From the NCBI RefSeq assembly GCF_033025475.1, contig NZ_CP130322.1, positions 2,361,001 to 2,425,000 on the forward strand: a stretch of DNA of 64,000 nucleotides. Reading direction: 5' to 3'. Both the position numbers and the translations under genes were made by a program. This document shows, piece by piece, positions 1 through 64,000 of the stretch; position 1 is the stretch's first letter; every line of letters begins with the position of its first letter. The notes under the pieces are model-generated. The model made no database searches and had not been told where the DNA came from. It worked only from the letters and a program-made list of their open reading frames with translations. This stretch comes from Sphingomonas sp. C3-2 (GTDB taxonomy: Bacteria > Pseudomonadota > Alphaproteobacteria > Sphingomonadales > Sphingomonadaceae).

Positions 1-650
1 ACAAGACGCTGTCGCTGTCCCCCGATGTGAACGATCCCGGTTACCGCGAGATCGACTTCGATTATCTGAAGGCGGTGTACCGCGAGCAGATCGACGCGCT
101 GCTTGAGGGTGGCGTCGATTTCATCCTGATCGAGACGGTGTTCGATACGCTCAACGCCAAGGCGGGAATCATGGCCGCGATCGAGGCGGGCGAGGCGCTG
201 GGCCGCGACGTGCCGATCATGGTATCGATGACGCTGACCGATCTTTCGGGCCGCAATCTTTCAGGCCACACGGTCGAGGCCTTCTGGCATGCGGTGCGCC
301 ACGCAAGGCCCGTGACGATCGGACTCAACTGCTCGTTCGGGGCGGAGCAGCTGCGCCCGCACGTGCAGGTGCTGAGCGGCATCGCGGACACGCTGATCAT
401 GGTCTATCCCAATGCCGGTCTGCCCAACGAGCTCGGCCAGTATGACGAACTGCCCGAACAGACGGCGGCGCTGGTTTCCGAATGGGCGAATAACGGACAG
501 GTGAATATCCTCGGCGGCTGCTGCGGATCGACGCCGGGGCACATCGCGGCGATGTCTCGCGCGGTGGCTGACATCACCCCGCGCGGCGTGCCGACCCCGC
601 CGGTGGTGACGCGCCTTGCCGGTCTGGAGCCGATGACGATGGCGGCTTGA
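1..650 (+). CDS. metH: Methionine synthase, homocysteine-methyltransferase module (5' end outside window)
   Basis: C-terminal 215 residues of the homocysteine S-methyltransferase half of cobalamin-dependent methionine synthase; the reading frame is open from base 3 and the N-terminus lies upstream. The zinc ligands that activate homocysteine are visible: the Cys of GLNCSFG (codon 330-332) and the adjacent Cys pair of GGCCGS (519-524). This module is normally the first of four in a single MetH chain. Here a TGA at 648-650 ends it and the pterin, B12 and activation modules follow as a second gene. Two-gene MetH is known in Alphaproteobacteria, so I read it as a natural split, not a frameshift. 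Confidence 0.93.
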
Positions 651-709
651 GCCGCCATCGCCCCCAAGATTTCTGCCTTCGCGGCAACGACAAAAAGACG
701 GACAACCGA

Positions 710-3304
<2,595 letters not shown>

Positions 3305-3309
3305 CGCGC

Positions 3310-4254
3310 TTGCGAGGGACCGTCCGCTTTGTGATGCCGGCGGTCCTCGCTCTGCTATGCGCAGGGCAATCCCATGCCGAGGATGGCGAAGCTGTACTGC
3401 CCTTCGTCCATGTCGAGACAGGCATAGGCCATGCGCGGCTGGCGGACGCGGTGGCGGCGATCGGCGCGGGGGAGGGAACGATCCGGATTGCGCCGGGAAG
3501 CTACCGCGACTGTGCCGAACAGACCGCAGGCACCGTCCGCTATCAGGCCCAAATCCCGGGCCAGACGATCTTCGATGGAACCGCGTGCCCGGGCGGCGGG
3601 GTGCTGGTGCTGGCGGGGCAGGGCGCCGAGGTGGACGGGATCATCTTCCAGAACATCATGGGCGATGCGGCCGCGATCCGGCTGGTGCGCGGTGGGCTCA
3701 CCGTCCGCAACGCGATGTTCCGGAACAGCGCCCGCGCGATCATGGCCGGCGCCGACCCGGCTGCGCGAATCTGGATCGATCGGAGCAGCTTTGCGGAACT
3801 GGGCCCGTGTACGGGCGATGGGGCCTGCGGCAGCGCGCTTGAAACCAGCTATTACGGGACGGTCATCATCTCGCGCTCGGCCTTCGAAAAGGGACGGCAG
3901 AGCCATTATGTGAAGACCCGCGCGCTGCGCGTCGACATCACCGGATCGCGCTTCGACGATGCCGAGGGGCAGGCGACGGGCTATCTGATCGATCTGCCGA
4001 TGGGGGCGACGGGGGCGATCCGCTCGAACAGCTTCGTCCTTGGCCGTAGCAAGGCGGAGGCGGGCGGCTTTGTCGGCGTGTCGACCCAGTCGCGCGACAA
4101 TGTTTCGGACGGGCTGTTCATCACCGACAACAAGGCCGCGCTCGCCGGAGACGTGCCACGCATCTTGAGCTTCGTGCAGGATGCGAGCCTTCAGCGCGTG
4201 ACGGTGGCCGGCAACGAGCTGGCGCCCGGAATCCTCAGCCGGGAAGCGCAATAA
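3310..4254 (+). CDS. Secreted right-handed beta-helix protein, function unknown
   Basis: 314 aa with an N-terminal signal peptide ending near GQSHA-EDG, so exported to the periplasm or beyond. The body has the repeating short-strand pattern of parallel beta-helix proteins (pectate-lyase-like fold), for example ITGSRFDDAEG and IRSNSFVLG rungs, and several cysteines early on. I see no catalytic signature of a known lyase. The start is TTG at 3310, which supplies the positively charged n-region of the signal peptide; GTG 3331 or ATG 3334 are alternatives. It begins 5 bp after metH and is probably co-transcribed with it. Function is not assigned. Confidence 0.75.
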   Translation: MRGTVRFVMPAVLALLCAGQSHAEDGEAVLPFVHVETGIGHARLADAVAAIGAGEGTIRIAPGSYRDCAEQTAGTVRYQAQIPGQTIFDGTACPGGGVLVLAGQGAEVDGIIFQNIMGDAAAIRLVRGGLTVRNAMFRNSARAIMAGADPAARIWIDRSSFAELGPCTGDGACGSALETSYYGTVIISRSAFEKGRQSHYVKTRALRVDITGSRFDDAEGQATGYLIDLPMGATGAIRSNSFVLGRSKAEAGGFVGVSTQSRDNVSDGLFITDNKAALAGDVPRILSFVQDASLQRVTVAGNELAPGILSREAQ

Positions 4255-4260
4255 AAAAAA

Positions 4261-4286
4261 GCCCCCTTCCCGGATGAGAAGGGGGC
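4261..4286 (-). terminator. Intrinsic terminator of the phosphatase gene, usable from both sides
   Basis: Perfect 9-bp stem (4261-4269 pairing with 4278-4286) with an 8-nt loop. Read on the minus strand it is followed by eight T residues (4253-4260). It sits between the converging ends of the beta-helix and phosphatase genes. Confidence 0.9.
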
Positions 4287-4293
4287 CTGAACG

Positions 4294-5931
4294 TCATTTG
4301 CAGGTGGAGGCGGCGGTGCGATCGAGATCGATGCAGCGGCCGTCAATCTCCTCGACCGGGATCTTGAGATCGATGAGCGCGGCGAGCGTGGGCAGGATAT
4401 CGACCGTCTCGATGCTGAGCGGCTGCTCGAAGCCGGGCGTGCCGGGACGGTAGAACAGGATCGGCACGCGGCGATCATAAATCCAGGGCGAGCCATGGGT
4501 GGCGACATAGCCCTGACCCGGCTTGGTGATCGGGGTGACATGCGGCTTGAGCAGCACGTTCAGATCGCCTGAGCGTTCGGGATCGAACGAGGCGCGGGCG
4601 CGCTGGGCGAGATCCCATTCCTCGACCGGGGGCTTGGGATCGGCGACGCGGCGCAGCTCTTCCTTGGTGAGCACGGCGGCAATTTGCGGATGCGCGAGGA
4701 GATGCGCGCGCGCCATCTGGAGGATGCGCGGACGTTCGGCATCGGGCACTTCGCGCGACAGATACCAGTCGCCAAAGGGGCCGTCGCCGTAGAAGAGCGG
4801 GCCCTTGAGCGTGAGGCCAAGCTCTTCGCCGAGCGCCTTGCCGAAATTGGCCGGAAGCAGCGCGACATCGGCGCGTTCGGCATCAGCAAAACCGCGCTGG
4901 CGGTTGCGTTCGGGCAGATCGTGGCCACCATGATCGGCGGTCAGCGTGACGGCATAGGGGACGCCGGCGGCATCAAGCGCGGCGAGGATACGACCGATAT
5001 TGGCATCGAGCCCCACCATCTGCGTGCACATTTCGGCGCCGCTGGTGCCGAAGCCATGGCCGACATAATCGGTCGCGGAAAGGCCGACGATAAGCAGATC
5101 GGTCGACGCGCCCTGGCCCAGCTTCATGTCCTTGAGCAGCGCGATGGCGAGATCGGCGGTGGCGGCGTCGAAATCGACGGCGGCGCGGAAGCTGCGGAAA
5201 TCCTCTGCCTTGCGATCGGCGAGTTCGCCCACCGACTGTTTTTCGCTGACGGGCACCGCAAAGGAGCGGCCACGGCACTGCGCGGGAAGCGCGGCCTTGT
5301 GCGGGCGCGCGATGGTGCCGGCGACGCGGGCGTTGATCTGATCGACAGCGCGCGGTTTTTCACGCTCGCTGCGCTCGGGCAGCGTGACATAGGTCTTGCC
5401 GCCCCAATACCAGATCTGATCGGTGTTGTGCCCGCCCATCATGACGGCGGCGCGGTCCTTTCCGGCGACCGAGACGACGCGCGCGGCCGGATCGGCCTGC
5501 TTCATTCGGTCCCCCAGTGTAGGCACCTTCAGCATGCCGGTGGTGACGACATAATTGTCCGATGTGCTGCCCGGCGCTTCGGGATTTTCCGAGCAATAGA
5601 CCTTCTTGTCGTCGCGCTTGAGCGAGAGATCGAACCAGTTGTTCGCGATGATCCCCGTGCGCGCCGGGTGCGAGCCGGTGAGGATGGTCGAATGGCCGGG
5701 GCAGGTTTCGGTGGCGGCATGGCTCTGATATCCTGACGGAAAGACCACGCCGTCCTGCAGGCGGTGGAGCCCGTCCTTGAACATCGGACGATATTCGGCG
5801 AAGACATCGGCCGAGAACTGGTCGACGGAGATGGCGACGATCAGCTTGGGCTTCGGCGCAGGTTGGGCCGATAGCGCGATGGGGGCGGCAAGGGCCGCCA
5901 GCATCGCGCCGGCACGGGCTATGGACTTCAC
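4294..5931 (-). CDS. pafA: PafA/SPAP-type alkaline phosphatase, periplasmic
   Basis: 545 aa enzyme of the alkaline phosphatase superfamily that hydrolyses phosphate monoesters in the periplasm. A signal peptide spans about residues 1-22 (cleavage after ALSA). Features matching the PafA group are the metal Asp in SVDQF, the nucleophile Thr in ETCPGH (about residue 76), the Asn in ANNWFD (about 98), the Lys-x-Arg pair in GKDRAAV, and the metal ligands in ADHGGHD. Start is GTG at 5931 with a good AAGGAG ribosome site 6 bases upstream; the open frame continues further but without signal-peptide sense. PafA enzymes are typically not repressed by phosphate; regulation here is not visible. Confidence 0.88.
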   Translation of the reverse strand: MKSIARAGAMLAALAAPIALSAQPAPKPKLIVAISVDQFSADVFAEYRPMFKDGLHRLQDGVVFPSGYQSHAATETCPGHSTILTGSHPARTGIIANNWFDLSLKRDDKKVYCSENPEAPGSTSDNYVVTTGMLKVPTLGDRMKQADPAARVVSVAGKDRAAVMMGGHNTDQIWYWGGKTYVTLPERSEREKPRAVDQINARVAGTIARPHKAALPAQCRGRSFAVPVSEKQSVGELADRKAEDFRSFRAAVDFDAATADLAIALLKDMKLGQGASTDLLIVGLSATDYVGHGFGTSGAEMCTQMVGLDANIGRILAALDAAGVPYAVTLTADHGGHDLPERNRQRGFADAERADVALLPANFGKALGEELGLTLKGPLFYGDGPFGDWYLSREVPDAERPRILQMARAHLLAHPQIAAVLTKEELRRVADPKPPVEEWDLAQRARASFDPERSGDLNVLLKPHVTPITKPGQGYVATHGSPWIYDRRVPILFYRPGTPGFEQPLSIETVDILPTLAALIDLKIPVEEIDGRCIDLDRTAASTCK

Positions 5932-6001
5932 GAATATCTCCTTGTCGGCCGGGGGTGTAGCTGCGCTAGTATCGCGCGATGGTTGCTGGATAAAGGTTGC
6001 G

Positions 6002-8068
6002 ATGACGTTGCTTCGTTTCATGCTGATGACATTGGGTGCGCTGGTGCTGGGTGGACAGGCCCTGGCACAGGGAACGGCGCCGCACATCACGCCGAGCCTT
6101 GTGGCCGAAAGCGACCAGCCGGCCGCCGGCAGCACGGTGACGCTGGCGCTGGCCATGAAGCCCGAAAAGGGGTGGCATGGCTATTGGAAGAATCCCGGAG
6201 ATGCCGGGATCACCCCGCAGTTCAACTGGACGCTTCCCGACGGGATGACGGCGGGTGAGGCGCAATATCCGGTGCCCCATCGCCTCGTCCTCGGCGGGCT
6301 GATGAACTATGTCTATGAAGGCGATTATGCGCATCTGATCACGCTGACGCTGCCCAAGGGGCTGGCCGCGGGAACGCGCCTGCCGATCACGCTGGCGGCG
6401 GACTGGCTGGCCTGCACCGATCAGGTCTGCGTGCCCGAGAGCGGGACGCTGTCGATCGCGCTGACGGTAGGCGACGGCAAGGTCGATCCGGCGCGTAAAG
6501 GCCAGTTCGATCGCTGGCGCAGCCTGTTGCCCAAGCCCTTGGGAAGCGAGGCAAGCTTTCAGGTGGTGAACGGCATGTTCCGGCTGGGCGTACCGCTGCC
6601 TGCATCGGCAAAGCTGGGCGACGTCTATTTCTACCCCGAAACCGACGGTGCGCTGGAATATGCCGCGCCGCAGAGCGTGCGCCGCGACGGCGACATGCTG
6701 ACCATCGAGGTAAAGGCGCCCGACAGCGCAAGCGGATTGGACGCGGTCCAGGGCCTGCTCGCGATCGACAAGGATCAGGGGCTGGAGCTGGACGCAAAGC
6801 CCGGCACCGTCACACCCGCTGGCGCGGTGGTGACCGGCGGGGGCGCGGCTGCGGAGGCTGGCGGCCTTGCCGGGAGCCTTGCGGCTGCATTCGGGGCGGC
6901 TTTGCTCGGCGGTCTGCTGCTTAACATAATGCCGTGCGTTTTTCCGATCCTGAGCCTGAAGGCGCTGAGCCTTGCGCGCTCGGGCGAGACCGCAGGCGCG
7001 GCGCGGCGCGAGGCGCTGGCCTATAGCGCGGGGATCATCCTCGTCTGCGTTGCGCTGGGCGGCGTGCTGCTGGGCCTGCGTGCGGGCGGGGCGGCCATTG
7101 GCTGGGCGTTCCAGTTGCAGGATCCGCGCGTCATCCTCTTGCTGTTGCTGCTGGTGAGCGCGATCGCGTTCAATCTGGCAGGGCTGTTTTCGCTGTCGAG
7201 CATCGGCATGGGCGACCGGCTGACCCGGCAGGGGGGCACGGCCGGGGCGTTCTGGACCGGGGCGCTGGCGGCGTTCATCGCGACGCCGTGCACCGGCCCC
7301 TTCATGGCGGCGGCGCTGGGCGCCGCGCTGGTGATGCCGCCTTTGGCCGCGCTGTCGATCTTTGCCGGGCTGGGCCTTGGGCTGGCGCTGCCTTTCCTCG
7401 CGCTTGGCTTTATTCCAGCGCTGCGCGCGCGGCTGCCCAAGCCCGGGCCGTGGATGGCGCGTTTCCAGCGTATTCTTTCAATACCGATGTTCCTCACCGC
7501 GCTGGGGCTGGCATGGATCCTCGGTCGGCAGGCCGGGGTGAACGGCATGACGCTTGGCCTTGGCGCGACGTTGGTGCTGGCGCTCGGCCTGTGGTGGATG
7601 GGACGCAGACAAGCCAAGGGCACCGGGCGCAGCTGGCTGGCGCTGGTACCGGCGCTGGGCGTGGGCATTGCCGCGATCGCGACGGTGGGGGGCACCGCAG
7701 TGGCGCCCGCCGCCGCCAGTACCGAGGCGCGCGCGCTGGATGCGAAACCCTTTACCGAGGCGCGGCTGGCCGCGCTGCAGCAAGAGGGCAAGCCGGTCTT
7801 CGTCTATTTCACGGCCGACTGGTGCCTGAGCTGCAAGGTCAATGAAAAGACCTCGATCGAGCGGCAGGACGTGGCCGACGCCTTCAAACAGGCGGGGATC
7901 GAGACGCTGGTGGGGGATTGGACCAATGGCGATGCGGCGATCGGCCGTTTCATCGAACGCCATGGCCGAACCGGCGTGCCGCTCTATCTGTTTTACCGGC
8001 CGGGCGCGGAGCCCGAAATCCTGCCCCAGGTCCTGACGCCCGAGCGACTGAAGGCGCTTGCGGCCTGA
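6002..8068 (+). CDS. DsbD/ScsB-like thiol:disulfide interchange protein
   Basis: 688 aa inner-membrane protein that moves electrons from cytoplasmic thioredoxin to the periplasm. Order of parts: signal peptide (about 1-22), periplasmic N-terminal domain of the ScsB/DsbD-alpha type with a CTDQVC pair, a membrane domain of about eight helices carrying the two redox cysteines in MPCVFP and TPCTGPF, and a C-terminal thioredoxin domain with CLSC (608 and 611). Start is ATG 6002, where the signal peptide begins; the open frame extends upstream. A redoxin follows after 21 bp and is a likely partner or client. Could be named dsbD or scsB; I leave the symbol open. Confidence 0.9.
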   Translation: MTLLRFMLMTLGALVLGGQALAQGTAPHITPSLVAESDQPAAGSTVTLALAMKPEKGWHGYWKNPGDAGITPQFNWTLPDGMTAGEAQYPVPHRLVLGGLMNYVYEGDYAHLITLTLPKGLAAGTRLPITLAADWLACTDQVCVPESGTLSIALTVGDGKVDPARKGQFDRWRSLLPKPLGSEASFQVVNGMFRLGVPLPASAKLGDVYFYPETDGALEYAAPQSVRRDGDMLTIEVKAPDSASGLDAVQGLLAIDKDQGLELDAKPGTVTPAGAVVTGGGAAAEAGGLAGSLAAAFGAALLGGLLLNIMPCVFPILSLKALSLARSGETAGAARREALAYSAGIILVCVALGGVLLGLRAGGAAIGWAFQLQDPRVILLLLLLVSAIAFNLAGLFSLSSIGMGDRLTRQGGTAGAFWTGALAAFIATPCTGPFMAAALGAALVMPPLAALSIFAGLGLGLALPFLALGFIPALRARLPKPGPWMARFQRILSIPMFLTALGLAWILGRQAGVNGMTLGLGATLVLALGLWWMGRRQAKGTGRSWLALVPALGVGIAAIATVGGTAVAPAAASTEARALDAKPFTEARLAALQQEGKPVFVYFTADWCLSCKVNEKTSIERQDVADAFKQAGIETLVGDWTNGDAAIGRFIERHGRTGVPLYLFYRPGAEPEILPQVLTPERLKALAA

Positions 8069-8089
8069 CGCAATCTGACGAGGAGATGC

Positions 8090-8710
8090 ATGATGAAACC
8101 GATCTGGACGCTGGCGCTGGCCCCCGCGATGCTGATGGCGACGGCGCCCGTGGATGCCGCGCAGAAAACGGGTGCACCCGCCGCCAATTTCCGCGCCAAT
8201 GACGCGACCGGCAAGGTGGTGGAGCTGAACCAGTTTCGCGGGAAGACGGTGGTGCTGGAATGGCACAATCCCGGCTGCCCGTTCGTGCAGAAACATTATG
8301 ACAGCGGCAATATGCAAAAGACGCAGGCCGCCGCGCGCGCCGACGGGGTGGTCTGGCTGACGATCAATTCGGGTGCGCCCGGGATGCAGGGCGCGATGTC
8401 CGGCCCCGAGGCGCAGAAGCTGATGAAGGCGCAAGGCAGCAAGGCTAGCCATTATCTGTTCGACCCCAAGGGGATCGTCGGCCATGGCTATGGCGCGAAG
8501 ACGACGCCGCACATGTACATCATCGATCGCAACGGCACGCTCGTCTATCAGGGCGCGATCGACGACAAGCCAACCGCACGCAAGGAAGACATTGCCGGTG
8601 CGCGCAACCATGTGCTGGCGGCGCTGGGGGAGATGAAGGCGGGCAAGCCGGTATCGGTGAAGGAAAGCCGGCCCTATGGCTGCGCGGTCAAATATGCGGG
8701 CGCCAGCTGA
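8090..8710 (+). CDS. Secreted redoxin (AhpC/TSA-thioredoxin family)
   Basis: 206 aa with a signal peptide (cleavage near VDAA-QKT) and a redoxin fold. The peroxidatic-type cysteine lies in NPGCPFVQKHY, where a classical thioredoxin would have CxxC. So this looks like a one-active-Cys peroxiredoxin-like protein or a client of the DsbD-like reductase encoded 21 bp upstream. A second Cys occurs near the C-terminus (YGCAVKY). A GAGGAG ribosome site precedes paired ATG codons at 8090 and 8093; either may be used. Function is inferred from fold and neighbour, not from a characterised homologue. Confidence 0.85.
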   Translation: MMKPIWTLALAPAMLMATAPVDAAQKTGAPAANFRANDATGKVVELNQFRGKTVVLEWHNPGCPFVQKHYDSGNMQKTQAAARADGVVWLTINSGAPGMQGAMSGPEAQKLMKAQGSKASHYLFDPKGIVGHGYGAKTTPHMYIIDRNGTLVYQGAIDDKPTARKEDIAGARNHVLAALGEMKAGKPVSVKESRPYGCAVKYAGAS

Positions 8711-8734
8711 CGCCCGCATGCATGCCGGTTCCGG

Positions 8735-9424
8735 TCAGACGGTGCAGCTGTCGTCGGTGCACGAAACGCCGTGCTGCGGTTCGATCGCGGCCTGCTCTTC
8801 CTGCCACACGGCTTCTAGCGCCTGAAGGAAGACGGCCGGATCCTGCCCGCCCGAAAGCGCATATTTGCGGTTGAAGACAAAATAGGGAACGCCGCGCACG
8901 CCGCTGGCCTCGGCCTCGCGCTCATCGGCGATCACCGCCTGGGTGAACTGGCCGCTTTCAAGCGCGGCGCGCGCACCGGCGGGGTCGAGCCCGGCTTCGG
9001 CGGCGATCTCGACCAGCGCATCGATGCCGCCGAGCGAACGCCCCTCGACGAAGCTGCCGGCGAAAAGCCGTTCCATCACCTCGGTCTGGCGGCCCTGCGT
9101 AGCCGCATAGTGCAGCAACTCATGGCTGCGGCGCGTGTTGAACTTGCGCGCATTGTTGAAATTCATCGCAAGCCCGGCGGCGGCACCCGCCTGAAGGCAT
9201 TGTTCGCGCATGGCGAGAACGCGGTCGCGCGGGATGCCCTTTTCAACGAGATAGTCGATGCTCGAGATCGCCAGCTCCTCGGGCATCTGGGGCGCGAGCT
9301 CGTAGCTTTTCCAAGAGATTTCGACCTGATCGCGGTGCGCGAAATTGTCCAGCGCCTGTTCGAGCCGCCGCTTGCCGACATAGCACCAGGGGCAGGCGAT
9401 ATCCGAAAAAATCTCGATCTTCAT
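8735..9424 (-). CDS. DsbA-family oxidoreductase, FrnE type
   Basis: 229 aa thioredoxin-fold protein with the active site CPWC at residues 11-14 and the inserted helical domain of the FrnE/2-hydroxychromene-2-carboxylate isomerase-like group. No signal peptide is seen, so it is probably cytoplasmic. The C-terminus carries an extra pair, CTDDSC. It lies 31 bp downstream of the YtcJ-like amidohydrolase on the same strand and converges on the redoxin gene. Substrate unknown. Confidence 0.9.
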   Translation of the reverse strand: MKIEIFSDIACPWCYVGKRRLEQALDNFAHRDQVEISWKSYELAPQMPEELAISSIDYLVEKGIPRDRVLAMREQCLQAGAAAGLAMNFNNARKFNTRRSHELLHYAATQGRQTEVMERLFAGSFVEGRSLGGIDALVEIAAEAGLDPAGARAALESGQFTQAVIADEREAEASGVRGVPYFVFNRKYALSGGQDPAVFLQALEAVWQEEQAAIEPQHGVSCTDDSCTV

Positions 9425-9455
9425 GGCAGGCCTTTCTTGGAGCGGGGAGCAGACG

Positions 9456-11198
9456 TCAGGGGCGCTTGAACACGGGGCGGCCGTTCACCCAGGTTTCGAG
9501 AACCTTGGTGGCGCGCACTTCGGCGGGCGTTGCCATCAGCGGATCGGTATCGAGAAGGATGAAATCGGCGCGCATGCCGGGCATCAGGCTGCCGAGCCGA
9601 TCCTCGGCAAAGGCGGCATAGGCGCCCCCGGTCGTAAAGCCCGCCAGCGCCTGTTCGCGGCTGAGCCGTTCCTGCGGCTGCCAGCCACCCATCGGTTCGC
9701 CCCTGGCATCCTCGCGCGTGAAGGCGGCTGCGATGCCGGCAAAGGGATCGGGGCTTTCGACCGGGGTGTCGGACCCGAAGGCGAGCTTGCCGCCCGCGCC
9801 GAGCAGCGATTTCCACGCATAGGCACCGGCGAGCCGATCGGGGCCGAGCCGGGCCTCGGCCATCAGCCGATCCGAGGTCTGGTGGACGGGCTGCATCGAG
9901 GCGATGATGCCGTTCTGGCCGAAGCGCGCGATATCGGGGGTGTCGAGGATCTGCGCATGCTCGATCCGCCAGCGCCGATCGCCCTTATAGGTGAACGCGA
10001 GTTCTTCGATCGCGTCGAGCAGTTGCGCGTTCGCCTTGTCGCCGATCGCGTGGACGGCCACCTGAAAATGGTCCATCGCCGCGCGGCTCATCAGGTTGCG
10101 CAGCTGTGCGTCGGTAAAGAGGCTCAATCCGCTCTGTCCCGGTGCGTCGTGATAGGGGCGCTTCAGCCAGGCGCCGCGCGATCCGAGCGCGCCGTCGGAA
10201 ATCAGCTTCACCCCCGCCAGTTTCAGCCGGTCTTCATAAAGCCAGGGCGTGGGGCCGGGACCGCCGATCGCGACCATCGCGGGGACGCCGTAGGCATAGG
10301 AAACGATATGGAGATGCAGCGCGCCGCGATCACCCGCGCGCCGGAAGGTCATCCAGTCGTCGAGCGAGGTGCCCATATCGGCGATGGTGGTGATCCCGTA
10401 AGACAGCAGCGCCTGCTGCGCCTTGGCGAAGGCGGCGTCGCGGTCGCGCGGCAGCGGTTCGGGCACATGCTTGCGCACAAGATCCATCGCGGCATCGACG
10501 AATATGCCGTTGGGGGCCGTGCCCGTTTTTTCGATCCGGCCGCCGGCAGGAGCGGCGGTCTTGGCGGTGATACCGGCGATCGTCATCGCCGCGCTGTTCG
10601 CCCAGCCGGCATGGCCGTCGATCCGTTCGAGCCAGACGGGGCGGTCCTTCACCACGGCATCGAGCTCGGCGGCGTTGGGGAAGCGGCCGAGCCCCCAGCT
10701 TTCCTGATTCCAGCCGCGCCCGATCACCCATTTGCGATCGGGATAACGCTGGACATAGGCGGTGATCATCGCCTGTGCCTCGGTCAGCGAGCGCGCGGCG
10801 GAGAGGTCGAGCGTCAGCGCCTGGAAGCCGACGCCCATGACATGCCCGTGCGAATCGACGATGCCGGGCATGAGCGTCTGGCCCTTGCCATCGGTGCGGA
10901 AATCGGGCCGCTCGGGGCGCTTGTCCTTGCGGTCGAGCAGCTTGGCCACCTTGCCGTCCTTGTCGATGACCAGCCCGTTGAAACGGACGACGCGGCCATC
11001 CTTGTCGAGCGTGACGCCGTTGACATTGTCGACCAGCCCCTCGGCAAGCGCGTGCCCTGGCAGAAAAAGCGCAAGGCCCGCCAGAAAGGCTGCGCCAAAA
11101 AGCGCTGAAATCGATTTGCGGGGGAGGGCGGCGACGCGGCTGTGCGGGGCCGTTGCACCGGCATTTGCCGCGGTGCCAGGAAAAGCGAAACTTGCCAT
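9456..11198 (-). CDS. YtcJ-like metal-dependent amidohydrolase, secreted
   Basis: 580 aa. N-terminal hydrophobic segment (KSISALFGAAFLAGLALFL) ending in GHALA indicates export. The amidohydrolase core shows the first metal motif DSHGHV and later the HAIGD and HAQ histidines typical of the YtcJ/amidohydrolase-3 group. Substrate is unknown; members act on varied N-acyl or cyclic amide compounds. ATG 11198 is taken as start. A start closer to the hydrophobic segment is possible because about 30 residues precede it. Confidence 0.87.
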   Translation of the reverse strand: MASFAFPGTAANAGATAPHSRVAALPRKSISALFGAAFLAGLALFLPGHALAEGLVDNVNGVTLDKDGRVVRFNGLVIDKDGKVAKLLDRKDKRPERPDFRTDGKGQTLMPGIVDSHGHVMGVGFQALTLDLSAARSLTEAQAMITAYVQRYPDRKWVIGRGWNQESWGLGRFPNAAELDAVVKDRPVWLERIDGHAGWANSAAMTIAGITAKTAAPAGGRIEKTGTAPNGIFVDAAMDLVRKHVPEPLPRDRDAAFAKAQQALLSYGITTIADMGTSLDDWMTFRRAGDRGALHLHIVSYAYGVPAMVAIGGPGPTPWLYEDRLKLAGVKLISDGALGSRGAWLKRPYHDAPGQSGLSLFTDAQLRNLMSRAAMDHFQVAVHAIGDKANAQLLDAIEELAFTYKGDRRWRIEHAQILDTPDIARFGQNGIIASMQPVHQTSDRLMAEARLGPDRLAGAYAWKSLLGAGGKLAFGSDTPVESPDPFAGIAAAFTREDARGEPMGGWQPQERLSREQALAGFTTGGAYAAFAEDRLGSLMPGMRADFILLDTDPLMATPAEVRATKVLETWVNGRPVFKRP

Positions 11199-11255
11199 GC
11201 CGCGTGCATAAGGCTTGTTTCCCCATTGGGCTAGATAGGCTAGGGGAGCCGCACT

Positions 11256-12509
11256 ATGGCTACACACCCCGAAAAGAGCAGCAGCTCCGCCTCGCTTCCC
11301 GTCTCGCTGAACGATGTGCGCATGGCGGCGGAGCGAATTAGTGGCTCGGTGGTGCGTACGCCGACCTTGGTGAGCCAGACGCTGTCGAAGCTCGTCGGTG
11401 CCAAGGTCTATCTGAAATTCGAGAACCTCCAATTTACCGCCGCCTATAAGGAACGCGGCGCACTCAACACGCTTCTCCAGCTGCCGCAGGAGGCGCGCGA
11501 CAAGGGCGTGATCGCGGCGTCGGCTGGCAACCACGCACAGGGCCTGGCCTATCACGGCGCGAAGCTCGGCATTCCGGTCACCATCGTGATGCCGCGTTCG
11601 ACCCCGACGGTGAAGGTGATGCAGACCGAAGGGCACGGCGCGACCGTGGTGCTCGAAGGCGAGACCTTCGACGCCGCCTATGCCCATGCGCGCAAGCTTG
11701 AGGTGGAACGCGGGCTGACCTTCGTCCATCCGTTCGACCAGCCCTCGATCATCGCGGGGCAGGGCACGGTGGCGCTCGAAATGCTGGCCGATGCGCCCGA
11801 TATCGACACGCTGGTGATCCCCATCGGCGGCGGCGGGCTGATTTCCGGCGTCGGTACGGTCGCCAAGTCCGGCGGAAAGCCGATCGAGCTGATCGGCGTG
11901 CAGGCGGAGCTTTATCCGTCGATGTACAATCGCCGTAACCACACCGCGCTGCCGTGCGAGGGCGATACGCTGGCCGAGGGCATTGCGGTGAAGCAGCCCG
12001 GCGATCTGACCGCGCAGTTCGTGGAAGCGCTGGTCGACGATATCGTCCTGGTGAGCGAGACACGTCTGGAAGAGGCGGTGAGCCTGATGCTCCAGATTGA
12101 GAAGACCGTGGTGGAAGGCGGCGGTGCGGCTGGCCTTGCCGCGCTGCTAACCTACCCCGAACGCTTCAAAGACAAGACGGTCGGCATCATCCTGTCGGGC
12201 GGCAATATCGACACGCGGCTGCTCGCCAATGTCCTTTTGCGCGATCTGGCGCGCGATGGGCGTCTGGCGCGCGTGCGCGTGCGGCTGCAGGATCGCCCCG
12301 GCGCGCTCTACAATGTCGTGCGCATCTTTGGCGAGCAGCAGGTGAACATCATCGAGATCTATCACCAGCGCATCTTCACCTCGCTCCCGGCCAAGGGGCT
12401 GATCACCGAGATCGAGTGCGAGACTCGCGACCGGGCGCATCTGGAACGGCTGGTCGAGGCGCTGCGCGTGGGCGGTGGTTTCGAGGTCAGCCTGGTGGAG
12501 CTCGGCTGA
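11256..12509 (+). CDS. ilvA: Threonine ammonia-lyase
   Basis: Pyridoxal-phosphate enzyme that deaminates threonine to 2-oxobutyrate, the entry to isoleucine synthesis. 417 aa. The cofactor Lys is K65 in AAYKERGA, the phosphate loop is GGGGLISG, and a C-terminal ACT domain (about 335-417) is visible, with RPGALYNVVRIFG. The single ACT domain makes it the shorter type rather than the two-domain E. coli IlvA. ATG at 11256 follows AGGGGAG. It is divergent from the amidohydrolase gene with 57 bp between starts. Confidence 0.95.
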   Translation: MATHPEKSSSSASLPVSLNDVRMAAERISGSVVRTPTLVSQTLSKLVGAKVYLKFENLQFTAAYKERGALNTLLQLPQEARDKGVIAASAGNHAQGLAYHGAKLGIPVTIVMPRSTPTVKVMQTEGHGATVVLEGETFDAAYAHARKLEVERGLTFVHPFDQPSIIAGQGTVALEMLADAPDIDTLVIPIGGGGLISGVGTVAKSGGKPIELIGVQAELYPSMYNRRNHTALPCEGDTLAEGIAVKQPGDLTAQFVEALVDDIVLVSETRLEEAVSLMLQIEKTVVEGGGAAGLAALLTYPERFKDKTVGIILSGGNIDTRLLANVLLRDLARDGRLARVRVRLQDRPGALYNVVRIFGEQQVNIIEIYHQRIFTSLPAKGLITEIECETRDRAHLERLVEALRVGGGFEVSLVELG

Positions 12510-12522
12510 GCGAAAATGGAAC

Positions 12523-12552
12523 GAGCGGCCGGGAAATTTAGCCCGGTCGCTC
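12523..12552 (+). terminator. Hairpin downstream of ilvA, weak terminator
   Basis: Eleven-base stem with one G-U pair (12523-12533 with 12542-12552) starting 13 bp after the ilvA stop. It lacks a solid T run, so it may need a termination factor or act as an RNA stabiliser. Confidence 0.45.
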
Positions 12553-12678
12553 CGTTTACCCTGATTCTCATGCGGCATGACCCCGCAGATCATGGTAAAC
12601 AGACTTTTAATTATTGCGCTTGAATCACATAGTCTGGAAAACCGTAAAAAAGCGGTCGTGAAAGGCAGGGCAAGGCAG

Positions 12679-13458
12679 GTGAGCGCACCATTTCGCTTTC
12701 CGCGATTCTTCGTAACCAGTCCGAGTCCGTGCCCCTATTTGCCGGGGCGCAGCGAGCGCAAGGTGTTCACCGAACTCGCTGGCCCGCACGCGTCCGAGCT
12801 GAACGATGCGCTGGGCCGGATCGGCTTTCGCCGCAGTCAGGGCGTCGCCTATCGGCCGAGTTGCCAGGATTGCCAGGCCTGTGTGTCGGTGCGCGTGGCC
12901 GCAGGGCGCTTTTCGCCCAACGCCACGCAGCGCAAGCTTTTGCGCCGCCACGGCGATATCGAGATTTCGGTGTGCAAGCCTTGGTCGACCGAAGAGCAGT
13001 TCGATCTTCTCCAGCGTTATCTGACGGCCCGTCATCCGGGTGGCGGTATGGCTGATATGGACGAGATGGACTATGCCGACATGGTCGAGCACACGCCGGT
13101 CGACAGCTATGTCATCGAATATCGCGAGCCATCGCAGGGCGGGCTTTCGGGCAAGTTGCTGGGCGCGTGCCTGACCGATTTCCAAGGCGATGGGCTGTCG
13201 ATGATCTACAGCTTTTTCGATGCCGCGAACGAGGCACGACGCGGGTTGGGGACGTTCATCATCCTCGACCATATCCGCCGCGCGGCGGATATGGGGCGCC
13301 CTTATGTCTATCTCGGCTATTGGATCGAGGGATCGGAACGCATGGCCTATAAGGCGCGGTTCCAGCCGATCGAGAAGCTGACGGCTTCGGGCTGGCACGA
13401 ATTCCAGCCCATATTCACCGCGCCCGACGCCAGGCCCGAAACCGGGCAGGGCGACTGA
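12679..13458 (+). CDS. bpt: Aspartate/glutamate leucyltransferase (Bpt)
   Basis: Aminoacyl-tRNA-protein transferase that adds Leu to N-terminal Asp or Glu of proteins and so feeds them to the N-degron pathway (ClpS/ClpAP). 259 aa. The N-terminal ATE domain shows SPCPYLPGR and the cysteine cluster [11 protein letters not shown]; the C-terminal GNAT-like half ends with [13 protein letters not shown] place the start at GTG 12679, which gives the usual family beginning ([10 protein letters not shown]). The open frame runs further upstream through AT-rich leader DNA. No ClpS or ClpA gene is in the window. Confidence 0.93.
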
Positions 13459-13464
13459 CGCGGG

Positions 13465-14010
13465 TCAGCGTGCCGCCCGCGCCTGTTTCTGTTCGCGGCG
13501 CCAATCCTCGGGCCGGGTGAAATCGCCCGCCCAGATGCCGCGGGCGGCGCTCCGTGCACGCACTTCATCGACACTATAGGGCGGGATTTTTTCACGACTG
13601 TAGGAAACGGCCATGCCCGCGCGCACCATGGCTGCGCCGATATCGGGCGTGCGCGCGGTGCGGCAGGTGGCGAGCGTGCGGCCATATTTGTCCGGCCCGC
13701 GATCGGCGCATTCGAGCGTCTCGGGATCGATCAGCCCGGCCAGATAGGTGCGGGCCTGCTGGCCACACGCCCATTCCCGTCCCTTGGCATCGGTGCAGGA
13801 CTGTTTCGATTCGGGGGCGTCGATGCCGTGGAGGCGATAGCGCGTGCCATCGAGGCGAAAGCTGTCGCCGTCGCTGATACGCAGCGACGGATCGGATGCG
13901 CCAAGCGCCTGGAATTCGCGGGTGGGATCTGAAAAGCCGAACAGCGCGGCAAGGGCGACAAAGGCAAGGGCCGCCAGGCTGCCAAACAGCCGGCGAATTA
14001 CGCGATACAT
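13465..14010 (-). CDS. Secreted thermonuclease-family (SNase-like) protein
   Basis: 181 aa. An N-terminal hydrophobic segment (about residues 7-25) serves as signal or anchor. The staphylococcal-nuclease-like domain has the expected DGDSFRLDG, RYRLHGIDAPE and DKYGRTLA motifs, with Arg and Glu of the catalytic set in place. It lies 11 bp downstream of the Anbu gene on the same strand and is probably co-transcribed with it. Could degrade extracellular DNA or RNA; not tested by sequence. Confidence 0.88.
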   Translation of the reverse strand: MYRVIRRLFGSLAALAFVALAALFGFSDPTREFQALGASDPSLRISDGDSFRLDGTRYRLHGIDAPESKQSCTDAKGREWACGQQARTYLAGLIDPETLECADRGPDKYGRTLATCRTARTPDIGAAMVRAGMAVSYSREKIPPYSVDEVRARSAARGIWAGDFTRPEDWRREQKQARAAR

Positions 14011-14021
14011 ACTGGAACAAC

Positions 14022-14771
14022 TCAGATTTGGGAGAGGAAGGGAGGATCCGGAATGGCATCGAGAGCGTCCCGCAACAGGCCGCCCCACTGGATGGAAATC
14101 ATGTTGAAATAGTCATCGTCACTTTCGATGCGGCGCCGCGTGACAGGGAGCACCGGGTCCTCGGGGATGACGATTAGGTCGATCGGCCGCCCGACCGCAA
14201 GGTTTGATCGCATCGTGCTGTCGAAGGACAGCAATCCGATCTTCACCGTCTCGCTGAGCGTGGTTTCATAATGGAGCGCGCGGTCGAGGATCGGCTTGCC
14301 ATATTCCATCGATCCGATCTGCAGAAACGGCGTTTCGGAATGGCATTCGATGAAATTGCCCTGGCTGTAGATCATGTAGAGCTTGAGCGGTTCGTTGCCG
14401 ATCCGGCCGCCGAGCAGGATCGAAACCCCCGTGCTGATCCCCTCGGCGCGCACCGTCGTGTCGATTTCGCGGCGCGCCGAATAGATCGCCTCGCCCACAA
14501 GCTGGGCGGCGCGGAACAGGGTGGGCATGTCGGATATCCGGCGGGGCATCGCGCCCTCCTCGCGCGGGGGAAGCCCTTCCTCGATCATCGTGATCGCCGA
14601 CTGGGTGACCGAGAGATTGCCCGCCGTCATCGCGACGACGATGCGGTTGCGCGATTCGCTCAGCACGTGAAGCTTGCGATAGGTGGAGATGTTGTCGACG
14701 CCGGCATTGGTGAGCGTATCGGCCATCATCACCAGCCCGTCCTCGACGAGCATCCCGACACAATAGGTCAT
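14022..14771 (-). CDS. anbu: Anbu, ancestral-beta-subunit proteasome-like protease
   Basis: 249 aa Ntn-hydrolase of the Anbu (BPH, COG3484) group. The N-terminus MTYCVGM exposes Thr as nucleophile once Met is removed, and the following DTLTNAGVDNISTYRKLHV block is the family hallmark. Anbu forms open helical rings; its natural substrates are unclear. In many proteobacteria the gene sits with a transglutaminase-like protein, an alpha-E protein and a circularly permuted ATP-grasp enzyme. Here none of these is adjacent: upstream is ctrA, separated by a terminator, and downstream is a nuclease gene. Start ATG 14771 has a GGGGA ribosome site. Confidence 0.93.
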   Translation of the reverse strand: MTYCVGMLVEDGLVMMADTLTNAGVDNISTYRKLHVLSESRNRIVVAMTAGNLSVTQSAITMIEEGLPPREEGAMPRRISDMPTLFRAAQLVGEAIYSARREIDTTVRAEGISTGVSILLGGRIGNEPLKLYMIYSQGNFIECHSETPFLQIGSMEYGKPILDRALHYETTLSETVKIGLLSFDSTMRSNLAVGRPIDLIVIPEDPVLPVTRRRIESDDDYFNMISIQWGGLLRDALDAIPDPPFLSQI

Positions 14772-14839
14772 AGCGTCCCCATGGCTGGCAGGTGCCGTCC
14801 GATAACGAACGGATCGCCGATGGGTGCCCGCCGGGCATG

Positions 14840-14876
14840 AAAAAAGCCGGGAAGCGATTGCTTGCCCGGCTTTTTT
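14840..14876 (-). terminator. Intrinsic terminator after ctrA
   Basis: A-run, GC stem GCCGGG/CCCGGC with an inner AAGC/GCTT stem, then six T residues on either strand reading. It ends the ctrA transcript and separates it from anbu. Confidence 0.9.
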
Positions 14877-14895
14877 GCCTGGGAACCGGGGTGGC

Positions 14896-15606
14896 TCAGG
14901 CCATTTCCAGCTCGACCGCCTCGTCTTCCGAATCGCGCAGCACATAGCCGCGACCCCAGACGGTCTCGATATAATTGTCGCCGCCACAAGCGAGGCTGAG
15001 CTTCTTGCGCAGCTTACAGATGAAGACGTCGATGATCTTGAGTTCGGGTTCGTCCATCCCGCCATAGAGGTGGTTGAGGAACATTTCCTTGGTGAGCGTG
15101 GTGCCCTTGCGCAGCGACAGCAGCTCGAGCATCGCATATTCCTTGCCGGTGAGGTGGACGCGGTTGCCATCCACTTCCACGGTCTTGGCATCGAGGTTGA
15201 CCGCGAGCTTGCCGGTGCGGATGACCGACTGGCTGTGCCCCTTGGACCGGCGCACCACGGCATGGATGCGGGCAAGCAGTTCTTCGCGGTGGAAGGGCTT
15301 GGTCACGTAATCGTCGGCGCCGAAGCCGAACGAGCGCACCTTCGATTCCATCTCGTTTATGCCCGAAAGGATGAGCACCGGGGTCTGCACCCGCGCGGTG
15401 CGCAGCTTCTTCAGCACGTCATAGCCGTGCATGTCGGGCAGGTTCAGGTCGAGAAGGATGATGTCGTAATCATAGAGCTTGCCGAGGTCCAAGCCCTCTT
15501 CGCCCAGATCGGTGATATAGACATTGAAACCTTCCGCCATCAGCATGAGCTCGATGGCCTTGGCGGTTGTCGGCTCGTCTTCGATCAGCAGCACGCGCAT
15601 TCGCAA
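14896..15606 (-). CDS. ctrA: Cell-cycle response regulator CtrA
   Basis: 236 aa OmpR-type regulator: receiver domain (1-120) with the acidic pocket EDE, phospho-acceptor Asp in LLDLNLPD (about 53) and Lys in VTKPFH, then a winged-helix DNA-binding domain (about 130-230) with the stretch [19 protein letters not shown] typical of CtrA. The second half is close to Caulobacter CtrA. In Alphaproteobacteria CtrA controls cell-cycle, motility and division genes. The C-terminus ends VELEMA, hydrophobic like Caulobacter's degradation tag but not identical. A consensus CtrA box lies 87 bp upstream, suggesting autoregulation. Confidence 0.95.
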
Positions 15607-15692
15607 TCCCCTGTCGTTCAGGTCGCGTGCGTCCTTTTCTGCACAGCGGCCCAGCCCCCATTTTTCACTAACGAAGGTGTGAACGCAAAAGG

Positions 15693-15707
15693 TTAATTTG
15701 AAATTAA
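15693..15707. promoter_or_regulatory. Consensus CtrA box TTAA-N7-TTAA upstream of ctrA
   Basis: TTAA at 15693-15696 and TTAA at 15704-15707 with exactly seven bases between, inside the ctrA upstream region. One GANTC site (15736-15740) lies 29 bp farther up. This matches the known arrangement where CtrA and CcrM methylation both act on ctrA transcription in Caulobacter. Confidence 0.75.
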
Positions 15708-15753
15708 TCGAAGTAAACGGCGAGAATGCGCGGGCGACTCGGCGAAATGCGCC

Positions 15754-16659
15754 TTAATCGGGGCATGTTTTGGTAAATCTTTTCGCCAGAAATTCGATCG
15801 CGAGGCGGACTCGGGCGGGTCGTGGACCGCTGGGCGGGGTGAGAATGTGGAGCGCGGCTGGGTCCATTTTCCAGTTTTCCATTACGGGTTCGAGCGCGCC
15901 GGAGGCGATGTCCTGATCGATGATGAAGCCGGGAAGGCGGGCCACGCCAAGCCCCGTACGCAGCGTGGGCAGCATCGCTTCGCCGCTGTTGCAGCTGAGC
16001 GGGCCGGTGATGCGGATCGCGGCTTCCTCGCCATCCGGCCCGCGAAAGCGCCAGACATCGGGTGTGCTCATATAGGCATAGCGGATACAGGCATGGCGGG
16101 CGAGTTCGGCGGGATGGCCGGGGCGGCCGTGGCGATCCCAATAGGCGGGCGCCGCGACGATATGCGAGGTAACCGCCCCCACGCGGCGCGCGCGCAGGCT
16201 GCTGTCGGGCATAGAGGCGATTCGCAGCGCGATGTCGAACCCCCCTTCGACGATATCGACCTTTTCGTCGCTGAGATGGAGATCGATCGAGATGCCGGGA
16301 TGGTCGGCGAGGAAATCGGCAATCGCCGGGCCGACATGCATCAGCCCGAAGGTCATCGGCGCGGCGATGCGGACCAAGCCTTGCGGCGCGGCGGCTTCGT
16401 TGCGGGCAGCTTCTTCGGCGGCCTGCGCCTCGGCCAGGATGCGCGCGGCATGGGAGGAGAGCGCCCGTCCGCTTTCGGTGAGCGACAGGCGCCGCGAGGT
16501 GCGGTGGAACAGCGCGGTGCCCAGCGCCTGCTCAAGCCGGGTAACCGCCTTTGACACGGTGGCCTTGGACAGGCCGAGCGCCTCGGCGGCGGCGGTGAAG
16601 GAGCGATGCTCCACGACGGAGGCGAAGATGGCCCAGGCCTCAAAATCCGGAAGGCGCAT
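15754..16659 (-). CDS. LysR-family transcriptional regulator
   Basis: 301 aa with an N-terminal winged helix-turn-helix (AAEALGLSKATVSKAVTRLE, about 23-42) and a periplasmic-binding-like effector domain. It is divergent from the pirin gene, 102 bp apart. A perfect 7-bp-armed inverted repeat sits 4 bp before its start codon. The usual logic of such pairs is that the regulator represses itself and controls the divergent gene, here pirin and WrbA, so quinone or electrophile stress is a likely cue. That is inference from context. Confidence 0.93.
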   Translation of the reverse strand: MRLPDFEAWAIFASVVEHRSFTAAAEALGLSKATVSKAVTRLEQALGTALFHRTSRRLSLTESGRALSSHAARILAEAQAAEEAARNEAAAPQGLVRIAAPMTFGLMHVGPAIADFLADHPGISIDLHLSDEKVDIVEGGFDIALRIASMPDSSLRARRVGAVTSHIVAAPAYWDRHGRPGHPAELARHACIRYAYMSTPDVWRFRGPDGEEAAIRITGPLSCNSGEAMLPTLRTGLGVARLPGFIIDQDIASGALEPVMENWKMDPAALHILTPPSGPRPARVRLAIEFLAKRFTKTCPD

Positions 16660-16663
16660 TTTC

Positions 16664-16680
16664 TGAAACGATCCGTTTCA
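16664..16680. promoter_or_regulatory. Operator-like inverted repeat between lysR and pirin
   Basis: TGAAACG at 16664-16670 and CGTTTCA at 16674-16680, a perfect 7-bp inverted repeat with a 3-bp centre. It fits the T-N11-A form of LysR operators and lies between the divergent starts. Confidence 0.65.
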
Positions 16681-16761
16681 AAGGTTTCTATTTATTATCC
16701 GATCATGCGGCCTATCTTCACCTCAAGCAAGCAGGAACTTTCCTGCGACGGAGTTGAAGAT

Positions 16762-17460
16762 ATGGTCGACAAAAGGACATTCGAAAGCCTTGGCCATGCC
16801 GATCATGGCTGGCTGAACGCGCGCCATCATTTCTCGTTCGCGGACTATCATGATCCGGCCCGGATGGGCTGGGGTGCGATCCGCGTCTGGAACGACGACG
16901 AGATCGCCCCGAACAGCGGCTTCCCGCCGCACCCGCACCGCGACATGGAAATCATCACCTATGTCCGCACGGGCGCGATCACGCACCAGGACGATATGGG
17001 CAATGTCGGCCGCACCGAGGCGGGCGACGTCCAGGTGATGAGCGCCGGCACCGGTGTGCGCCATGCCGAATATAATCTGGAGGCCGATACGACGCGGATC
17101 TTCCAGATCTGGATCATGCCCGACAAGGCAGGCGGCGCCCCCAGCTGGGGCACCAAGCCCTTTCCCAAGGGCGACCGTTCGGGCCGTTTCGTGACGCTGG
17201 CCAGCGGCATGGACGGCGACGAAGGGGGCCTGCCGATCCGCGCCACCGCGCGGGTGATGGGCGCGACGCTGAAGGCCGGCGAAAGCGCAACCTATGCCGT
17301 GTCCGAAGGGCGCCATGCCTATCTGGTGGCGGCCGAAGGCCGGTTCGAGATGGATGGTCAGACCTTCGCCGCGCGGGACGGGGCGGCAATCCCCGGCGGC
17401 GCGACGGTGACGATCACCGCGATCGAGGACAGCGAACTGGTTCTGGTCGACGCCCGGTAA
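16762..17460 (+). CDS. Pirin-family bicupin protein
   Basis: 232 aa. The N-terminal cupin carries the pirin metal-binding set: HPHRDMEIITYV (two His), a His in ITHQDD, and the GTGVRHAEYN segment. Bacterial pirins of the YhaK/YhhW type can act as quercetinases or redox sensors; the true substrate is unknown. Start ATG 16762 follows GGAGTTGAAG. The next gene is wrbA 87 bp downstream, giving a two-gene redox-stress unit opposite a LysR regulator. Confidence 0.92.
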   Translation: MVDKRTFESLGHADHGWLNARHHFSFADYHDPARMGWGAIRVWNDDEIAPNSGFPPHPHRDMEIITYVRTGAITHQDDMGNVGRTEAGDVQVMSAGTGVRHAEYNLEADTTRIFQIWIMPDKAGGAPSWGTKPFPKGDRSGRFVTLASGMDGDEGGLPIRATARVMGATLKAGESATYAVSEGRHAYLVAAEGRFEMDGQTFAARDGAAIPGGATVTITAIEDSELVLVDAR

Positions 17461-17471
17461 ACGATCCCCCC

Positions 17472-17512
17472 GGCCGCCCGCATAACGCCCCGCTCCCTCA
17501 TGGCGGGCGGCC
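17472..17512 (+). other. Perfect 10-bp stem-loop between pirin and wrbA
   Basis: GGCCGCCCGC (17472-17481) pairs perfectly with 17503-17512 over a 21-nt loop. No T run follows, so it is more likely an attenuator, processing site or stabiliser than a simple terminator. Confidence 0.5.
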
Positions 17513-17547
17513 ACCCCCATTATTCTGCTCAAAAAGGAAGGCCCATC

Positions 17548-18147
17548 ATGGCAAAAGTGCTTGTTCTTTATTACTCTACCTATGGCCATATCGAGACGAT
17601 GGCGCACGCCATTGCCGAGGGCGCCCGCGCGACCGGCGCGACCGTCGATGTGAAGCGCGTTCCCGAAACCGTTCCCGAAGCGATCGCCCGCGCCAATCAT
17701 TTCAAATATGATCAGGACGCGCCGATCGCGACCGTCGCCGATCTCGAGAATTACGATGCGATCATCGTCGGCACCGGCACGCGTTTCGGCCGGATCAGCT
17801 CGCAGATGGCGGCGTTCCTCGATCAGGCCGGCGGCCTGTGGGCACGCGGCGCGCTGAACGGCAAGGTCGGCGCGGCCTTCACCGCGACGGGCAGCCAACA
17901 TGGCGGCCAGGAAACCACGCTGTTCTCGATCCTGACCAACCTGCTCCACTTCGGCATGACGATCGTCGGCCTCGACTATGGTTTTGCCGGGCAGATGGGC
18001 GTGGACGAGGTGAAGGGCGGCGCACCTTATGGCGCGACCACGCTTTCGGATGGCGATGGCAGCCGCATGCCGAGCGAGACCGAACTCGACGGTGCCCGCT
18101 ATCTCGGCGCGCGCGTGGCCAACACTGCGGCCAAGCTGTTCGCCTGA
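17548..18147 (+). CDS. wrbA: NAD(P)H:quinone oxidoreductase WrbA
   Basis: 199 aa flavodoxin-like enzyme that reduces quinones by two electrons and so avoids semiquinone radicals. The FMN phosphate loop is [12 protein letters not shown], the [13 protein letters not shown] and [15 protein letters not shown] segments are WrbA hallmarks. Start ATG 17548 has AAAGGAAG upstream. It follows the pirin gene and is probably under the same LysR regulator. Two strong hairpins follow the stop codon. Confidence 0.95.
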
Positions 18148-18167
18148 TCCGCTAACCCGATAGTGCC

Positions 18168-18230
18168 GGTTGCCCTGCGTATCCGGGCAACCACCAGGCG
18201 CAGGCGCGTTTCCAATCGACGCGCCTGCGC
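18168..18230 (+). terminator. Two tandem hairpins after wrbA
   Basis: First stem: 8 bp perfect (18168-18175 with 18185-18192). Second stem: 12 bp perfect (18198-18209 with 18219-18230). Neither has a T run. Probably a factor-assisted terminator or 3'-end stabiliser. Confidence 0.5.
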
Positions 18231-18281
18231 ATTTGCCCCGATGCATTTGCTTTGTGGGCGCGACGGTGACATGGCGGTGCC

Positions 18282-18941
18282 ATGCTGTCAGACCGTGTAA
18301 TCTTCATCGATGGCGAGGCGATCATCCTCGACAAACCCGCTGGCCTTCCCGTGGATGCGCCGCGCGACGGCTCGTTGAGCCTGGAAAATCACCTTTCCAC
18401 CCTCACTTTCGGGTTTCAGCGCTGGCCGCTGCCCGTCCACCGGCTGGACCGCGATACCAGCGGCTGCCTGTTGCTGGCGCGCAACCCCAAGGCGCATAAG
18501 CGCTTTGCCCAGGCATTCGAGCAGGGGCGCGTGGAAAAACTCTATCTTGCAGTGATCGAGGGTGTGACCGCCGAGGCCGAAGGGTTGATCGATCTGCCGC
18601 TGTTCAAGATCAGCTCGCGCGAGGAAGGCTGGCGGATGACCGTCGATCCGCGCGGCAAGGCGGCGCGCACGCATTGGAGCCGCGTGGCCGAGAAGGATGG
18701 CCGGACGTTGATCGCCTTCCGCCCCGAAACGGGCCGGACGCACCAGATCCGCGCGCATGCGCTGCACGGTCTGGGCGCGCCCATTGTCGGCGACTTCATC
18801 TATGGCTCGCGCGCGCAGACGGGCATGCTGCTGCACAGCTATCGCCTGTCGATCCCGCGCGATGGCAAGCCGCCGGTCGAGGCGGTGGCGCCGCTTCCCG
18901 AGCGGTTCGTCCAGGCCGGCTTCACCTATGGCGAAGGCTGA
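18282..18941 (+). CDS. RluA-family RNA pseudouridine synthase
   Basis: 219 aa. Catalytic Asp is D56 in HRLDRDTSG, followed by the RxxKxYLA-type motif (VEKLYLAVIEG) and the GRTHQIRAHA motif. It converts specific uridines of rRNA or tRNA to pseudouridine. There is no N-terminal S4 domain, so it belongs to the short RluA/TruC-like group; the target site cannot be read from sequence. Its 3' end overlaps arfB by 14 bp, suggesting translational coupling. Confidence 0.92.
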   Translation: MLSDRVIFIDGEAIILDKPAGLPVDAPRDGSLSLENHLSTLTFGFQRWPLPVHRLDRDTSGCLLLARNPKAHKRFAQAFEQGRVEKLYLAVIEGVTAEAEGLIDLPLFKISSREEGWRMTVDPRGKAARTHWSRVAEKDGRTLIAFRPETGRTHQIRAHALHGLGAPIVGDFIYGSRAQTGMLLHSYRLSIPRDGKPPVEAVAPLPERFVQAGFTYGEG

Positions 18942-19344
18942 CTATCCCCCCATTCCCGAAAGCGCGATCGTCGAGGAGAAATTCCTCGCGGCGACGGGGC
19001 CGGGCGGCCAGAATGTCAACAAGGTGGCCACCGCCTGCCAGTTGCGGGTGGATGCGTTCCGGCTGGGGCTGCCGCCCTATGCCTGGACCCGTTTCAAGGA
19101 ACTGGCGGGCAGCCGCCTCACCGCAGCCGGCGAACTGGTGATCACCGCGCGCAACTATCGCACACAGGAAGCCAACCGTGCCGATGCGCGCGAGCGCGCC
19201 GCCGAACTGGTGGCCAAGGCGCGCGAACGGCAGGCCAAGCGCGTCAAGACCAAGCCCAGCCGCGCTGCCAAGGCGCGCCGGCTCGATACGAAATCGGCGC
19301 GCTCGGCGGTGAAAAAGGGGCGCGGCAAGGTCTCGTTCGACTGA
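18928..19344 (+). CDS. arfB: Alternative ribosome-rescue peptidyl-tRNA hydrolase ArfB
   Basis: 138 aa release-factor-like protein. The GGQ motif sits in GPGGQNVNK (about residues 22-30) and hydrolyses peptidyl-tRNA on stalled ribosomes. A Lys/Arg-rich C-terminal tail from about residue 90 is the part that enters the empty mRNA channel in this family. ATG 18928 lies inside the end of the preceding gene. Confidence 0.93.
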   Translation: MAKADYPPIPESAIVEEKFLAATGPGGQNVNKVATACQLRVDAFRLGLPPYAWTRFKELAGSRLTAAGELVITARNYRTQEANRADARERAAELVAKARERQAKRVKTKPSRAAKARRLDTKSARSAVKKGRGKVSFD

Positions 19345-19366
19345 ACCCGAAGGATCGGAACTACCC

Positions 19367-19855
19367 ATGTACACATTCGATATCGCGGCGGGTGAAGACA
19401 AGGCCGCGCTTTACCATGATCTTCTGGGCGCCCTCGGCGCGCTGACCGAGGGGGAGAGCGATGCGGTGGCCAATATGGCCAATGCGGCGGCGCTGATCTG
19501 GGAATATCTGCCCGATCTCAACTGGGCGGGGTTTTACCGCGTGGTCGGCGATGAACTGGTGCTTGGCCCGTTTCAGGGCAAGGCGGCATGCATCCGGATC
19601 GCGTTCGGCAAGGGTGTGTGCGGCACCGCCGCCGCCACGCGCGCCACGCAGCTGGTGCCCGATGTCCACGCCTTTCCCGGCCATATCGCCTGCGACGCAG
19701 CAAGCGAATCCGAACTGGTCGTGCCGATTGTTCATGATGGCCGGCTGATCGGCGTGCTCGATCTCGATAGCCCGAACAAGGGGCGCTTCGATGCCGAGGA
19801 TGCCAAAGGCTGCGAAGCGCTGATGGCGCTGCTGGCCCCGCGCATCGCCGCCTGA
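19367..19855 (+). CDS. msrC: Free methionine-(R)-sulfoxide reductase (GAF domain)
   Basis: 162 aa GAF-domain enzyme that repairs free L-methionine-R-sulfoxide. The three catalytic cysteines are C75, C85 and C109, and their spacing (10 and 24) equals that of E. coli fRMsr (C84, C94, C118). Flanking motifs NWAGFYR, GVCGTAA and HIACD agree. It is 22 bp after arfB on the same strand and converges with uspA. Confidence 0.95.
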   Translation: MYTFDIAAGEDKAALYHDLLGALGALTEGESDAVANMANAAALIWEYLPDLNWAGFYRVVGDELVLGPFQGKAACIRIAFGKGVCGTAAATRATQLVPDVHAFPGHIACDAASESELVVPIVHDGRLIGVLDLDSPNKGRFDAEDAKGCEALMALLAPRIAA

Positions 19856-19871
19856 ACCGCGCGCGCGGCGG

Positions 19872-20327
19872 CTAGCTCAGCCGGTCGATCGCCTCGCCGC
19901 TGAGCGAGCCGGGGATGATCATGATGGGGCAGGGCAACTTGCCCGCATCGGCCCCGGTAAAGTGGCTGACGAGCGGCCCCGGCGCCCCCGTGGCTGCCGC
20001 GCCGAGCACGAGCGCAGCGATATGCGCGTTCTCGGCCAGCATCTGGCGAACGACGGGAATGGGTTCGCCCTGTTTCACCGTGATCGAGGGGCGGACGCCC
20101 GCTTCCTCGACTAGAGTGCCGGCGGCACCGGCGACCAGCGCTTCTGCGCGCAGCCGCGCCTCTTCTTCGATCGTCGCCTGAACGCCGCCCCACTGAACGA
20201 ACTCTGACGGCGGGATAAGCGCCAGAATTTCTACCGTTCCGCCGGTTTTCGCGGCGCGTCGGGCGGCGAAACGAAGTGCGATTCCCGCCTCCTCCGTCTC
20301 GTCGATTACGACAAGATATGTGCGCAT
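19872..20327 (-). CDS. Universal stress protein (UspA family)
   Basis: 151 aa single Usp domain. N-terminal strand TYLVVIDETEEA and the ATP-loop-like glycine pattern in LVLGAAATGAPGPLVSHFTG are visible, followed by the last strand CPIMIIPG. Divergent from pdhC with 139 bp between starts. Role under stress is general to the family and not specified here. Confidence 0.9.
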   Translation of the reverse strand: MRTYLVVIDETEEAGIALRFAARRAAKTGGTVEILALIPPSEFVQWGGVQATIEEEARLRAEALVAGAAGTLVEEAGVRPSITVKQGEPIPVVRQMLAENAHIAALVLGAAATGAPGPLVSHFTGADAGKLPCPIMIIPGSLSGEAIDRLS

Positions 20328-20466
20328 TTCAGGACCTATCGTTTATTGTGTAATAATGGTGCGCGAATAACGAAAAACACGCAAGTCTGCAGCCTTGACC
20401 CAAGGGACCAAAACGGCTGAGAGGTAGGGAAATAACTCTACGGAACAGGAAGGCTTCGTCCGCGTC

Positions 20467-21747
20467 ATGCCGATCGAACTCAAGATGCCCGCTCTCTCGC
20501 CCACGATGGAGGAAGGCACGCTCGCAAAATGGCTGGTGAAAGAGGGGGATACCGTTTCTTCCGGTGACTTGCTGGCCGAGATCGAGACCGACAAGGCAAC
20601 GATGGAATTCGAGGCCGTCGACGAAGGCGTGATCGCCAAGCTCATGGTGGCCGAGGGTACCGACGGCGTGAAAGTGGGCGAAGTGATCGCGATCATCGCC
20701 GAGGAAGGCGAAGATGTTTCGGCTGCGCCCGCGCCCAAGAAGCAAGCTGCGCCCGCCAAGGCCGAGGACAAGCCCGCCGTAACGGCCGAGGCACCGAAGC
20801 CCGCCGCCGCAGCGCCCGCCCCCGTCGCAAAGCCCGCCGACGATGGCAGCCGTGTCAAGGCGAGCCCGCTCGCGCGTCGCATCGCCGAGGCGCGCGGTGT
20901 CGATCTTTCGGGCGTCGCCGGATCGGGGCCCAATGGCCGCATCGTGAAGGCTGACGTGGAAGCCGCGACGCCGGGCGCCGCCAAGGCTGCCGCACCGGCG
21001 CCTGTGGCCGCCGCCGCACCGGTAGCAGCCCCTGCGCCCGTGGCCGCGATCGAGGGCATTCCGTCCGAAACGGTCAAGCTGTCGAACATGCGCAAGACGA
21101 TTGCGAAGCGTCTGACCGAATCCAAGCAGCAGGTGCCGCATTTCTACCTGACGCTCGACTGCAACCTCGACGCGTTGCTCAAGCTGCGCACCGATCTCAA
21201 CGCCGGTCTCGCTGCGCGCAACATCAAGCTTTCGGTCAACGACCTGCTGATCAAGGCACTGGGCGTTGCGCTGGAACAGGTGCCCGACGCGAATGTGAGC
21301 TATGCCGGCGACCAGCTGATCAAATATGCGCGCGCCGATGTCTCGATGGCGGTGGCGATCCCCGGCGGGCTCATCACCCCCGTGATCACCGATGCGGGCA
21401 GCAAGGCGGTGTCGAAGATCGCGACCGAGGCGAAGGACCTTGCCACCCGCGCGCGCGACGGCAAGCTGCAGCCACATGAATATCAGGGCGGTACCGCCTC
21501 GATCTCCAACCTCGGCATGTTCGGCATCAAGCAGTTCGACGCCGTGATCAATCCGCCCCAGGGCATGATCCTGGCGGTGGGCGCTGGCGAAAAGCGCCCC
21601 TATGTCGTCAATGACGCGCTGGCGATTGCCACCGTAATGACGGCAACCGGCAGCTTCGATCACCGCGCGATCGACGGCGCGGTCGGCGCGGAGCTGATGG
21701 CGGCGTTCAAGGCGCTCATCGAAAACCCGCTGGCGCTGGTCGCCTGA
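20467..21747 (+). CDS. pdhC: Pyruvate dehydrogenase E2, dihydrolipoamide acetyltransferase
   Basis: 426 aa. Lipoyl domain at 1-80 with the lipoylated K43 in [10 protein letters not shown], an Ala/Pro-rich linker, peripheral-subunit-binding domain (about 135-170, [15 protein letters not shown]), a second Ala/Pro linker, and the acetyltransferase core ending in the catalytic HRAIDG (near residue 400). It transfers acetyl to CoA in the pyruvate dehydrogenase complex. E1 alpha and beta genes are not in the window. ATG 20467 follows GGAAGG. A small membrane-protein gene and lpdA follow. Confidence 0.94.
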
Positions 21748-21748
21748 G

Positions 21749-21961
21749 ATGACAGCGATCCGGGCAGTCATCATCGGCGGTCTCTCCGCACTGGGGCTGC
21801 CCACGATCCTGAAGAACCTCGATGGGCCGGTGGGTGACTTCCTTGCGCGGTCGTCCATCCATTTCCAGCTTTACGACACATGGCTTCGCTGGAGCTGGGC
21901 AGTGTTCGCGGCGGCGACGCTGTTTTCCTTCCTTGTGATGCTGGCGACGCGAAACCGGTGA
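21749..21961 (+). CDS. Small membrane protein between pdhC and lpdA, unknown
   Basis: 70 aa. Begins one base after the pdhC stop, so it is likely translated by coupling. Two hydrophobic segments: about 4-20 (IRAVIIGGLSALGLPTI) and about 46-65 (RWSWAVFAAATLFSFLVML). Ends in a basic ATRNR. I do not recognise a family. Its position inside a PDH operon makes it a real gene candidate rather than noise. Confidence 0.7.
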   Translation: MTAIRAVIIGGLSALGLPTILKNLDGPVGDFLARSSIHFQLYDTWLRWSWAVFAAATLFSFLVMLATRNR

Positions 21962-22031
21962 TCCGGCACGCCGCCGCATTCTTTCCATTCTCCCGTCCGG
22001 GCCCCGCCCGGGACCAATGAGGAGCAGAAAA

Positions 22032-23432
22032 TTGGCTGACACTTACGACCTTATCGTCCTCGGTTCGGGCCCCGGCGGCTATGTGGCCGCGATCCGCGCC
22101 GCCCAGCTTGGCATGAAGACCGCGATCGTCGAGCGCGAACGCCTGGGTGGCATCTGCCTCAACTGGGGCTGCATCCCGACCAAGGCGCTGCTGCGTTCGT
22201 CGGAAATCTATCATTACATGACCCATGCCGGCGATTACGGGCTTGAGGCGGACGATATCGGTTTCGACCTGTCGAAGATCGTCAAGCGCAGCCGCAAGGT
22301 GGCCGACCAGCTGAACGGCGGAGTCAAGGGCCTGATGAAGAAGCACAAGATCGATGTGCACGAAGGCCTTGGCACGCTCATCGGCAAGGGCAAGCTGAAG
22401 GTGGAGAAGGACGGCGCGAAGACCGAACTGACCGCCAAGAACATCCTGATCGCAACCGGCGCGCGCGCACGCGATCTGCCCTTCGCCAAGACCGATGGCA
22501 AGAAGATCTGGACCTATCGCCACGCGATGGTGCCCGAGGAAATGCCGACCGATCTGCTGGTGATCGGTTCGGGCGCCATCGGCGTCGAATTCGCAAGCTT
22601 CTATTCGGACATGGGCGCCAAGGTGACCATCGTCGAAATGCTCGACCGGATCATGCCGGTGGAGGATGACGAGGTGAGCGCGTTCATGCAGAAGGCGCTG
22701 ACCAAGCAGGGCATGACGATCCTGTCGGGCACCGGCGTGCAGAAGCTCGAAGCGACCGCCAAAGGCGTGACCGCCGAGATCAAGCACAAGGACGGCAAGG
22801 TCGAGGCGAAGGAATTCAGCCACGCCATCGTCGCCATCGGCATCGTCCCCAATGTCGAGAATATCGGGCTCGAGACGCTGGGCATCAAGCAGCTGCCCAA
22901 CCGTCATATCGAAACCGACGGCTATGGCCGCACCAATGTGGACGGCATCTGGGCGATCGGCGACGTGACCGCAGGCCCCTGGCTGGCGCACAAGGCTATG
23001 CACGAGGCGGTTGTCACGATCGAGGCGATGGCCGGGCTGAAGGGCGTCCATGCGGTGGACAAGGGCAACATTCCGGGCTGCACCTATTCGCGCCCGCAGG
23101 TGGCGTCGGTTGGCATGACCGAAGCCAAGGCGAAGGAAGCCGGGTATAAGGTGAAGGTGGGCAAATTCCCGTTCATCGGCAATGGCAAGGCGATCGCGCT
23201 GGGCGAAGCCGAGGGCTTTATCAAGACCGTGTTCGACGAAGCGACCGGCGAATTGCTGGGCGCGCACATGGTGGGTGCCGAAGTGACCGAGCTGATCCAG
23301 GGCTATGTGATCGGCCGAACGCTGGAGACCACCGAGGCCGAACTGATGCAGACGACCTTCCCGCACCCGACGCTTTCGGAAATGATGCATGAAAGCGTTC
23401 TGGGCGCCTATGGGCGGCCGCTGCACATCTGA
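22032..23432 (+). CDS. lpdA: Dihydrolipoyl dehydrogenase (E3)
   Basis: 466 aa flavoprotein that reoxidises dihydrolipoamide with NAD. FAD Rossmann motif GSGPGG near the N-terminus, redox disulfide in GGICLNWGC, NAD motif GSGAIGVEFA, and the catalytic HPTLSE at the C-terminus. Start is TTG 22032, giving (M)ADTYDLIVLG. The ATG at 22017 overlaps the ribosome-binding GAGGAG and is an unlikely start. Downstream of pdhC and the small membrane gene. Confidence 0.95.
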   Translation: MADTYDLIVLGSGPGGYVAAIRAAQLGMKTAIVERERLGGICLNWGCIPTKALLRSSEIYHYMTHAGDYGLEADDIGFDLSKIVKRSRKVADQLNGGVKGLMKKHKIDVHEGLGTLIGKGKLKVEKDGAKTELTAKNILIATGARARDLPFAKTDGKKIWTYRHAMVPEEMPTDLLVIGSGAIGVEFASFYSDMGAKVTIVEMLDRIMPVEDDEVSAFMQKALTKQGMTILSGTGVQKLEATAKGVTAEIKHKDGKVEAKEFSHAIVAIGIVPNVENIGLETLGIKQLPNRHIETDGYGRTNVDGIWAIGDVTAGPWLAHKAMHEAVVTIEAMAGLKGVHAVDKGNIPGCTYSRPQVASVGMTEAKAKEAGYKVKVGKFPFIGNGKAIALGEAEGFIKTVFDEATGELLGAHMVGAEVTELIQGYVIGRTLETTEAELMQTTFPHPTLSEMMHESVLGAYGRPLHI

Positions 23433-23482
23433 TCCCGGGCCGCTTCGGCGGCGCGGATAATCGCTTGAGGGGGGAAGGGCGG

Positions 23483-24754
23483 ATGAAGACGAAGCTGTTG
23501 CTGGGGGCGGCGATGCTGCTGGGGGCGTTCGCCGCCCCTGCGCAGGCCGAAACGGTGGTGATCACCGCCGATCGGATGATCGACGTGTTGGCCGGCCGTG
23601 TGGTGAACGATCCCGTGGTCGTCGTCACCGATGGCCGGATCGTCTCGGTGAACGGCGCGGGGGCGACCGCCGACGCCAGGCGCATCGATCTGCGTGGCAA
23701 GACCATCCTGCCCGGGCTGATCGACATGCACGTCCATCTCGACAGCAACCCCGTTTACGGCGGCTATACCAATCTGCAGTTTACCGATCAGTTCTGGACG
23801 GTGCAGGGTGTGGCCAATGCCCGCGCGATGCTCGATGCCGGGTTCACCACCGTCCGCAATGTCGGCTCTGAACATTATTCGGATGTCGCCTATAAGCAGG
23901 CGATCGACGAGGGGCTGATGATCGGGCCGCGCATCGTCCCCGCCGCGCACGCGCTGGGCGCCACCGGCGGGCATTGCGACAGCACCTATTTGCCGCCGTC
24001 GTTCAACGCCAAGGGCGTGGCCGTGGGCGATGGCCCGCAGGAACTGCGCGTGCGGGTGCGCGAGCAGCGCAAATATGGTGCCGAGGTGATCAAGGTCTGC
24101 GCGACGGGCGGCGTGTTTTCTCGCAATACCGAGCCGGGTCAGCAGCAATTGAGCGAGGAAGAACTGCGTGCCATCGCCGATGAGGCGCATCAATGGGGCC
24201 TGAAGGTTGCCGCACACGCGCACGGCGCGGCCGGCATCAAGGCGGCGATCCGCGCCGGGATCGATACGATCGAGCATGCCAGCCTGATCGACGATGAAGG
24301 CATACGCCTCGCCAAGGAACGCGGTGCGTGGCTGTCGATGGATATCTTCAACACCGAATATACCCAGGCCGAAGGCGCCAGGAACGGCGTGATGGAAGAC
24401 AATCTGCGCAAGGACCGCGAGGTCGCCCAGATCCAGCGCGATAATTTCCGCAAGGCCGTGCAGGCGGGCGTGAAGATGCTGTTCGCCACCGATGCGGGCG
24501 TGATGCCGCACGGCACTGCGGCGGGCCAGTTCCGCGTCATGACCGAATATGGCATGACGCCGATGGCCGCGATCCAGTCTGCGACGCGCAGCGCTGCCGA
24601 GGCACTGGGCCGTGAAAAGGATGTCGGCGCGATCGCACCCGGCCGCTTCGCCGATATCGTCGCGGTCGACGGCGATCCGCTGACCAATATCCGTCTGCTC
24701 GAGAAAATTTCCGTCGTGATCAAGGGCGGCGAAGTGGTGAAGGCGGTCGACTGA
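23483..24754 (+). CDS. Secreted imidazolonepropionase-like amidohydrolase
   Basis: 423 aa with a clear signal peptide (about 1-22, cleavage after PAQA). Amidohydrolase core with DMHVHLD metal motif, Lys in EVIKVCATGG, HAHG and the Asp in ATDAGVMPHG. This is the group of exported Xaa-Pro or dipeptidase-like amidohydrolases common in sphingomonads. Start ATG 23483 follows GGGGAAGGG. It begins 50 bp after lpdA. Confidence 0.9.
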   Translation: MKTKLLLGAAMLLGAFAAPAQAETVVITADRMIDVLAGRVVNDPVVVVTDGRIVSVNGAGATADARRIDLRGKTILPGLIDMHVHLDSNPVYGGYTNLQFTDQFWTVQGVANARAMLDAGFTTVRNVGSEHYSDVAYKQAIDEGLMIGPRIVPAAHALGATGGHCDSTYLPPSFNAKGVAVGDGPQELRVRVREQRKYGAEVIKVCATGGVFSRNTEPGQQQLSEEELRAIADEAHQWGLKVAAHAHGAAGIKAAIRAGIDTIEHASLIDDEGIRLAKERGAWLSMDIFNTEYTQAEGARNGVMEDNLRKDREVAQIQRDNFRKAVQAGVKMLFATDAGVMPHGTAAGQFRVMTEYGMTPMAAIQSATRSAAEALGREKDVGAIAPGRFADIVAVDGDPLTNIRLLEKISVVIKGGEVVKAVD

Positions 24755-24755
24755 G

Positions 24756-25403
24756 ATGGATGCTGTCAACCGGCGGTTCCTGAAGATCGGGCTTGCCTGC
24801 TGGGCGGTGGCGGCCATCGTCATCGCGCTGGCGGCAAGCGGGATGACGCTTGGGCTCGACCGTGCGCTCCTGACCGGGCTGCGGCAGATAACCGGGGCGC
24901 TTCCCGAAGCCGCGAACGGCGTGATGCGCGGTATCAGCTGGCTGGGTGATGGCTGGCCACGCTCGCTCCTCGCCCTGGGCTTCATCCTGTTTCTGATGCT
25001 CAAGCGCATGCTGCGCCCGGCATCTTATATCCTCTACACCGCGCTCGGCATCGCTGCGCTCAACGCTTGGGCGCTGAAACCGCTGCTGGCGCGGGCGCGG
25101 CCCGATATCGTGCCCTATCTGGTGCAGGTGGATCAAAGCTTCAGCTTGCCCAGCGGGCATGCCGCGAACAGCGCGGCGGTCTACGGCGCGGTGGCGCTGA
25201 TCGCGAGCGTGCTCTGGTGGCGCAAGCGGCAGCGCCGCGCGATCTGGGGTGCGGCGGGTGTGTTGGTGTTCCTGATCGGCTTGTCGCGCGTCTGGCTGGG
25301 GGTACATTGGCCAAGCGATGTGGTTGCCGGGTGGCTGGTCGGGGCCGGTTGGGCCTTCCTGCTGGCGGCGGCGTTGAAACCAGTTCTGGCGCGGCAGACC
25401 TGA
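24756..25403 (+). CDS. PAP2-family membrane phosphatase
   Basis: 215 aa with about five or six membrane helices. The three phosphatase motifs are present: KPLLARARP, PSGHA, and SRVWLGVHWPSDV, with the catalytic His in the last two. Likely acts on lipid phosphates such as undecaprenyl pyrophosphate or phosphatidate at the periplasmic face. It starts one base after the amidohydrolase stop. Confidence 0.92.
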   Translation: MDAVNRRFLKIGLACWAVAAIVIALAASGMTLGLDRALLTGLRQITGALPEAANGVMRGISWLGDGWPRSLLALGFILFLMLKRMLRPASYILYTALGIAALNAWALKPLLARARPDIVPYLVQVDQSFSLPSGHAANSAAVYGAVALIASVLWWRKRQRRAIWGAAGVLVFLIGLSRVWLGVHWPSDVVAGWLVGAGWAFLLAAALKPVLARQT

Positions 25404-25522
25404 GGCATTATGGATTGAGGGGCGGGTTTTCCCTTCACGCGATTTCGGAACCCTATTCCCACAGGGCTGTTCCCCTTGATGCACCGGTGTCTTCAGGCTG
25501 GTGCGTCAGGACGGAGAACAAA

Positions 25523-25801
25523 ATGGTAGCACGATTATTACCGGGCCTTGCCGTGATGTCGTTGCTGGTGGCCGGTCCGGCACTGGCACAGAGCAACGCT
25601 GCGTCGCCATCGTCGCAATCTTCTGCAAAAAGCCTTTCGCTCAGCAATGCACCTGCCGTGCGCGCTGCGGCTGGAAGCGCGAAGAAAAGCAATGCGGCCG
25701 GTGGCAATTGGGGCTGGATCGTCGGCGGAATAGGCCTTGTTGCTGGCGTAACCTATGCGCTGGTCGAGGGCGATGACGACGACAAGCCGGCCAGTAATTA
25801 A
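25523..25801 (+). CDS. Small secreted or anchored hypothetical protein
   Basis: 92 aa: signal peptide (about 1-22, cleavage after ALAQ), a Ser/Ala-rich linker, a glycine-rich hydrophobic segment (GWIVGGIGLVAGVTYALVEG, about 65-84) and an acidic tail GDDDDKPASN. The layout is typical of small alphaproteobacterial envelope proteins with a C-terminal membrane segment. ATG 25523 follows GGAGAACAAA. Function unknown. Confidence 0.75.
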   Translation: MVARLLPGLAVMSLLVAGPALAQSNAASPSSQSSAKSLSLSNAPAVRAAAGSAKKSNAAGGNWGWIVGGIGLVAGVTYALVEGDDDDKPASN

Positions 25802-25808
25802 TCGCATT

Positions 25809-25847
25809 CTGCTGCGCGCATGTCCTTCAAGGACGCGCGCGCAGCAG
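25809..25847. terminator. Long bipartite hairpin at converging gene ends
   Basis: Perfect 11-bp outer stem (25809-25819 with 25837-25847) and an inner 4-bp GTCC/GGAC stem. It spans the stop codon of the LysE-type gene and the end of the opposing small gene. No T run; probably limits read-through in both directions. Confidence 0.5.
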
Positions 25848-26453
25848 CGCAAAGCCAAATCCCATGAAGATGATAGCCGTTAGCCGGTTGAACGCGCGGT
25901 TGAGGCCGGGCCGCGCCAAGAGCGGCGCGATACGGCGCCCGCCCAGCGCATAGACGCCGTACCAGAACATTTCGGTGGTGAGGAAGGTGACCACGAGGAT
26001 CGCGAATTGCGGTGCCTCGGGTGCGGCGCGGTCGATGAATTGCGGCAGGAAGGCGCTGGCGAAAAGTAGCAGCTTCGGATTGCTCAGGCCGATGAACAGC
26101 CCGCCGCGAAAAAGCTGTGCGGGCGATAGCGTCGGGCCAAGCGTGTCCGTGCCGATATCGATGGGAGCATCATTTTCGCGCCACGCCTTGATGCCCAGAT
26201 AGACGAGATAGGCGACGCCCAGATAACGCAGGATATCGAACAGCACCGGAAACGCGAGGAGCAGCGCGGTGAGCCCCGCGGCAGAGGCGGCCAGCACGAT
26301 CATCATCGCGCTAAGGCATCCCGCCATCGCGGCGATGCTCCGGCGAAAGCCGAAATGAACGCTGCGCGTCATCACGTGCAGCATATTGGGGCCGGGCGTG
26401 CCGCAAAGCAGGAAGACGGCGGCAAAGAACAGCCACCAATTATGAAGCGTCAT
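25827..26453 (-). CDS. LysE/RhtB-family amino-acid exporter
   Basis: 208 aa with about six membrane helices. The family motif GTPGPNMLHVMTRSVHFGFR is near the N-terminus (about 18-37) and a second conserved GLSNPKLLLFASAFLPQF is mid-protein. Exports an amino acid or derivative; substrate unknown. Start ATG 26453 is chosen at the beginning of the first helix. Confidence 0.92.
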   Translation of the reverse strand: MTLHNWWLFFAAVFLLCGTPGPNMLHVMTRSVHFGFRRSIAAMAGCLSAMMIVLAASAAGLTALLLAFPVLFDILRYLGVAYLVYLGIKAWRENDAPIDIGTDTLGPTLSPAQLFRGGLFIGLSNPKLLLFASAFLPQFIDRAAPEAPQFAILVVTFLTTEMFWYGVYALGGRRIAPLLARPGLNRAFNRLTAIIFMGFGFALLRARP

Positions 26454-26579
26454 GACTTTGGCCTTGCGGCAGGAAGGGCAGGGGCATGCCGCCCGTCGCG
26501 GCACGCAGGCCTATCTTACTGTGCCCAGCAATCACCCTGCAATGGGGCGTCTTTCCAGCGGAGGACGCCGCAAGGGATT

Positions 26580-27725
26580 TTAGCTATGGGATTCGATGCT
26601 TTCGAAGCGGGCTTCGATGCGGTCCTGTGCTTCAAGAAGTTCGGCATTGGCCTCGAGAAACGGGCGCGGGTTCATCGCGCGGCCGTTGAGGCGCACTTCG
26701 AAATGGAGGTGCGGGCCGGTCGAGCGGCCGGTGCTGCCCATGCGTGCAATGTTCTGGCCGCGTTCGACTATCTGTCCAGGCTTCACGTTGAAGGCGGAAA
26801 GATGGCCGTAGCGCGTTTCGATGCCGTGGCCATGGTCGATCTTGACGAGATTGCCATAGCCCGATGCCTGCCCGGCAAAGGTGACGCGGCCTGCCGCCGA
26901 GGCCATGATCTGCTGGCCGGTGGGGCCGGCAATGTCCATGCCGGCATGCATGGCCGCGCGGCCGTTGAACGGGTCGGACCGATAGCCGAAGGTGCTGGTC
27001 AGCCGCATCGGCGCGGTGGGCGCGCCATTGGGAATGGCCAGCATGGCACGCTCCATCTGGTCAAGCCGCGTCAGCGACGCGGCCAACTGGGCGATATGCT
27101 TGCCGCCGCCCTGAACGGGGATGAAGGGGCCGCCCATGGCGGCGGGCGCCCGGCCGCGGGCAAAAACACGCGGGTTGATGCCATAGCCGCGCAACGCCTC
27201 TTCGGCTTCCTGCGTACGCAGCTTGGCCGCCGAGCTAAGCGTTTGGGTAAAGGCGATCTGGCGCTGCTCGATGCGGGCTAGCGGGTCGGCTTCGGGAATG
27301 GCGGGGCTGATCAACGCCGTCTTCTGCGTCTTGGGTGCCCGCGCGGCGGCGATCTCTTCCTTGCCGAAATAGCTTTCCATCATCTGGTCGAGCATATGCT
27401 GGCGCTGTTCGAGTTCGAACGCGACGCCGTTCACACTGTCTGTCCATGCCTTGGCGCGGTTCGCAGTCTTGCTGGCGGCGATCTGCTCGACATCGAGCGC
27501 GGCGCGGTCGCGCACCGTTTGCAGCTTGACGCCGATCATGAACGCGGTGAACGCCGCCCACAGCAAAAGCAGCAGCAAGGCGCCCGAAACCAGTTTCAGC
27601 TGGAGCCCGGTAGAAATGCGCAGGAAGCGCGTCTGCCCGCCCGAATGGACGTGAATCTCATGATCAGGGAAAAAGCGGGTGACGCGCGCGCTCAGCGCGT
27701 TCCAACCCGTTTGCAATCTGGACAC
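26580..27725 (-). CDS. Membrane-anchored M23 peptidoglycan endopeptidase
   Basis: 381 aa. One membrane helix (LVSGALLLLLLWAAFTAFMIGV, in two parts around residue 50), a long periplasmic linker with coiled-coil character, and a LytM domain with complete zinc ligands: HAGMD, and HLHFE near the end. It therefore should cut peptidoglycan cross-links, unlike the degenerate EnvC-type protein elsewhere in the window. I prefer GTG 27725 (VSRLQTGW); a TTG at 27779 is possible. The region upstream holds nine GANTC sites. Confidence 0.87.
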   Translation of the reverse strand: MSRLQTGWNALSARVTRFFPDHEIHVHSGGQTRFLRISTGLQLKLVSGALLLLLLWAAFTAFMIGVKLQTVRDRAALDVEQIAASKTANRAKAWTDSVNGVAFELEQRQHMLDQMMESYFGKEEIAAARAPKTQKTALISPAIPEADPLARIEQRQIAFTQTLSSAAKLRTQEAEEALRGYGINPRVFARGRAPAAMGGPFIPVQGGGKHIAQLAASLTRLDQMERAMLAIPNGAPTAPMRLTSTFGYRSDPFNGRAAMHAGMDIAGPTGQQIMASAAGRVTFAGQASGYGNLVKIDHGHGIETRYGHLSAFNVKPGQIVERGQNIARMGSTGRSTGPHLHFEVRLNGRAMNPRPFLEANAELLEAQDRIEARFESIESHS

Positions 27726-27785
27726 TTGAAAAGACCCGTGAATTTTTATGTTGCGGCGCACATAACAGGCTTGACGCAATGTTGC

Positions 27786-27932
27786 GATTCGGACTCAGGG
27801 AATCTGGTGACGAGTCGTTCGAGTCGCGGGATGAATTGCGGCGTCGGATGGGAACAAAACCGGTTCCATCCGTTACATATGTGTTCCGTTGCCTGTGAAT
27901 CCGCGATTCGGAATCCGGCTATCGATTCACAG
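27786..27932. promoter_or_regulatory. GANTC (CcrM-site) cluster with nested inverted repeats
   Basis: Nine GANTC sites in 143 bp: 27786, 27792, 27800, 27812, 27821, then 27897, 27905, 27911, 27924. The second group is symmetrical: CTGTGAATC (27893-27901) pairs with GATTCACAG (27924-27932), and inside it GATTC-G-GAATC (27905-27915). Between the groups is an imperfect repeat, GGATGG with bulge to CCATCC (about 27846-27871). The element fills the gap between the EVE gene and the M23 gene and lies 61-207 bp upstream of the M23 start. Chance expectation is below one site. No DnaA-box consensus is seen. Confidence 0.8.
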
Positions 27933-28334
27933 TCCCGCCATCTCCATCAATACTGCCCAATGTGCGTCTGATACGGGGACGACGGACAGGCGCGATTGGC
28001 GGATCATCGCGATATCGGCGAGGCGGGGTTCGGCCTTGATCGCCTTGAGGCTGACGGGGCGGGGCAGGGCGCGGACCGGCCTTACGCGCACCGCGACCCA
28101 ACGGCCGCTTTCATCGGTGCGGTCGGGTTCGGCCGGTGCCACGATCTCCATGATACCCACGGCTTCGAGGCCGATATTGCTGTGATAGAACAGCGCGAGG
28201 TCGCCGGGCTGCATCGCCTTGATATGGCCGGCGGCGGCGTTGTTGCGCACCCCGTCCCAATAGCCTTCGCCGTCGCGGACCAGATCGGCCCAGCCATAGG
28301 CATCGGGTTCGGATTTCATCAGCCAATATGCCAT
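27927..28334 (-). CDS. EVE-domain protein
   Basis: 135 aa, entirely one EVE domain (PUA-like fold): starts MAYWLMKSEPDAYGW and has the WDGVRNNAAAGHIKAM and DLALFYHSN motifs of the family. EVE proteins are thought to bind modified bases in DNA or RNA. Start ATG 28334. Its 3' end enters the GANTC cluster. The MFS gene lies 37 bp upstream on the same strand. Confidence 0.93.
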   Translation of the reverse strand: MAYWLMKSEPDAYGWADLVRDGEGYWDGVRNNAAAGHIKAMQPGDLALFYHSNIGLEAVGIMEIVAPAEPDRTDESGRWVAVRVRPVRALPRPVSLKAIKAEPRLADIAMIRQSRLSVVPVSDAHWAVLMEMAGL

Positions 28335-28371
28335 GCAAGCCTCCCTAAGCGCGGCCAAGGCGCATTCTGCC

Positions 28372-29607
28372 TTATTCCGGGCTGCGGTGGAACAGCTTGC
28401 CGCGTTCGACGATCAGCAGCACGCCGAGCGCGAGCAGACCGCACAGCGTGAAGCCGCCGTAAAGCGGCACGGTGGTGCCGTCGAAGCTCTGCCCGATCGC
28501 GACGCCGATGCCCGCGCCGAAAATGGTGGAGAAGGATCCCTGGAGCGAGCTGGCGGTGCCCGCGACATCGCCCAAATGCTCCATCGCAAGCGCGCCGAAA
28601 TTCGAGGTGGCGAGCCCGAAGCACGCCATGATCGCCGCCTGCAGGATCATGAACGAGACGAGCGTTTCATGCCCGGCAAGCGAGATGACGAAATGGAGCA
28701 CGCTGAACAGGATGAAGCCGATCAGTGCCCAATGGCCGATATAGCGCATCCCCCAGCGCACGACGAAACGCGAGTTGAAGAAGGATCCGAACGCCATGGT
28801 GCTGGCGACCGCGCCGAACACGACGACGAGCAGTTCCGGTTTGCCGAAGGTTTGCGAGACGACCTGCTGCACCGAATTGATGAAGCCGTAAAGCGCGCCG
28901 GTGAGCAGCGAAAGCGCAAGTGTATAGCCTGAAGACTGGCGATCGCGCACCACGCGGCCAAAGGCGGTGGCAATGCGGCGCGGGGTGATTGGCGCCCGGT
29001 TTTCGGGGGCGAGCGTTTCGGGCAGGCGCAGGGTCACCCAGATCAGCAGCGCCGCGCCGGCAATGGCGAGCACTGCGAAGATCCAGCGCCAGGGCGCAAA
29101 CAGCAGCACCGCCTGGCCGACGGCGGGAGCAAGAATGGGCGCCGCCATGAAGATGATGAAGGCAAGGCTCATCACGCGCGCCATCTGGCGACCGGCATAG
29201 CGATCGCGCACGATGGAGGTGACGAGCACGCGCCCGCCCGCGGCCGATGCCCCCTGCAACGCACGCGCCAGCAGCAGCATTTCAAAGCTGGGGGCAAAGG
29301 CCGCCACGACCGCGAACACCGCATAGCCGCCGAGCGCGGCGATCAGCACGGGGCGCCGCCCGAACCGGTCCGACATCGTGCCGATGACGATCTGGGCGAG
29401 GCCGAAGCCGAGCATGAACGCCGAAATTACATATTGGCGGTGGTTTTCGAGCGTCACGCCGAGTGAGTCGCCGATCGCGGGCAGCGCCGGCAGCATTGCA
29501 TCGATCCCCAGCGCGACGAGCGCCATCACCGAGGCGATGATGGCGACAAATTCGCGAAAGCCGGGGCGGAAGCCCTCGGTGGCGGATGCGGGTGCGGGCG
29601 TGCTCAT
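28372..29607 (-). CDS. Bcr/CflA-type MFS drug-efflux transporter
   Basis: 411 aa with twelve predicted helices. The MFS motif A appears as GTMSDRFGRRP after helix 2, and the helix-1 Asp in LGIDAMLPALP and the RALQGASAAGGRV segment are typical of Bcr/CflA exporters. Proton-driven efflux of drugs or metabolites is the family role; the substrate is unknown. ATG 29607 taken as start. Confidence 0.92.
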   Translation of the reverse strand: MSTPAPASATEGFRPGFREFVAIIASVMALVALGIDAMLPALPAIGDSLGVTLENHRQYVISAFMLGFGLAQIVIGTMSDRFGRRPVLIAALGGYAVFAVVAAFAPSFEMLLLARALQGASAAGGRVLVTSIVRDRYAGRQMARVMSLAFIIFMAAPILAPAVGQAVLLFAPWRWIFAVLAIAGAALLIWVTLRLPETLAPENRAPITPRRIATAFGRVVRDRQSSGYTLALSLLTGALYGFINSVQQVVSQTFGKPELLVVVFGAVASTMAFGSFFNSRFVVRWGMRYIGHWALIGFILFSVLHFVISLAGHETLVSFMILQAAIMACFGLATSNFGALAMEHLGDVAGTASSLQGSFSTIFGAGIGVAIGQSFDGTTVPLYGGFTLCGLLALGVLLIVERGKLFHRSPE

Positions 29608-29664
29608 GCGCTGGCCTTTGGCGGATAATTGTCGCCAGTTCCAGCGCAATCGCGAAACAGTCCG

Positions 29665-30744
29665 TTAGCCGACCAACCCCAATGCGATCAACAGCACAAC
29701 GAAGAAGGAGATGGTGATGCCGGTGAAGGTGAGCAGGAAAAATGTCCGGACAAGTGCCTTGGCGGTGGTCTGTTCATAGGCCTGTTTCAGCTGCGCATAG
29801 ATGTGCACGGGGGCAATGGTGCAAAAGGCGATGAACAACACGTCGGATCGGATACCCATCGCCCCAAGGACGATGCCAAGCGCCGACAGCAGCGTCATGA
29901 ACGAAAGCGAATAGGTGACGAAGATCGTGTGATCGTAAAAGTGCCAGCGGCGCTGCCAGAAAAAGAGCAGCCAGACAAAGGGCACCGAGATCGGGATCAG
30001 CAGCCACGAAAATTTATAGGCGTTGGACTGCAGCTTGTAGAGCAGAAGATTGGGGTTCTCATTGGCCTTGGCGATCCCCTTGTCGAGGCGTTTCCAGCCG
30101 GTGTTGAATCCGTCGAGAAACTTGCCGCGATCGGCGACGACCGTGGGGCCACCCTCAAGGATCCGCTTGATGCCCGAGACATTGGCGCGTTCGCGGCGCA
30201 GTTCTCCGGTCTTTTCTCCCCGGCTTTCGGCGGCGGCGATCTTGGCGTCGAGGGCGGCGAGTTCCTTCTCGAAATCGCGCTTCTGGGTTTCAATCTCCTG
30301 CGCCGCCTCGCGCGCGACGCCTTCATTCACCCCGGTCGAGGTTTCGAGGTGGCTGCCCAGAAGCGAGATGATCCCGAACATCAGGAAGATCGAGAAGAGG
30401 AACAACGCCATTGGCGATACGAAGCGCGCGCGTTCGCCCAGGATATAGCGCCGGGTGAGCTTGCCGGGGTTGAAGGCGAGCAACGGCAGCGTGCGCCAGA
30501 TCTTGCCTTCGAAATGGAGCACGCCGTGCGCAATGTCGTGCCAGATCGCGCCGAGCGACCGGTGGATATGCTCGGGCTGGCCGCAGACATGGCAATAGGC
30601 GCCGACAAGCGCGGCGCCGCAATTCAGGCACGTGCCGCCATGGCCGTGATCCTGACCCTTGTGCTCGCCGGCCTGCGGTTCGACCGCGCGGCCCACGAGC
30701 GCGCCGGTCACGATATCGCCGGCACCCCCTAATTCCCCTGTCAT
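29665..30744 (-). CDS. DUF3667-type membrane protein with zinc ribbon
   Basis: 359 aa. N-terminal zinc-ribbon [18 protein letters not shown] (about 39-56), followed by the [14 protein letters not shown] and [22 protein letters not shown] segments that define the DUF3667 group. Then a helix at about 110, a charged coiled-coil (about 130-200) and three or four C-terminal helices. Function of the family is not established. It is divergent from proA by 78 bp. Confidence 0.88.
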
Positions 30745-30822
30745 GACGATGTTTTAGCAAGGCTGCCAAAGCGTGTGGAGGGGCTATTTCGACGCGGGCG
30801 ATATCGTGCTAGCGGGGGCGGC

Positions 30823-32088
30823 ATGATGGAACAGGGCATGGATTGCGGATCGCTGATCCGCCAGATGGGGGAAGCGGCACGCGCGGCGGCGCGCGTGCTT
30901 GCAACGGTTTCGAACGAACAAAAGGCCGAGGCGCTGCGCGCCGGCGCGGCCGCGATCCGTGCGGATATGCCAGCCATTTTGGAGGCGAACCGCAAGGATA
31001 TGGATCGCGGTGCCGCCAACGGGCTGAGCCCGGCGATGCTTGACCGGCTGAGCCTGGACTCCGCACGGCTGGAATCGATCGCTTCCGGGGTCGAGGCCGT
31101 AGCGGCGCTCCCCGATCCGGTCGGCCGCATGATCGACGAGACGGTGCGCCCCAACGGCCTGGTGCTCCAGCGCGTGCGCGTGCCTTTGGGCGTGATCGGC
31201 ATCATTTATGAAAGCCGCCCCAATGTGACCGCCGATGCCGGTGCGCTCTGCCTGAAATCGGGCAATGCCGCGATCCTGCGGGGCGGTTCCGAGGCGATCG
31301 AGAGCAGCCGCGCGATCCATGCCGCGCTGGTCCGCGGCATCGTGGCGGCGGGCCTGCCCGAACATGCGATCCAGCTTGTGCCGGTGACCGACCGGGCGGC
31401 GGTGGGCGAAATGCTCCGCGCCACGGGGCTCATCGACATCATCGTGCCGCGCGGGGGCAAGTCGCTCGTCGCGCGCGTGCAGGATGAAGCGCGTGTGCCC
31501 GTGCTCGCGCATCTCGACGGCATCAACCATGTCTATGTCGATGTCGCCGCCGATCCCGCCAAGGCGGTGGCGGTGACGGTGAACGCCAAGATGCGCCGCA
31601 CCGGCATTTGCGGATCGATGGAAACGCTCCTGATCGACCGTGCCTATGCTGCGCCGGCGGCGATCATCGACGCGCTGATCGGGGCGGGGTGCACGGTGCG
31701 CGGCGATGCGGGTGCGCAGGCGCTCGACGGCCGGGTCGACCCCGCGAGCGCCGAGGATTGGGATACCGAATATCTCGACGCGATCGCTTCGGTTGCGATC
31801 GTCGATGGGGTGGACGGCGCGATGGCGCATATCGCGCGCCACGGTTCGCACCATACCGATGCGATCCTGACCGAGGATCAGGCAACCGCCGAACGCTTCA
31901 TGCGCGAAGTCGACAGCGCGATCGTGGTTCATAACGCCTCGACGCAGTTCGCCGATGGCGGCGAATTCGGGCTGGGGGCGGAGATCGGGATTTCGACCGG
32001 GCGGATGCATGCGCGCGGTCCCGTCGCGCTCGAAGGGCTGACGACCTATAAATGGCTGGTGCGCGGCACCGGGCAGTTGCGCCCGTGA
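30823..32088 (+). CDS. proA: Glutamate-5-semialdehyde dehydrogenase
   Basis: Second enzyme of proline synthesis, reducing glutamyl phosphate with NADPH. About 421 aa; aldehyde-dehydrogenase fold with the family segments [32 protein letters not shown] and the catalytic Cys in [13 protein letters not shown]. Adjacent ATGs at 30823, 30826 and 30838 are all possible; none has a strong ribosome site. proB is not in the window. nadD follows after 32 bp. Confidence 0.94.
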
Positions 32089-32120
32089 CGCCGCGCCCGG
32101 CGGACTGAGCGCGAGCAGCC

Positions 32121-32753
32121 ATGGCGCGGATCGGCTTGCTGGGCGGATCGTTCAATCCGGCCCATCGCGGCCATCGCAACATCAGCCTGTTCGCGGTGGA
32201 CGCGCTCGGGCTGGATGCGGTGTGGTGGCTCGTCTCGCCCGGCAACCCGCTGAAGGATGGTGCGCGCGACATGGCGCCGCTGCCTGCGCGGCTGGGGTCG
32301 GCGCGGGCCATGGCGCGGCGCAGCCGGATCGTCGCCACCGACATCGAGGCCCGGCTGGGGACGCGCTATACGGCGGATACGCTGGTGGCACTGCGCCGAA
32401 AATATCCCCAGCATGATTTCATCTGGCTGATGGGGGCGGACAATCTGGGCCAGTTTCACCGCTGGCGCGACTGGCGAAAAATCGCCCGCACAGTTCCGAT
32501 TGCCGTAATCGCGCGTCCGGGTTATGATAACGTTGCCCGCGCAAGTCTTGCGATGGCTTGGTTCAGGCGTTTCGTCCGCCGTCCGGACCAAGGAAAGAAT
32601 TGGACGACATGGAGTTTGCCGGCGCTCGTGCTGTTGCGCTTTCGCCCCGATCCAACCTCCGCAACCCGTCTGCGACAGGCAGACCCCCATTGGCATGAAA
32701 CCCATGGCCGCGCGGCAACGCGCGGGCGCTGGGATGCAGCGCCCATACCCTGA
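32121..32753 (+). CDS. nadD: Nicotinate-nucleotide adenylyltransferase
   Basis: 210 aa. Adenylates nicotinate mononucleotide in NAD synthesis. The nucleotidyltransferase motif [11 protein letters not shown] is at residues 8-18 and the second motif [16 protein letters not shown] is mid-protein. The C-terminal ISTxxR motif is not obvious, which is common in alphaproteobacterial NadD. Its stop codon overlaps the ribosome site of rsfS, so the two are likely coupled. Confidence 0.93.
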
Positions 32754-32763
32754 AGGAGTAACC

Positions 32764-33156
32764 TTGCCAGCCACCGTTCCCTCTCCGCAAGCGCCTGCAG
32801 ACGCCGACAGCGTCGAAGCGCTTCATCAACTCGTGCTTTCGTCGCTTGAGGACGATCAGGCGGTAGAGACCGTATCCATCCCGCTCGCGGGCAAGAGCAG
32901 CATTGCCGATCATATGGTGATCTCCAGCGGCCGTTCGTCGCGACAGGTTGCCTCGATGGCGCAAAAGCTGGTCGAAAAGATCAAGGCGCAGTTCCACCGC
33001 ACCGCGCGCGTGGAAGGCCTGCCCAATGCCGATTGGGTGCTGATCGATGCCGGCGACGTGATCATCCATCTGTTCCGTCCGGAAGTGCGCAGCTTCTACA
33101 ATCTGGAACGGATGTGGAATTTCGGCGACGCCCCCGCGCCCATCGCCGAGAATTGA
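32764..33156 (+). CDS. rsfS: Ribosome silencing factor RsfS
   Basis: 130 aa. Blocks subunit joining by binding ribosomal protein L14 when nutrients are low. Family features are SIADHMVISSGRSSRQV, ADWVLIDAGDVIIHLF and the C-terminal YNLERMW. Start is TTG 32764, six bases after a strong AAGGAG (32754-32759). In-frame ATGs upstream lie inside nadD. nadD-rsfS-rlmH order is widely conserved. Confidence 0.93.
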   Translation: MPATVPSPQAPADADSVEALHQLVLSSLEDDQAVETVSIPLAGKSSIADHMVISSGRSSRQVASMAQKLVEKIKAQFHRTARVEGLPNADWVLIDAGDVIIHLFRPEVRSFYNLERMWNFGDAPAPIAEN

Positions 33157-33174
33157 TGATCCCGACCCGTTTCA

Positions 33175-33196
33175 CCGGCCGCGCGGGTGCGGCCGG
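33175..33196 (+). other. 8-bp perfect hairpin between rsfS and rlmH
   Basis: CCGGCCGC (33175-33182), 6-nt loop, GCGGCCGG (33189-33196). No T run. Could moderate read-through between the two genes. Confidence 0.4.
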
Positions 33197-33228
33197 CTAT
33201 CCTGCGCCCTGACGGAATGGCCTGATCC

Positions 33229-33651
33229 ATGCTGCTGCACATCGTTGCGCGCGGCCGGATCGGTCGCGGCCCCGAAGCCGAACTGATCGACCGATATGTG
33301 AAGCGACTAAACTGGCCGTTCAAGATGACAGAGCTGCCCGATACGGGCGGCAAGGTGCCACCGGCCGAGCCGGGCACGGTCAAGGTTTTCCTCGATGAAA
33401 AGGGCGAGCAGCTGGGATCGATGCAGTTCGCGCGCAAGCTTGAGGCGTGGCGCGATCAGGGGCGGCGCGAAGTGCGCTTTATGATCGGCGCGGCCGATGG
33501 CTTCGACGACGCCCAGCGCGCCGAGGCCGATCTGCTGATCGCGTTCGGCAAGGCCACCTGGCCGCATCTTCTGGCGCGCGCGATGCTGGCCGAGCAATTG
33601 TGGCGCGCGACATCGATCCTCGCCAACCATCCGTATCACCGCGAAGGCTGA
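33229..33651 (+). CDS. rlmH: 23S rRNA (pseudouridine1915-N3)-methyltransferase RlmH
   Basis: 140 aa SPOUT-fold methyltransferase that modifies helix 69 of 23S rRNA. The SAM-knot region RFMIGAADGFDD and the C-terminal NHPYHR tail match the family exactly. ATG 33229. Part of the nadD-rsfS-rlmH-envC-ctpA series. Confidence 0.95.
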   Translation: MLLHIVARGRIGRGPEAELIDRYVKRLNWPFKMTELPDTGGKVPPAEPGTVKVFLDEKGEQLGSMQFARKLEAWRDQGRREVRFMIGAADGFDDAQRAEADLLIAFGKATWPHLLARAMLAEQLWRATSILANHPYHREG

Positions 33652-33691
33652 CCGGCATGGGCGCGGGCGCAACAATGGGGGCCGGCACCGC

Positions 33692-34885
33692 ATGAAGCGG
33701 CTGGCGCTCATTGGCGGGCTGATCGTGATCGCGGCGGGCCTCGGCTTTTCGACGCTGCCTGCGGCGACCACGCTGAAGGACGAGCAGCGCGCGCTGATCA
33801 ACGCCAAGCGCGATGCGCTGCTGGCCAGCCAGCGCGCGCGCCAGTTCGAACATGATGCCTCTTTCGAGCGTGACGAGGCTGAGCGCACGCGCACGCTGGC
33901 GGCGGCGGTTGCCGCGCGCATCCAGCAGGCGGAGGCGGATATCGCCGCGTCGGAAGCGCGGATCGCTATTCTCGGCCGGCTGCAATCCGCGCAGCGCGCC
34001 AAGCTTGCGGAAGGGCAGGGGCCGATCGTCCGGCTTGTCGCCGCGCTCCAGACCATGGCGCACCGGCCGCAGATGCTGACGCTCGCGCAACCGGGCACGG
34101 TCAGCGATGCGGTGCATGTTCGCGCGCTGCTATCGACGGTGATGCCGGTGGTGGCCGAGCGCACGTCGGGTTTGCGCGATGAGGTGATGCGCGGCCGCAA
34201 GCTGCGCGAAAGCGCCGATGTTGCCGCGGCCGCGCTAAAACAGGGCCGCGAAAAGCTGCAGGCAGAGCGGTTGGCGCTGGCCGGACTCGAGCGGCAGCAT
34301 CAGGCGCGCTCCCGCCAGTTTGCCGACAGCGCGATGCTGGAGACCGACCGCGCCGTGGCGCTGGGCGAGCGCGCGCGCGATATCGCCGATCTGGTCGACA
34401 AGCTGGGCACGCAGTCGGTGCTGCGCGACCGGCTGGCCGCGCTGCCGGGGCCGCTGCTCCGCCCCCATGCGCCGGGGACGAGCAAGGCGCTGCCCGTTGA
34501 CCGGCAGACGCCGCAAAAGAAGCTGCCCGCCTACCGCCTGCCCGTGATGGGTGAGGTGGTGACCGGCATGGGCGAGGTATCGGCCTCGGGCGCGCGCTCC
34601 AAGGGGCTGACGATCGCCACCGCGCGGCGTGCGCAGGTGGTGGCGCCGACGCGCGGGCGCATTGCCTTTGCCGGGCCTTATCGTGGGTTCGGCCGGATCG
34701 TGATCATCGACCATGGCGGCAGCATGACGACGCTCATCACCGGAATGGCCGAACTCAGCGTATCGGTGGGCGAAGACGTGTCGCAGGGCAGCCCGATCGG
34801 ACGCGCGGGCACCGATCGGCCCGAAGTGACGGTGGAATTGCGCCGCGAGGGCGAACCCGTCGACATCACCCCCTATGTGATATGA
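33692..34885 (+). CDS. envC: EnvC-like murein hydrolase activator with degenerate LytM domain
   Basis: 397 aa: signal peptide (about 1-25), long coiled coil (about 28-110 and 160-230), and a C-terminal M23/LytM domain. Zinc ligands are missing: where active enzymes have HxxxD this one reads ARSKGLTI, and the HxH is replaced in EVTVELR. So it should be inactive as an endopeptidase and serve as an activator of amidases at division, as EnvC does. ctpA follows 95 bp downstream, a common pairing. Confidence 0.9.
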   Translation: MKRLALIGGLIVIAAGLGFSTLPAATTLKDEQRALINAKRDALLASQRARQFEHDASFERDEAERTRTLAAAVAARIQQAEADIAASEARIAILGRLQSAQRAKLAEGQGPIVRLVAALQTMAHRPQMLTLAQPGTVSDAVHVRALLSTVMPVVAERTSGLRDEVMRGRKLRESADVAAAALKQGREKLQAERLALAGLERQHQARSRQFADSAMLETDRAVALGERARDIADLVDKLGTQSVLRDRLAALPGPLLRPHAPGTSKALPVDRQTPQKKLPAYRLPVMGEVVTGMGEVSASGARSKGLTIATARRAQVVAPTRGRIAFAGPYRGFGRIVIIDHGGSMTTLITGMAELSVSVGEDVSQGSPIGRAGTDRPEVTVELRREGEPVDITPYVI

Positions 34886-34936
34886 GCGGAAGACCAGCCA
34901 CCTAATGTTTCACGCCCGCTAAAAAGCCTGTATGAT

Positions 34937-34956
34937 GATCCCAAAGTTCTGGGATC
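34937..34956 (+). other. 7-bp perfect hairpin upstream of ctpA
   Basis: GATCCCA (34937-34943) and TGGGATC (34950-34956), 6-nt loop, ending 24 bp before the ctpA start and just upstream of its GAGGAAG ribosome site. May be an operator or a leader hairpin. Confidence 0.4.
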
Positions 34957-34980
34957 CCCCCTCGAGGAAGCGTTTATCCG

Positions 34981-36312
34981 ATGCCCAACCCCATGATCCG
35001 CGCTGCACTTGCCGTCTCTGCCATCGCCCTTGTCCCTGTCGCCACAGCCGGAATGGCGGCGGTTGACGCCAAGACTTGGCGGGAGCTTGACCAGTTCATC
35101 GCGGTGTTCGAGCGCGTGCGCGCCGATTATGTCGAGAAGGTGGACGACGAAAAGCTGATCAAGGGCGCGATCAACGGCATGCTCGCCAGCCTCGATCCGC
35201 ACAGTTCCTATCTCGACGCGCATGATTTCGACAATCTGCGGACGCAGACCGATGGCTCCTATGGCGGGCTTGGCCTCACCGTCTCGATGGAGGACGGCGC
35301 GGTGAAGGTGATCGCGCCGACCGAGGATTCGCCCGCATTCCGCGCAGGCATCAAGGCGGGTGACTATATTACCCATCTTAACGGTACGCTGCTCTATGGC
35401 GGCACGCTCGACGAGGCCGTTGAACAGATGCGCGGGCCCGCGGGCACCTCGATCAAGCTGACGATCGTCCGCCCCGGTCGCGACAAGCCCTTCGACGTTT
35501 CGGTGACGCGTCAGGTGATCGAGATCAAGCCCGTGAAATGGGAAGTGAAGGGCAAGGTTGGCGTCATCAACATCAACAGCTTCTCGAAAACCACCACGGA
35601 CAATGTGAAGGCGGCCTTTGTCGGGATCGAAAAGGCGCTGGGCGGCAAGCCAGAGGGCTATGTGCTCGATCTGCGCTCGAACCCCGGTGGGCTGCTCGAT
35701 CAGGCGGTCGATGTGTCCGACCTGTTCCTCGAACGCGGCGAGATCGTTTCGCAGCGCGGCCGCAATCCGCGCGATATCGAACGCTTCTATGCCCGCCCCG
35801 GCGACATGGCAAAGGGGCTTCCGGTGGTGGTTCTGGTTGATTCGGGTTCGGCTTCGGCGGCTGAGATCGTGGCCGGTGCGATTCAGGATCAGCACCGCGG
35901 GGTGGTGATGGGCGAACGCTCGTTCGGCAAGGGATCGGTGCAGACGCTGCTGCCGCTCACCGACACGAGCGCGCTGCGCCTGACGACTGCGCGTTATTAC
36001 ACGCCCTCGGGCCGCTCGGTGCAGGAAGGCGGGATCGAGCCCGATCTGCTGGTGCCGCAGATTTCCGACCCCGATTACAAGACGCGCCCGCGTTTCCGCG
36101 AAGCCGATCTGAAGCGCCACCTGATCAACGAGGCCAAGGTCGACAACAGCGTGCTGGAAGAAGACAGCAAGACCGATCCGCGCTTCTCGATGAGCATCGA
36201 GGAATTGAAGAAGAAGGGGATCGAGGACTTCCAGCTTTATTATGCGGTCGATTCGATCGCGCGGCTCGGCAAGCCATTGGCAATTGCCGGGCGCACCGAA
36301 GCCAAGCGCTGA
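34981..36312 (+). CDS. ctpA: C-terminal processing protease CtpA (S41 family)
   Basis: 443 aa periplasmic serine protease: signal peptide (about 1-27), PDZ domain (about 85-170), and S41 protease domain. The catalytic Ser is in DSGSASAAEIV and the Lys in RSFGKGSVQ, spaced as in the family. Likely trims cell-wall enzymes or other envelope proteins; substrate not shown. ATG 34981 with GAGGAAG upstream. Confidence 0.94.
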   Translation: MPNPMIRAALAVSAIALVPVATAGMAAVDAKTWRELDQFIAVFERVRADYVEKVDDEKLIKGAINGMLASLDPHSSYLDAHDFDNLRTQTDGSYGGLGLTVSMEDGAVKVIAPTEDSPAFRAGIKAGDYITHLNGTLLYGGTLDEAVEQMRGPAGTSIKLTIVRPGRDKPFDVSVTRQVIEIKPVKWEVKGKVGVININSFSKTTTDNVKAAFVGIEKALGGKPEGYVLDLRSNPGGLLDQAVDVSDLFLERGEIVSQRGRNPRDIERFYARPGDMAKGLPVVVLVDSGSASAAEIVAGAIQDQHRGVVMGERSFGKGSVQTLLPLTDTSALRLTTARYYTPSGRSVQEGGIEPDLLVPQISDPDYKTRPRFREADLKRHLINEAKVDNSVLEEDSKTDPRFSMSIEELKKKGIEDFQLYYAVDSIARLGKPLAIAGRTEAKR

Positions 36313-36332
36313 CCGGCTGCAAAGGGGATAAG

Positions 36333-36812
36333 ATGAACGTGATGGACAAGGCGCGCGCGCTTGCGCTGGCCGCGCCGCTCGTCCTTTTGGGCGGGGCACT
36401 TGGTTCGCAATATATTGGCGGGCTCTATCCGTGTGAAATGTGCCACTGGCAGCGCTGGCCGCACATGGCGGCGATTGCGCTCGCGCTGCTGGCGATTCTG
36501 CTCCGGCGGACGGCGGCGACCACGCTGCTCACCGCGCTTGCGGCGGTTGCGATCCTGATCAGCGGGGCTATCGGCATTTTCCACGCCGGTGTCGAATATG
36601 GATGGTGGGAAGGGCTGACCAGCTGTTCCACCGGACTGCAGGGTGGCAGTGCCGAGGATATCCTGAACAGCATCATGGCAACACCGCTCACCCGCTGCGA
36701 TCAGGCGCAGTGGACCTTGATGGGAATTTCGCTCGCCGGCTTCAATGCGATCTTTTCGATCGGCGCCGCGCTTGCCATATTCGGTTATATGGCCAAGGCG
36801 AAAAAGGCATGA
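36333..36812 (+). CDS. dsbB: Disulfide bond formation protein B
   Basis: 159 aa, four membrane helices. First periplasmic redox pair is PCEMC (C34, C37) after helix 1. The second pair is probably the Cys of LTSCS and of LTRCDQ in the long loop between helices 3 and 4. Passes electrons from DsbA to ubiquinone. The next gene is a ubiquinone-synthesis hydroxylase, overlapping by 4 bp. Confidence 0.92.
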   Translation: MNVMDKARALALAAPLVLLGGALGSQYIGGLYPCEMCHWQRWPHMAAIALALLAILLRRTAATTLLTALAAVAILISGAIGIFHAGVEYGWWEGLTSCSTGLQGGSAEDILNSIMATPLTRCDQAQWTLMGISLAGFNAIFSIGAALAIFGYMAKAKKA

Positions 36813-37345
36813 CCGGGTTTCGTCCCGGCGGACGGCGGCCCGACCGCGCGTCGATGCTGCGCGTCAACCAGGCGGGCGAATATGGCGCGACGCGCATCTA
36901 TGCCGGCCAGATGGCGGTGATGGGCGATCGCTGCCCTGCCAGCCGGTCGATTGCCGGTATGGCGGCGCAGGAAGAACGCCACCGCAAGCATTTCGACGCG
37001 ATGATCGCGGCGCGCGGCGTTCGCCCGACGATGTTGCAGCCCTTCTGGGATGTGGCGGGGTTCGCGCTGGGCGCGGTGACCGCGGCGATCGGGCCGGAAG
37101 CCGCGATGGCCTGCACCGCGGCGATCGAGACCGAGATCGATAAACATTATTCGGAACAGCTCGAGGAACTGGGCGACAGCGATCCCGAACTGAGCGATGC
37201 GATCCGCGAATTTCAGGCCGAAGAGGTTGAGCACCGCGAAACCGCACTCGCCGCAGGCGCCGAGAATGCACCGGCCTATCCGCTTTTGAGCGGCGCGATC
37301 CGGCTTGGCTGCCGTGCCGCGATCGCCTTGTCGAAAAGGATCTGA
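36809..37345 (+). CDS. coq7: Demethoxyubiquinone hydroxylase (Coq7/UbiF-like)
   Basis: 178 aa di-iron carboxylate protein. The ligand set is visible: NQAGEYGA, EERH, ETEIDKHY and EEVEH. Hydroxylates demethoxyubiquinol, late in ubiquinone synthesis. ATG 36809 overlaps the dsbB stop (ATGA), so translation is coupled, which makes sense as DsbB uses ubiquinone. Confidence 0.93.
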   Translation: MTGFRPGGRRPDRASMLRVNQAGEYGATRIYAGQMAVMGDRCPASRSIAGMAAQEERHRKHFDAMIAARGVRPTMLQPFWDVAGFALGAVTAAIGPEAAMACTAAIETEIDKHYSEQLEELGDSDPELSDAIREFQAEEVEHRETALAAGAENAPAYPLLSGAIRLGCRAAIALSKRI

Positions 37346-37349
37346 TTCC

Positions 37350-37736
37350 ATGCGTATGGCGATCGCGTTGGCAACCGTATTGATGGCAGGGCTGATCGCC
37401 GTTCCGGCCTCCGCGCAGAAGAATGAGCGCGTGATGGTGGTGTACGGTGAGGATGCCTGCCCCAAGGGCGATGATCCCGAAGAGATCGTCGTCTGCGCCC
37501 GCCAGCCCGAAAGCGAGCGTTACCGTATCCCCGAGCGCTTCCGGAAGCAGGAGATCGGTCCGCAAAACGCGAATGAAAGCTGGGCTGTCCGCGCCGAGGC
37601 GCTGGAATATGTGGGCAAGACGGGTATCAACAGCTGTTCGGTGGTTGGCCCCGGCGGCTGGACCGGCTGCTATGCCGAGATGCTGCGCATCGCCCGTGAA
37701 GAACGGCGCCAGGCGGCGCGCGAGCAGGGCCGCTGA
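37350..37736 (+). CDS. Secreted four-cysteine protein, copy 1, unknown
   Basis: 128 aa with a signal peptide (about 1-22, ASA-Q). Mature part has exactly four cysteines, C37, C49, C96 and C107, in the frame VYGxDxCP, EIVVCAR, SCS and GC. The following gene encodes a clear paralogue with the same pattern. I do not recognise an outside family of known function. It begins 4 bp after coq7, and dsbB is one gene further up. A role for the disulfide machinery in its folding is inference. Confidence 0.82.
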   Translation: MRMAIALATVLMAGLIAVPASAQKNERVMVVYGEDACPKGDDPEEIVVCARQPESERYRIPERFRKQEIGPQNANESWAVRAEALEYVGKTGINSCSVVGPGGWTGCYAEMLRIAREERRQAAREQGR

Positions 37737-37762
37737 GCCGGCCCGGCAGAATTGAGGAGAAA

Positions 37763-38275
37763 ATGATGCGTCTGTTTCACCGTCCCGGGATTCTGCTCGC
37801 CTTTCTGCCGCTGGCGTTCGCGCTGCCCGGATCGGCGCACGCGCAGAACAATGAAAAGATCAACCAGCTGATCGTGTATGGCGACGATCCGTGCCCACGC
37901 AGCACGGGCGACGAGATCGTCGTCTGCGCGCGCAAGGACGAAAATGAGCGGTTCCGCATTCCCGCACCGCTGCGCGGCAACCCGAATGCACCCGAAAGCA
38001 ACAGCTGGGTGAACAAGGCCGAACAGCTGGAATATGTCGGCCGCAGTGGAATCGGGAGCTGTTCGCCCTCGGGCGTGGGCGGTGCCTCGGGCTGCTTTGC
38101 GCAACTGATCCGACAGGCGCGCGAGGAGCGCGAAGGCGGTGATGGCACCAACTGGACTCAGCTTGTCGAAGAAGCGCGGCAGGAGCGCCTGGGCAGGATC
38201 GATGCCGATGCGGCGCGGATCGAGGCCGAGTTGAAAGCCGCCGAAGAAGCCAAGGCGGGCAAATCGCCGCAATAA
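37763..38275 (+). CDS. Secreted four-cysteine protein, copy 2, unknown
   Basis: 170 aa paralogue of the preceding gene. Signal peptide to about residue 28. Cysteines at 44, 55, 100 and 111. Shared blocks include VYGDDPCP, DEIVVCARKDENERFRIP, SWVNKAEQLEYVG and a GxGG..GCxAxxxRxARE segment. It has an extra charged, probably helical C-terminal extension (about 130-170). Start ATG 37763 (or 37766) with GAGGAGAAA. Confidence 0.82.
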   Translation: MMRLFHRPGILLAFLPLAFALPGSAHAQNNEKINQLIVYGDDPCPRSTGDEIVVCARKDENERFRIPAPLRGNPNAPESNSWVNKAEQLEYVGRSGIGSCSPSGVGGASGCFAQLIRQAREEREGGDGTNWTQLVEEARQERLGRIDADAARIEAELKAAEEAKAGKSPQ

Positions 38276-38300
38276 GCGTGCCACAGCGCTGAAACCAAAA

Positions 38301-38335
38301 AGCCCTTTCCGCCAGATGACGGAAAGGGCTTTTTG
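38301..38335. terminator. Bidirectional intrinsic terminator
   Basis: Perfect 11-bp stem (38301-38311 with 38320-38330), A run before and T run after. Separates the plus-strand four-cysteine genes from the converging DUF885 gene. Confidence 0.92.
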
Positions 38336-38343
38336 TTTGGGCG

Positions 38344-40110
38344 TCAGCCTGCTGCGGGTTGGGTCTTTTCGGCCGTGATCCATTCCTCAATCTGGGTCCG
38401 GAGCACGTCGAGCGGGACCGCGCCTTGCCCCAGCACCGCATCATGAAAGCGGCGCAGATCGAATTTTGGGCCAAGTTCGCCTTCGGCGCGGGCACGCAAT
38501 TCGCGAATGCGGATTTCGCCGAGCTTGTAGGCGAGCGCCTGACCCGGCCAGCTGATATAGCGGTTCACCTCGGCATCGATATTGGCGTCGGTGAGCGCGC
38601 TATTATCCTTCATGAAGGCAACTGCCTGCGCCTTGCTCCAGCCCTTGGCATGGATGCCGGTATCGACGACAAGGCGGCAGGCCCGCCACATTTCGTAGGA
38701 CAGCCGGCCCATGTCCTTTTCGGGCGTGTCGTAAAGCCCCATTTCGATGCCCAGGCGCTCCGAATAAAGCCCCCAGCCTTCGACAAAGGCGGTGAAGAAG
38801 GCGCCGTTGCGGCGCCATGCGGGTAGATCCAGCTCCTGCTGAAGCGCGATCTGGTGATGATGGCCGGGCACGGCTTCATGCACGCTGAGCGCGGGGATTT
38901 CCCAGAACGGGCGCTGATCGAGCTTGGACGTATTGACGTAATAGGTGCCGGCAATCGCCGATTCCGGGGAACCGGGATTATAATAGGCCGTCGTCGTGCC
39001 CTCGGCGATTTCCGCCGGGATCTCGCGAATGCCATAGGGCAGGCGGGGCAGTTTGCCGAACAGCGTCGGCATCTTGCCGTCGATGATCTTGTTGACCCGC
39101 GCCACCTTTTCCATCAGCTCTTCGGGCGTGCGCGCATAATATTTCGGGTTGGTACGCAGTTCCTGGATAAAGGCTTCGCGGCTCGCAAAACCTGCCTTTT
39201 TCGCGGTGTCCTCCATCTCCGTACGGATCCGCGCGACTTCCTTCAGACCGATGTCGTGGATCTGGTCGGCGGTCAGGTCGGTGGTCGTTTCCTGGCGGAT
39301 GCGAAAGGCGTAATAGGCCTTGCCGCCGGGCTGGGCGGAGATGCTTTCCGATTTCGCGCATTTCTTCAGATAGGTGCCTGTGTAGAAGGCGAGATGCTTG
39401 CGGTATGCGGGGTTCAGCACATCGGTGATTATGGTGCGTGCGCGCGCCTGCATCGCGCTCCATTCACCCGTGCTGACATCGAGCGGCTTCTTGCCAAGAA
39501 ACGGCGCATAGAAGCGTGACTTTTCCGGATCGTCGGAAATCACGCCCGAAATGCCCTTTTCGGAGCCCTGAAGGGCAACGCAGGGTACGACATATCCCTT
39601 GTCGACCGCCTGTTGCGTGATCTTGAGTGCTTCGTCGTTGAGCTTGGGATATTGCGCGATACGGGTGAGATAGCTCTCGAAATCGGCCTTGGTCCGCATC
39701 GGCAGGTTATCCGCCATGCCCGCAAAATTCTGATGCCAGCCGCTATAGGTGGTGAACAGCATGACCCGCTGGCCATAGCGATTGGCTTCGATCGCCTCGC
39801 TGAGCGTTCGGCGCAGGATCGCCTTGTTCACTCTGTCCGCGGGCGACAGGCCATCGCTCGCAATCGCGTCGAGCCGCTTGAGGAAGATGCCTGCTTCGGC
39901 GGCGTTGCGGTCGGCCGCGGCCAGGCTGATATCGCCGATCTGGTCGTCATAGGCGCGTTCGCCAAGGCTGGTGGCGTAAACCGGATTGGTCCGCAGCACC
40001 CAGGCCCAATAGTCGTCGGTCAGCGCCTTGAAATCATCGGCGGGCGCCGCCGCTGCGGGCGCGCTGAATGTGGTGGCCGCAAGCAGCGCGGCGATGAACA
40101 TGTGACGCAT
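38344..40110 (-). CDS. DUF885-family zinc peptidase, secreted
   Basis: 588 aa with a signal peptide (about 1-22). The zinc motif HEAVPGHHHQ is near residue 415 and a downstream Glu-rich WGLYSERL segment supplies the further ligand. DUF885 proteins resemble M3/M32-like metallopeptidases; the substrate is unknown. ATG 40110. Confidence 0.9.
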   Translation of the reverse strand: MRHMFIAALLAATTFSAPAAAAPADDFKALTDDYWAWVLRTNPVYATSLGERAYDDQIGDISLAAADRNAAEAGIFLKRLDAIASDGLSPADRVNKAILRRTLSEAIEANRYGQRVMLFTTYSGWHQNFAGMADNLPMRTKADFESYLTRIAQYPKLNDEALKITQQAVDKGYVVPCVALQGSEKGISGVISDDPEKSRFYAPFLGKKPLDVSTGEWSAMQARARTIITDVLNPAYRKHLAFYTGTYLKKCAKSESISAQPGGKAYYAFRIRQETTTDLTADQIHDIGLKEVARIRTEMEDTAKKAGFASREAFIQELRTNPKYYARTPEELMEKVARVNKIIDGKMPTLFGKLPRLPYGIREIPAEIAEGTTTAYYNPGSPESAIAGTYYVNTSKLDQRPFWEIPALSVHEAVPGHHHQIALQQELDLPAWRRNGAFFTAFVEGWGLYSERLGIEMGLYDTPEKDMGRLSYEMWRACRLVVDTGIHAKGWSKAQAVAFMKDNSALTDANIDAEVNRYISWPGQALAYKLGEIRIRELRARAEGELGPKFDLRRFHDAVLGQGAVPLDVLRTQIEEWITAEKTQPAAG

Positions 40111-40187
40111 CGAGATAAGCCCCTTTCGTTGGGCGTCACGCTAATTCGCCGAACGCACGCGCGCCAGTGGGGATACCGCCAATGCGC

Positions 40188-40220
40188 CGGGAAACGATGT
40201 CCCCGGCCGCTCGTTTCCCG
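40188..40220. promoter_or_regulatory. 10-bp inverted repeat upstream of dodecin
   Basis: CGGGAAACGA (40188-40197) and TCGTTTCCCG (40211-40220), perfect, 13 bases apart, ending 27 bp before the dodecin start. Also 78 bp upstream of the divergent DUF885 gene. Could be an operator or a leader hairpin. Confidence 0.55.
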
Positions 40221-40247
40221 AACGAACCAGATCAGAGGAGAGGGCGT

Positions 40248-40457
40248 ATGAGCGACCGGGTTTACAAGATCACCGAAGTCGTCGGCTCGTCTGCGACGAG
40301 CATCGAGGATGCGATCGAGAAGGCGATCGCCCGCACGGCGGACACGGTGAAGCATCTCGACTGGTTCGAAGTGGTGAGCACGCGCGGCCATATCATCGGT
40401 CGGGGCGTTGGCCATTATCAGGTTACGCTGCGCATTGGCTTCACGCTGGAGGGGTGA
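40248..40457 (+). CDS. Dodecin, flavin-storage protein
   Basis: 69 aa. The whole protein is a dodecin domain: KITEVVGSS, the [21 protein letters not shown] helix and strand with the flavin-stacking Trp, then the VTLRIGF end strand. Forms hollow dodecamers that bind riboflavin or FMN pairs. ATG 40248 with AGAGGAGAGG. Confidence 0.94.
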
Positions 40458-40504
40458 GTAGTGCCCTCGGGGAAAGAAGGCCTGCTCCTTTCCCCTGATG
40501 GGCA

Positions 40505-41701
40505 TCAGCGCGGTAAACTCTCAAGCTTGCCGAAATCGACCCCTGCGACCGCCGCCTTGAGCGGTCCGATATCGGCGAGGCCATCGCCGTCCGCCTGCAC
40601 CATGAAGCGGTTCGCCACGAGCACGCCGAAGCTGCCGCTTTTGCTTTCGCGGTCCCATTTCTCGGTCGTCATCCGCCCATCGACGGTCCCGACCTTTTCA
40701 TAACCGGTCGCGCTTTGCTGGCTGGACTGGACGTTGAGTGCAGAGCCGAGCGAAGCCAGCCCGCCCATTGCGGCCAGATCGGTGATCTCGAGGCGAACCG
40801 ATGCGTCGTCGTTGGCATAGCTGGCTTCTGCGCGCGATCCGCCAATACCGCCGGCTTCTGCAGACGAGCTCGAAATCTCGGTGCGGGGCAGCCCCTGCAG
40901 TGTTTCGGGCAGCAGCGCCTGAAGCTGGTCTGCCGGAATGGCGGCAACGGGTTTGCCGTTGTGGCTCTGGGCTTCGAGCTGCTTGGCGGCCTGTTCGAGC
41001 TTGCCGAGATCGACCGAGCCGACGCCGGGGACATTGAGCGATCCCGATATTTCCCCATTGGGTGCGCTCAGGCTCGGCGGCGCGCTGAACCGGGCGATGA
41101 CGGGGCCAAGCACCAGCCCGGCGAGCAGGGCGACGACCAGCCCCACCGCGAGAACCGCCACGGTATAGGTGCCTGCCTTTTCCTGCGGTGCCTTCATCAG
41201 CACGGGCAGGCCGAGATAGAGGAGGTAGATGCCGTAAAGACCAAGGAGCGCGCCGAGAAAGGCAAGCGAGGGCAGCACGCCGAAAATCCCGCCGACGAAT
41301 CCGGCGGTTGCCGAATAGGCCGCGACCTTCATCGCCTGAACGCGGTTGGCGGTGCCGCCAAAGCGCGGTGCGAGGAAATCGATGATCAGCGCCAGCAGGA
41401 AGATGCCGATCAGCGCGGCCGCATATTGGATGACCGCGCTTGTAAGCGCCGAGCCAATGGTCGGGCGATAGGTGATGCCAAATGCCGAATAGCCAAAGGC
41501 AAGTGCGCCGATCAGCCCGGCCACTGGCGGAATCGCGGCAAGCGGCAGGATGTAGCCGGTATAAAGGCTGGCTGTGCTGGCGGTCTCGCCATCGATGCGC
41601 GGCCATTCTTCCTTGGGGGTGATAAGAATATTTTTTGCGCGCGCGATCAGCGCGCGGTTCTTCGGTTCGCCGACGGGTGTTCCGTCCATATCGGTCTCCA
41701 T
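40505..41701 (-). CDS. Yip1-domain membrane protein with soluble C-terminal half
   Basis: 398 aa. N-terminal half has five helices in the Yip1 arrangement (about 45-215). The C-terminal 170 residues are soluble, with the repeating DLxxLxxL and the LEITDLAAMGGLASLG pattern, and end in GVDFGKLESLPR. No known function. It converges with the dodecin gene. Confidence 0.8.
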   Translation of the reverse strand: METDMDGTPVGEPKNRALIARAKNILITPKEEWPRIDGETASTASLYTGYILPLAAIPPVAGLIGALAFGYSAFGITYRPTIGSALTSAVIQYAAALIGIFLLALIIDFLAPRFGGTANRVQAMKVAAYSATAGFVGGIFGVLPSLAFLGALLGLYGIYLLYLGLPVLMKAPQEKAGTYTVAVLAVGLVVALLAGLVLGPVIARFSAPPSLSAPNGEISGSLNVPGVGSVDLGKLEQAAKQLEAQSHNGKPVAAIPADQLQALLPETLQGLPRTEISSSSAEAGGIGGSRAEASYANDDASVRLEITDLAAMGGLASLGSALNVQSSQQSATGYEKVGTVDGRMTTEKWDRESKSGSFGVLVANRFMVQADGDGLADIGPLKAAVAGVDFGKLESLPR

Positions 41702-41892
41702 CTTGCCATTGATGTATCCGGCTGTGCCGGCGCGACCTTTTTGCTGTATTTCGGGGCTTTACTCGCCCGAATTAGTCGGCAAGCTATCCGCATGAGCCGA
41801 AGCGCGCAACCCTGATGGGACGCGCACGTTAACCAGTTCTTGGTGGTCGCAGGATAATGATGCCCGGGCATCAGATAAAAGGGTCGAGGGAT

Positions 41893-42252
41893 ATGGCATC
41901 GCGCGCATTGGCGCATGGCGCAGACTGGAAAAAGCGCGTTTCGGGGCATGCCGCCGGCGCGCTGCTGCTGTTCACGCTTCTGCTTGTCATGTGCTTCGGC
42001 GCGCTCGCCGAAAAATTCGGATCGCCGCTGGTGAGCCTGGCCGGCGTGGTCATCGTCGGCGGCCTCGTGGTCCCGGCACTTGGTCGGCTCGAGGCGCGCT
42101 GGCATGCCGAGATCGATACGCTCCGCGCGGGCGACATCGCCGCCCAGTTCCGCATGCGCTGCACTGCGCTCTGGTTGGGCGCGCTCGTCATGCCCGTGGG
42201 GCTGGCGGGGGGCTTCCTCGGGCTGTTCCAGATCGGCCGGCTTTTCGCCTGA
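41893..42252 (+). CDS. Small two-segment membrane protein, unknown
   Basis: About 119 aa from ATG 41893 (GAGGGAT upstream); an ATG at 41857 is possible. Hydrophobic segments at about 20-40 and 45-65, and another at about 95-115. Contains RWHAEIDTLRAGDIAAQFRM between them. No recognised family. It converges on smc with an 11-bp gap. Confidence 0.65.
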   Translation: MASRALAHGADWKKRVSGHAAGALLLFTLLLVMCFGALAEKFGSPLVSLAGVVIVGGLVVPALGRLEARWHAEIDTLRAGDIAAQFRMRCTALWLGALVMPVGLAGGFLGLFQIGRLFA

Positions 42253-42263
42253 TTGCCGCCGCC

Positions 42264-45200
42264 TTATTCGGCGGCGAGCAGCTCTTCGGCGCCGCCCAGA
42301 TCGACCGAAACAAGGCGGCTTATCCCCTGTTCCACCATGGTGACGCCGAACAGCCGGTGCATCCGGCTCATCGTGACGGCATTGTGCGTGACGATGAGGT
42401 AACGGGTTTCGGTCTCGCGGGTCATCGCGTCGAGCAACCCGCAAAAGCGTTCGATATTGGCATCGTCAAGCGGGGCGTCGACCTCGTCGAGCACGCAGAT
42501 TGGCGCGGGGTTGGTGAGAAACAGCCCGAAGATGAGCGCAACGGCGGTGAGCGCCTGCTCGCCGCCCGACAGCAGCGTAAGCGCGGCGAGCTTCTTGCCC
42601 GGCGGCTGCGCCATGATTTCCAGCCCGGCCTCCAGCGGATCGTCTGAATCGATCAGTTCGAGATGCGCCTGCCCGCCATTGAACAGCGTTTCGAAGAGCC
42701 GCTGGAAATGGCCGTTCACCGCCTCGAACGCAGCCAGCAGCCGTTGGCGTCCCTCGCGGTTGAGGCTGCCGATGGATCCGCGCAGTCGGTGGATCGCCTG
42801 GCCCAGCTCGTCGCGTTCGGCAGCGCTGGTCGCGCGCTCGCCCTCAAGCGCGGCAAGCTCCTGTTCGGCGACGAGATTGACCGGGCCGATGCGTTCACGC
42901 TCGGTATTCCATTTCTCCAGTCGGCGGCCTTCCTCTTCGGCATTGGTGACGCTGTCGCTGGCAAAACCCAGCTTGGTGGGGAGCACCGGGGCGGGGCATT
43001 CGAACCGCTCGCCGGAAAGTTGCCCCATTTCGATGCGGCGCGCCTCCTGATGATCGGCGCGCGCAGCGGCGCCCGCGCGCGCCTCGCGTGCCTGCGCCAA
43101 TATCTCGCCGGCTTCGGCGGCTGCCTTCTCGGTCTTGCGAAGCTCCGCCTCGGCCAGGCCTTCTTCGGCGGCCAGTTGCGCGACCTCGGTGGTGAGGCTG
43201 GCGGTCTTGTCGGAAAGGTCCGTGATCCGCGCAGCGAGGCGCGTGGGCGCATCGGCGAGCGTGCGGGATTCTTGCTCGGCCTCTTCCGCACGGCGCGCCA
43301 TTTCGGAAATGCGGCGTGCGGCATCGCCCGCGCGGCTGCGCCAGCCCTTGGCTTCGCCGGCGGCGGCAGACTGGCGCTGGCGATCAACCTCGGCCGCTCG
43401 TTCCAGCGCGGCAAGCTCTGCGCGGATATGCGCGACCGCGGTACGCGCGGCATCGCTTTCCACCTGCAGCACGCCAAGCCGTGCCGCAGTTACGCTTCCA
43501 TCGGGCAGCGCGCAGACGGCGGCCTTCGCGCTGGCACATTCGGCCTCCGCTTCACTTTGTTCGGCACCAATGCGCAGTGCCCGTTCGCCGATTTCGGCGC
43601 GCCGCGCGGCCAGCCTTTCGATCTCCACACCAAGCTGATCGTCGATCCGCTGCGCGGCGCGCATCGCCTGTTCGGCGGTAGCCAGGCGCTCGCGGGCCTG
43701 CCCCGCCTCAAGTCGGGCCGCCTCCACAGCCGTCCGGGCAGCGATCAGATCGGTGTCCGCGTCAGTCACGGTTGCTTCGGCGCCCGGAAATAGTGCGGCG
43801 AGCGCAGCCAGCCGGTTGTGCCGGATGAGCCGTTCGGCGGCAGCAGCACCGCCCTCACGCACGATGAAACCATCCCAACGGCGGAGCACGCCCGCGCGGG
43901 TGACAAGCCGCTGACCAACGGCAAGCGGCTGACCCTCGTCGCGCTCGGCCACCGCAATCTGCGCGGCACGGCGTGCCAGTTCGGCGGGCGCAGTGATGTG
44001 ATCGGCGAGGCACTGCGTACCGGCCGGAAGCGGCGGGTCATCGGACTGCGGGGTGGCGCCCAACCAATATTGCGGCCCCTCACTCCCCAGCGCGGCGTCG
44101 AGATCATCGCCCAGCGCCGCCGCCAGCGCATGTTCATAGCCCGGCGCGGCCGTGATCCGGTCGATCAGACGGTTCTTGCCGCCCGTCTGCTCGACCGCGC
44201 GGCGCAGCGCCTTTTCTTCGGACTGCAGGGCCGAGAGTGTCGCCCGCGCGGCGGCAACCGCGCTTTCGGCGGTCACCAGCTTTTCGCCGGCAGCGCTGCG
44301 GCTGGCCTCGGCCGTCCTGATCTGCTGCTCGGTGGCCTCCCGCGTTGCGACGGCCGTCTGATAGCCAACGCGTGCGGCATCGCGCTGTGCGATCAGCGGG
44401 GCGTCGTCAGGCAGGGTGTCGCGTTCGGCTGCAATGCGTGCGGTTTCGCGCTCTGCCCGGTCGAGCCGGGCCTTTGCGGCGGCCCATGTCGCCTGCGCCA
44501 CGCGGGCCTCGGCCTGCTCGCTCGCCTGTTCGGCGCGGGCTTGGGCAAGCGCCACGTCGCTGTCGCGCGCCGCGCTTTCGGCGTGCGCGAGATTTTGGGC
44601 GAGCTGCGGGCGGGTGGCCTCGGCCTCGGCGACCGCGCGTTCGAGTGCCTTCACTTCCTCGGCCAGCCGGGTGAGTGCTTCGGCGGCATCACGCGCAAGC
44701 GCGCCTTCACGGTCGCGGTCCTCGGCCATCCGCGCCTGCTGCGCGGCAAGTTCGGCAATCCGGCGTTCAAGCGCGGTGCGTTCGGTTTCGAGTACGGCGA
44801 GTTCGCGCTGCGCCTCGGCCAGCCTGTCGCGTGCCGATTGAGCAGCGGCGCGCCGGGTAGCCAGGACATGGGTCGTCTCCGCCTGCCAGGCGGCGGCGGC
44901 GCGCTGCGCCTCGGCCGCGCGTTGGACGGTGGCTTCGGTATCCTCGGCTTCCTTGCGCGCGCTTTCGGCGGCGGCCGCGGCTTCGCGCCAACGCGCAAAG
45001 ATATGGCGCCCTTCGGCAATCTTGATCGTGTCCGAAAGCTGGCGATAGCGTTCGGCTTGGCGCGCCTGTTTGCGCAGATGCGCGGTGCGCACATCCATGT
45101 CGGTCAGCAGTTCGTCGAGCCGCTGGAGATTGGTTTCGGTCGCGCGCAGCTTCTGCTCGGCGTCCTTGCGGCGGACGTGCAGCCCGGCAATGCCGGCGGC

Positions 45201-45704
45201 TTCCTCCAGCATCTGGCGGCGCTCGGCGGGCTTGGCGGCGATCACCGCGCTGATCCGGCCTTGGCTCACCAGCGCGGGCGAATGCGCGCCGGTCGCGGCA
45301 TCGGCGAACAATAGCGCCACGTCCTTGGCGCGGACGTCGCGGCCGTTGACGCGGTAGGCCGATCCCGCACCGCGTTCGATGCGGCGGATCACCTCCACAT
45401 CGCCGTCGGCCGAAGCGCCGATCGGCCCGGCGGTTGCCTCGGGTGAAATTTCGGTGAGGATCGCCACTTCGGCGAAGCTGCGCGCGGCGCGCTTCGCGGT
45501 GCCCGCGAAGATCACGTCCTCCATCCCCGCGCCGCGCATCGACTTGGCCGAGCTTTCGCCCATCACCCAGCGGATCGCTTCGAGCAGGTTGGATTTGCCG
45601 CAGCCATTGGGGCCGACGATTCCCGTCAGCCCCGGCTCGATATGGAGTTCGGCGGGTTCGACAAAGCTCTTGAACCCCGAAAGCTTGAGGCGCTTGATCT
45701 TCAT
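42264..45704 (-). CDS. smc: Chromosome segregation protein SMC
   Basis: 1146 aa. Walker A GPNGCGKSN at about 32-40, two long coiled coils flanking a hinge (about 510-650), and the C-terminal ABC signature LLSGGEQALTAVAL with Walker B ICVLDEVDAPL. Loop-extruding ATPase for chromosome organisation. Its ScpA and ScpB partners are not in the window. It is the last gene of a run with dciA and two DsbA-like genes. Confidence 0.96.
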   Translation of the reverse strand: MKIKRLKLSGFKSFVEPAELHIEPGLTGIVGPNGCGKSNLLEAIRWVMGESSAKSMRGAGMEDVIFAGTAKRAARSFAEVAILTEISPEATAGPIGASADGDVEVIRRIERGAGSAYRVNGRDVRAKDVALLFADAATGAHSPALVSQGRISAVIAAKPAERRQMLEEAAGIAGLHVRRKDAEQKLRATETNLQRLDELLTDMDVRTAHLRKQARQAERYRQLSDTIKIAEGRHIFARWREAAAAAESARKEAEDTEATVQRAAEAQRAAAAWQAETTHVLATRRAAAQSARDRLAEAQRELAVLETERTALERRIAELAAQQARMAEDRDREGALARDAAEALTRLAEEVKALERAVAEAEATRPQLAQNLAHAESAARDSDVALAQARAEQASEQAEARVAQATWAAAKARLDRAERETARIAAERDTLPDDAPLIAQRDAARVGYQTAVATREATEQQIRTAEASRSAAGEKLVTAESAVAAARATLSALQSEEKALRRAVEQTGGKNRLIDRITAAPGYEHALAAALGDDLDAALGSEGPQYWLGATPQSDDPPLPAGTQCLADHITAPAELARRAAQIAVAERDEGQPLAVGQRLVTRAGVLRRWDGFIVREGGAAAAERLIRHNRLAALAALFPGAEATVTDADTDLIAARTAVEAARLEAGQARERLATAEQAMRAAQRIDDQLGVEIERLAARRAEIGERALRIGAEQSEAEAECASAKAAVCALPDGSVTAARLGVLQVESDAARTAVAHIRAELAALERAAEVDRQRQSAAAGEAKGWRSRAGDAARRISEMARRAEEAEQESRTLADAPTRLAARITDLSDKTASLTTEVAQLAAEEGLAEAELRKTEKAAAEAGEILAQAREARAGAAARADHQEARRIEMGQLSGERFECPAPVLPTKLGFASDSVTNAEEEGRRLEKWNTERERIGPVNLVAEQELAALEGERATSAAERDELGQAIHRLRGSIGSLNREGRQRLLAAFEAVNGHFQRLFETLFNGGQAHLELIDSDDPLEAGLEIMAQPPGKKLAALTLLSGGEQALTAVALIFGLFLTNPAPICVLDEVDAPLDDANIERFCGLLDAMTRETETRYLIVTHNAVTMSRMHRLFGVTMVEQGISRLVSVDLGGAEELLAAE

Positions 45705-45732
45705 CGTGTCGCCCCCCGCCGCATGGGCTGGA

Positions 45733-46482
45733 TCAGGCTCCGGCGGCGCGCAGCTTGGGCTCGAGCGTTTCCCAGGTGCCCGCGTCGGTAACCGTCTCGC
45801 CGTTGATCAGGAACATCGGCGTGCCGGTGATCTGATGCTTTTCCGATGCCACCTTGTTCATCTCGACAAGCTTGTTCACCGCGGCTTCGTCGGCAAGGCA
45901 GGCGGCGATCTTCTGGCTGGATACGCCGCGCTGCTGCACGAACTGGTCAAGCCCGGCGGCCTTGGCCACTTCGGCGAACTGCTGGGCGGGCGGCAACGTC
46001 TGGAGGCGCTGGAAGCCGGCATCGCCGATCGACTGGAGCTTGGTCATCCAATCCTGCTGCTGCGCCAGCATCTGTTCGGTCAGCGGATAATAGGGGCCTT
46101 CGCCGCCGCAACGGGTGAGCAGCGATGCGGTCATGTCGATCGGGTCACGCACGAAATTGCGCAGCTCGAGGCTGACCGTGCCCTTGGCGATATATTTTTC
46201 CTTGAGCGACGGGATCGCCTTTTCGGCGAAGTCGGCGCAGTGCGAGCAGGTCATCGATGCATATTCGACCAGCTTCACCGGCGCGTCGGGATTGCCCATC
46301 AAATAGCCGCCATCCTCGGTCAGCTTGATCGTATCCACCCATTGCTGGCCCGCAGGCGCGGCGATCGGGGCGGCGGTGGACGCGGTGTTCGCCGCTGCTG
46401 CATCCTTGTCGTCGCTGCCGCCGCAGGCGGCCAGTGCGAGGACGAGGGGAAGGGCCGCTACGGCACCGAATTTGAGCTTCAT
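45733..46482 (-). CDS. DsbA-like lipoprotein (thioredoxin fold)
   Basis: 249 aa. Signal peptide ending in the lipobox LAAC (C20), so membrane-anchored. Thioredoxin fold with active site CSHC in MTCSHCADF, and the cis-Pro in ITGTPMFLI. A helical insertion carries two further cysteines. Paralogous to the next gene upstream. 29 bp before smc. Confidence 0.9.
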   Translation of the reverse strand: MKLKFGAVAALPLVLALAACGGSDDKDAAAANTASTAAPIAAPAGQQWVDTIKLTEDGGYLMGNPDAPVKLVEYASMTCSHCADFAEKAIPSLKEKYIAKGTVSLELRNFVRDPIDMTASLLTRCGGEGPYYPLTEQMLAQQQDWMTKLQSIGDAGFQRLQTLPPAQQFAEVAKAAGLDQFVQQRGVSSQKIAACLADEAAVNKLVEMNKVASEKHQITGTPMFLINGETVTDAGTWETLEPKLRAAGA

Positions 46483-46522
46483 CGTTCAGTTGCTCCCAAG
46501 GGGTTCTGGTTCAGGGTCAGGG

Positions 46523-47230
46523 TCAGGGTTTGAGGGCGGCGTCCAGCGCGGTCTTGAGCTGGGGCCAGGAACGGACATCAGCGGCAAGCGTGCCGTTGAG
46601 CAGGAACGAAGGCGTGCCGGGGATCTTGCGCGTCTTCCAGGCTTCGCTCGCCATTTCGGCCAGCTTGGCCTGCGCGCCGGCATCGGCAAGGCAGGCATTT
46701 TGCCGGGCAGGGGCCAGCCCGCGCTTCTGCATCAGCGCCGACAGCCCCGATGCCCGTGCATATTCGCCAAGCGCGGCGCCGATCGCCATATCCTTCAGGC
46801 GCGCCTGATTATTCTCATAGAAATCGACGCCCTTGGGCAGCCATTCGGACTGGGCGGCAAAGATGGCCTCGCTATGGCCGAGGAATTTTGCGGGGCCGTC
46901 GCACCGCGCCAGCAGCGCAGCCGCCATGTCGATCGGGTCGCGCACGGCGTGGCGAATTTCGATATTCGCCTTACCCGGCATCACATAGCCGGTCTTGAGC
47001 GGACCACTTTCGTTCACGAAATGCGCGCAGTGGCTGCAGGTATAGCTGAGATATTCGACGACCTTCGCGCGCGCCTTGGGGTTGCCAATGACATAGGTGC
47101 CCGACGCAGTGGGGGTGACGGTGAGCAGCCAGTTCTTTGCCGGTGCCGCGATCGCCTGCGCAATCGGTAGTGCCGCGGTTGCGGCGGCCAGCGCGAGCGC
47201 TGCGAGCGGGAGGGCAATTCGAAACGTCAC
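46523..47230 (-). CDS. DsbA-like periplasmic protein (thioredoxin fold)
   Basis: 235 aa. Signal peptide rather than lipobox (cleavage near AIAA). Active site CSHC in YTCSHCAHF, cis-Pro in IPGTPSFLL. Start is GTG 47230, overlapping the dciA stop (GTGA), hence coupled. Its stop codon lies in a short TCAGGG triple repeat (46511-46528). Sister of the lipoprotein downstream. Confidence 0.9.
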   Translation of the reverse strand: MTFRIALPLAALALAAATAALPIAQAIAAPAKNWLLTVTPTASGTYVIGNPKARAKVVEYLSYTCSHCAHFVNESGPLKTGYVMPGKANIEIRHAVRDPIDMAAALLARCDGPAKFLGHSEAIFAAQSEWLPKGVDFYENNQARLKDMAIGAALGEYARASGLSALMQKRGLAPARQNACLADAGAQAKLAEMASEAWKTRKIPGTPSFLLNGTLAADVRSWPQLKTALDAALKP

Positions 47231-47781
47231 GCTTTTTTCCCTTCGATAACCGGTTTGCCGTGCGTGGCGGCGACCCCGCGCGCGAGCGATTCGAGCACCT
47301 CGCGCAATTCGGGATCGGCCACCGTGCGCAGGCTGTCCCCCAATTCGACCGGGACGGGCGTCTCGGGCGAAACGAGGTTTCTTTTCATACGCGGCTTGAT
47401 CGTCACGCCCTGACGAAAACTGAGCCGGGCGACGGCGGGATAGCCGAAAAAACGGTTCACGCGCTCGATGATCTCGGGCGCGACATGCTGCATCATCGCC
47501 GCGTGCGCGCCGGACACGGTGAGCGTCAGCACACCATCGGCGCGCTCGCCCTTGGGGAATTTGATCGATTCCGGGGCGGAGACGCCCGCATAGCGTTCGC
47601 CGACAATTTCGGCCCAGCGGCTCACGATCGAACTCTGGACAAAGCCGAACTTGCGATAGGCGGCACGGCCGACCTCGGGAAGCATTTCGGAAACGGAACG
47701 CGCACGGCCGCCCCGCGGGCGTGGTTCGCCCTGCGCCGTGCGGCGGGATACGCCTGATTTTGTGGGTCGCCTTTCGCTCAT
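47227..47781 (-). CDS. dciA: DciA-like replicative helicase loader (DUF721)
   Basis: 184 aa. N-terminal basic tail then a DUF721/KH-like domain (about 55-140: SIVSRWAEIVG and LTLTVSGAHAAMMQHVAPEIIERVN). DciA loads DnaB helicase in most bacteria that lack DnaC. Start ATG 47781 with GGAGGGGG just before it; an ATG at 47793 would embed that ribosome site. Divergent from mutY by 26 bp and heads an operon ending in smc. Confidence 0.88.
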   Translation of the reverse strand: MSERRPTKSGVSRRTAQGEPRPRGGRARSVSEMLPEVGRAAYRKFGFVQSSIVSRWAEIVGERYAGVSAPESIKFPKGERADGVLTLTVSGAHAAMMQHVAPEIIERVNRFFGYPAVARLSFRQGVTIKPRMKRNLVSPETPVPVELGDSLRTVADPELREVLESLARGVAATHGKPVIEGKKA

Positions 47782-47807
47782 CGCCCCCTCCATGCCATAG
47801 GCACCCC

Positions 47808-48890
47808 ATGTCCGTCGATATGCCAGACCCGCACACCGTTCAGATCGCACCGCTTCTGCTGGACTGGTATGATCGCAATGCCCGTATCCTGCCCTGGCGC
47901 AGCCCGCCGGGAACTCCCGCGCCCGATCCGTACCGCGTCTGGTTGTCTGAAATCATGTTGCAGCAGACCACGGTGGCCGCGGTGAAATCCTATTTCGAGG
48001 CGTTCACCACGCGCTGGCCCGATGTGGCGGCGCTGGCGGCCGCCTATGATGCCGATGTGATGAGCGCCTGGGCGGGGCTTGGCTATTATGCCCGCGCCCG
48101 CAATCTTCTGGCCTGTGCGCGCACCGTGGTGAGCCAGCATGGCGGGAATTTTCCGGATGACGAGGCCGGGCTGCTCAAGCTTCCCGGCGTCGGCCGCTAT
48201 ACCGCGGCGGCGGTGGCGGCAATCGCCTTTGGCCGGCGTGCGACGGTGATGGATGCCAATGTCGAACGCGTCGTTGCGCGGCTCTTTGCTGTTACGGAAC
48301 CACTGCCCGAGGCCAAGAACCGGCTCTATGCGCTTACCGATACGATCACGCCCGATGCGCGCGCGGGCGATTTTGCGCAGGCGATGATGGATCTGGGGGC
48401 AACGATCTGCACCCCCAAAGCCCCCAAATGCCTGATCTGCCCACTGTCTGCGCTGTGCGCGGCGCAAGCGGCGGGCAATGCCGAGGCGCTGCCCGCCAAG
48501 GCGCCAAAAAAGGCAAAGCCGGTGCGGCGTGGCACGATCTTCTGGATCGAGCGGGACGGCCATGTCTGGCTCGTCCGCCGCCCGGACAAGGGGCTGCTGG
48601 GCGGGATGCGCGCGTTCCCCACCGGGCCGTGGACGTCGGAGGCGCCGGGGCTGGCTGCGGCGCCCCTTGCCGCCGCCGGCTGGAGCGAATTGCCTGGGCA
48701 TGTGCGCCATGTCTTCACCCATTTCGCGCTTGAACTGTCGATCGTCGGGACGCGGATCGAAAATTCTTGCGTGGATCAGGGCGCCGGGGAATGGTGGCGC
48801 ATCGACGCGATCGGAACGGCGGGGCTACCCACCGTTTTCGCCAAGGCCGCGCACAGGGTATTGGAGGAGGGGGAATGGCTGACAGGATGA
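47808..48890 (+). CDS. mutY: A/G-specific adenine DNA glycosylase MutY
   Basis: 360 aa. Removes A mispaired with 8-oxoG. Catalytic Glu E48 in SEIMLQQT, helix-hairpin-helix LPGVGRYTAAAVA, catalytic Asp D149 in VMDANVERV, then a 4Fe-4S cluster (CTPKAPKCLICPLSALC) and a C-terminal Nudix-like 8-oxoG recognition domain. ATG 47808. Overlaps the next gene by 16 bp. Confidence 0.95.
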   Translation: MSVDMPDPHTVQIAPLLLDWYDRNARILPWRSPPGTPAPDPYRVWLSEIMLQQTTVAAVKSYFEAFTTRWPDVAALAAAYDADVMSAWAGLGYYARARNLLACARTVVSQHGGNFPDDEAGLLKLPGVGRYTAAAVAAIAFGRRATVMDANVERVVARLFAVTEPLPEAKNRLYALTDTITPDARAGDFAQAMMDLGATICTPKAPKCLICPLSALCAAQAAGNAEALPAKAPKKAKPVRRGTIFWIERDGHVWLVRRPDKGLLGGMRAFPTGPWTSEAPGLAAAPLAAAGWSELPGHVRHVFTHFALELSIVGTRIENSCVDQGAGEWWRIDAIGTAGLPTVFAKAAHRVLEEGEWLTG

Positions 48891-50155
48891 TCGACCGACG
48901 GGCCTTTGTCCGCAGCCTGGCGATGCTCGGCGCGCTGGGGGCATTGCCCGCCCCGGTGCTCGCCCGCGTCCGTGCCGGGGACTGGCAGGCCGTCGATACG
49001 CTTTTTGCCGAACTGGTCCCCGCCAAGGTGCCCGGGCTTGCAGCCGCGATCGGTCGGGGCTTTGGCGAACCCGAATTTTTTGGGGCAGGCACGCTCGCGC
49101 GCGACAGCCAGCGCGCGGTCGGCCCCGACAGTCTGTGGCGCATCTATTCGATGACCAAGCCGGTAACCGGCATGGCGGCGATGATGCTGATCGAGGACGG
49201 CAAGCTTTCGCTCGACCAGAATATCGCCGATTTCATCCCCGGCTTTGCCAATCCGCGCGTGCAATTGTCGGTCGATACGCTTGAAAGCCGCCCGGCCAAG
49301 GGGCCGATCACGATGCGCCATCTGCTCACGCACACGGCGGGGCTTGGCTACAGCATCGTCACCAAGGGGCCGCTCCTTGCCGAATATCTGCGGCTGGGGA
49401 TCACCCCGGCGGCACTCACCCGCAAACCGCTCCCCGATCTCGCGCTGCCGCCGACTGCGCCCAGCCTGGGCGATTTTGCAGACCGGCTGGCGACATTGCC
49501 GCTCATCGCGGATCCGGGGACGAAGTGGAGCTATTCGGTCAGCCTCGATCTTCTGGGCCGGGTGATCGAGCGTGCGTCGGGCAAGAGCTTCGAGGATTTC
49601 CTGCAGGAACGCATGTTCGGTCCGCTGGGGATGAAGAGCACCTTCTGGCGCGTGCCCGAAAGCGAGGCCGCGCGGCTGGTGACAAATTACATGGTCGGCC
49701 CCAAGGGCAACGCCTTTCCTATCGATCCGGGGCAGAGCAGCATCTATCTCGACAAGGCGCCCTTTGCCTTTGGCGGGGCGGGGCTGGTCTCCAGCGCGCG
49801 CGATTATGACCGCTTCCTCCTCATGCTGCTCGGCGGAGGCGCCATCGGCAAGGTGCGGGTGATGCGGCCCGAAACGGTGCGGCTCGGCATGTCGAACCTG
49901 CTGCCGGATGGCATCGATACCACCGGCACCTTTGCCGAGGGGCAGGGTTTCGGTGCGGGCGGGCGCGTGGTGATCAAGCCCGTGCCCGGTGGGCCGGGGC
50001 TCGGCACCTTTGGCTGGGCGGGCGCCGCCGCCACGATTGGTTGGGTCGACCCCGCCAACGGCTTGCGCGCGGCGGGCTATGCGCAGCACCTGCCCGACAG
50101 TTCCTATGGTTTCCCGACGAGCTTTTCCAAGGCCGTCTATGCGGGGCTTGCATGA
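48875..50155 (+). CDS. Secreted serine hydrolase, class C beta-lactamase fold
   Basis: 426 aa. The N-terminus has a Tat-like signal (DRRAFVRS followed by a hydrophobic stretch, cleavage near PVLA). Active-site SxxK is SMTK, the second motif is YSV (in WSYSVSLDLLG) and the third region is a Gly-rich FGAGGRV segment. These match the esterase/beta-lactamase-like group rather than a proven beta-lactamase. Substrate unknown. ATG 48875 lies within the end of mutY. Confidence 0.9.
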   Translation: MADRMIDRRAFVRSLAMLGALGALPAPVLARVRAGDWQAVDTLFAELVPAKVPGLAAAIGRGFGEPEFFGAGTLARDSQRAVGPDSLWRIYSMTKPVTGMAAMMLIEDGKLSLDQNIADFIPGFANPRVQLSVDTLESRPAKGPITMRHLLTHTAGLGYSIVTKGPLLAEYLRLGITPAALTRKPLPDLALPPTAPSLGDFADRLATLPLIADPGTKWSYSVSLDLLGRVIERASGKSFEDFLQERMFGPLGMKSTFWRVPESEAARLVTNYMVGPKGNAFPIDPGQSSIYLDKAPFAFGGAGLVSSARDYDRFLLMLLGGGAIGKVRVMRPETVRLGMSNLLPDGIDTTGTFAEGQGFGAGGRVVIKPVPGGPGLGTFGWAGAAATIGWVDPANGLRAAGYAQHLPDSSYGFPTSFSKAVYAGLA

Positions 50156-51033
50156 CCCAGATTGATCCGCCGGGTTTTACCGGCAGCCTGCTCGACCGTT
50201 CCGATCTTGTGCGCACCGATGCCGAAAGGCTGGCCGCGATGCGCGCAAGTCCGGCGGCGAAGCTGCTCGCGCTTGAGGGCATCGATCCGGTGCTCGATGC
50301 GGGCGGGCGGCTCAGCTGGAAATCGCTGGACGAAGCGCATCCCGACGCCGAACTGATCTTTCTCGGGATCGAGGAGGATTGCCCGCGCTTTGCCGAGGTG
50401 CGGCGCGATCTGCCCGACGGTGTCAACCGCTCGGTCGCGATCTTCCGCATGCTCGACATCATGGCTGCGGGTGAGGCGGGCACCTATGCCGCCGCGCGCA
50501 GCCTGATCGATTGGCATGTCCGCCATGGTTTCTGCGCGCGCTGCGGCACGGCGACCGCCATGTTCCGGGGCGGCTGGGGCCGCAAATGCGGCGGTTGCGG
50601 ATCGGAACATTTTCCGCGCGTCGACCCGGTGGTCATCATGCTCGGCGAATATGAAGGCAAGGTGCTGATCGGGCGTCAGCCCGCTTATCCCAAGCTGCGT
50701 TATTCGGCGCTCGCCGGGTTTCTGGAGCCGGGGGAATCGATCGAGGAAGCGGTGGCGCGCGAGATGTGGGAGGAAGCGGGCGTGCGCACCCGGGCCGTGC
50801 GTTATGTCGTCAGCCAGCCCTGGCCGTTCCCGTCCTCGCTGATGATCGCGTGCATCGCCGAGGTCGACCGCGCGACGCTGACCATCGATTATACCGAGCT
50901 GGAAGATGCGCGTTGGGTGTCGCGCGCCGAGGTGGCGGCCGCGCTGGCGCACGAGGCGGGTGCACCGTTCCTGCCACCGCCGCGCTACGCCATCGCGCAT
51001 ACGCTGTTCGAACACTGGCTGGCCGGGGAGTGA
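50152..51033 (+). CDS. nudC: NAD+ diphosphatase / NAD-decapping NudC
   Basis: 293 aa. Zinc ribbon FCARCG and KCGGCG in the middle, then the Nudix box GFLEPGESIEEAVAREMWEEAG, and the NudC-specific SQPWPFP. Hydrolyses NADH and removes NAD caps from RNA. ATG 50152 overlaps the previous stop (ATGA). Confidence 0.94.
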   Translation: MTQIDPPGFTGSLLDRSDLVRTDAERLAAMRASPAAKLLALEGIDPVLDAGGRLSWKSLDEAHPDAELIFLGIEEDCPRFAEVRRDLPDGVNRSVAIFRMLDIMAAGEAGTYAAARSLIDWHVRHGFCARCGTATAMFRGGWGRKCGGCGSEHFPRVDPVVIMLGEYEGKVLIGRQPAYPKLRYSALAGFLEPGESIEEAVAREMWEEAGVRTRAVRYVVSQPWPFPSSLMIACIAEVDRATLTIDYTELEDARWVSRAEVAAALAHEAGAPFLPPPRYAIAHTLFEHWLAGE

Positions 51034-51058
51034 GGCACGCGGGCGGCTATTCGGTTGA

Positions 51059-53242
<2,184 letters not shown>

Positions 53243-53306
53243 AATCATCGCGCCGTGGTAAATATTTCGGTTTTCACACCGTCTTAACAGCCACAGCGCT
53301 ATAAGA

Positions 53307-53335
53307 CGTTATGGGATCGCGTGATTTCCATAACG
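53307..53335. promoter_or_regulatory. 8-bp inverted repeat upstream of the PilZ gene
   Basis: CGTTATGG (53307-53314) and CCATAACG (53328-53335), perfect, 13 bases apart, in the AT-rich 142-bp gap before the PilZ gene. Possible operator. Confidence 0.5.
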
Positions 53336-53384
53336 ATGATCAGAGAAATTATATCGTCATATCAGGGGAATAGTCGGGCGTTTC

Positions 53385-54032
53385 ATGGGGCAGGCAGATA
53401 ATTCCGATAGCGCGCCGACGCCGGTTGTAGACGAGGATGCGCGTGCCGATCGGCGCGGCGCCAAGCGCTTCATGACCATCTTGCGGGTCGGCAAGCTGGT
53501 GACGAGCGGCCAGCAGCGGCTTTGCCTCATCCGCAATATCTCGTCGAGCGGACTGATGGCGCATGTCTATGCGCCGCACGCCGTGGGCGACAAGGTCGAG
53601 ATCGAGCTCAAGGCCGATCAGCCACTGCGCGGCGAGATCGTCTGGGTGCGCGACGAGCATATCGGCGTGCGCTTCGACGGACAGATCGAGGTGCAGGATA
53701 TCTTGACCGGCCGCACCACGATCGAAGGCCGCAAGCCGCGCGCGCCGCGTATCGAGGTGGAAGCCCGCGCCCGCGTGAAGGTGGATAACACCGTTTACCG
53801 CGTCGCCGTGCGCGATATCTCCCAGGGCGGCATCTGCATCGACCTCGACGAACCGCTGAAGCAGGGGGACGATGCCGTCGTCACGGTCGACGGGATGGAG
53901 CAGATGAGCGCGATCGTGCGCTGGTGCCACGAAGGGCAGGTGGGGTTGTCCTTCATCAAGCCGGTGGCGTTCGACGATCTGATCCGCTGGCTCGACGAGC
54001 AGGATGGCGAGGAGCGTCCCGCCACGGCCTGA
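53385..54032 (+). CDS. Protein with two PilZ domains
   Basis: 215 aa. First PilZ domain about 22-100 (DRRGAKRF then RNISSSGLMAHV), second about 120-200 (ARVKVDNTVYRVAVRDISQGGICID). PilZ motifs RxxxR and (D/N)xSxxG bind cyclic di-GMP in the family. The first domain has both motifs; in the second the RxxxR is less clear. No output domain, so it may act by protein contact. Start ATG 53385. Confidence 0.88.
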   Translation: MGQADNSDSAPTPVVDEDARADRRGAKRFMTILRVGKLVTSGQQRLCLIRNISSSGLMAHVYAPHAVGDKVEIELKADQPLRGEIVWVRDEHIGVRFDGQIEVQDILTGRTTIEGRKPRAPRIEVEARARVKVDNTVYRVAVRDISQGGICIDLDEPLKQGDDAVVTVDGMEQMSAIVRWCHEGQVGLSFIKPVAFDDLIRWLDEQDGEERPATA

Positions 54033-54069
54033 TGTTTCGCAGGGGCAGGCGGCATGCTATCGTGCCGCT

Positions 54070-54948
54070 ATGGAGAGTAGCACCCACGTACTTGAACGGC
54101 CGCCCGAGGGCGCCGCTGCCGACTGGACCATATCGCAGAACTGGGCGGCCTATACCGCAGACGAACACGCGCTGTGGGACCGGCTGTTCGCGCGCCAGAC
54201 CGCGCAACTGCCCGGCCGCGCCTCGGAAGCCTTTTTGCGGGGCATCGACATGCTCCGCCTGTCAAAACCCGGCATCCCCGATTTCGAGGAACTGTCGGAG
54301 CATCTGATGGCTGCGACCGGCTGGCGTGTCGTTGCGGTGCCGGGGCTGGTGCCCGACGATGTGTTCTTCGATCATCTCGCCAATCGTCGTTTCGTCGCCG
54401 GCAATTTCATCCGGCGCCCCGACCAGCTCGACTATATTCAGGAGCCCGACGTCTTTCACGATGTGTTCGGCCATGTGCCGATGCTCGCCGACCCCGATTT
54501 CGCCGATTATATGGAGGCTTATGGCCGGGGCGGGCAACGCGCGCTGCAGCTGGGTGCGCTCAAGCGGCTGGCAAGGCTATATTGGTACACGGTCGAATTC
54601 GGGCTGGTCGAGGAAAAGGGAGCTTTACGCATCTATGGCTCGGGCATCGTGTCCAGCCACGGCGAAAGCCGCTTCGCGCTCGACGACCCCAGCCCCAACC
54701 GCATCCGCTTCGATCTCAGGCGGGTGATGCGCACCGAATATCGGATCGACGATTATCAGCAGAATTATTTCGTCATTCCAAGCTTTGAGGAATTGCGCCG
54801 GATCACCGTCGAGAACGACTTTGCGCCGATCTATGCCGAACTCGACGCGCTGCCCGATATCGCGATCGCCGATATCCTCCCCGCCGATGACGTGATCACG
54901 CGCGGCACGCAGGACTATGCGCGCCGGCGTGACGGCCATCAGGCATAG
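54070..54948 (+). CDS. phhA: Phenylalanine 4-monooxygenase
   Basis: 292 aa. Iron ligands in the DVFHDVFGHVPM motif (two His) and the Glu in YTVEFGLV. The enzyme hydroxylates Phe to Tyr using tetrahydropterin. Length is that of bacterial single-domain PAH. ATG 54070. Its 3' end overlaps prmA by 10 bp on the opposite strand. Confidence 0.94.
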   Translation: MESSTHVLERPPEGAAADWTISQNWAAYTADEHALWDRLFARQTAQLPGRASEAFLRGIDMLRLSKPGIPDFEELSEHLMAATGWRVVAVPGLVPDDVFFDHLANRRFVAGNFIRRPDQLDYIQEPDVFHDVFGHVPMLADPDFADYMEAYGRGGQRALQLGALKRLARLYWYTVEFGLVEEKGALRIYGSGIVSSHGESRFALDDPSPNRIRFDLRRVMRTEYRIDDYQQNYFVIPSFEELRRITVENDFAPIYAELDALPDIAIADILPADDVITRGTQDYARRRDGHQA

Positions 54949-55859
54949 CGCCGCCGCTTGCGCAGCATGAGCGTGGGCCATTCGCCCCGGTCGATCCGGC
55001 CGGCGAGGCGAAGGCCCTGCCGGCGATAGGCGGTGGCAACGCGGCGGGCCTGGCTGTCGAGCAGCCCGGCCAGAATGAGCGTGCCGCCCTCGTCCAGCTC
55101 CGCCGCGATCGACGGCGCCATCTCGATCAGCGGCCCTGCCAAAATGTTGGCGATGATCAGGTCATAGGGCGCGCGCCGCTTGATCGTGCGGTGCTCCACC
55201 CCCGGCGCCACGACCAGCGCAAGCCGCCCTTCGCGGCGGCCGAGGCGGATGCCGTTCAGCTCGGCATTCTCGGCGGTCACGTCGATCGCGATGGGGTCGA
55301 TATCGGTCGCGGTGGCAAAGGCGCGCGGCCAGAGATGCATCGCGGCAAAGGCAAGAAGCCCGGTGCCGGTGCCCAGATCGATCACATCGCGGTAGTGATT
55401 GCCCTGCCGCTTCAGCCGATCGAGCATCATCAGGCAGCCGGTGGTGGTTTCATGCTGCCCGGTGCCGAAGGCGAGCCCGGCTTCGATCAGGAAAGCCTTG
55501 GCGCCTGCCGGAATGCGCTCGGCATTGCTCGATGTGTGGACGAAGAAGCGCCCGGCGCGCACCGGCTCGATCCCGGCCTGGCTCAGCGTCACCCAGTCTT
55601 CCTCGACGATGCGTTCGACCACCGCTTCCTGCCCCTCGGCACTGGGCACGAGCGTGCGGAGCGCGGCGAGCGTGCCGGCATCGGGTTCGGTTTCGAAATA
55701 GCCGTCGAGCTGCCAGTCATCGGGGCGCGTGGGATCGGGCTCGCTGGTCATCAGAACCGGCGGGGGATCGATCGCAACGAGTTCGGCGATGTCGATGAAC
55801 TGCAGCGATTCGGCCTCGGCCTTGGTACAGGGAAGGGTGACTTTCCAGCTATCGGACAT
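54939..55859 (-). CDS. prmA: Ribosomal protein L11 methyltransferase
   Basis: 306 aa. N-terminal substrate-recognition domain, then a SAM-binding methyltransferase with AFGTGQHETTTGCL, VIDLGTGTGLLAFAA and the NILAGPL motif (PrmA hallmark NPxY-like position). Trimethylates L11. Starts inside the end of the SDR gene (11-bp overlap) so coupled to it. Confidence 0.93.
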   Translation of the reverse strand: MSDSWKVTLPCTKAEAESLQFIDIAELVAIDPPPVLMTSEPDPTRPDDWQLDGYFETEPDAGTLAALRTLVPSAEGQEAVVERIVEEDWVTLSQAGIEPVRAGRFFVHTSSNAERIPAGAKAFLIEAGLAFGTGQHETTTGCLMMLDRLKRQGNHYRDVIDLGTGTGLLAFAAMHLWPRAFATATDIDPIAIDVTAENAELNGIRLGRREGRLALVVAPGVEHRTIKRRAPYDLIIANILAGPLIEMAPSIAAELDEGGTLILAGLLDSQARRVATAYRRQGLRLAGRIDRGEWPTLMLRKRRRYA

Positions 55860-56565
55860 AAGACGCTCCGTTGATATCGATTATGGCGCCGGTCATCGAC
55901 GCGGGCGCATGGAGCGCCAGAAAATGGGCGGCCTCGGCAACTTCTTCGGGAAACGCAACGCGGCCGAGCGGAATGTCCTTCAGAAAGGCGTCGCCCCCAC
56001 GGCTCGCCATATAGTCGTCGGGGTCGCCCGTGCAGGTAAAGCCCGGGCAGATCGCAAAGGCATGGATGCCCGCCGCGGCATAGGCGCGGGCGATGGTTTT
56101 GGTCATCCCCACCATGCCCGCCTTGGAGGCGGCATAGTGCCAGTGATCGGGGCTGTCGCCGCGATACGCCGCACGGCTGGCGATATTGACGATCCGTCCA
56201 CCCGTGCCACGCGCCTGAAAATGGCGCACGGCAAGCCGGCACAGCTCGGCCGAGGCGGTCAGGTTCACCTGCATCGTCCGCTCCCAGGCGGTAAGCCAGT
56301 CGTCGTGCGCGTCGGCGATCGGTGCGGCTTCGAAGATGCCGGCATTGTTGACGAGGATGTCGATCCGCCCGTCAAGCGCGCCCAGCGCGGCATCCCAAAG
56401 GCGCGGGGCTGCGCCCGGTACGGCGAGATCGGCAGCGATCATGCCGCCGGCATCGGTGGCGCTCGAATGGCCAACCACGCGCGCGCCGCCCTCGCGCAAC
56501 CGCGCGGCGATCGCGGCGCCGATGCCCCGGCGGCTGCCGGTGACAAGGATGTGAACAGGGTGCAT
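55849..56565 (-). CDS. SDR-family oxidoreductase
   Basis: 238 aa Rossmann enzyme: cofactor motif TGSRRGIG, NNAG, catalytic Ser in NIASRAA and the YxxxK in YAASKAG. It resembles 3-oxoacyl-ACP reductase-like or short-chain dehydrogenases; substrate unknown. ATG 56565 chosen; an upstream ATG at 56598 would add 11 residues. Confidence 0.9.
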   Translation of the reverse strand: MHPVHILVTGSRRGIGAAIAARLREGGARVVGHSSATDAGGMIAADLAVPGAAPRLWDAALGALDGRIDILVNNAGIFEAAPIADAHDDWLTAWERTMQVNLTASAELCRLAVRHFQARGTGGRIVNIASRAAYRGDSPDHWHYAASKAGMVGMTKTIARAYAAAGIHAFAICPGFTCTGDPDDYMASRGGDAFLKDIPLGRVAFPEEVAEAAHFLALHAPASMTGAIIDINGASYVR

Positions 56566-56787
56566 CGGGGTCCAATAGAACAAGGCGGGGCCAAACAACA
56601 GAGCGCGTAGACAGCGCGCTGCCGATCATGTGGCAGGCGGGGCGTTGAGCTTGGCTCTTATCGGCAATTCGTTAGCTATCACGCGGTCGATTGGGGTGGG
56701 AAGCGGACTGGCGGTTTCAAATTCAATCTGGCGATTAGCTGACCGTTCCCGCGTGACCCGAAGCGCTTACTTTGGCATGACACCTTG

Positions 56788-57261
56788 ATGGCAGCATCAC
56801 TTTTCGAAGACGTTCCGTTCAAAGCTAAGGTCATAGGTTGGGGGATCATTTCAATTCCGCTGGCGGCCTTGGCGTTTCTCGGGGCGACATTCCTGCGACC
56901 TGCCCCAATCGAACAGAAGTTGGTATGGGGTTGCTATACCGCGAACGATGCGCCTCCTATTATCATAGAAAACAGCGAGATACGTATCATCGATGGAACC
57001 CAGCGTTCTTTGAGTTATGTCGCAGGGCCGGATAAACACGGCTACATACTGACGGTTCGTCCAGCCCTTATCCTAAAAGTGTCAGGAGACGGCTCATACC
57101 GCTTCGAACAACGCCGAGGCACAGGATATTTTTGGCGGCTTCTTACCGAAAGCTCTGACAATCTGCGTAAGCCCGAAGATTTCGGTGGTCGAATTAATGT
57201 CGCTGCGGAAGGGGGACCGGCCATTTATGTCCGCTCTAAGGATGGCAATAGCTGCGGCTGA
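56788..57261 (+). CDS. AT-richer orphan gene, membrane-anchored hypothetical
   Basis: 157 aa. One membrane segment (about 17-36: IGWGIISIPLAALAFLGATFL) followed by a soluble part with a few cysteines and YVAGPDKHG, RRGTGYFWRLL motifs. Base and codon use differ from neighbours: many AAA, ATA, TTA, CTA and AGA codons and visibly lower GC, as in the 220-bp gap before it. No recognised family. Probably acquired recently. Confidence 0.65.
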   Translation: MAASLFEDVPFKAKVIGWGIISIPLAALAFLGATFLRPAPIEQKLVWGCYTANDAPPIIIENSEIRIIDGTQRSLSYVAGPDKHGYILTVRPALILKVSGDGSYRFEQRRGTGYFWRLLTESSDNLRKPEDFGGRINVAAEGGPAIYVRSKDGNSCG

Positions 57262-57308
57262 ACGGCCACATATGGCCGTCTCGGGACGTCCGGGCCTGCC
57301 CGCGCAGT

Positions 57309-58700
57309 TTAACGGCTAGCGGACACCGATGAGGCGAACTGGCCCGCGCTCTCCATCAACCGCCCCAGTTGCGAGTCGAGCGTGCTGAAATTCTGACCCG
57401 TCTCGTCGATGGCGGCGGCGACGGATTCAGTATCCGAACGGATCGCGGCGATCGTCGAGGACATCGAGTCGGCGGCGAGCGCGGTTTCATCGACCGCGGC
57501 GGTGATCATCGTCACCGTCTGCGCCTGTACCTCCATCGCCTGACGGATGCGCGTGGCGCAGGCTTCCACCTCGGCAACGGTGTCGCGGATCGACAGGTTG
57601 GACGAAACGCTGGAGCGCGTCGCCGACTGGATCGATTCGATCTTGGCGGCAATGTCGTCGGTGGCGCGCGCGGTCTGCGCGGCGAGCGACTTCACCTCCT
57701 GCGCAACGACCGCAAAGCCGCGCCCGGCGTCGCCCGCGCGCGCGGCTTCGATCGTCGCATTGAGCGCGAGCAGGTTGGTCTGCCCGGCAATGTCGCGGAT
57801 CAGGCCAAGGATCGACTCGATTGACTGGGCATGGCCCGAAAGCATCTCCGATGCCGAAACCGCCTCCCCCGCCTGGGTCGAGGCACGGTTGGCGACGTCG
57901 GCGGCGGTTTCTACCTCGGCGCGGGCATCCTCGATCGCGAGGATCAGGCCCGCCGCGGTCTGTGCTGCATCGCGCATCGCGATGGCCGATTGTTCGGCAG
58001 CGGCCGCCACTTCGGAGGTGCGGCCATGCATGTTCTGCGCGCTGCCGGCGACGCTCGCCGCCTGTTCGCGCAACCGGTCGCTCTCGCGCGATACGGTTTC
58101 GAGCGACGCGCCGATGCGCGACTGGAAATCGTCGGCCACGCGCTGGCGCGAGTCGGCGGCGGCGCGCTCCCGGTAACAGGCATAGAGCGAGGCGGTGATG
58201 TCGGCCTCGAGCGCGGAAAGCTGGAGCAGCGCCGGGATCATCGCCGAAAGCCGCGGATCATCGCCGGCAACGCGCCCGAGCAATGTGGTGAGCGCGGCGC
58301 GGTCGCTGGCGGCGATCATCGCACGCAGCCGGGTGGGCGGGACATTGGCGGCATAAGCGAGCGCGACCGAGCGTTCCACCGACTCGATCCATTCGAACTG
58401 CCGGGTGTTGCAGAAACGGTTGCGCAGGAAGACGACGCCGATCTCGATCACGCGCTCAATATCGCTGGCGGTGAACATCCGGTCGTTCGGAAAGCAGACG
58501 CGCCAGTGATCCCAATAGGCGCGCGCGATTACCAGCGCTTCGGGCTCGATCAGCCCCCAGATCTCGGCGCACAGCGTCTCCAGCGTGCCGTCATGGTCGA
58601 ACATCGCAAGCCGCCCGGCGATGTCGATCGTCCGCGTGAACGGAGTCGGAGAGACGGGGTTGAGGCTTTGATTGGCGCTTTCGTTCACAAAAGGCTCCAC
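57309..58700 (-). CDS. Soluble chemoreceptor with globin-like sensor domain
   Basis: 463 aa, no membrane helix. C-terminal half is a methyl-accepting signalling domain, with the hairpin tip [20 protein letters not shown] and [18 protein letters not shown]. The N-terminal 170 residues follow the globin-coupled sensor pattern ([36 protein letters not shown]). The position of the heme-binding proximal His appears to be Ala or Leu, so it may not bind heme. Inferred by motif, not by alignment. Confidence 0.82.
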
Positions 58701-58768
58701 AATTCCATTCTGTCACCGGGGGCAGGGCCAGGCCGTTTCCCGCTGGGAATCGCGTAACCGGAATTGGT

Positions 58769-58781
58769 TAAGGGGCCCTTA
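58769..58781. promoter_or_regulatory. Perfect palindrome in the chemoreceptor/sdhC gap
   Basis: TAAGGG-G-CCCTTA at 58769-58781. The half TTAAGGGG recurs at 58850-58857, 29 bp before sdhC. The 185-bp gap is between divergent genes. Confidence 0.5.
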
Positions 58782-58885
58782 TCTCGGCTTTTGTGGAATG
58801 GAATTGCGCCCCGACGCCCATTGTGTGTTTGCATCCGGCGTCGCTTGGCTTAAGGGGAGCCGGAAATTGTATAGGGGTGAGAACC

Positions 58886-59281
58886 ATGACAAGCGAGAGA
58901 GCCCGCCCGCTTTCGCCGCATCTGAGCATCTGGAAATGGGGCCCGGCCATGGCCGCGTCCATTTTCCACCGCGTTTCCGGCAATGGCCTTGCGACTGTTG
59001 GCGCCCTGGGACTCGTTTGGTGGCTGGTAGCCGCAGCGAGTGGCCCGGAAGCCTATGCCACCTTCATGGCATGCGCAACCAGCTGGTTTGGCAAGCTCGT
59101 CGGCGTCGGCATCACCTGGGCCTTTTTTCAGCACCTGTTTTCCGGCTTGCGCCACCTCGTGCTCGACACGGGCGCGGGTTATGAACTGAAGAGCAGCAAT
59201 CGCTGGGCTCTGATCGTGTTCGCGGCCGCCATCGTCGCAACCGCGGCGGTCTGGCTCTTCATCTGCTGGAAGGCTGTCTAA
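58886..59281 (+). CDS. sdhC: Succinate dehydrogenase cytochrome b556 subunit
   Basis: 131 aa, three membrane helices. Heme-binding His is H83 in FFQHLFSGLRHL, matching His84 of E. coli SdhC in the HxxxGxRH motif. First of sdhCDA. ATG 58886 with AGGGG. Confidence 0.93.
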   Translation: MTSERARPLSPHLSIWKWGPAMAASIFHRVSGNGLATVGALGLVWWLVAAASGPEAYATFMACATSWFGKLVGVGITWAFFQHLFSGLRHLVLDTGAGYELKSSNRWALIVFAAAIVATAAVWLFICWKAV

Positions 59282-59670
59282 TGGGTACCGGAACCGGAAT
59301 CGGCCGCGTCCGCGGTCTTGGCTCGGCCAAGCACGGTGCAAAGCACTGGCTCAACCAGCGCCTCACCGCCGTGGGCAACATCGTGCTCGTGCTCTGGCTG
59401 ATCTTCTCGCTCCTCAGCCTGTCCTCGCTTGAATATGGCGCGGTCGTCGCGTGGCTTTCGAGCCCGATCGTCGCCGTGCCGATGATGCTGATGCTCGTCA
59501 GCATCTTCTGGCACCTGAAGATGGGCATGCAGACCATGCTCGAGGATTATATCCACGAAGAAGGCATGAAGCTGATCGCCATGCTTCTTCTCAACTTCTA
59601 CGCAATTGGCGGCGCCGCATTCGGCCTGTTCGCCATTGCCAAAATCGCCTTCATGGGAGCCGCCGGCTGA
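59281..59670 (+). CDS. sdhD: Succinate dehydrogenase membrane-anchor subunit
   Basis: 129 aa, three helices. [19 protein letters not shown] near the N-terminus and the [19 protein letters not shown] loop are typical. Starts on the last base of the sdhC stop. Confidence 0.92.
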
Positions 59671-61472
59671 TGTCGAACAGCTACAAGATCATCGACCACA
59701 CCTATGATGCGGTGGTGGTTGGCGCGGGCGGTTCCGGCCTCCGTGCAACGATGGGCATCGCCGAAAAGGGCTTGAAGACCGCGTGCATCACGAAGGTTTT
59801 CCCGACCCGCTCGCACACCGTGGCGGCACAGGGCGGCATCGCGGCCTCGCTCGGCAATATGGGTCCCGACCACTGGACCTGGCACATGTACGACACCGTC
59901 AAGGGGTCTGACTGGCTGGGTGACCAGGATGCGATCGAATATCTGTGCCGCGAGGCACCCGCCGCCGTTTACGAGCTGGAGCACGCTGGCGTGCCCTTCA
60001 GCCGTACGCAGGAAGGCAAGATCTATCAGCGCCCGTTCGGCGGCATGATGCAGAACATGGGTGAAGGCCCGCCGGCACAGCGCACCTGCGCCGCTGCCGA
60101 CCGTACCGGCCACGCCATGCTGCACGCGCTCTATCAGCAGAGCCTGAAGTACGACGCCGACTTCTTCATCGAATATTTCGCGCTCGACCTGATCATGGAA
60201 GACGGCGAATGCCGTGGCGTGATCGCGCTGTGCATGGAAGACGGCACGATCCACCGTTTCCGCAGCCATGCCGTCGTGCTGGCAACCGGCGGTTACGGCC
60301 GCTGCTATTTCTCGGCCACCTCGGCCCATACCTGCACCGGCGACGGTGGCGGCATGGTGCTGCGCGCCGGCCTGCCGCTGCAGGATATGGAATTCGTTCA
60401 GTTCCACCCGACCGGCATCTACGGCGCGGGCGTGCTGATCACCGAAGGTGCACGCGGCGAAGGCGGGTACCTGACCAACGCCAATGGCGAACGCTTCATG
60501 GAGCGTTATGCGCCGAGCGCGAAGGATCTGGCCTCGCGCGACGTCGTGTCGCGTTCGATGGCGATGGAAATCCGCGAAGGCCGCGGCGTGGGCAAGGAAG
60601 GGGATCACATCTATCTCCACCTCGACCATATCGATTCGGATGTTCTGGCAGAACGTCTTCCGGGCATTACCGAAACCGGCAAGATCTTCGCCGGCGTCGA
60701 CCTGACCCGTCAGCCGCTGCCGGTGGTTCCCACCGTCCACTATAATATGGGCGGCATTCCGACCAATTATCACGGCGAAGTCGTGACGTTGAAGGACGGC
60801 AACCCCGATCATGTCGTGCCCGGCCTGTTCGCCGTTGGCGAAGCGGCCTGCGTGTCGGTGCACGGTGCAAACCGTCTCGGCTCCAACTCGCTGATCGACC
60901 TTGTCGTGTTCGGCCGCGCAACCGGCCACCGCATCGCCGACATCGTCAAGCCCGGCACCGCTCACAAGGCGCTGCCCGCGGGTTCGGAAGAAATGGCGCT
61001 GGGCCGTCTGGATCACTTCCGCAACGCCAAGGGCGGTTCGTCCACGGCGCAGGTCCGTCTGGACATGCAGAAGACCATGCAGGCACACTGCGCGGTGTTC
61101 CGCACCGATGAACTCCTCCAGGAAGGCATCGGCAAGATGGAAAAGATCTACGACCGGATGAACGATATCAGCGTCACCGACCGTAGCCTGATCTGGAACA
61201 CCGACCTCGTCGAAACGCTGGAACTCGACAACCTCGTCAGCCAGGCGATCGTGACGATCAAGGGCGCTGCCAACCGCCACGAAAGCCGCGGCGCGCACAT
61301 GCACGAGGATTATCCGAACCGCGACGACGAAAACTTCATGAAGCATACCATCGCCTGGTTCGATGGCTGGGGCGGCAAGGGCGGCAACGTCAAGCTCGAC
61401 TATCGTCCGGTGCACACCTACACGCTGACCGACGAGATCGAGTACATCAAGCCCAAGGCGCGCGTGTACTGA
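59670..61472 (+). CDS. sdhA: Succinate dehydrogenase flavoprotein subunit
   Basis: 600 aa. FAD site GAGGSG, covalent-FAD His H49 in [10 protein letters not shown], and the substrate-site HPTGIYG and RRG-like segments. Coupled to sdhD by TGATG. sdhB does not follow; a strong terminator comes 22 bp after the stop. Confidence 0.95.
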
Positions 61473-61493
61473 TCACTTCGACTGCAAAAACGG

Positions 61494-61519
61494 AAAGGGC
61501 CTCTTCGGAGGCCCTTTTT
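61494..61519 (+). terminator. Strong intrinsic terminator after sdhA
   Basis: Perfect 10-bp stem (61494-61503 with 61508-61517) with a TTCG tetraloop and T run to 61519. Confidence 0.95.
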
Positions 61520-61708
61520 GTTTGGGCGCCAGCGGCATGGGCCGAAAACAGAACAGCGGCCCATATCAAAACGCTATTGCCGGGTGCTTCAAATCTATTT
61601 CCGGCGATCGGCGCTAGCGCCCAGGGTAACAACAATATTCCTGTCGGCACCGATACGGCTTTTTGGAAGTTTCGTTCGGGCCGTGTTTCGATGATTGGGA
61701 GAAATTCG

Positions 61709-63079
61709 ATGGCGGATGGTGCTGGCGGCGGCGATGTAACGCTCGCGCGCACACTTTCCTGGCCGCATCTGGTGGCGCTGGGCGTCGGCGCGATCGTGGG
61801 CACGGGCATTTTGACGCTGATCGGCGTGGGCGCGGCCAAGGCGGGGCCCGCCGTTCTGGTCTCTTTCGCCATCGCCGGTTTCGTCTGCGCCTGCGCAGCA
61901 CTTGCCTATGCCGAAATGGCAACGCGCACGCCCGCAGCGGGGGGCGCCTATGCCTATGCCCGCGACTGGATGGGGCGCGGGCCGGGCTGGTTTGTCGGCT
62001 GGAGCCTGGTGCTCGAATACAGCCTTGTCGTCAGCGCGGTCGCGGTTGGCTGGTCGGGCTATGCCGCACCACTGTTCATCGAGTGGCTGGGCTTCCCCCC
62101 TGAACTGACGGTGGGCCCGCATCTGGGCGGGATCATGAACCTGCCCGCCGTTGTCGTGATCTGGGTCGTCGCGGGCGTGCTGATGCTGGGCACCGGCAAG
62201 GGCGCGGCGTTGAACGCGGCGCTGGTGTTTGTGAAGTTGGCGGCGCTTGCTGTATTTGCCGCGGTCACGATCGGCCATTTCGACCTCGCCAACCTTCACC
62301 CCTTCAATCCTTATGGCTTTTCGAAGTCGATGGGGCCGGACGGCGTGGAGCGCGGAATCATGGCGGCGGCCGCGATCATCTTTTCCGCCTTTTACGGTTT
62401 CGATGCCGTCGCGACTGCAGCGGAGGAAACGCGCAATCCCAAGCGCGATCTGACGCTTGGCATCATTGGATCGATGATCGCCTGCGCGCTCATCTACACG
62501 CTAATCGCGGCGCTTGCGCTGGGGGCATCGCCCTTCACCCGCTTCGCCGACAGCCCCGAGCCGCTGGCGCTGATCCTGCGCGAACTGGGGGAGCCGGGCG
62601 CGGCTACCTTCCTCGCGCTGTCGGCGGTGATCGCGCTGCCCACGGTGATCTTCGCCTTTTTCTTCGGGCAAAGCCGGATCTTCCTTGCGCTCGCGCGCGA
62701 CGGGTTCCTGCCTGCGCCGCTTGCCCAAGTTTCGGCAGACGGGCGCGCCACGCGTGTGATCGGCTTTACCGCGATGGTCGTCTCGGTGATCGCGGCGCTG
62801 CTGCCGCTGGGCGAGATCGTGGCGCTGGCCAATGCGGGCACGCTGCTCGCCTTTGGCGCGGTGGCATCGTGCCTCCTCATCGCCCGACGGCGGGGGCATC
62901 AGAGCGAACATGCGATCCGCATCCCCTATGGCCGCGTGATCGCCCTCATCGCGCTGGCAGGATGCTTCTACCTGTTCATCAGCTTGCCCAGGACGACGCA
63001 CGGGCTGTTCCTTGCCTGGAACGTGCTGGGCGTGCTGATCTACTGGGTCGTGCGGCGTCGCGCGGCGGCGGCGCGCTGA
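61709..63079 (+). CDS. APC-family amino-acid permease
   Basis: 456 aa, about twelve helices. Helix 1 carries GVGAIVGTGILTLIGVGAAKAGPA, the substrate-binding signature, and helix 6 the FYGFDAVATAAEE motif of the cationic amino-acid transporter type. ATG 61709 has a GGGAGA ribosome site; ATG 61691 is possible. Confidence 0.92.
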   Translation: MADGAGGGDVTLARTLSWPHLVALGVGAIVGTGILTLIGVGAAKAGPAVLVSFAIAGFVCACAALAYAEMATRTPAAGGAYAYARDWMGRGPGWFVGWSLVLEYSLVVSAVAVGWSGYAAPLFIEWLGFPPELTVGPHLGGIMNLPAVVVIWVVAGVLMLGTGKGAALNAALVFVKLAALAVFAAVTIGHFDLANLHPFNPYGFSKSMGPDGVERGIMAAAAIIFSAFYGFDAVATAAEETRNPKRDLTLGIIGSMIACALIYTLIAALALGASPFTRFADSPEPLALILRELGEPGAATFLALSAVIALPTVIFAFFFGQSRIFLALARDGFLPAPLAQVSADGRATRVIGFTAMVVSVIAALLPLGEIVALANAGTLLAFGAVASCLLIARRRGHQSEHAIRIPYGRVIALIALAGCFYLFISLPRTTHGLFLAWNVLGVLIYWVVRRRAAAAR

Positions 63080-63083
63080 TCAC

Positions 63084-63112
63084 GGGGCGGCGGCGATCGG
63101 CCGCCCCTTTTT
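63084..63112. terminator. Intrinsic terminator after the permease
   Basis: 8-bp stem (63084-63091 with 63100-63107) then five T residues, between converging genes. Confidence 0.85.
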
Positions 63113-64000
63113 CAGTCGGTCAGCCAGAGGTCATGGCCGTCGATGCGCAGGCGCGTCACCGCGCGCAGCGTTTCGGCGCGCGCCGCCGCCTCGGCACGGA
63201 AAGCGTCATGAACCTGCCGTTCGCCGTATAGCATGTCGGTCAGGTCGATCTCGCCCGCCTCATGCCCCCGGCGCAGCTTCATGAGCGCCGCCAGTTGCGC
63301 ATCAAGCCCCTGGCGCGCGCGCTGCCACGCCTGGATGCGGAACCGCGCCTCGGCAAGGTCGGCCTCCGCGGTTTCCTGCACGTCGAAACGGGTTGCCGCC
63401 GCCTCGGCGCGCATGGCGCCCGCATCTGCGGCGGCCTGATCAGCCAGCGCGCGGCGATGGCCGCCACCGAGCGGCATCGAAAACAGCACGCCCGCACCCT
63501 GTTCCTCACCCCCGCGCTCGGAAAACAGCCGAATGCCGACCGACGGATCGGCGACCCGGTCGCGTCGGGCCCGTTCGGCCAGCGCCTTTTGCCGGTCTGC
63601 ATCGGCATCGGCGGCGGCGATATTGTGGTTTTCGGCCAGGATCTGGTCGCGTAGGCGCGACAGGGCGGCATCGGCGGCGTCAGGGGCGGGCATTTCGGGT
63701 GGCTGCGCGGGAAGCGTCAGTGACGGGAACTGCGCCATCAGCCGCGCGCGCGCGAGTGCTTCGCTCCCCGCCGAATTCTCGGCGGCAAGGCGCGCGGTGG
63801 CGAGCGCGGCTTCGGTCTGATCGGCCTCGAGCGTAGCGGCATCGCGCAGCGCCACGCGGCGGCGGACGGCAGTGAGCAGCTTTTCGTAATTCTGCACGGC
63901 CTGCCGGTCGACGGTCGCCGCGCTTGCCGCGCCCAGCCAGTCCCACCAATGCTGGGCGAGCAACAGGGCGGCCTGATGCCGGGCGGTCTCGGCGCGGTTC
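63112..64000 (-). CDS. TolC-family outer-membrane efflux protein (N-terminus outside window)
   Basis: About 295 C-terminal residues; the frame is open to the end of the window. Long amphipathic helices with regularly spaced Ala and Leu, the central RLRDQILAENHNIAAADADADRQ, and the C-terminal GEIDLTDMLYGERQVHDAFR are typical of the OEP family of heavy-metal/drug efflux (CusC/CzcC-like). The partner pump genes are not in the window. Confidence 0.85.
   Translation of the reverse strand, partial: NRAETARHQAALLLAQHWWDWLGAASAATVDRQAVQNYEKLLTAVRRRVALRDAATLEADQTEAALATARLAAENSAGSEALARARLMAQFPSLTLPAQPPEMPAPDAADAALSRLRDQILAENHNIAAADADADRQKALAERARRDRVADPSVGIRLFSERGGEEQGAGVLFSMPLGGGHRRALADQAAADAGAMRAEAAATRFDVQETAEADLAEARFRIQAWQRARQGLDAQLAALMKLRRGHEAGEIDLTDMLYGERQVHDAFRAEAAARAETLRAVTRLRIDGHDLWLTD

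Follow-up and report, generated by a model that had tools for sequence, protein, structure and literature searches.

The window, the whole stretch of 64,000 nucleotides that was analysed, carries nine GANTC sites within 143 bp in the gap between two genes on the minus strand. Upstream lies a gene for an EVE-domain protein (27927..28340; Pfam PF01878, E 3.4e-44), and downstream a gene for an M23 (LytM-type) endopeptidase of LmdC-like character (26580..27725; Pfam PF01551, E 8.1e-38, run on 26580-27728), the probable start of which is the GTG at 27725. Referred to the minus strand, the sites form a proximal group of five (27786..27825; sites at 27786, 27792, 27800, 27812 and 27821) and a distal group of four (27897..27928; sites at 27897, 27905, 27911 and 27924), the last of which overlaps the stop codon of the EVE gene. 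All nine sites of the original prediction were found in their places at 27786-27928, as were the 9-bp arms CTGTGAATC and GATTCACAG (27893-27901 and 27924-27932) of the nested palindrome it had described in the second group.

GANTC is avoided in the window (75 observed against a mean of 288 in shuffles), so that the local expectation for the cluster is about 0.17 sites (Poisson, at the window's own GANTC rate) instead of the 0.6 put forward originally; the figure was lowered and the claimed enrichment is stronger than first stated. Nine of the 13 GANTC from all crude gaps of the window sit in the EVE–M23 gap. For the remaining genome, a sample of 864 kb of 3.53 Mb (~24%) was used, consisting of the window and 40 stretches of 20 kb, two of which had been picked to contain gcrA and ccrM; the stretch with ftsZ was sampled by chance. 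GANTC occurred in this sample at 1.29 per kb overall and at 1.75 per kb in crude gaps. The EVE–M23 gap ranked first for GANTC count among 416 crude gaps of at least 40 bp, based on crude gene calls; the ccrM gap scored only 4 in this ranking, as it was cut short by the crude gene call. When 150-bp segments were counted independently of gene calls, the ccrM promoter reached 10 sites, the M23 promoter 9 and the next place 5. In the ~24% examined, only the ccrM promoter is as dense, so that the check for equal density in many other gaps came out in favour of the original prediction.

The ccrM and ftsZ promoters are among the places in the 864-kb sample that carry comparable clusters. Upstream of ccrM, ten GANTC lie in 150 bp (L144:8832-8981; G000 C1 ~3099832-3099981), and five lie between an ftsA-like and an ftsZ-like gene of the window's own genome (L157:13436-13504; genes named by reading their proteins). 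Places with five GANTC per 150 bp were the ftsZ promoter and one more. Five GANTC in 150 bp were recorded at L129:19031-19099, with a tRNA-Ala gene nearby (L129:19225-19300, minus strand); no target gene was identified for this cluster.

Conservation of the array and its gene neighbourhood

Matches to the M23 query were obtained in 40 of 40 genomes, the window's own included, some of them being partial or paralogous. Upstream of the M23 match, at least four GANTC per 150 bp were present in 45 of 57 loci; of 1811 tiles from other parts of these loci, 2 reached that number. The array is thus conserved in relatives, a second check that came out in favour of the original prediction. The 57 loci were L037-L095, the best 59 of the 80 best matches in one scan, minus L071 and L081, which had too little upstream DNA; L096-L116 (partial matches, outgroups) were omitted from this count and from the set of 70 promoters treated below, and L071 was also omitted from the latter. 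Among loci of at least 9 kb, the array was strictly the densest spot in 47 of 53. In the whole-genome set, at least four GANTC per 150 bp were found upstream of the M23 gene in 12 of the 22 family members with a locus, the window's genome among them, and in 0 of 8 genomes outside the family. The 10 of 22 family genomes that have the locus and stay below four sites per 150 bp count against control by GcrA and CcrM, the reading developed below. Bactofilin-linked copies are found among these ten, for instance those of G009 (1 site), G011 (1), G012 (2) and G013 (1). At the G009 locus (C7:112057-114613), where the array is missing (1 site), a GcrA-family match adjoins the bactofilin–M23 pair.

A comparison set of 110 loci was used for gene order, three pairs of which come from the same genome. 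In a quick tree of the M23 proteins, which held 87 of these loci (duplicates and sequences of unsuitable length having been removed), the array-bearing rows fell into one 71-row clade (SH-aLRT 99), except L094 and L109. At least 17 changes of array state were counted on this tree, and gain and loss of the array therefore continue.

The array was carried by 62 of the 110 loci. EVE adjoined in only 6 of those 62, and was found next to M23 only in the window's own genus. Upstream neighbours elsewhere are presumably proA-like, nadD-like, GGDEF-EAL-like and methyltransferase-like genes (named by reading the proteins), and the array persists when the upstream gene differs among loci. A partnership with the EVE protein, as suggested earlier, is therefore unsupported and was rejected; judged by gene order, the array goes with the M23 gene, and EVE is an incidental neighbour. 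The idea of a chromosomal landmark is likewise unsupported, in view of the persistence of the array beside other upstream genes and of the absence of the 9-bp palindrome from all four other genus members compared, so that the palindrome exists in the window and lacks conservation. The GC skew of the 864-kb sample was too uneven for placing the origin.

On the other side of the M23 gene, a bactofilin gene was present downstream in 81 of the 110 loci, 55 of which carry the array. In relatives with a bactofilin above the family cut-off, its gene followed the M23 match directly in 31 of 31 cases, at ~20-80 bp from the M23 end, and the two genes probably form an operon there. Given this adjacency and the M23 domain, the enzyme of the window is classed as LmdC-like. 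No bactofilin match was obtained in the window's own genome at E 0.001, yet the array is kept, and the M23 gene itself may therefore be a target of the putative control. The stretch after the M23 gene (25827-26580) holds no bactofilin, though one was seen in that place in the four other members of the genus.

Architecture of the putative promoter and register of the sites

Between the proximal group and the M23 gene, a -10-like TGTTAT is located on the minus strand (27762..27767), represented in relatives by TGCTAG, TGCTAT and similar sequences. Exactly 23 bp before it starts the first GANTC of the proximal group (27786..27790, GAATCG on the minus strand), which takes the place of a -35 box. 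From the sequence we infer TGTTAT to be the -10 element and the region to be a promoter. The same distance of exactly 23 bp between the start of GANTC and TGNTA recurs in 48 of 70 promoters in addition to the window; the other frequent distances were 48 (30), 57 (16) and 38 (16), and the remaining listed ones did not exceed 7. With a relaxed -10, the 23-bp spacing was found in 59 of 70, versus 2-13 at other spacings from 12 to 34. The 22 of 70 promoters without the strict 23-bp register count against the GcrA/CcrM reading. A G follows the GANTC at -23 in 48 of 48 in-register promoters, and in 40 of these 48, as a raw count, a GANTC lies at a distance of over 100 bp upstream of TGNTA. The consensus begins roughly with TTCA-CGC, continues with GANTC at -57, -48 and -38 and with GATTCG at -23, and closes with TGCTAG. 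In the window, the proximal sites start 23, 29, 37, 49 and 58 bp upstream of TGTTAT, and those at 23, 37, 49 and 58 are within 1 bp of the recurrent positions -23, -38, -48 and -57 of the relatives; for the distal group, the distance to the -10 is 134-161 bp.

The housekeeping -10 of Caulobacter is GCTANAWC, which the array-associated -10 resembles. An extended GcrA/CcrM motif, YGAKTCG, has been published (PMC7987155), and the G after the site in the -35 position (48 of 48) fits it. The motif was matched by 160 of 315 array sites, compared with 282 of 1025 sites that form the background of these loci and 220 of 1011 in the genome sample; that only 4 of the 9 window sites match it counts against the GcrA/CcrM reading. 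GANTCG-N17-TG[CT]TA as a common promoter class of the genome was rejected, with 2 matches in 864 kb and 0-2 at other spacings.

The conserved sequence might mainly be the operator of another transcription factor that contains GANTC by chance (CGACTCG and TTCAYCGC blocks), with methylation being secondary or blocking the factor. Conservation outside GANTC, near -66, -62 and -41, would agree with this, and the site at -23 prefers T as its middle base (51 of 58); together with the TTCAYCGC-like block near -66, this preference means that another DNA-binding protein may act there. At the other registers, however, the middle base varies while GANTC is kept, with C 23, T 10 and A 1 at -48 (n = 34) and G 12, C 5 and T 1 at -38 (n = 18). 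As an unrelated operator would not require GANTC at several registers, an operator of this kind is considered unlikely.

Candidate control by CcrM methylation and GcrA

Within the family, a GcrA domain was found in 195 of 199 genomes and the RAMA domain of CcrM in 196 of 199 (194 over the cut-off), the window's genome being included in both cases. GcrA is a partner of sigma-70; it binds to methylated DNA and favours formation of the open complex (PMC7403470). At ctrA P1 in the half-methylated state, GcrA occupies a short segment that takes in the -35 region and the GAnTC there, and reporter promoters were crippled by 60-80% once all GAnTC sites were mutated (PMC3667746). The ftsZ promoter of Caulobacter is most active when fully methylated (PMC8116508). 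Caulobacter promoters with GANTC between -10 and -35 are activated at 40-60 min, and those with GANTC outside are low at that time (PMC4287350); the M23 array is placed at -35 and upstream of -35. Counting against the GcrA/CcrM reading, GANTC occurs within 50 bp at only 31% of the GcrA-enriched cell-cycle start sites of Caulobacter (PMC4287350).

We consider it likely that the LmdC-like M23 gene is driven by a sigma-70 promoter which has the array as its control region, which is under CcrM methylation and GcrA, and which is unusually many-sited; the M23 gene would then probably be timed by DNA replication and methylation. The site positions, the conservation, the fixed register and the presence of the GcrA and CcrM genes are computed data that support this reading, in which CcrM methylation, GcrA binding and the direction and timing of control at the M23 promoter are inferred. 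Of the original prediction, the methylation-timed promoter of GcrA/CcrM type was retained, on the strength of the conservation, the fixed register and both proteins being encoded, and its EVE, palindrome and landmark parts found no support.

In the mechanism proposed, CcrM would methylate the GANTC adenines late in the cell cycle, and sigma-70-bound GcrA would recognise methylated or half-methylated GANTC and recruit or open RNA polymerase at a promoter where a -10 is combined with GANTCG instead of a -35 box. The extra sites (~-38, -48, -57 and distal) would add binding or steepen the response, so that M23 output would follow the passage of the replication fork. A bolder version, which we regard as unlikely, would make the array a fork timer, in which methylated sites jointly give a steep switch or half-methylated DNA is read in a SeqA-like manner; a similar array would guard ccrM and the wall-cutting partner of bactofilin, and sphingomonad cell shape would be set by the methylation cycle.

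SeqA binds GATC clusters, and by analogy the array could be a locus for sensing hemimethylation or for sequestration, with a reader protein of its own and with M23 transcription as just one output. The many sites of the array would fit such a locus, given that of 96 cell-cycle start sites with GANTC in Caulobacter, 11 had more than one within 50 bp (PMC4287350; 50 bp only), as would the remoteness of the distal group from the -10 and the recurrence of distal sites in the in-register promoters. The fixed register to one promoter and the loyalty to one gene point to transcription instead, and we judge a sensing or sequestration locus very unlikely.

It is hardly credible that the distal group terminates the EVE transcript as an RNA hairpin, or belongs to a dispersed repeat, and that the cluster is mere by-catch, as the 9-bp arms and the EVE stop codon inside one of them might suggest, since the distal group folds no better than shuffles (z -0.64), the arms are absent from the four genus members, and the sole strong match in the genome is the locus itself, the other five matches having 14-24 bases and E 0.14 to 6. 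An intrinsic terminator of EVE was rejected on this z value and on the lack of a U run after the stem, a dispersed repeat on the lack of another strong copy, and an Rfam family on a single match with E 0.97, far below the cut-off.

If the GcrA/CcrM reading is true, a large family of bacteria would have its bactofilin/M23 wall-shaping module coupled to the methylation clock. The orthologous promoters, in which the register is fixed and the number of sites ranges from few to nine, form a natural series that could reveal the role of extra GANTC. Among the CC-licensed PMC papers listed, no published link of GANTC with peptidase M23, or of bactofilin with GcrA or CcrM, was found; in PMC5590869 the terms co-occur, but the passages on them draw no link.

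Comparison with known systems

The LmdC-BacA pairs of Hyphomonas neptunium and Rhodospirillum rubrum likewise consist of an M23 endopeptidase gene beside a bactofilin gene (PMC10945521), whereas the window's genome is without a bactofilin match at E 0.001; neither GcrA nor Sphingomonas is mentioned in the main text of that paper.

The ccrM promoter is similarly dense: four or more GANTC per 150 bp occur in 23 of the 24 family genomes compared, the window's genome among them, and in 6 of 6 from outside the family. Its layout differs: the 280 bp upstream of ccrM contain TTGAC in 30 of 30 cases, followed within 30 bp by GANTC in 29, whereas TTGAC occurs anywhere in 300 bp in just 15 of 70 M23 promoters. 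The GANTC spacings at ccrM peak near 10-11, 19-20, 29, 39 and 49, close to multiples of 10 bp, and those at M23 peak at 9-10, 15, 21, 25 and 34. Upstream of ftsZ, at least four GANTC per 150 bp were found in 4 of the 30 genomes compared, own included. The ctrA promoter of Sphingomonadales also bears GANTC, but their number per 300 bp is one to five (PMC8116508).

The GcrA/CcrM promoters of Caulobacter (ctrA P1, mipZ, podJ P2) share with the predicted M23 promoter the sigma-70 type, GANTC close to -35/-10 and the presence of GcrA and CcrM. Of the probes and promoters compared from PMC3667746 and PMC4287350, ctrA P1 has one site, mipZ two, CCNA_00697 three and podJ P2 one at -24. Compared with these one to three sites, the array upstream of the M23 gene comprises five in its proximal and four in its distal group, one of them in the -35 position.
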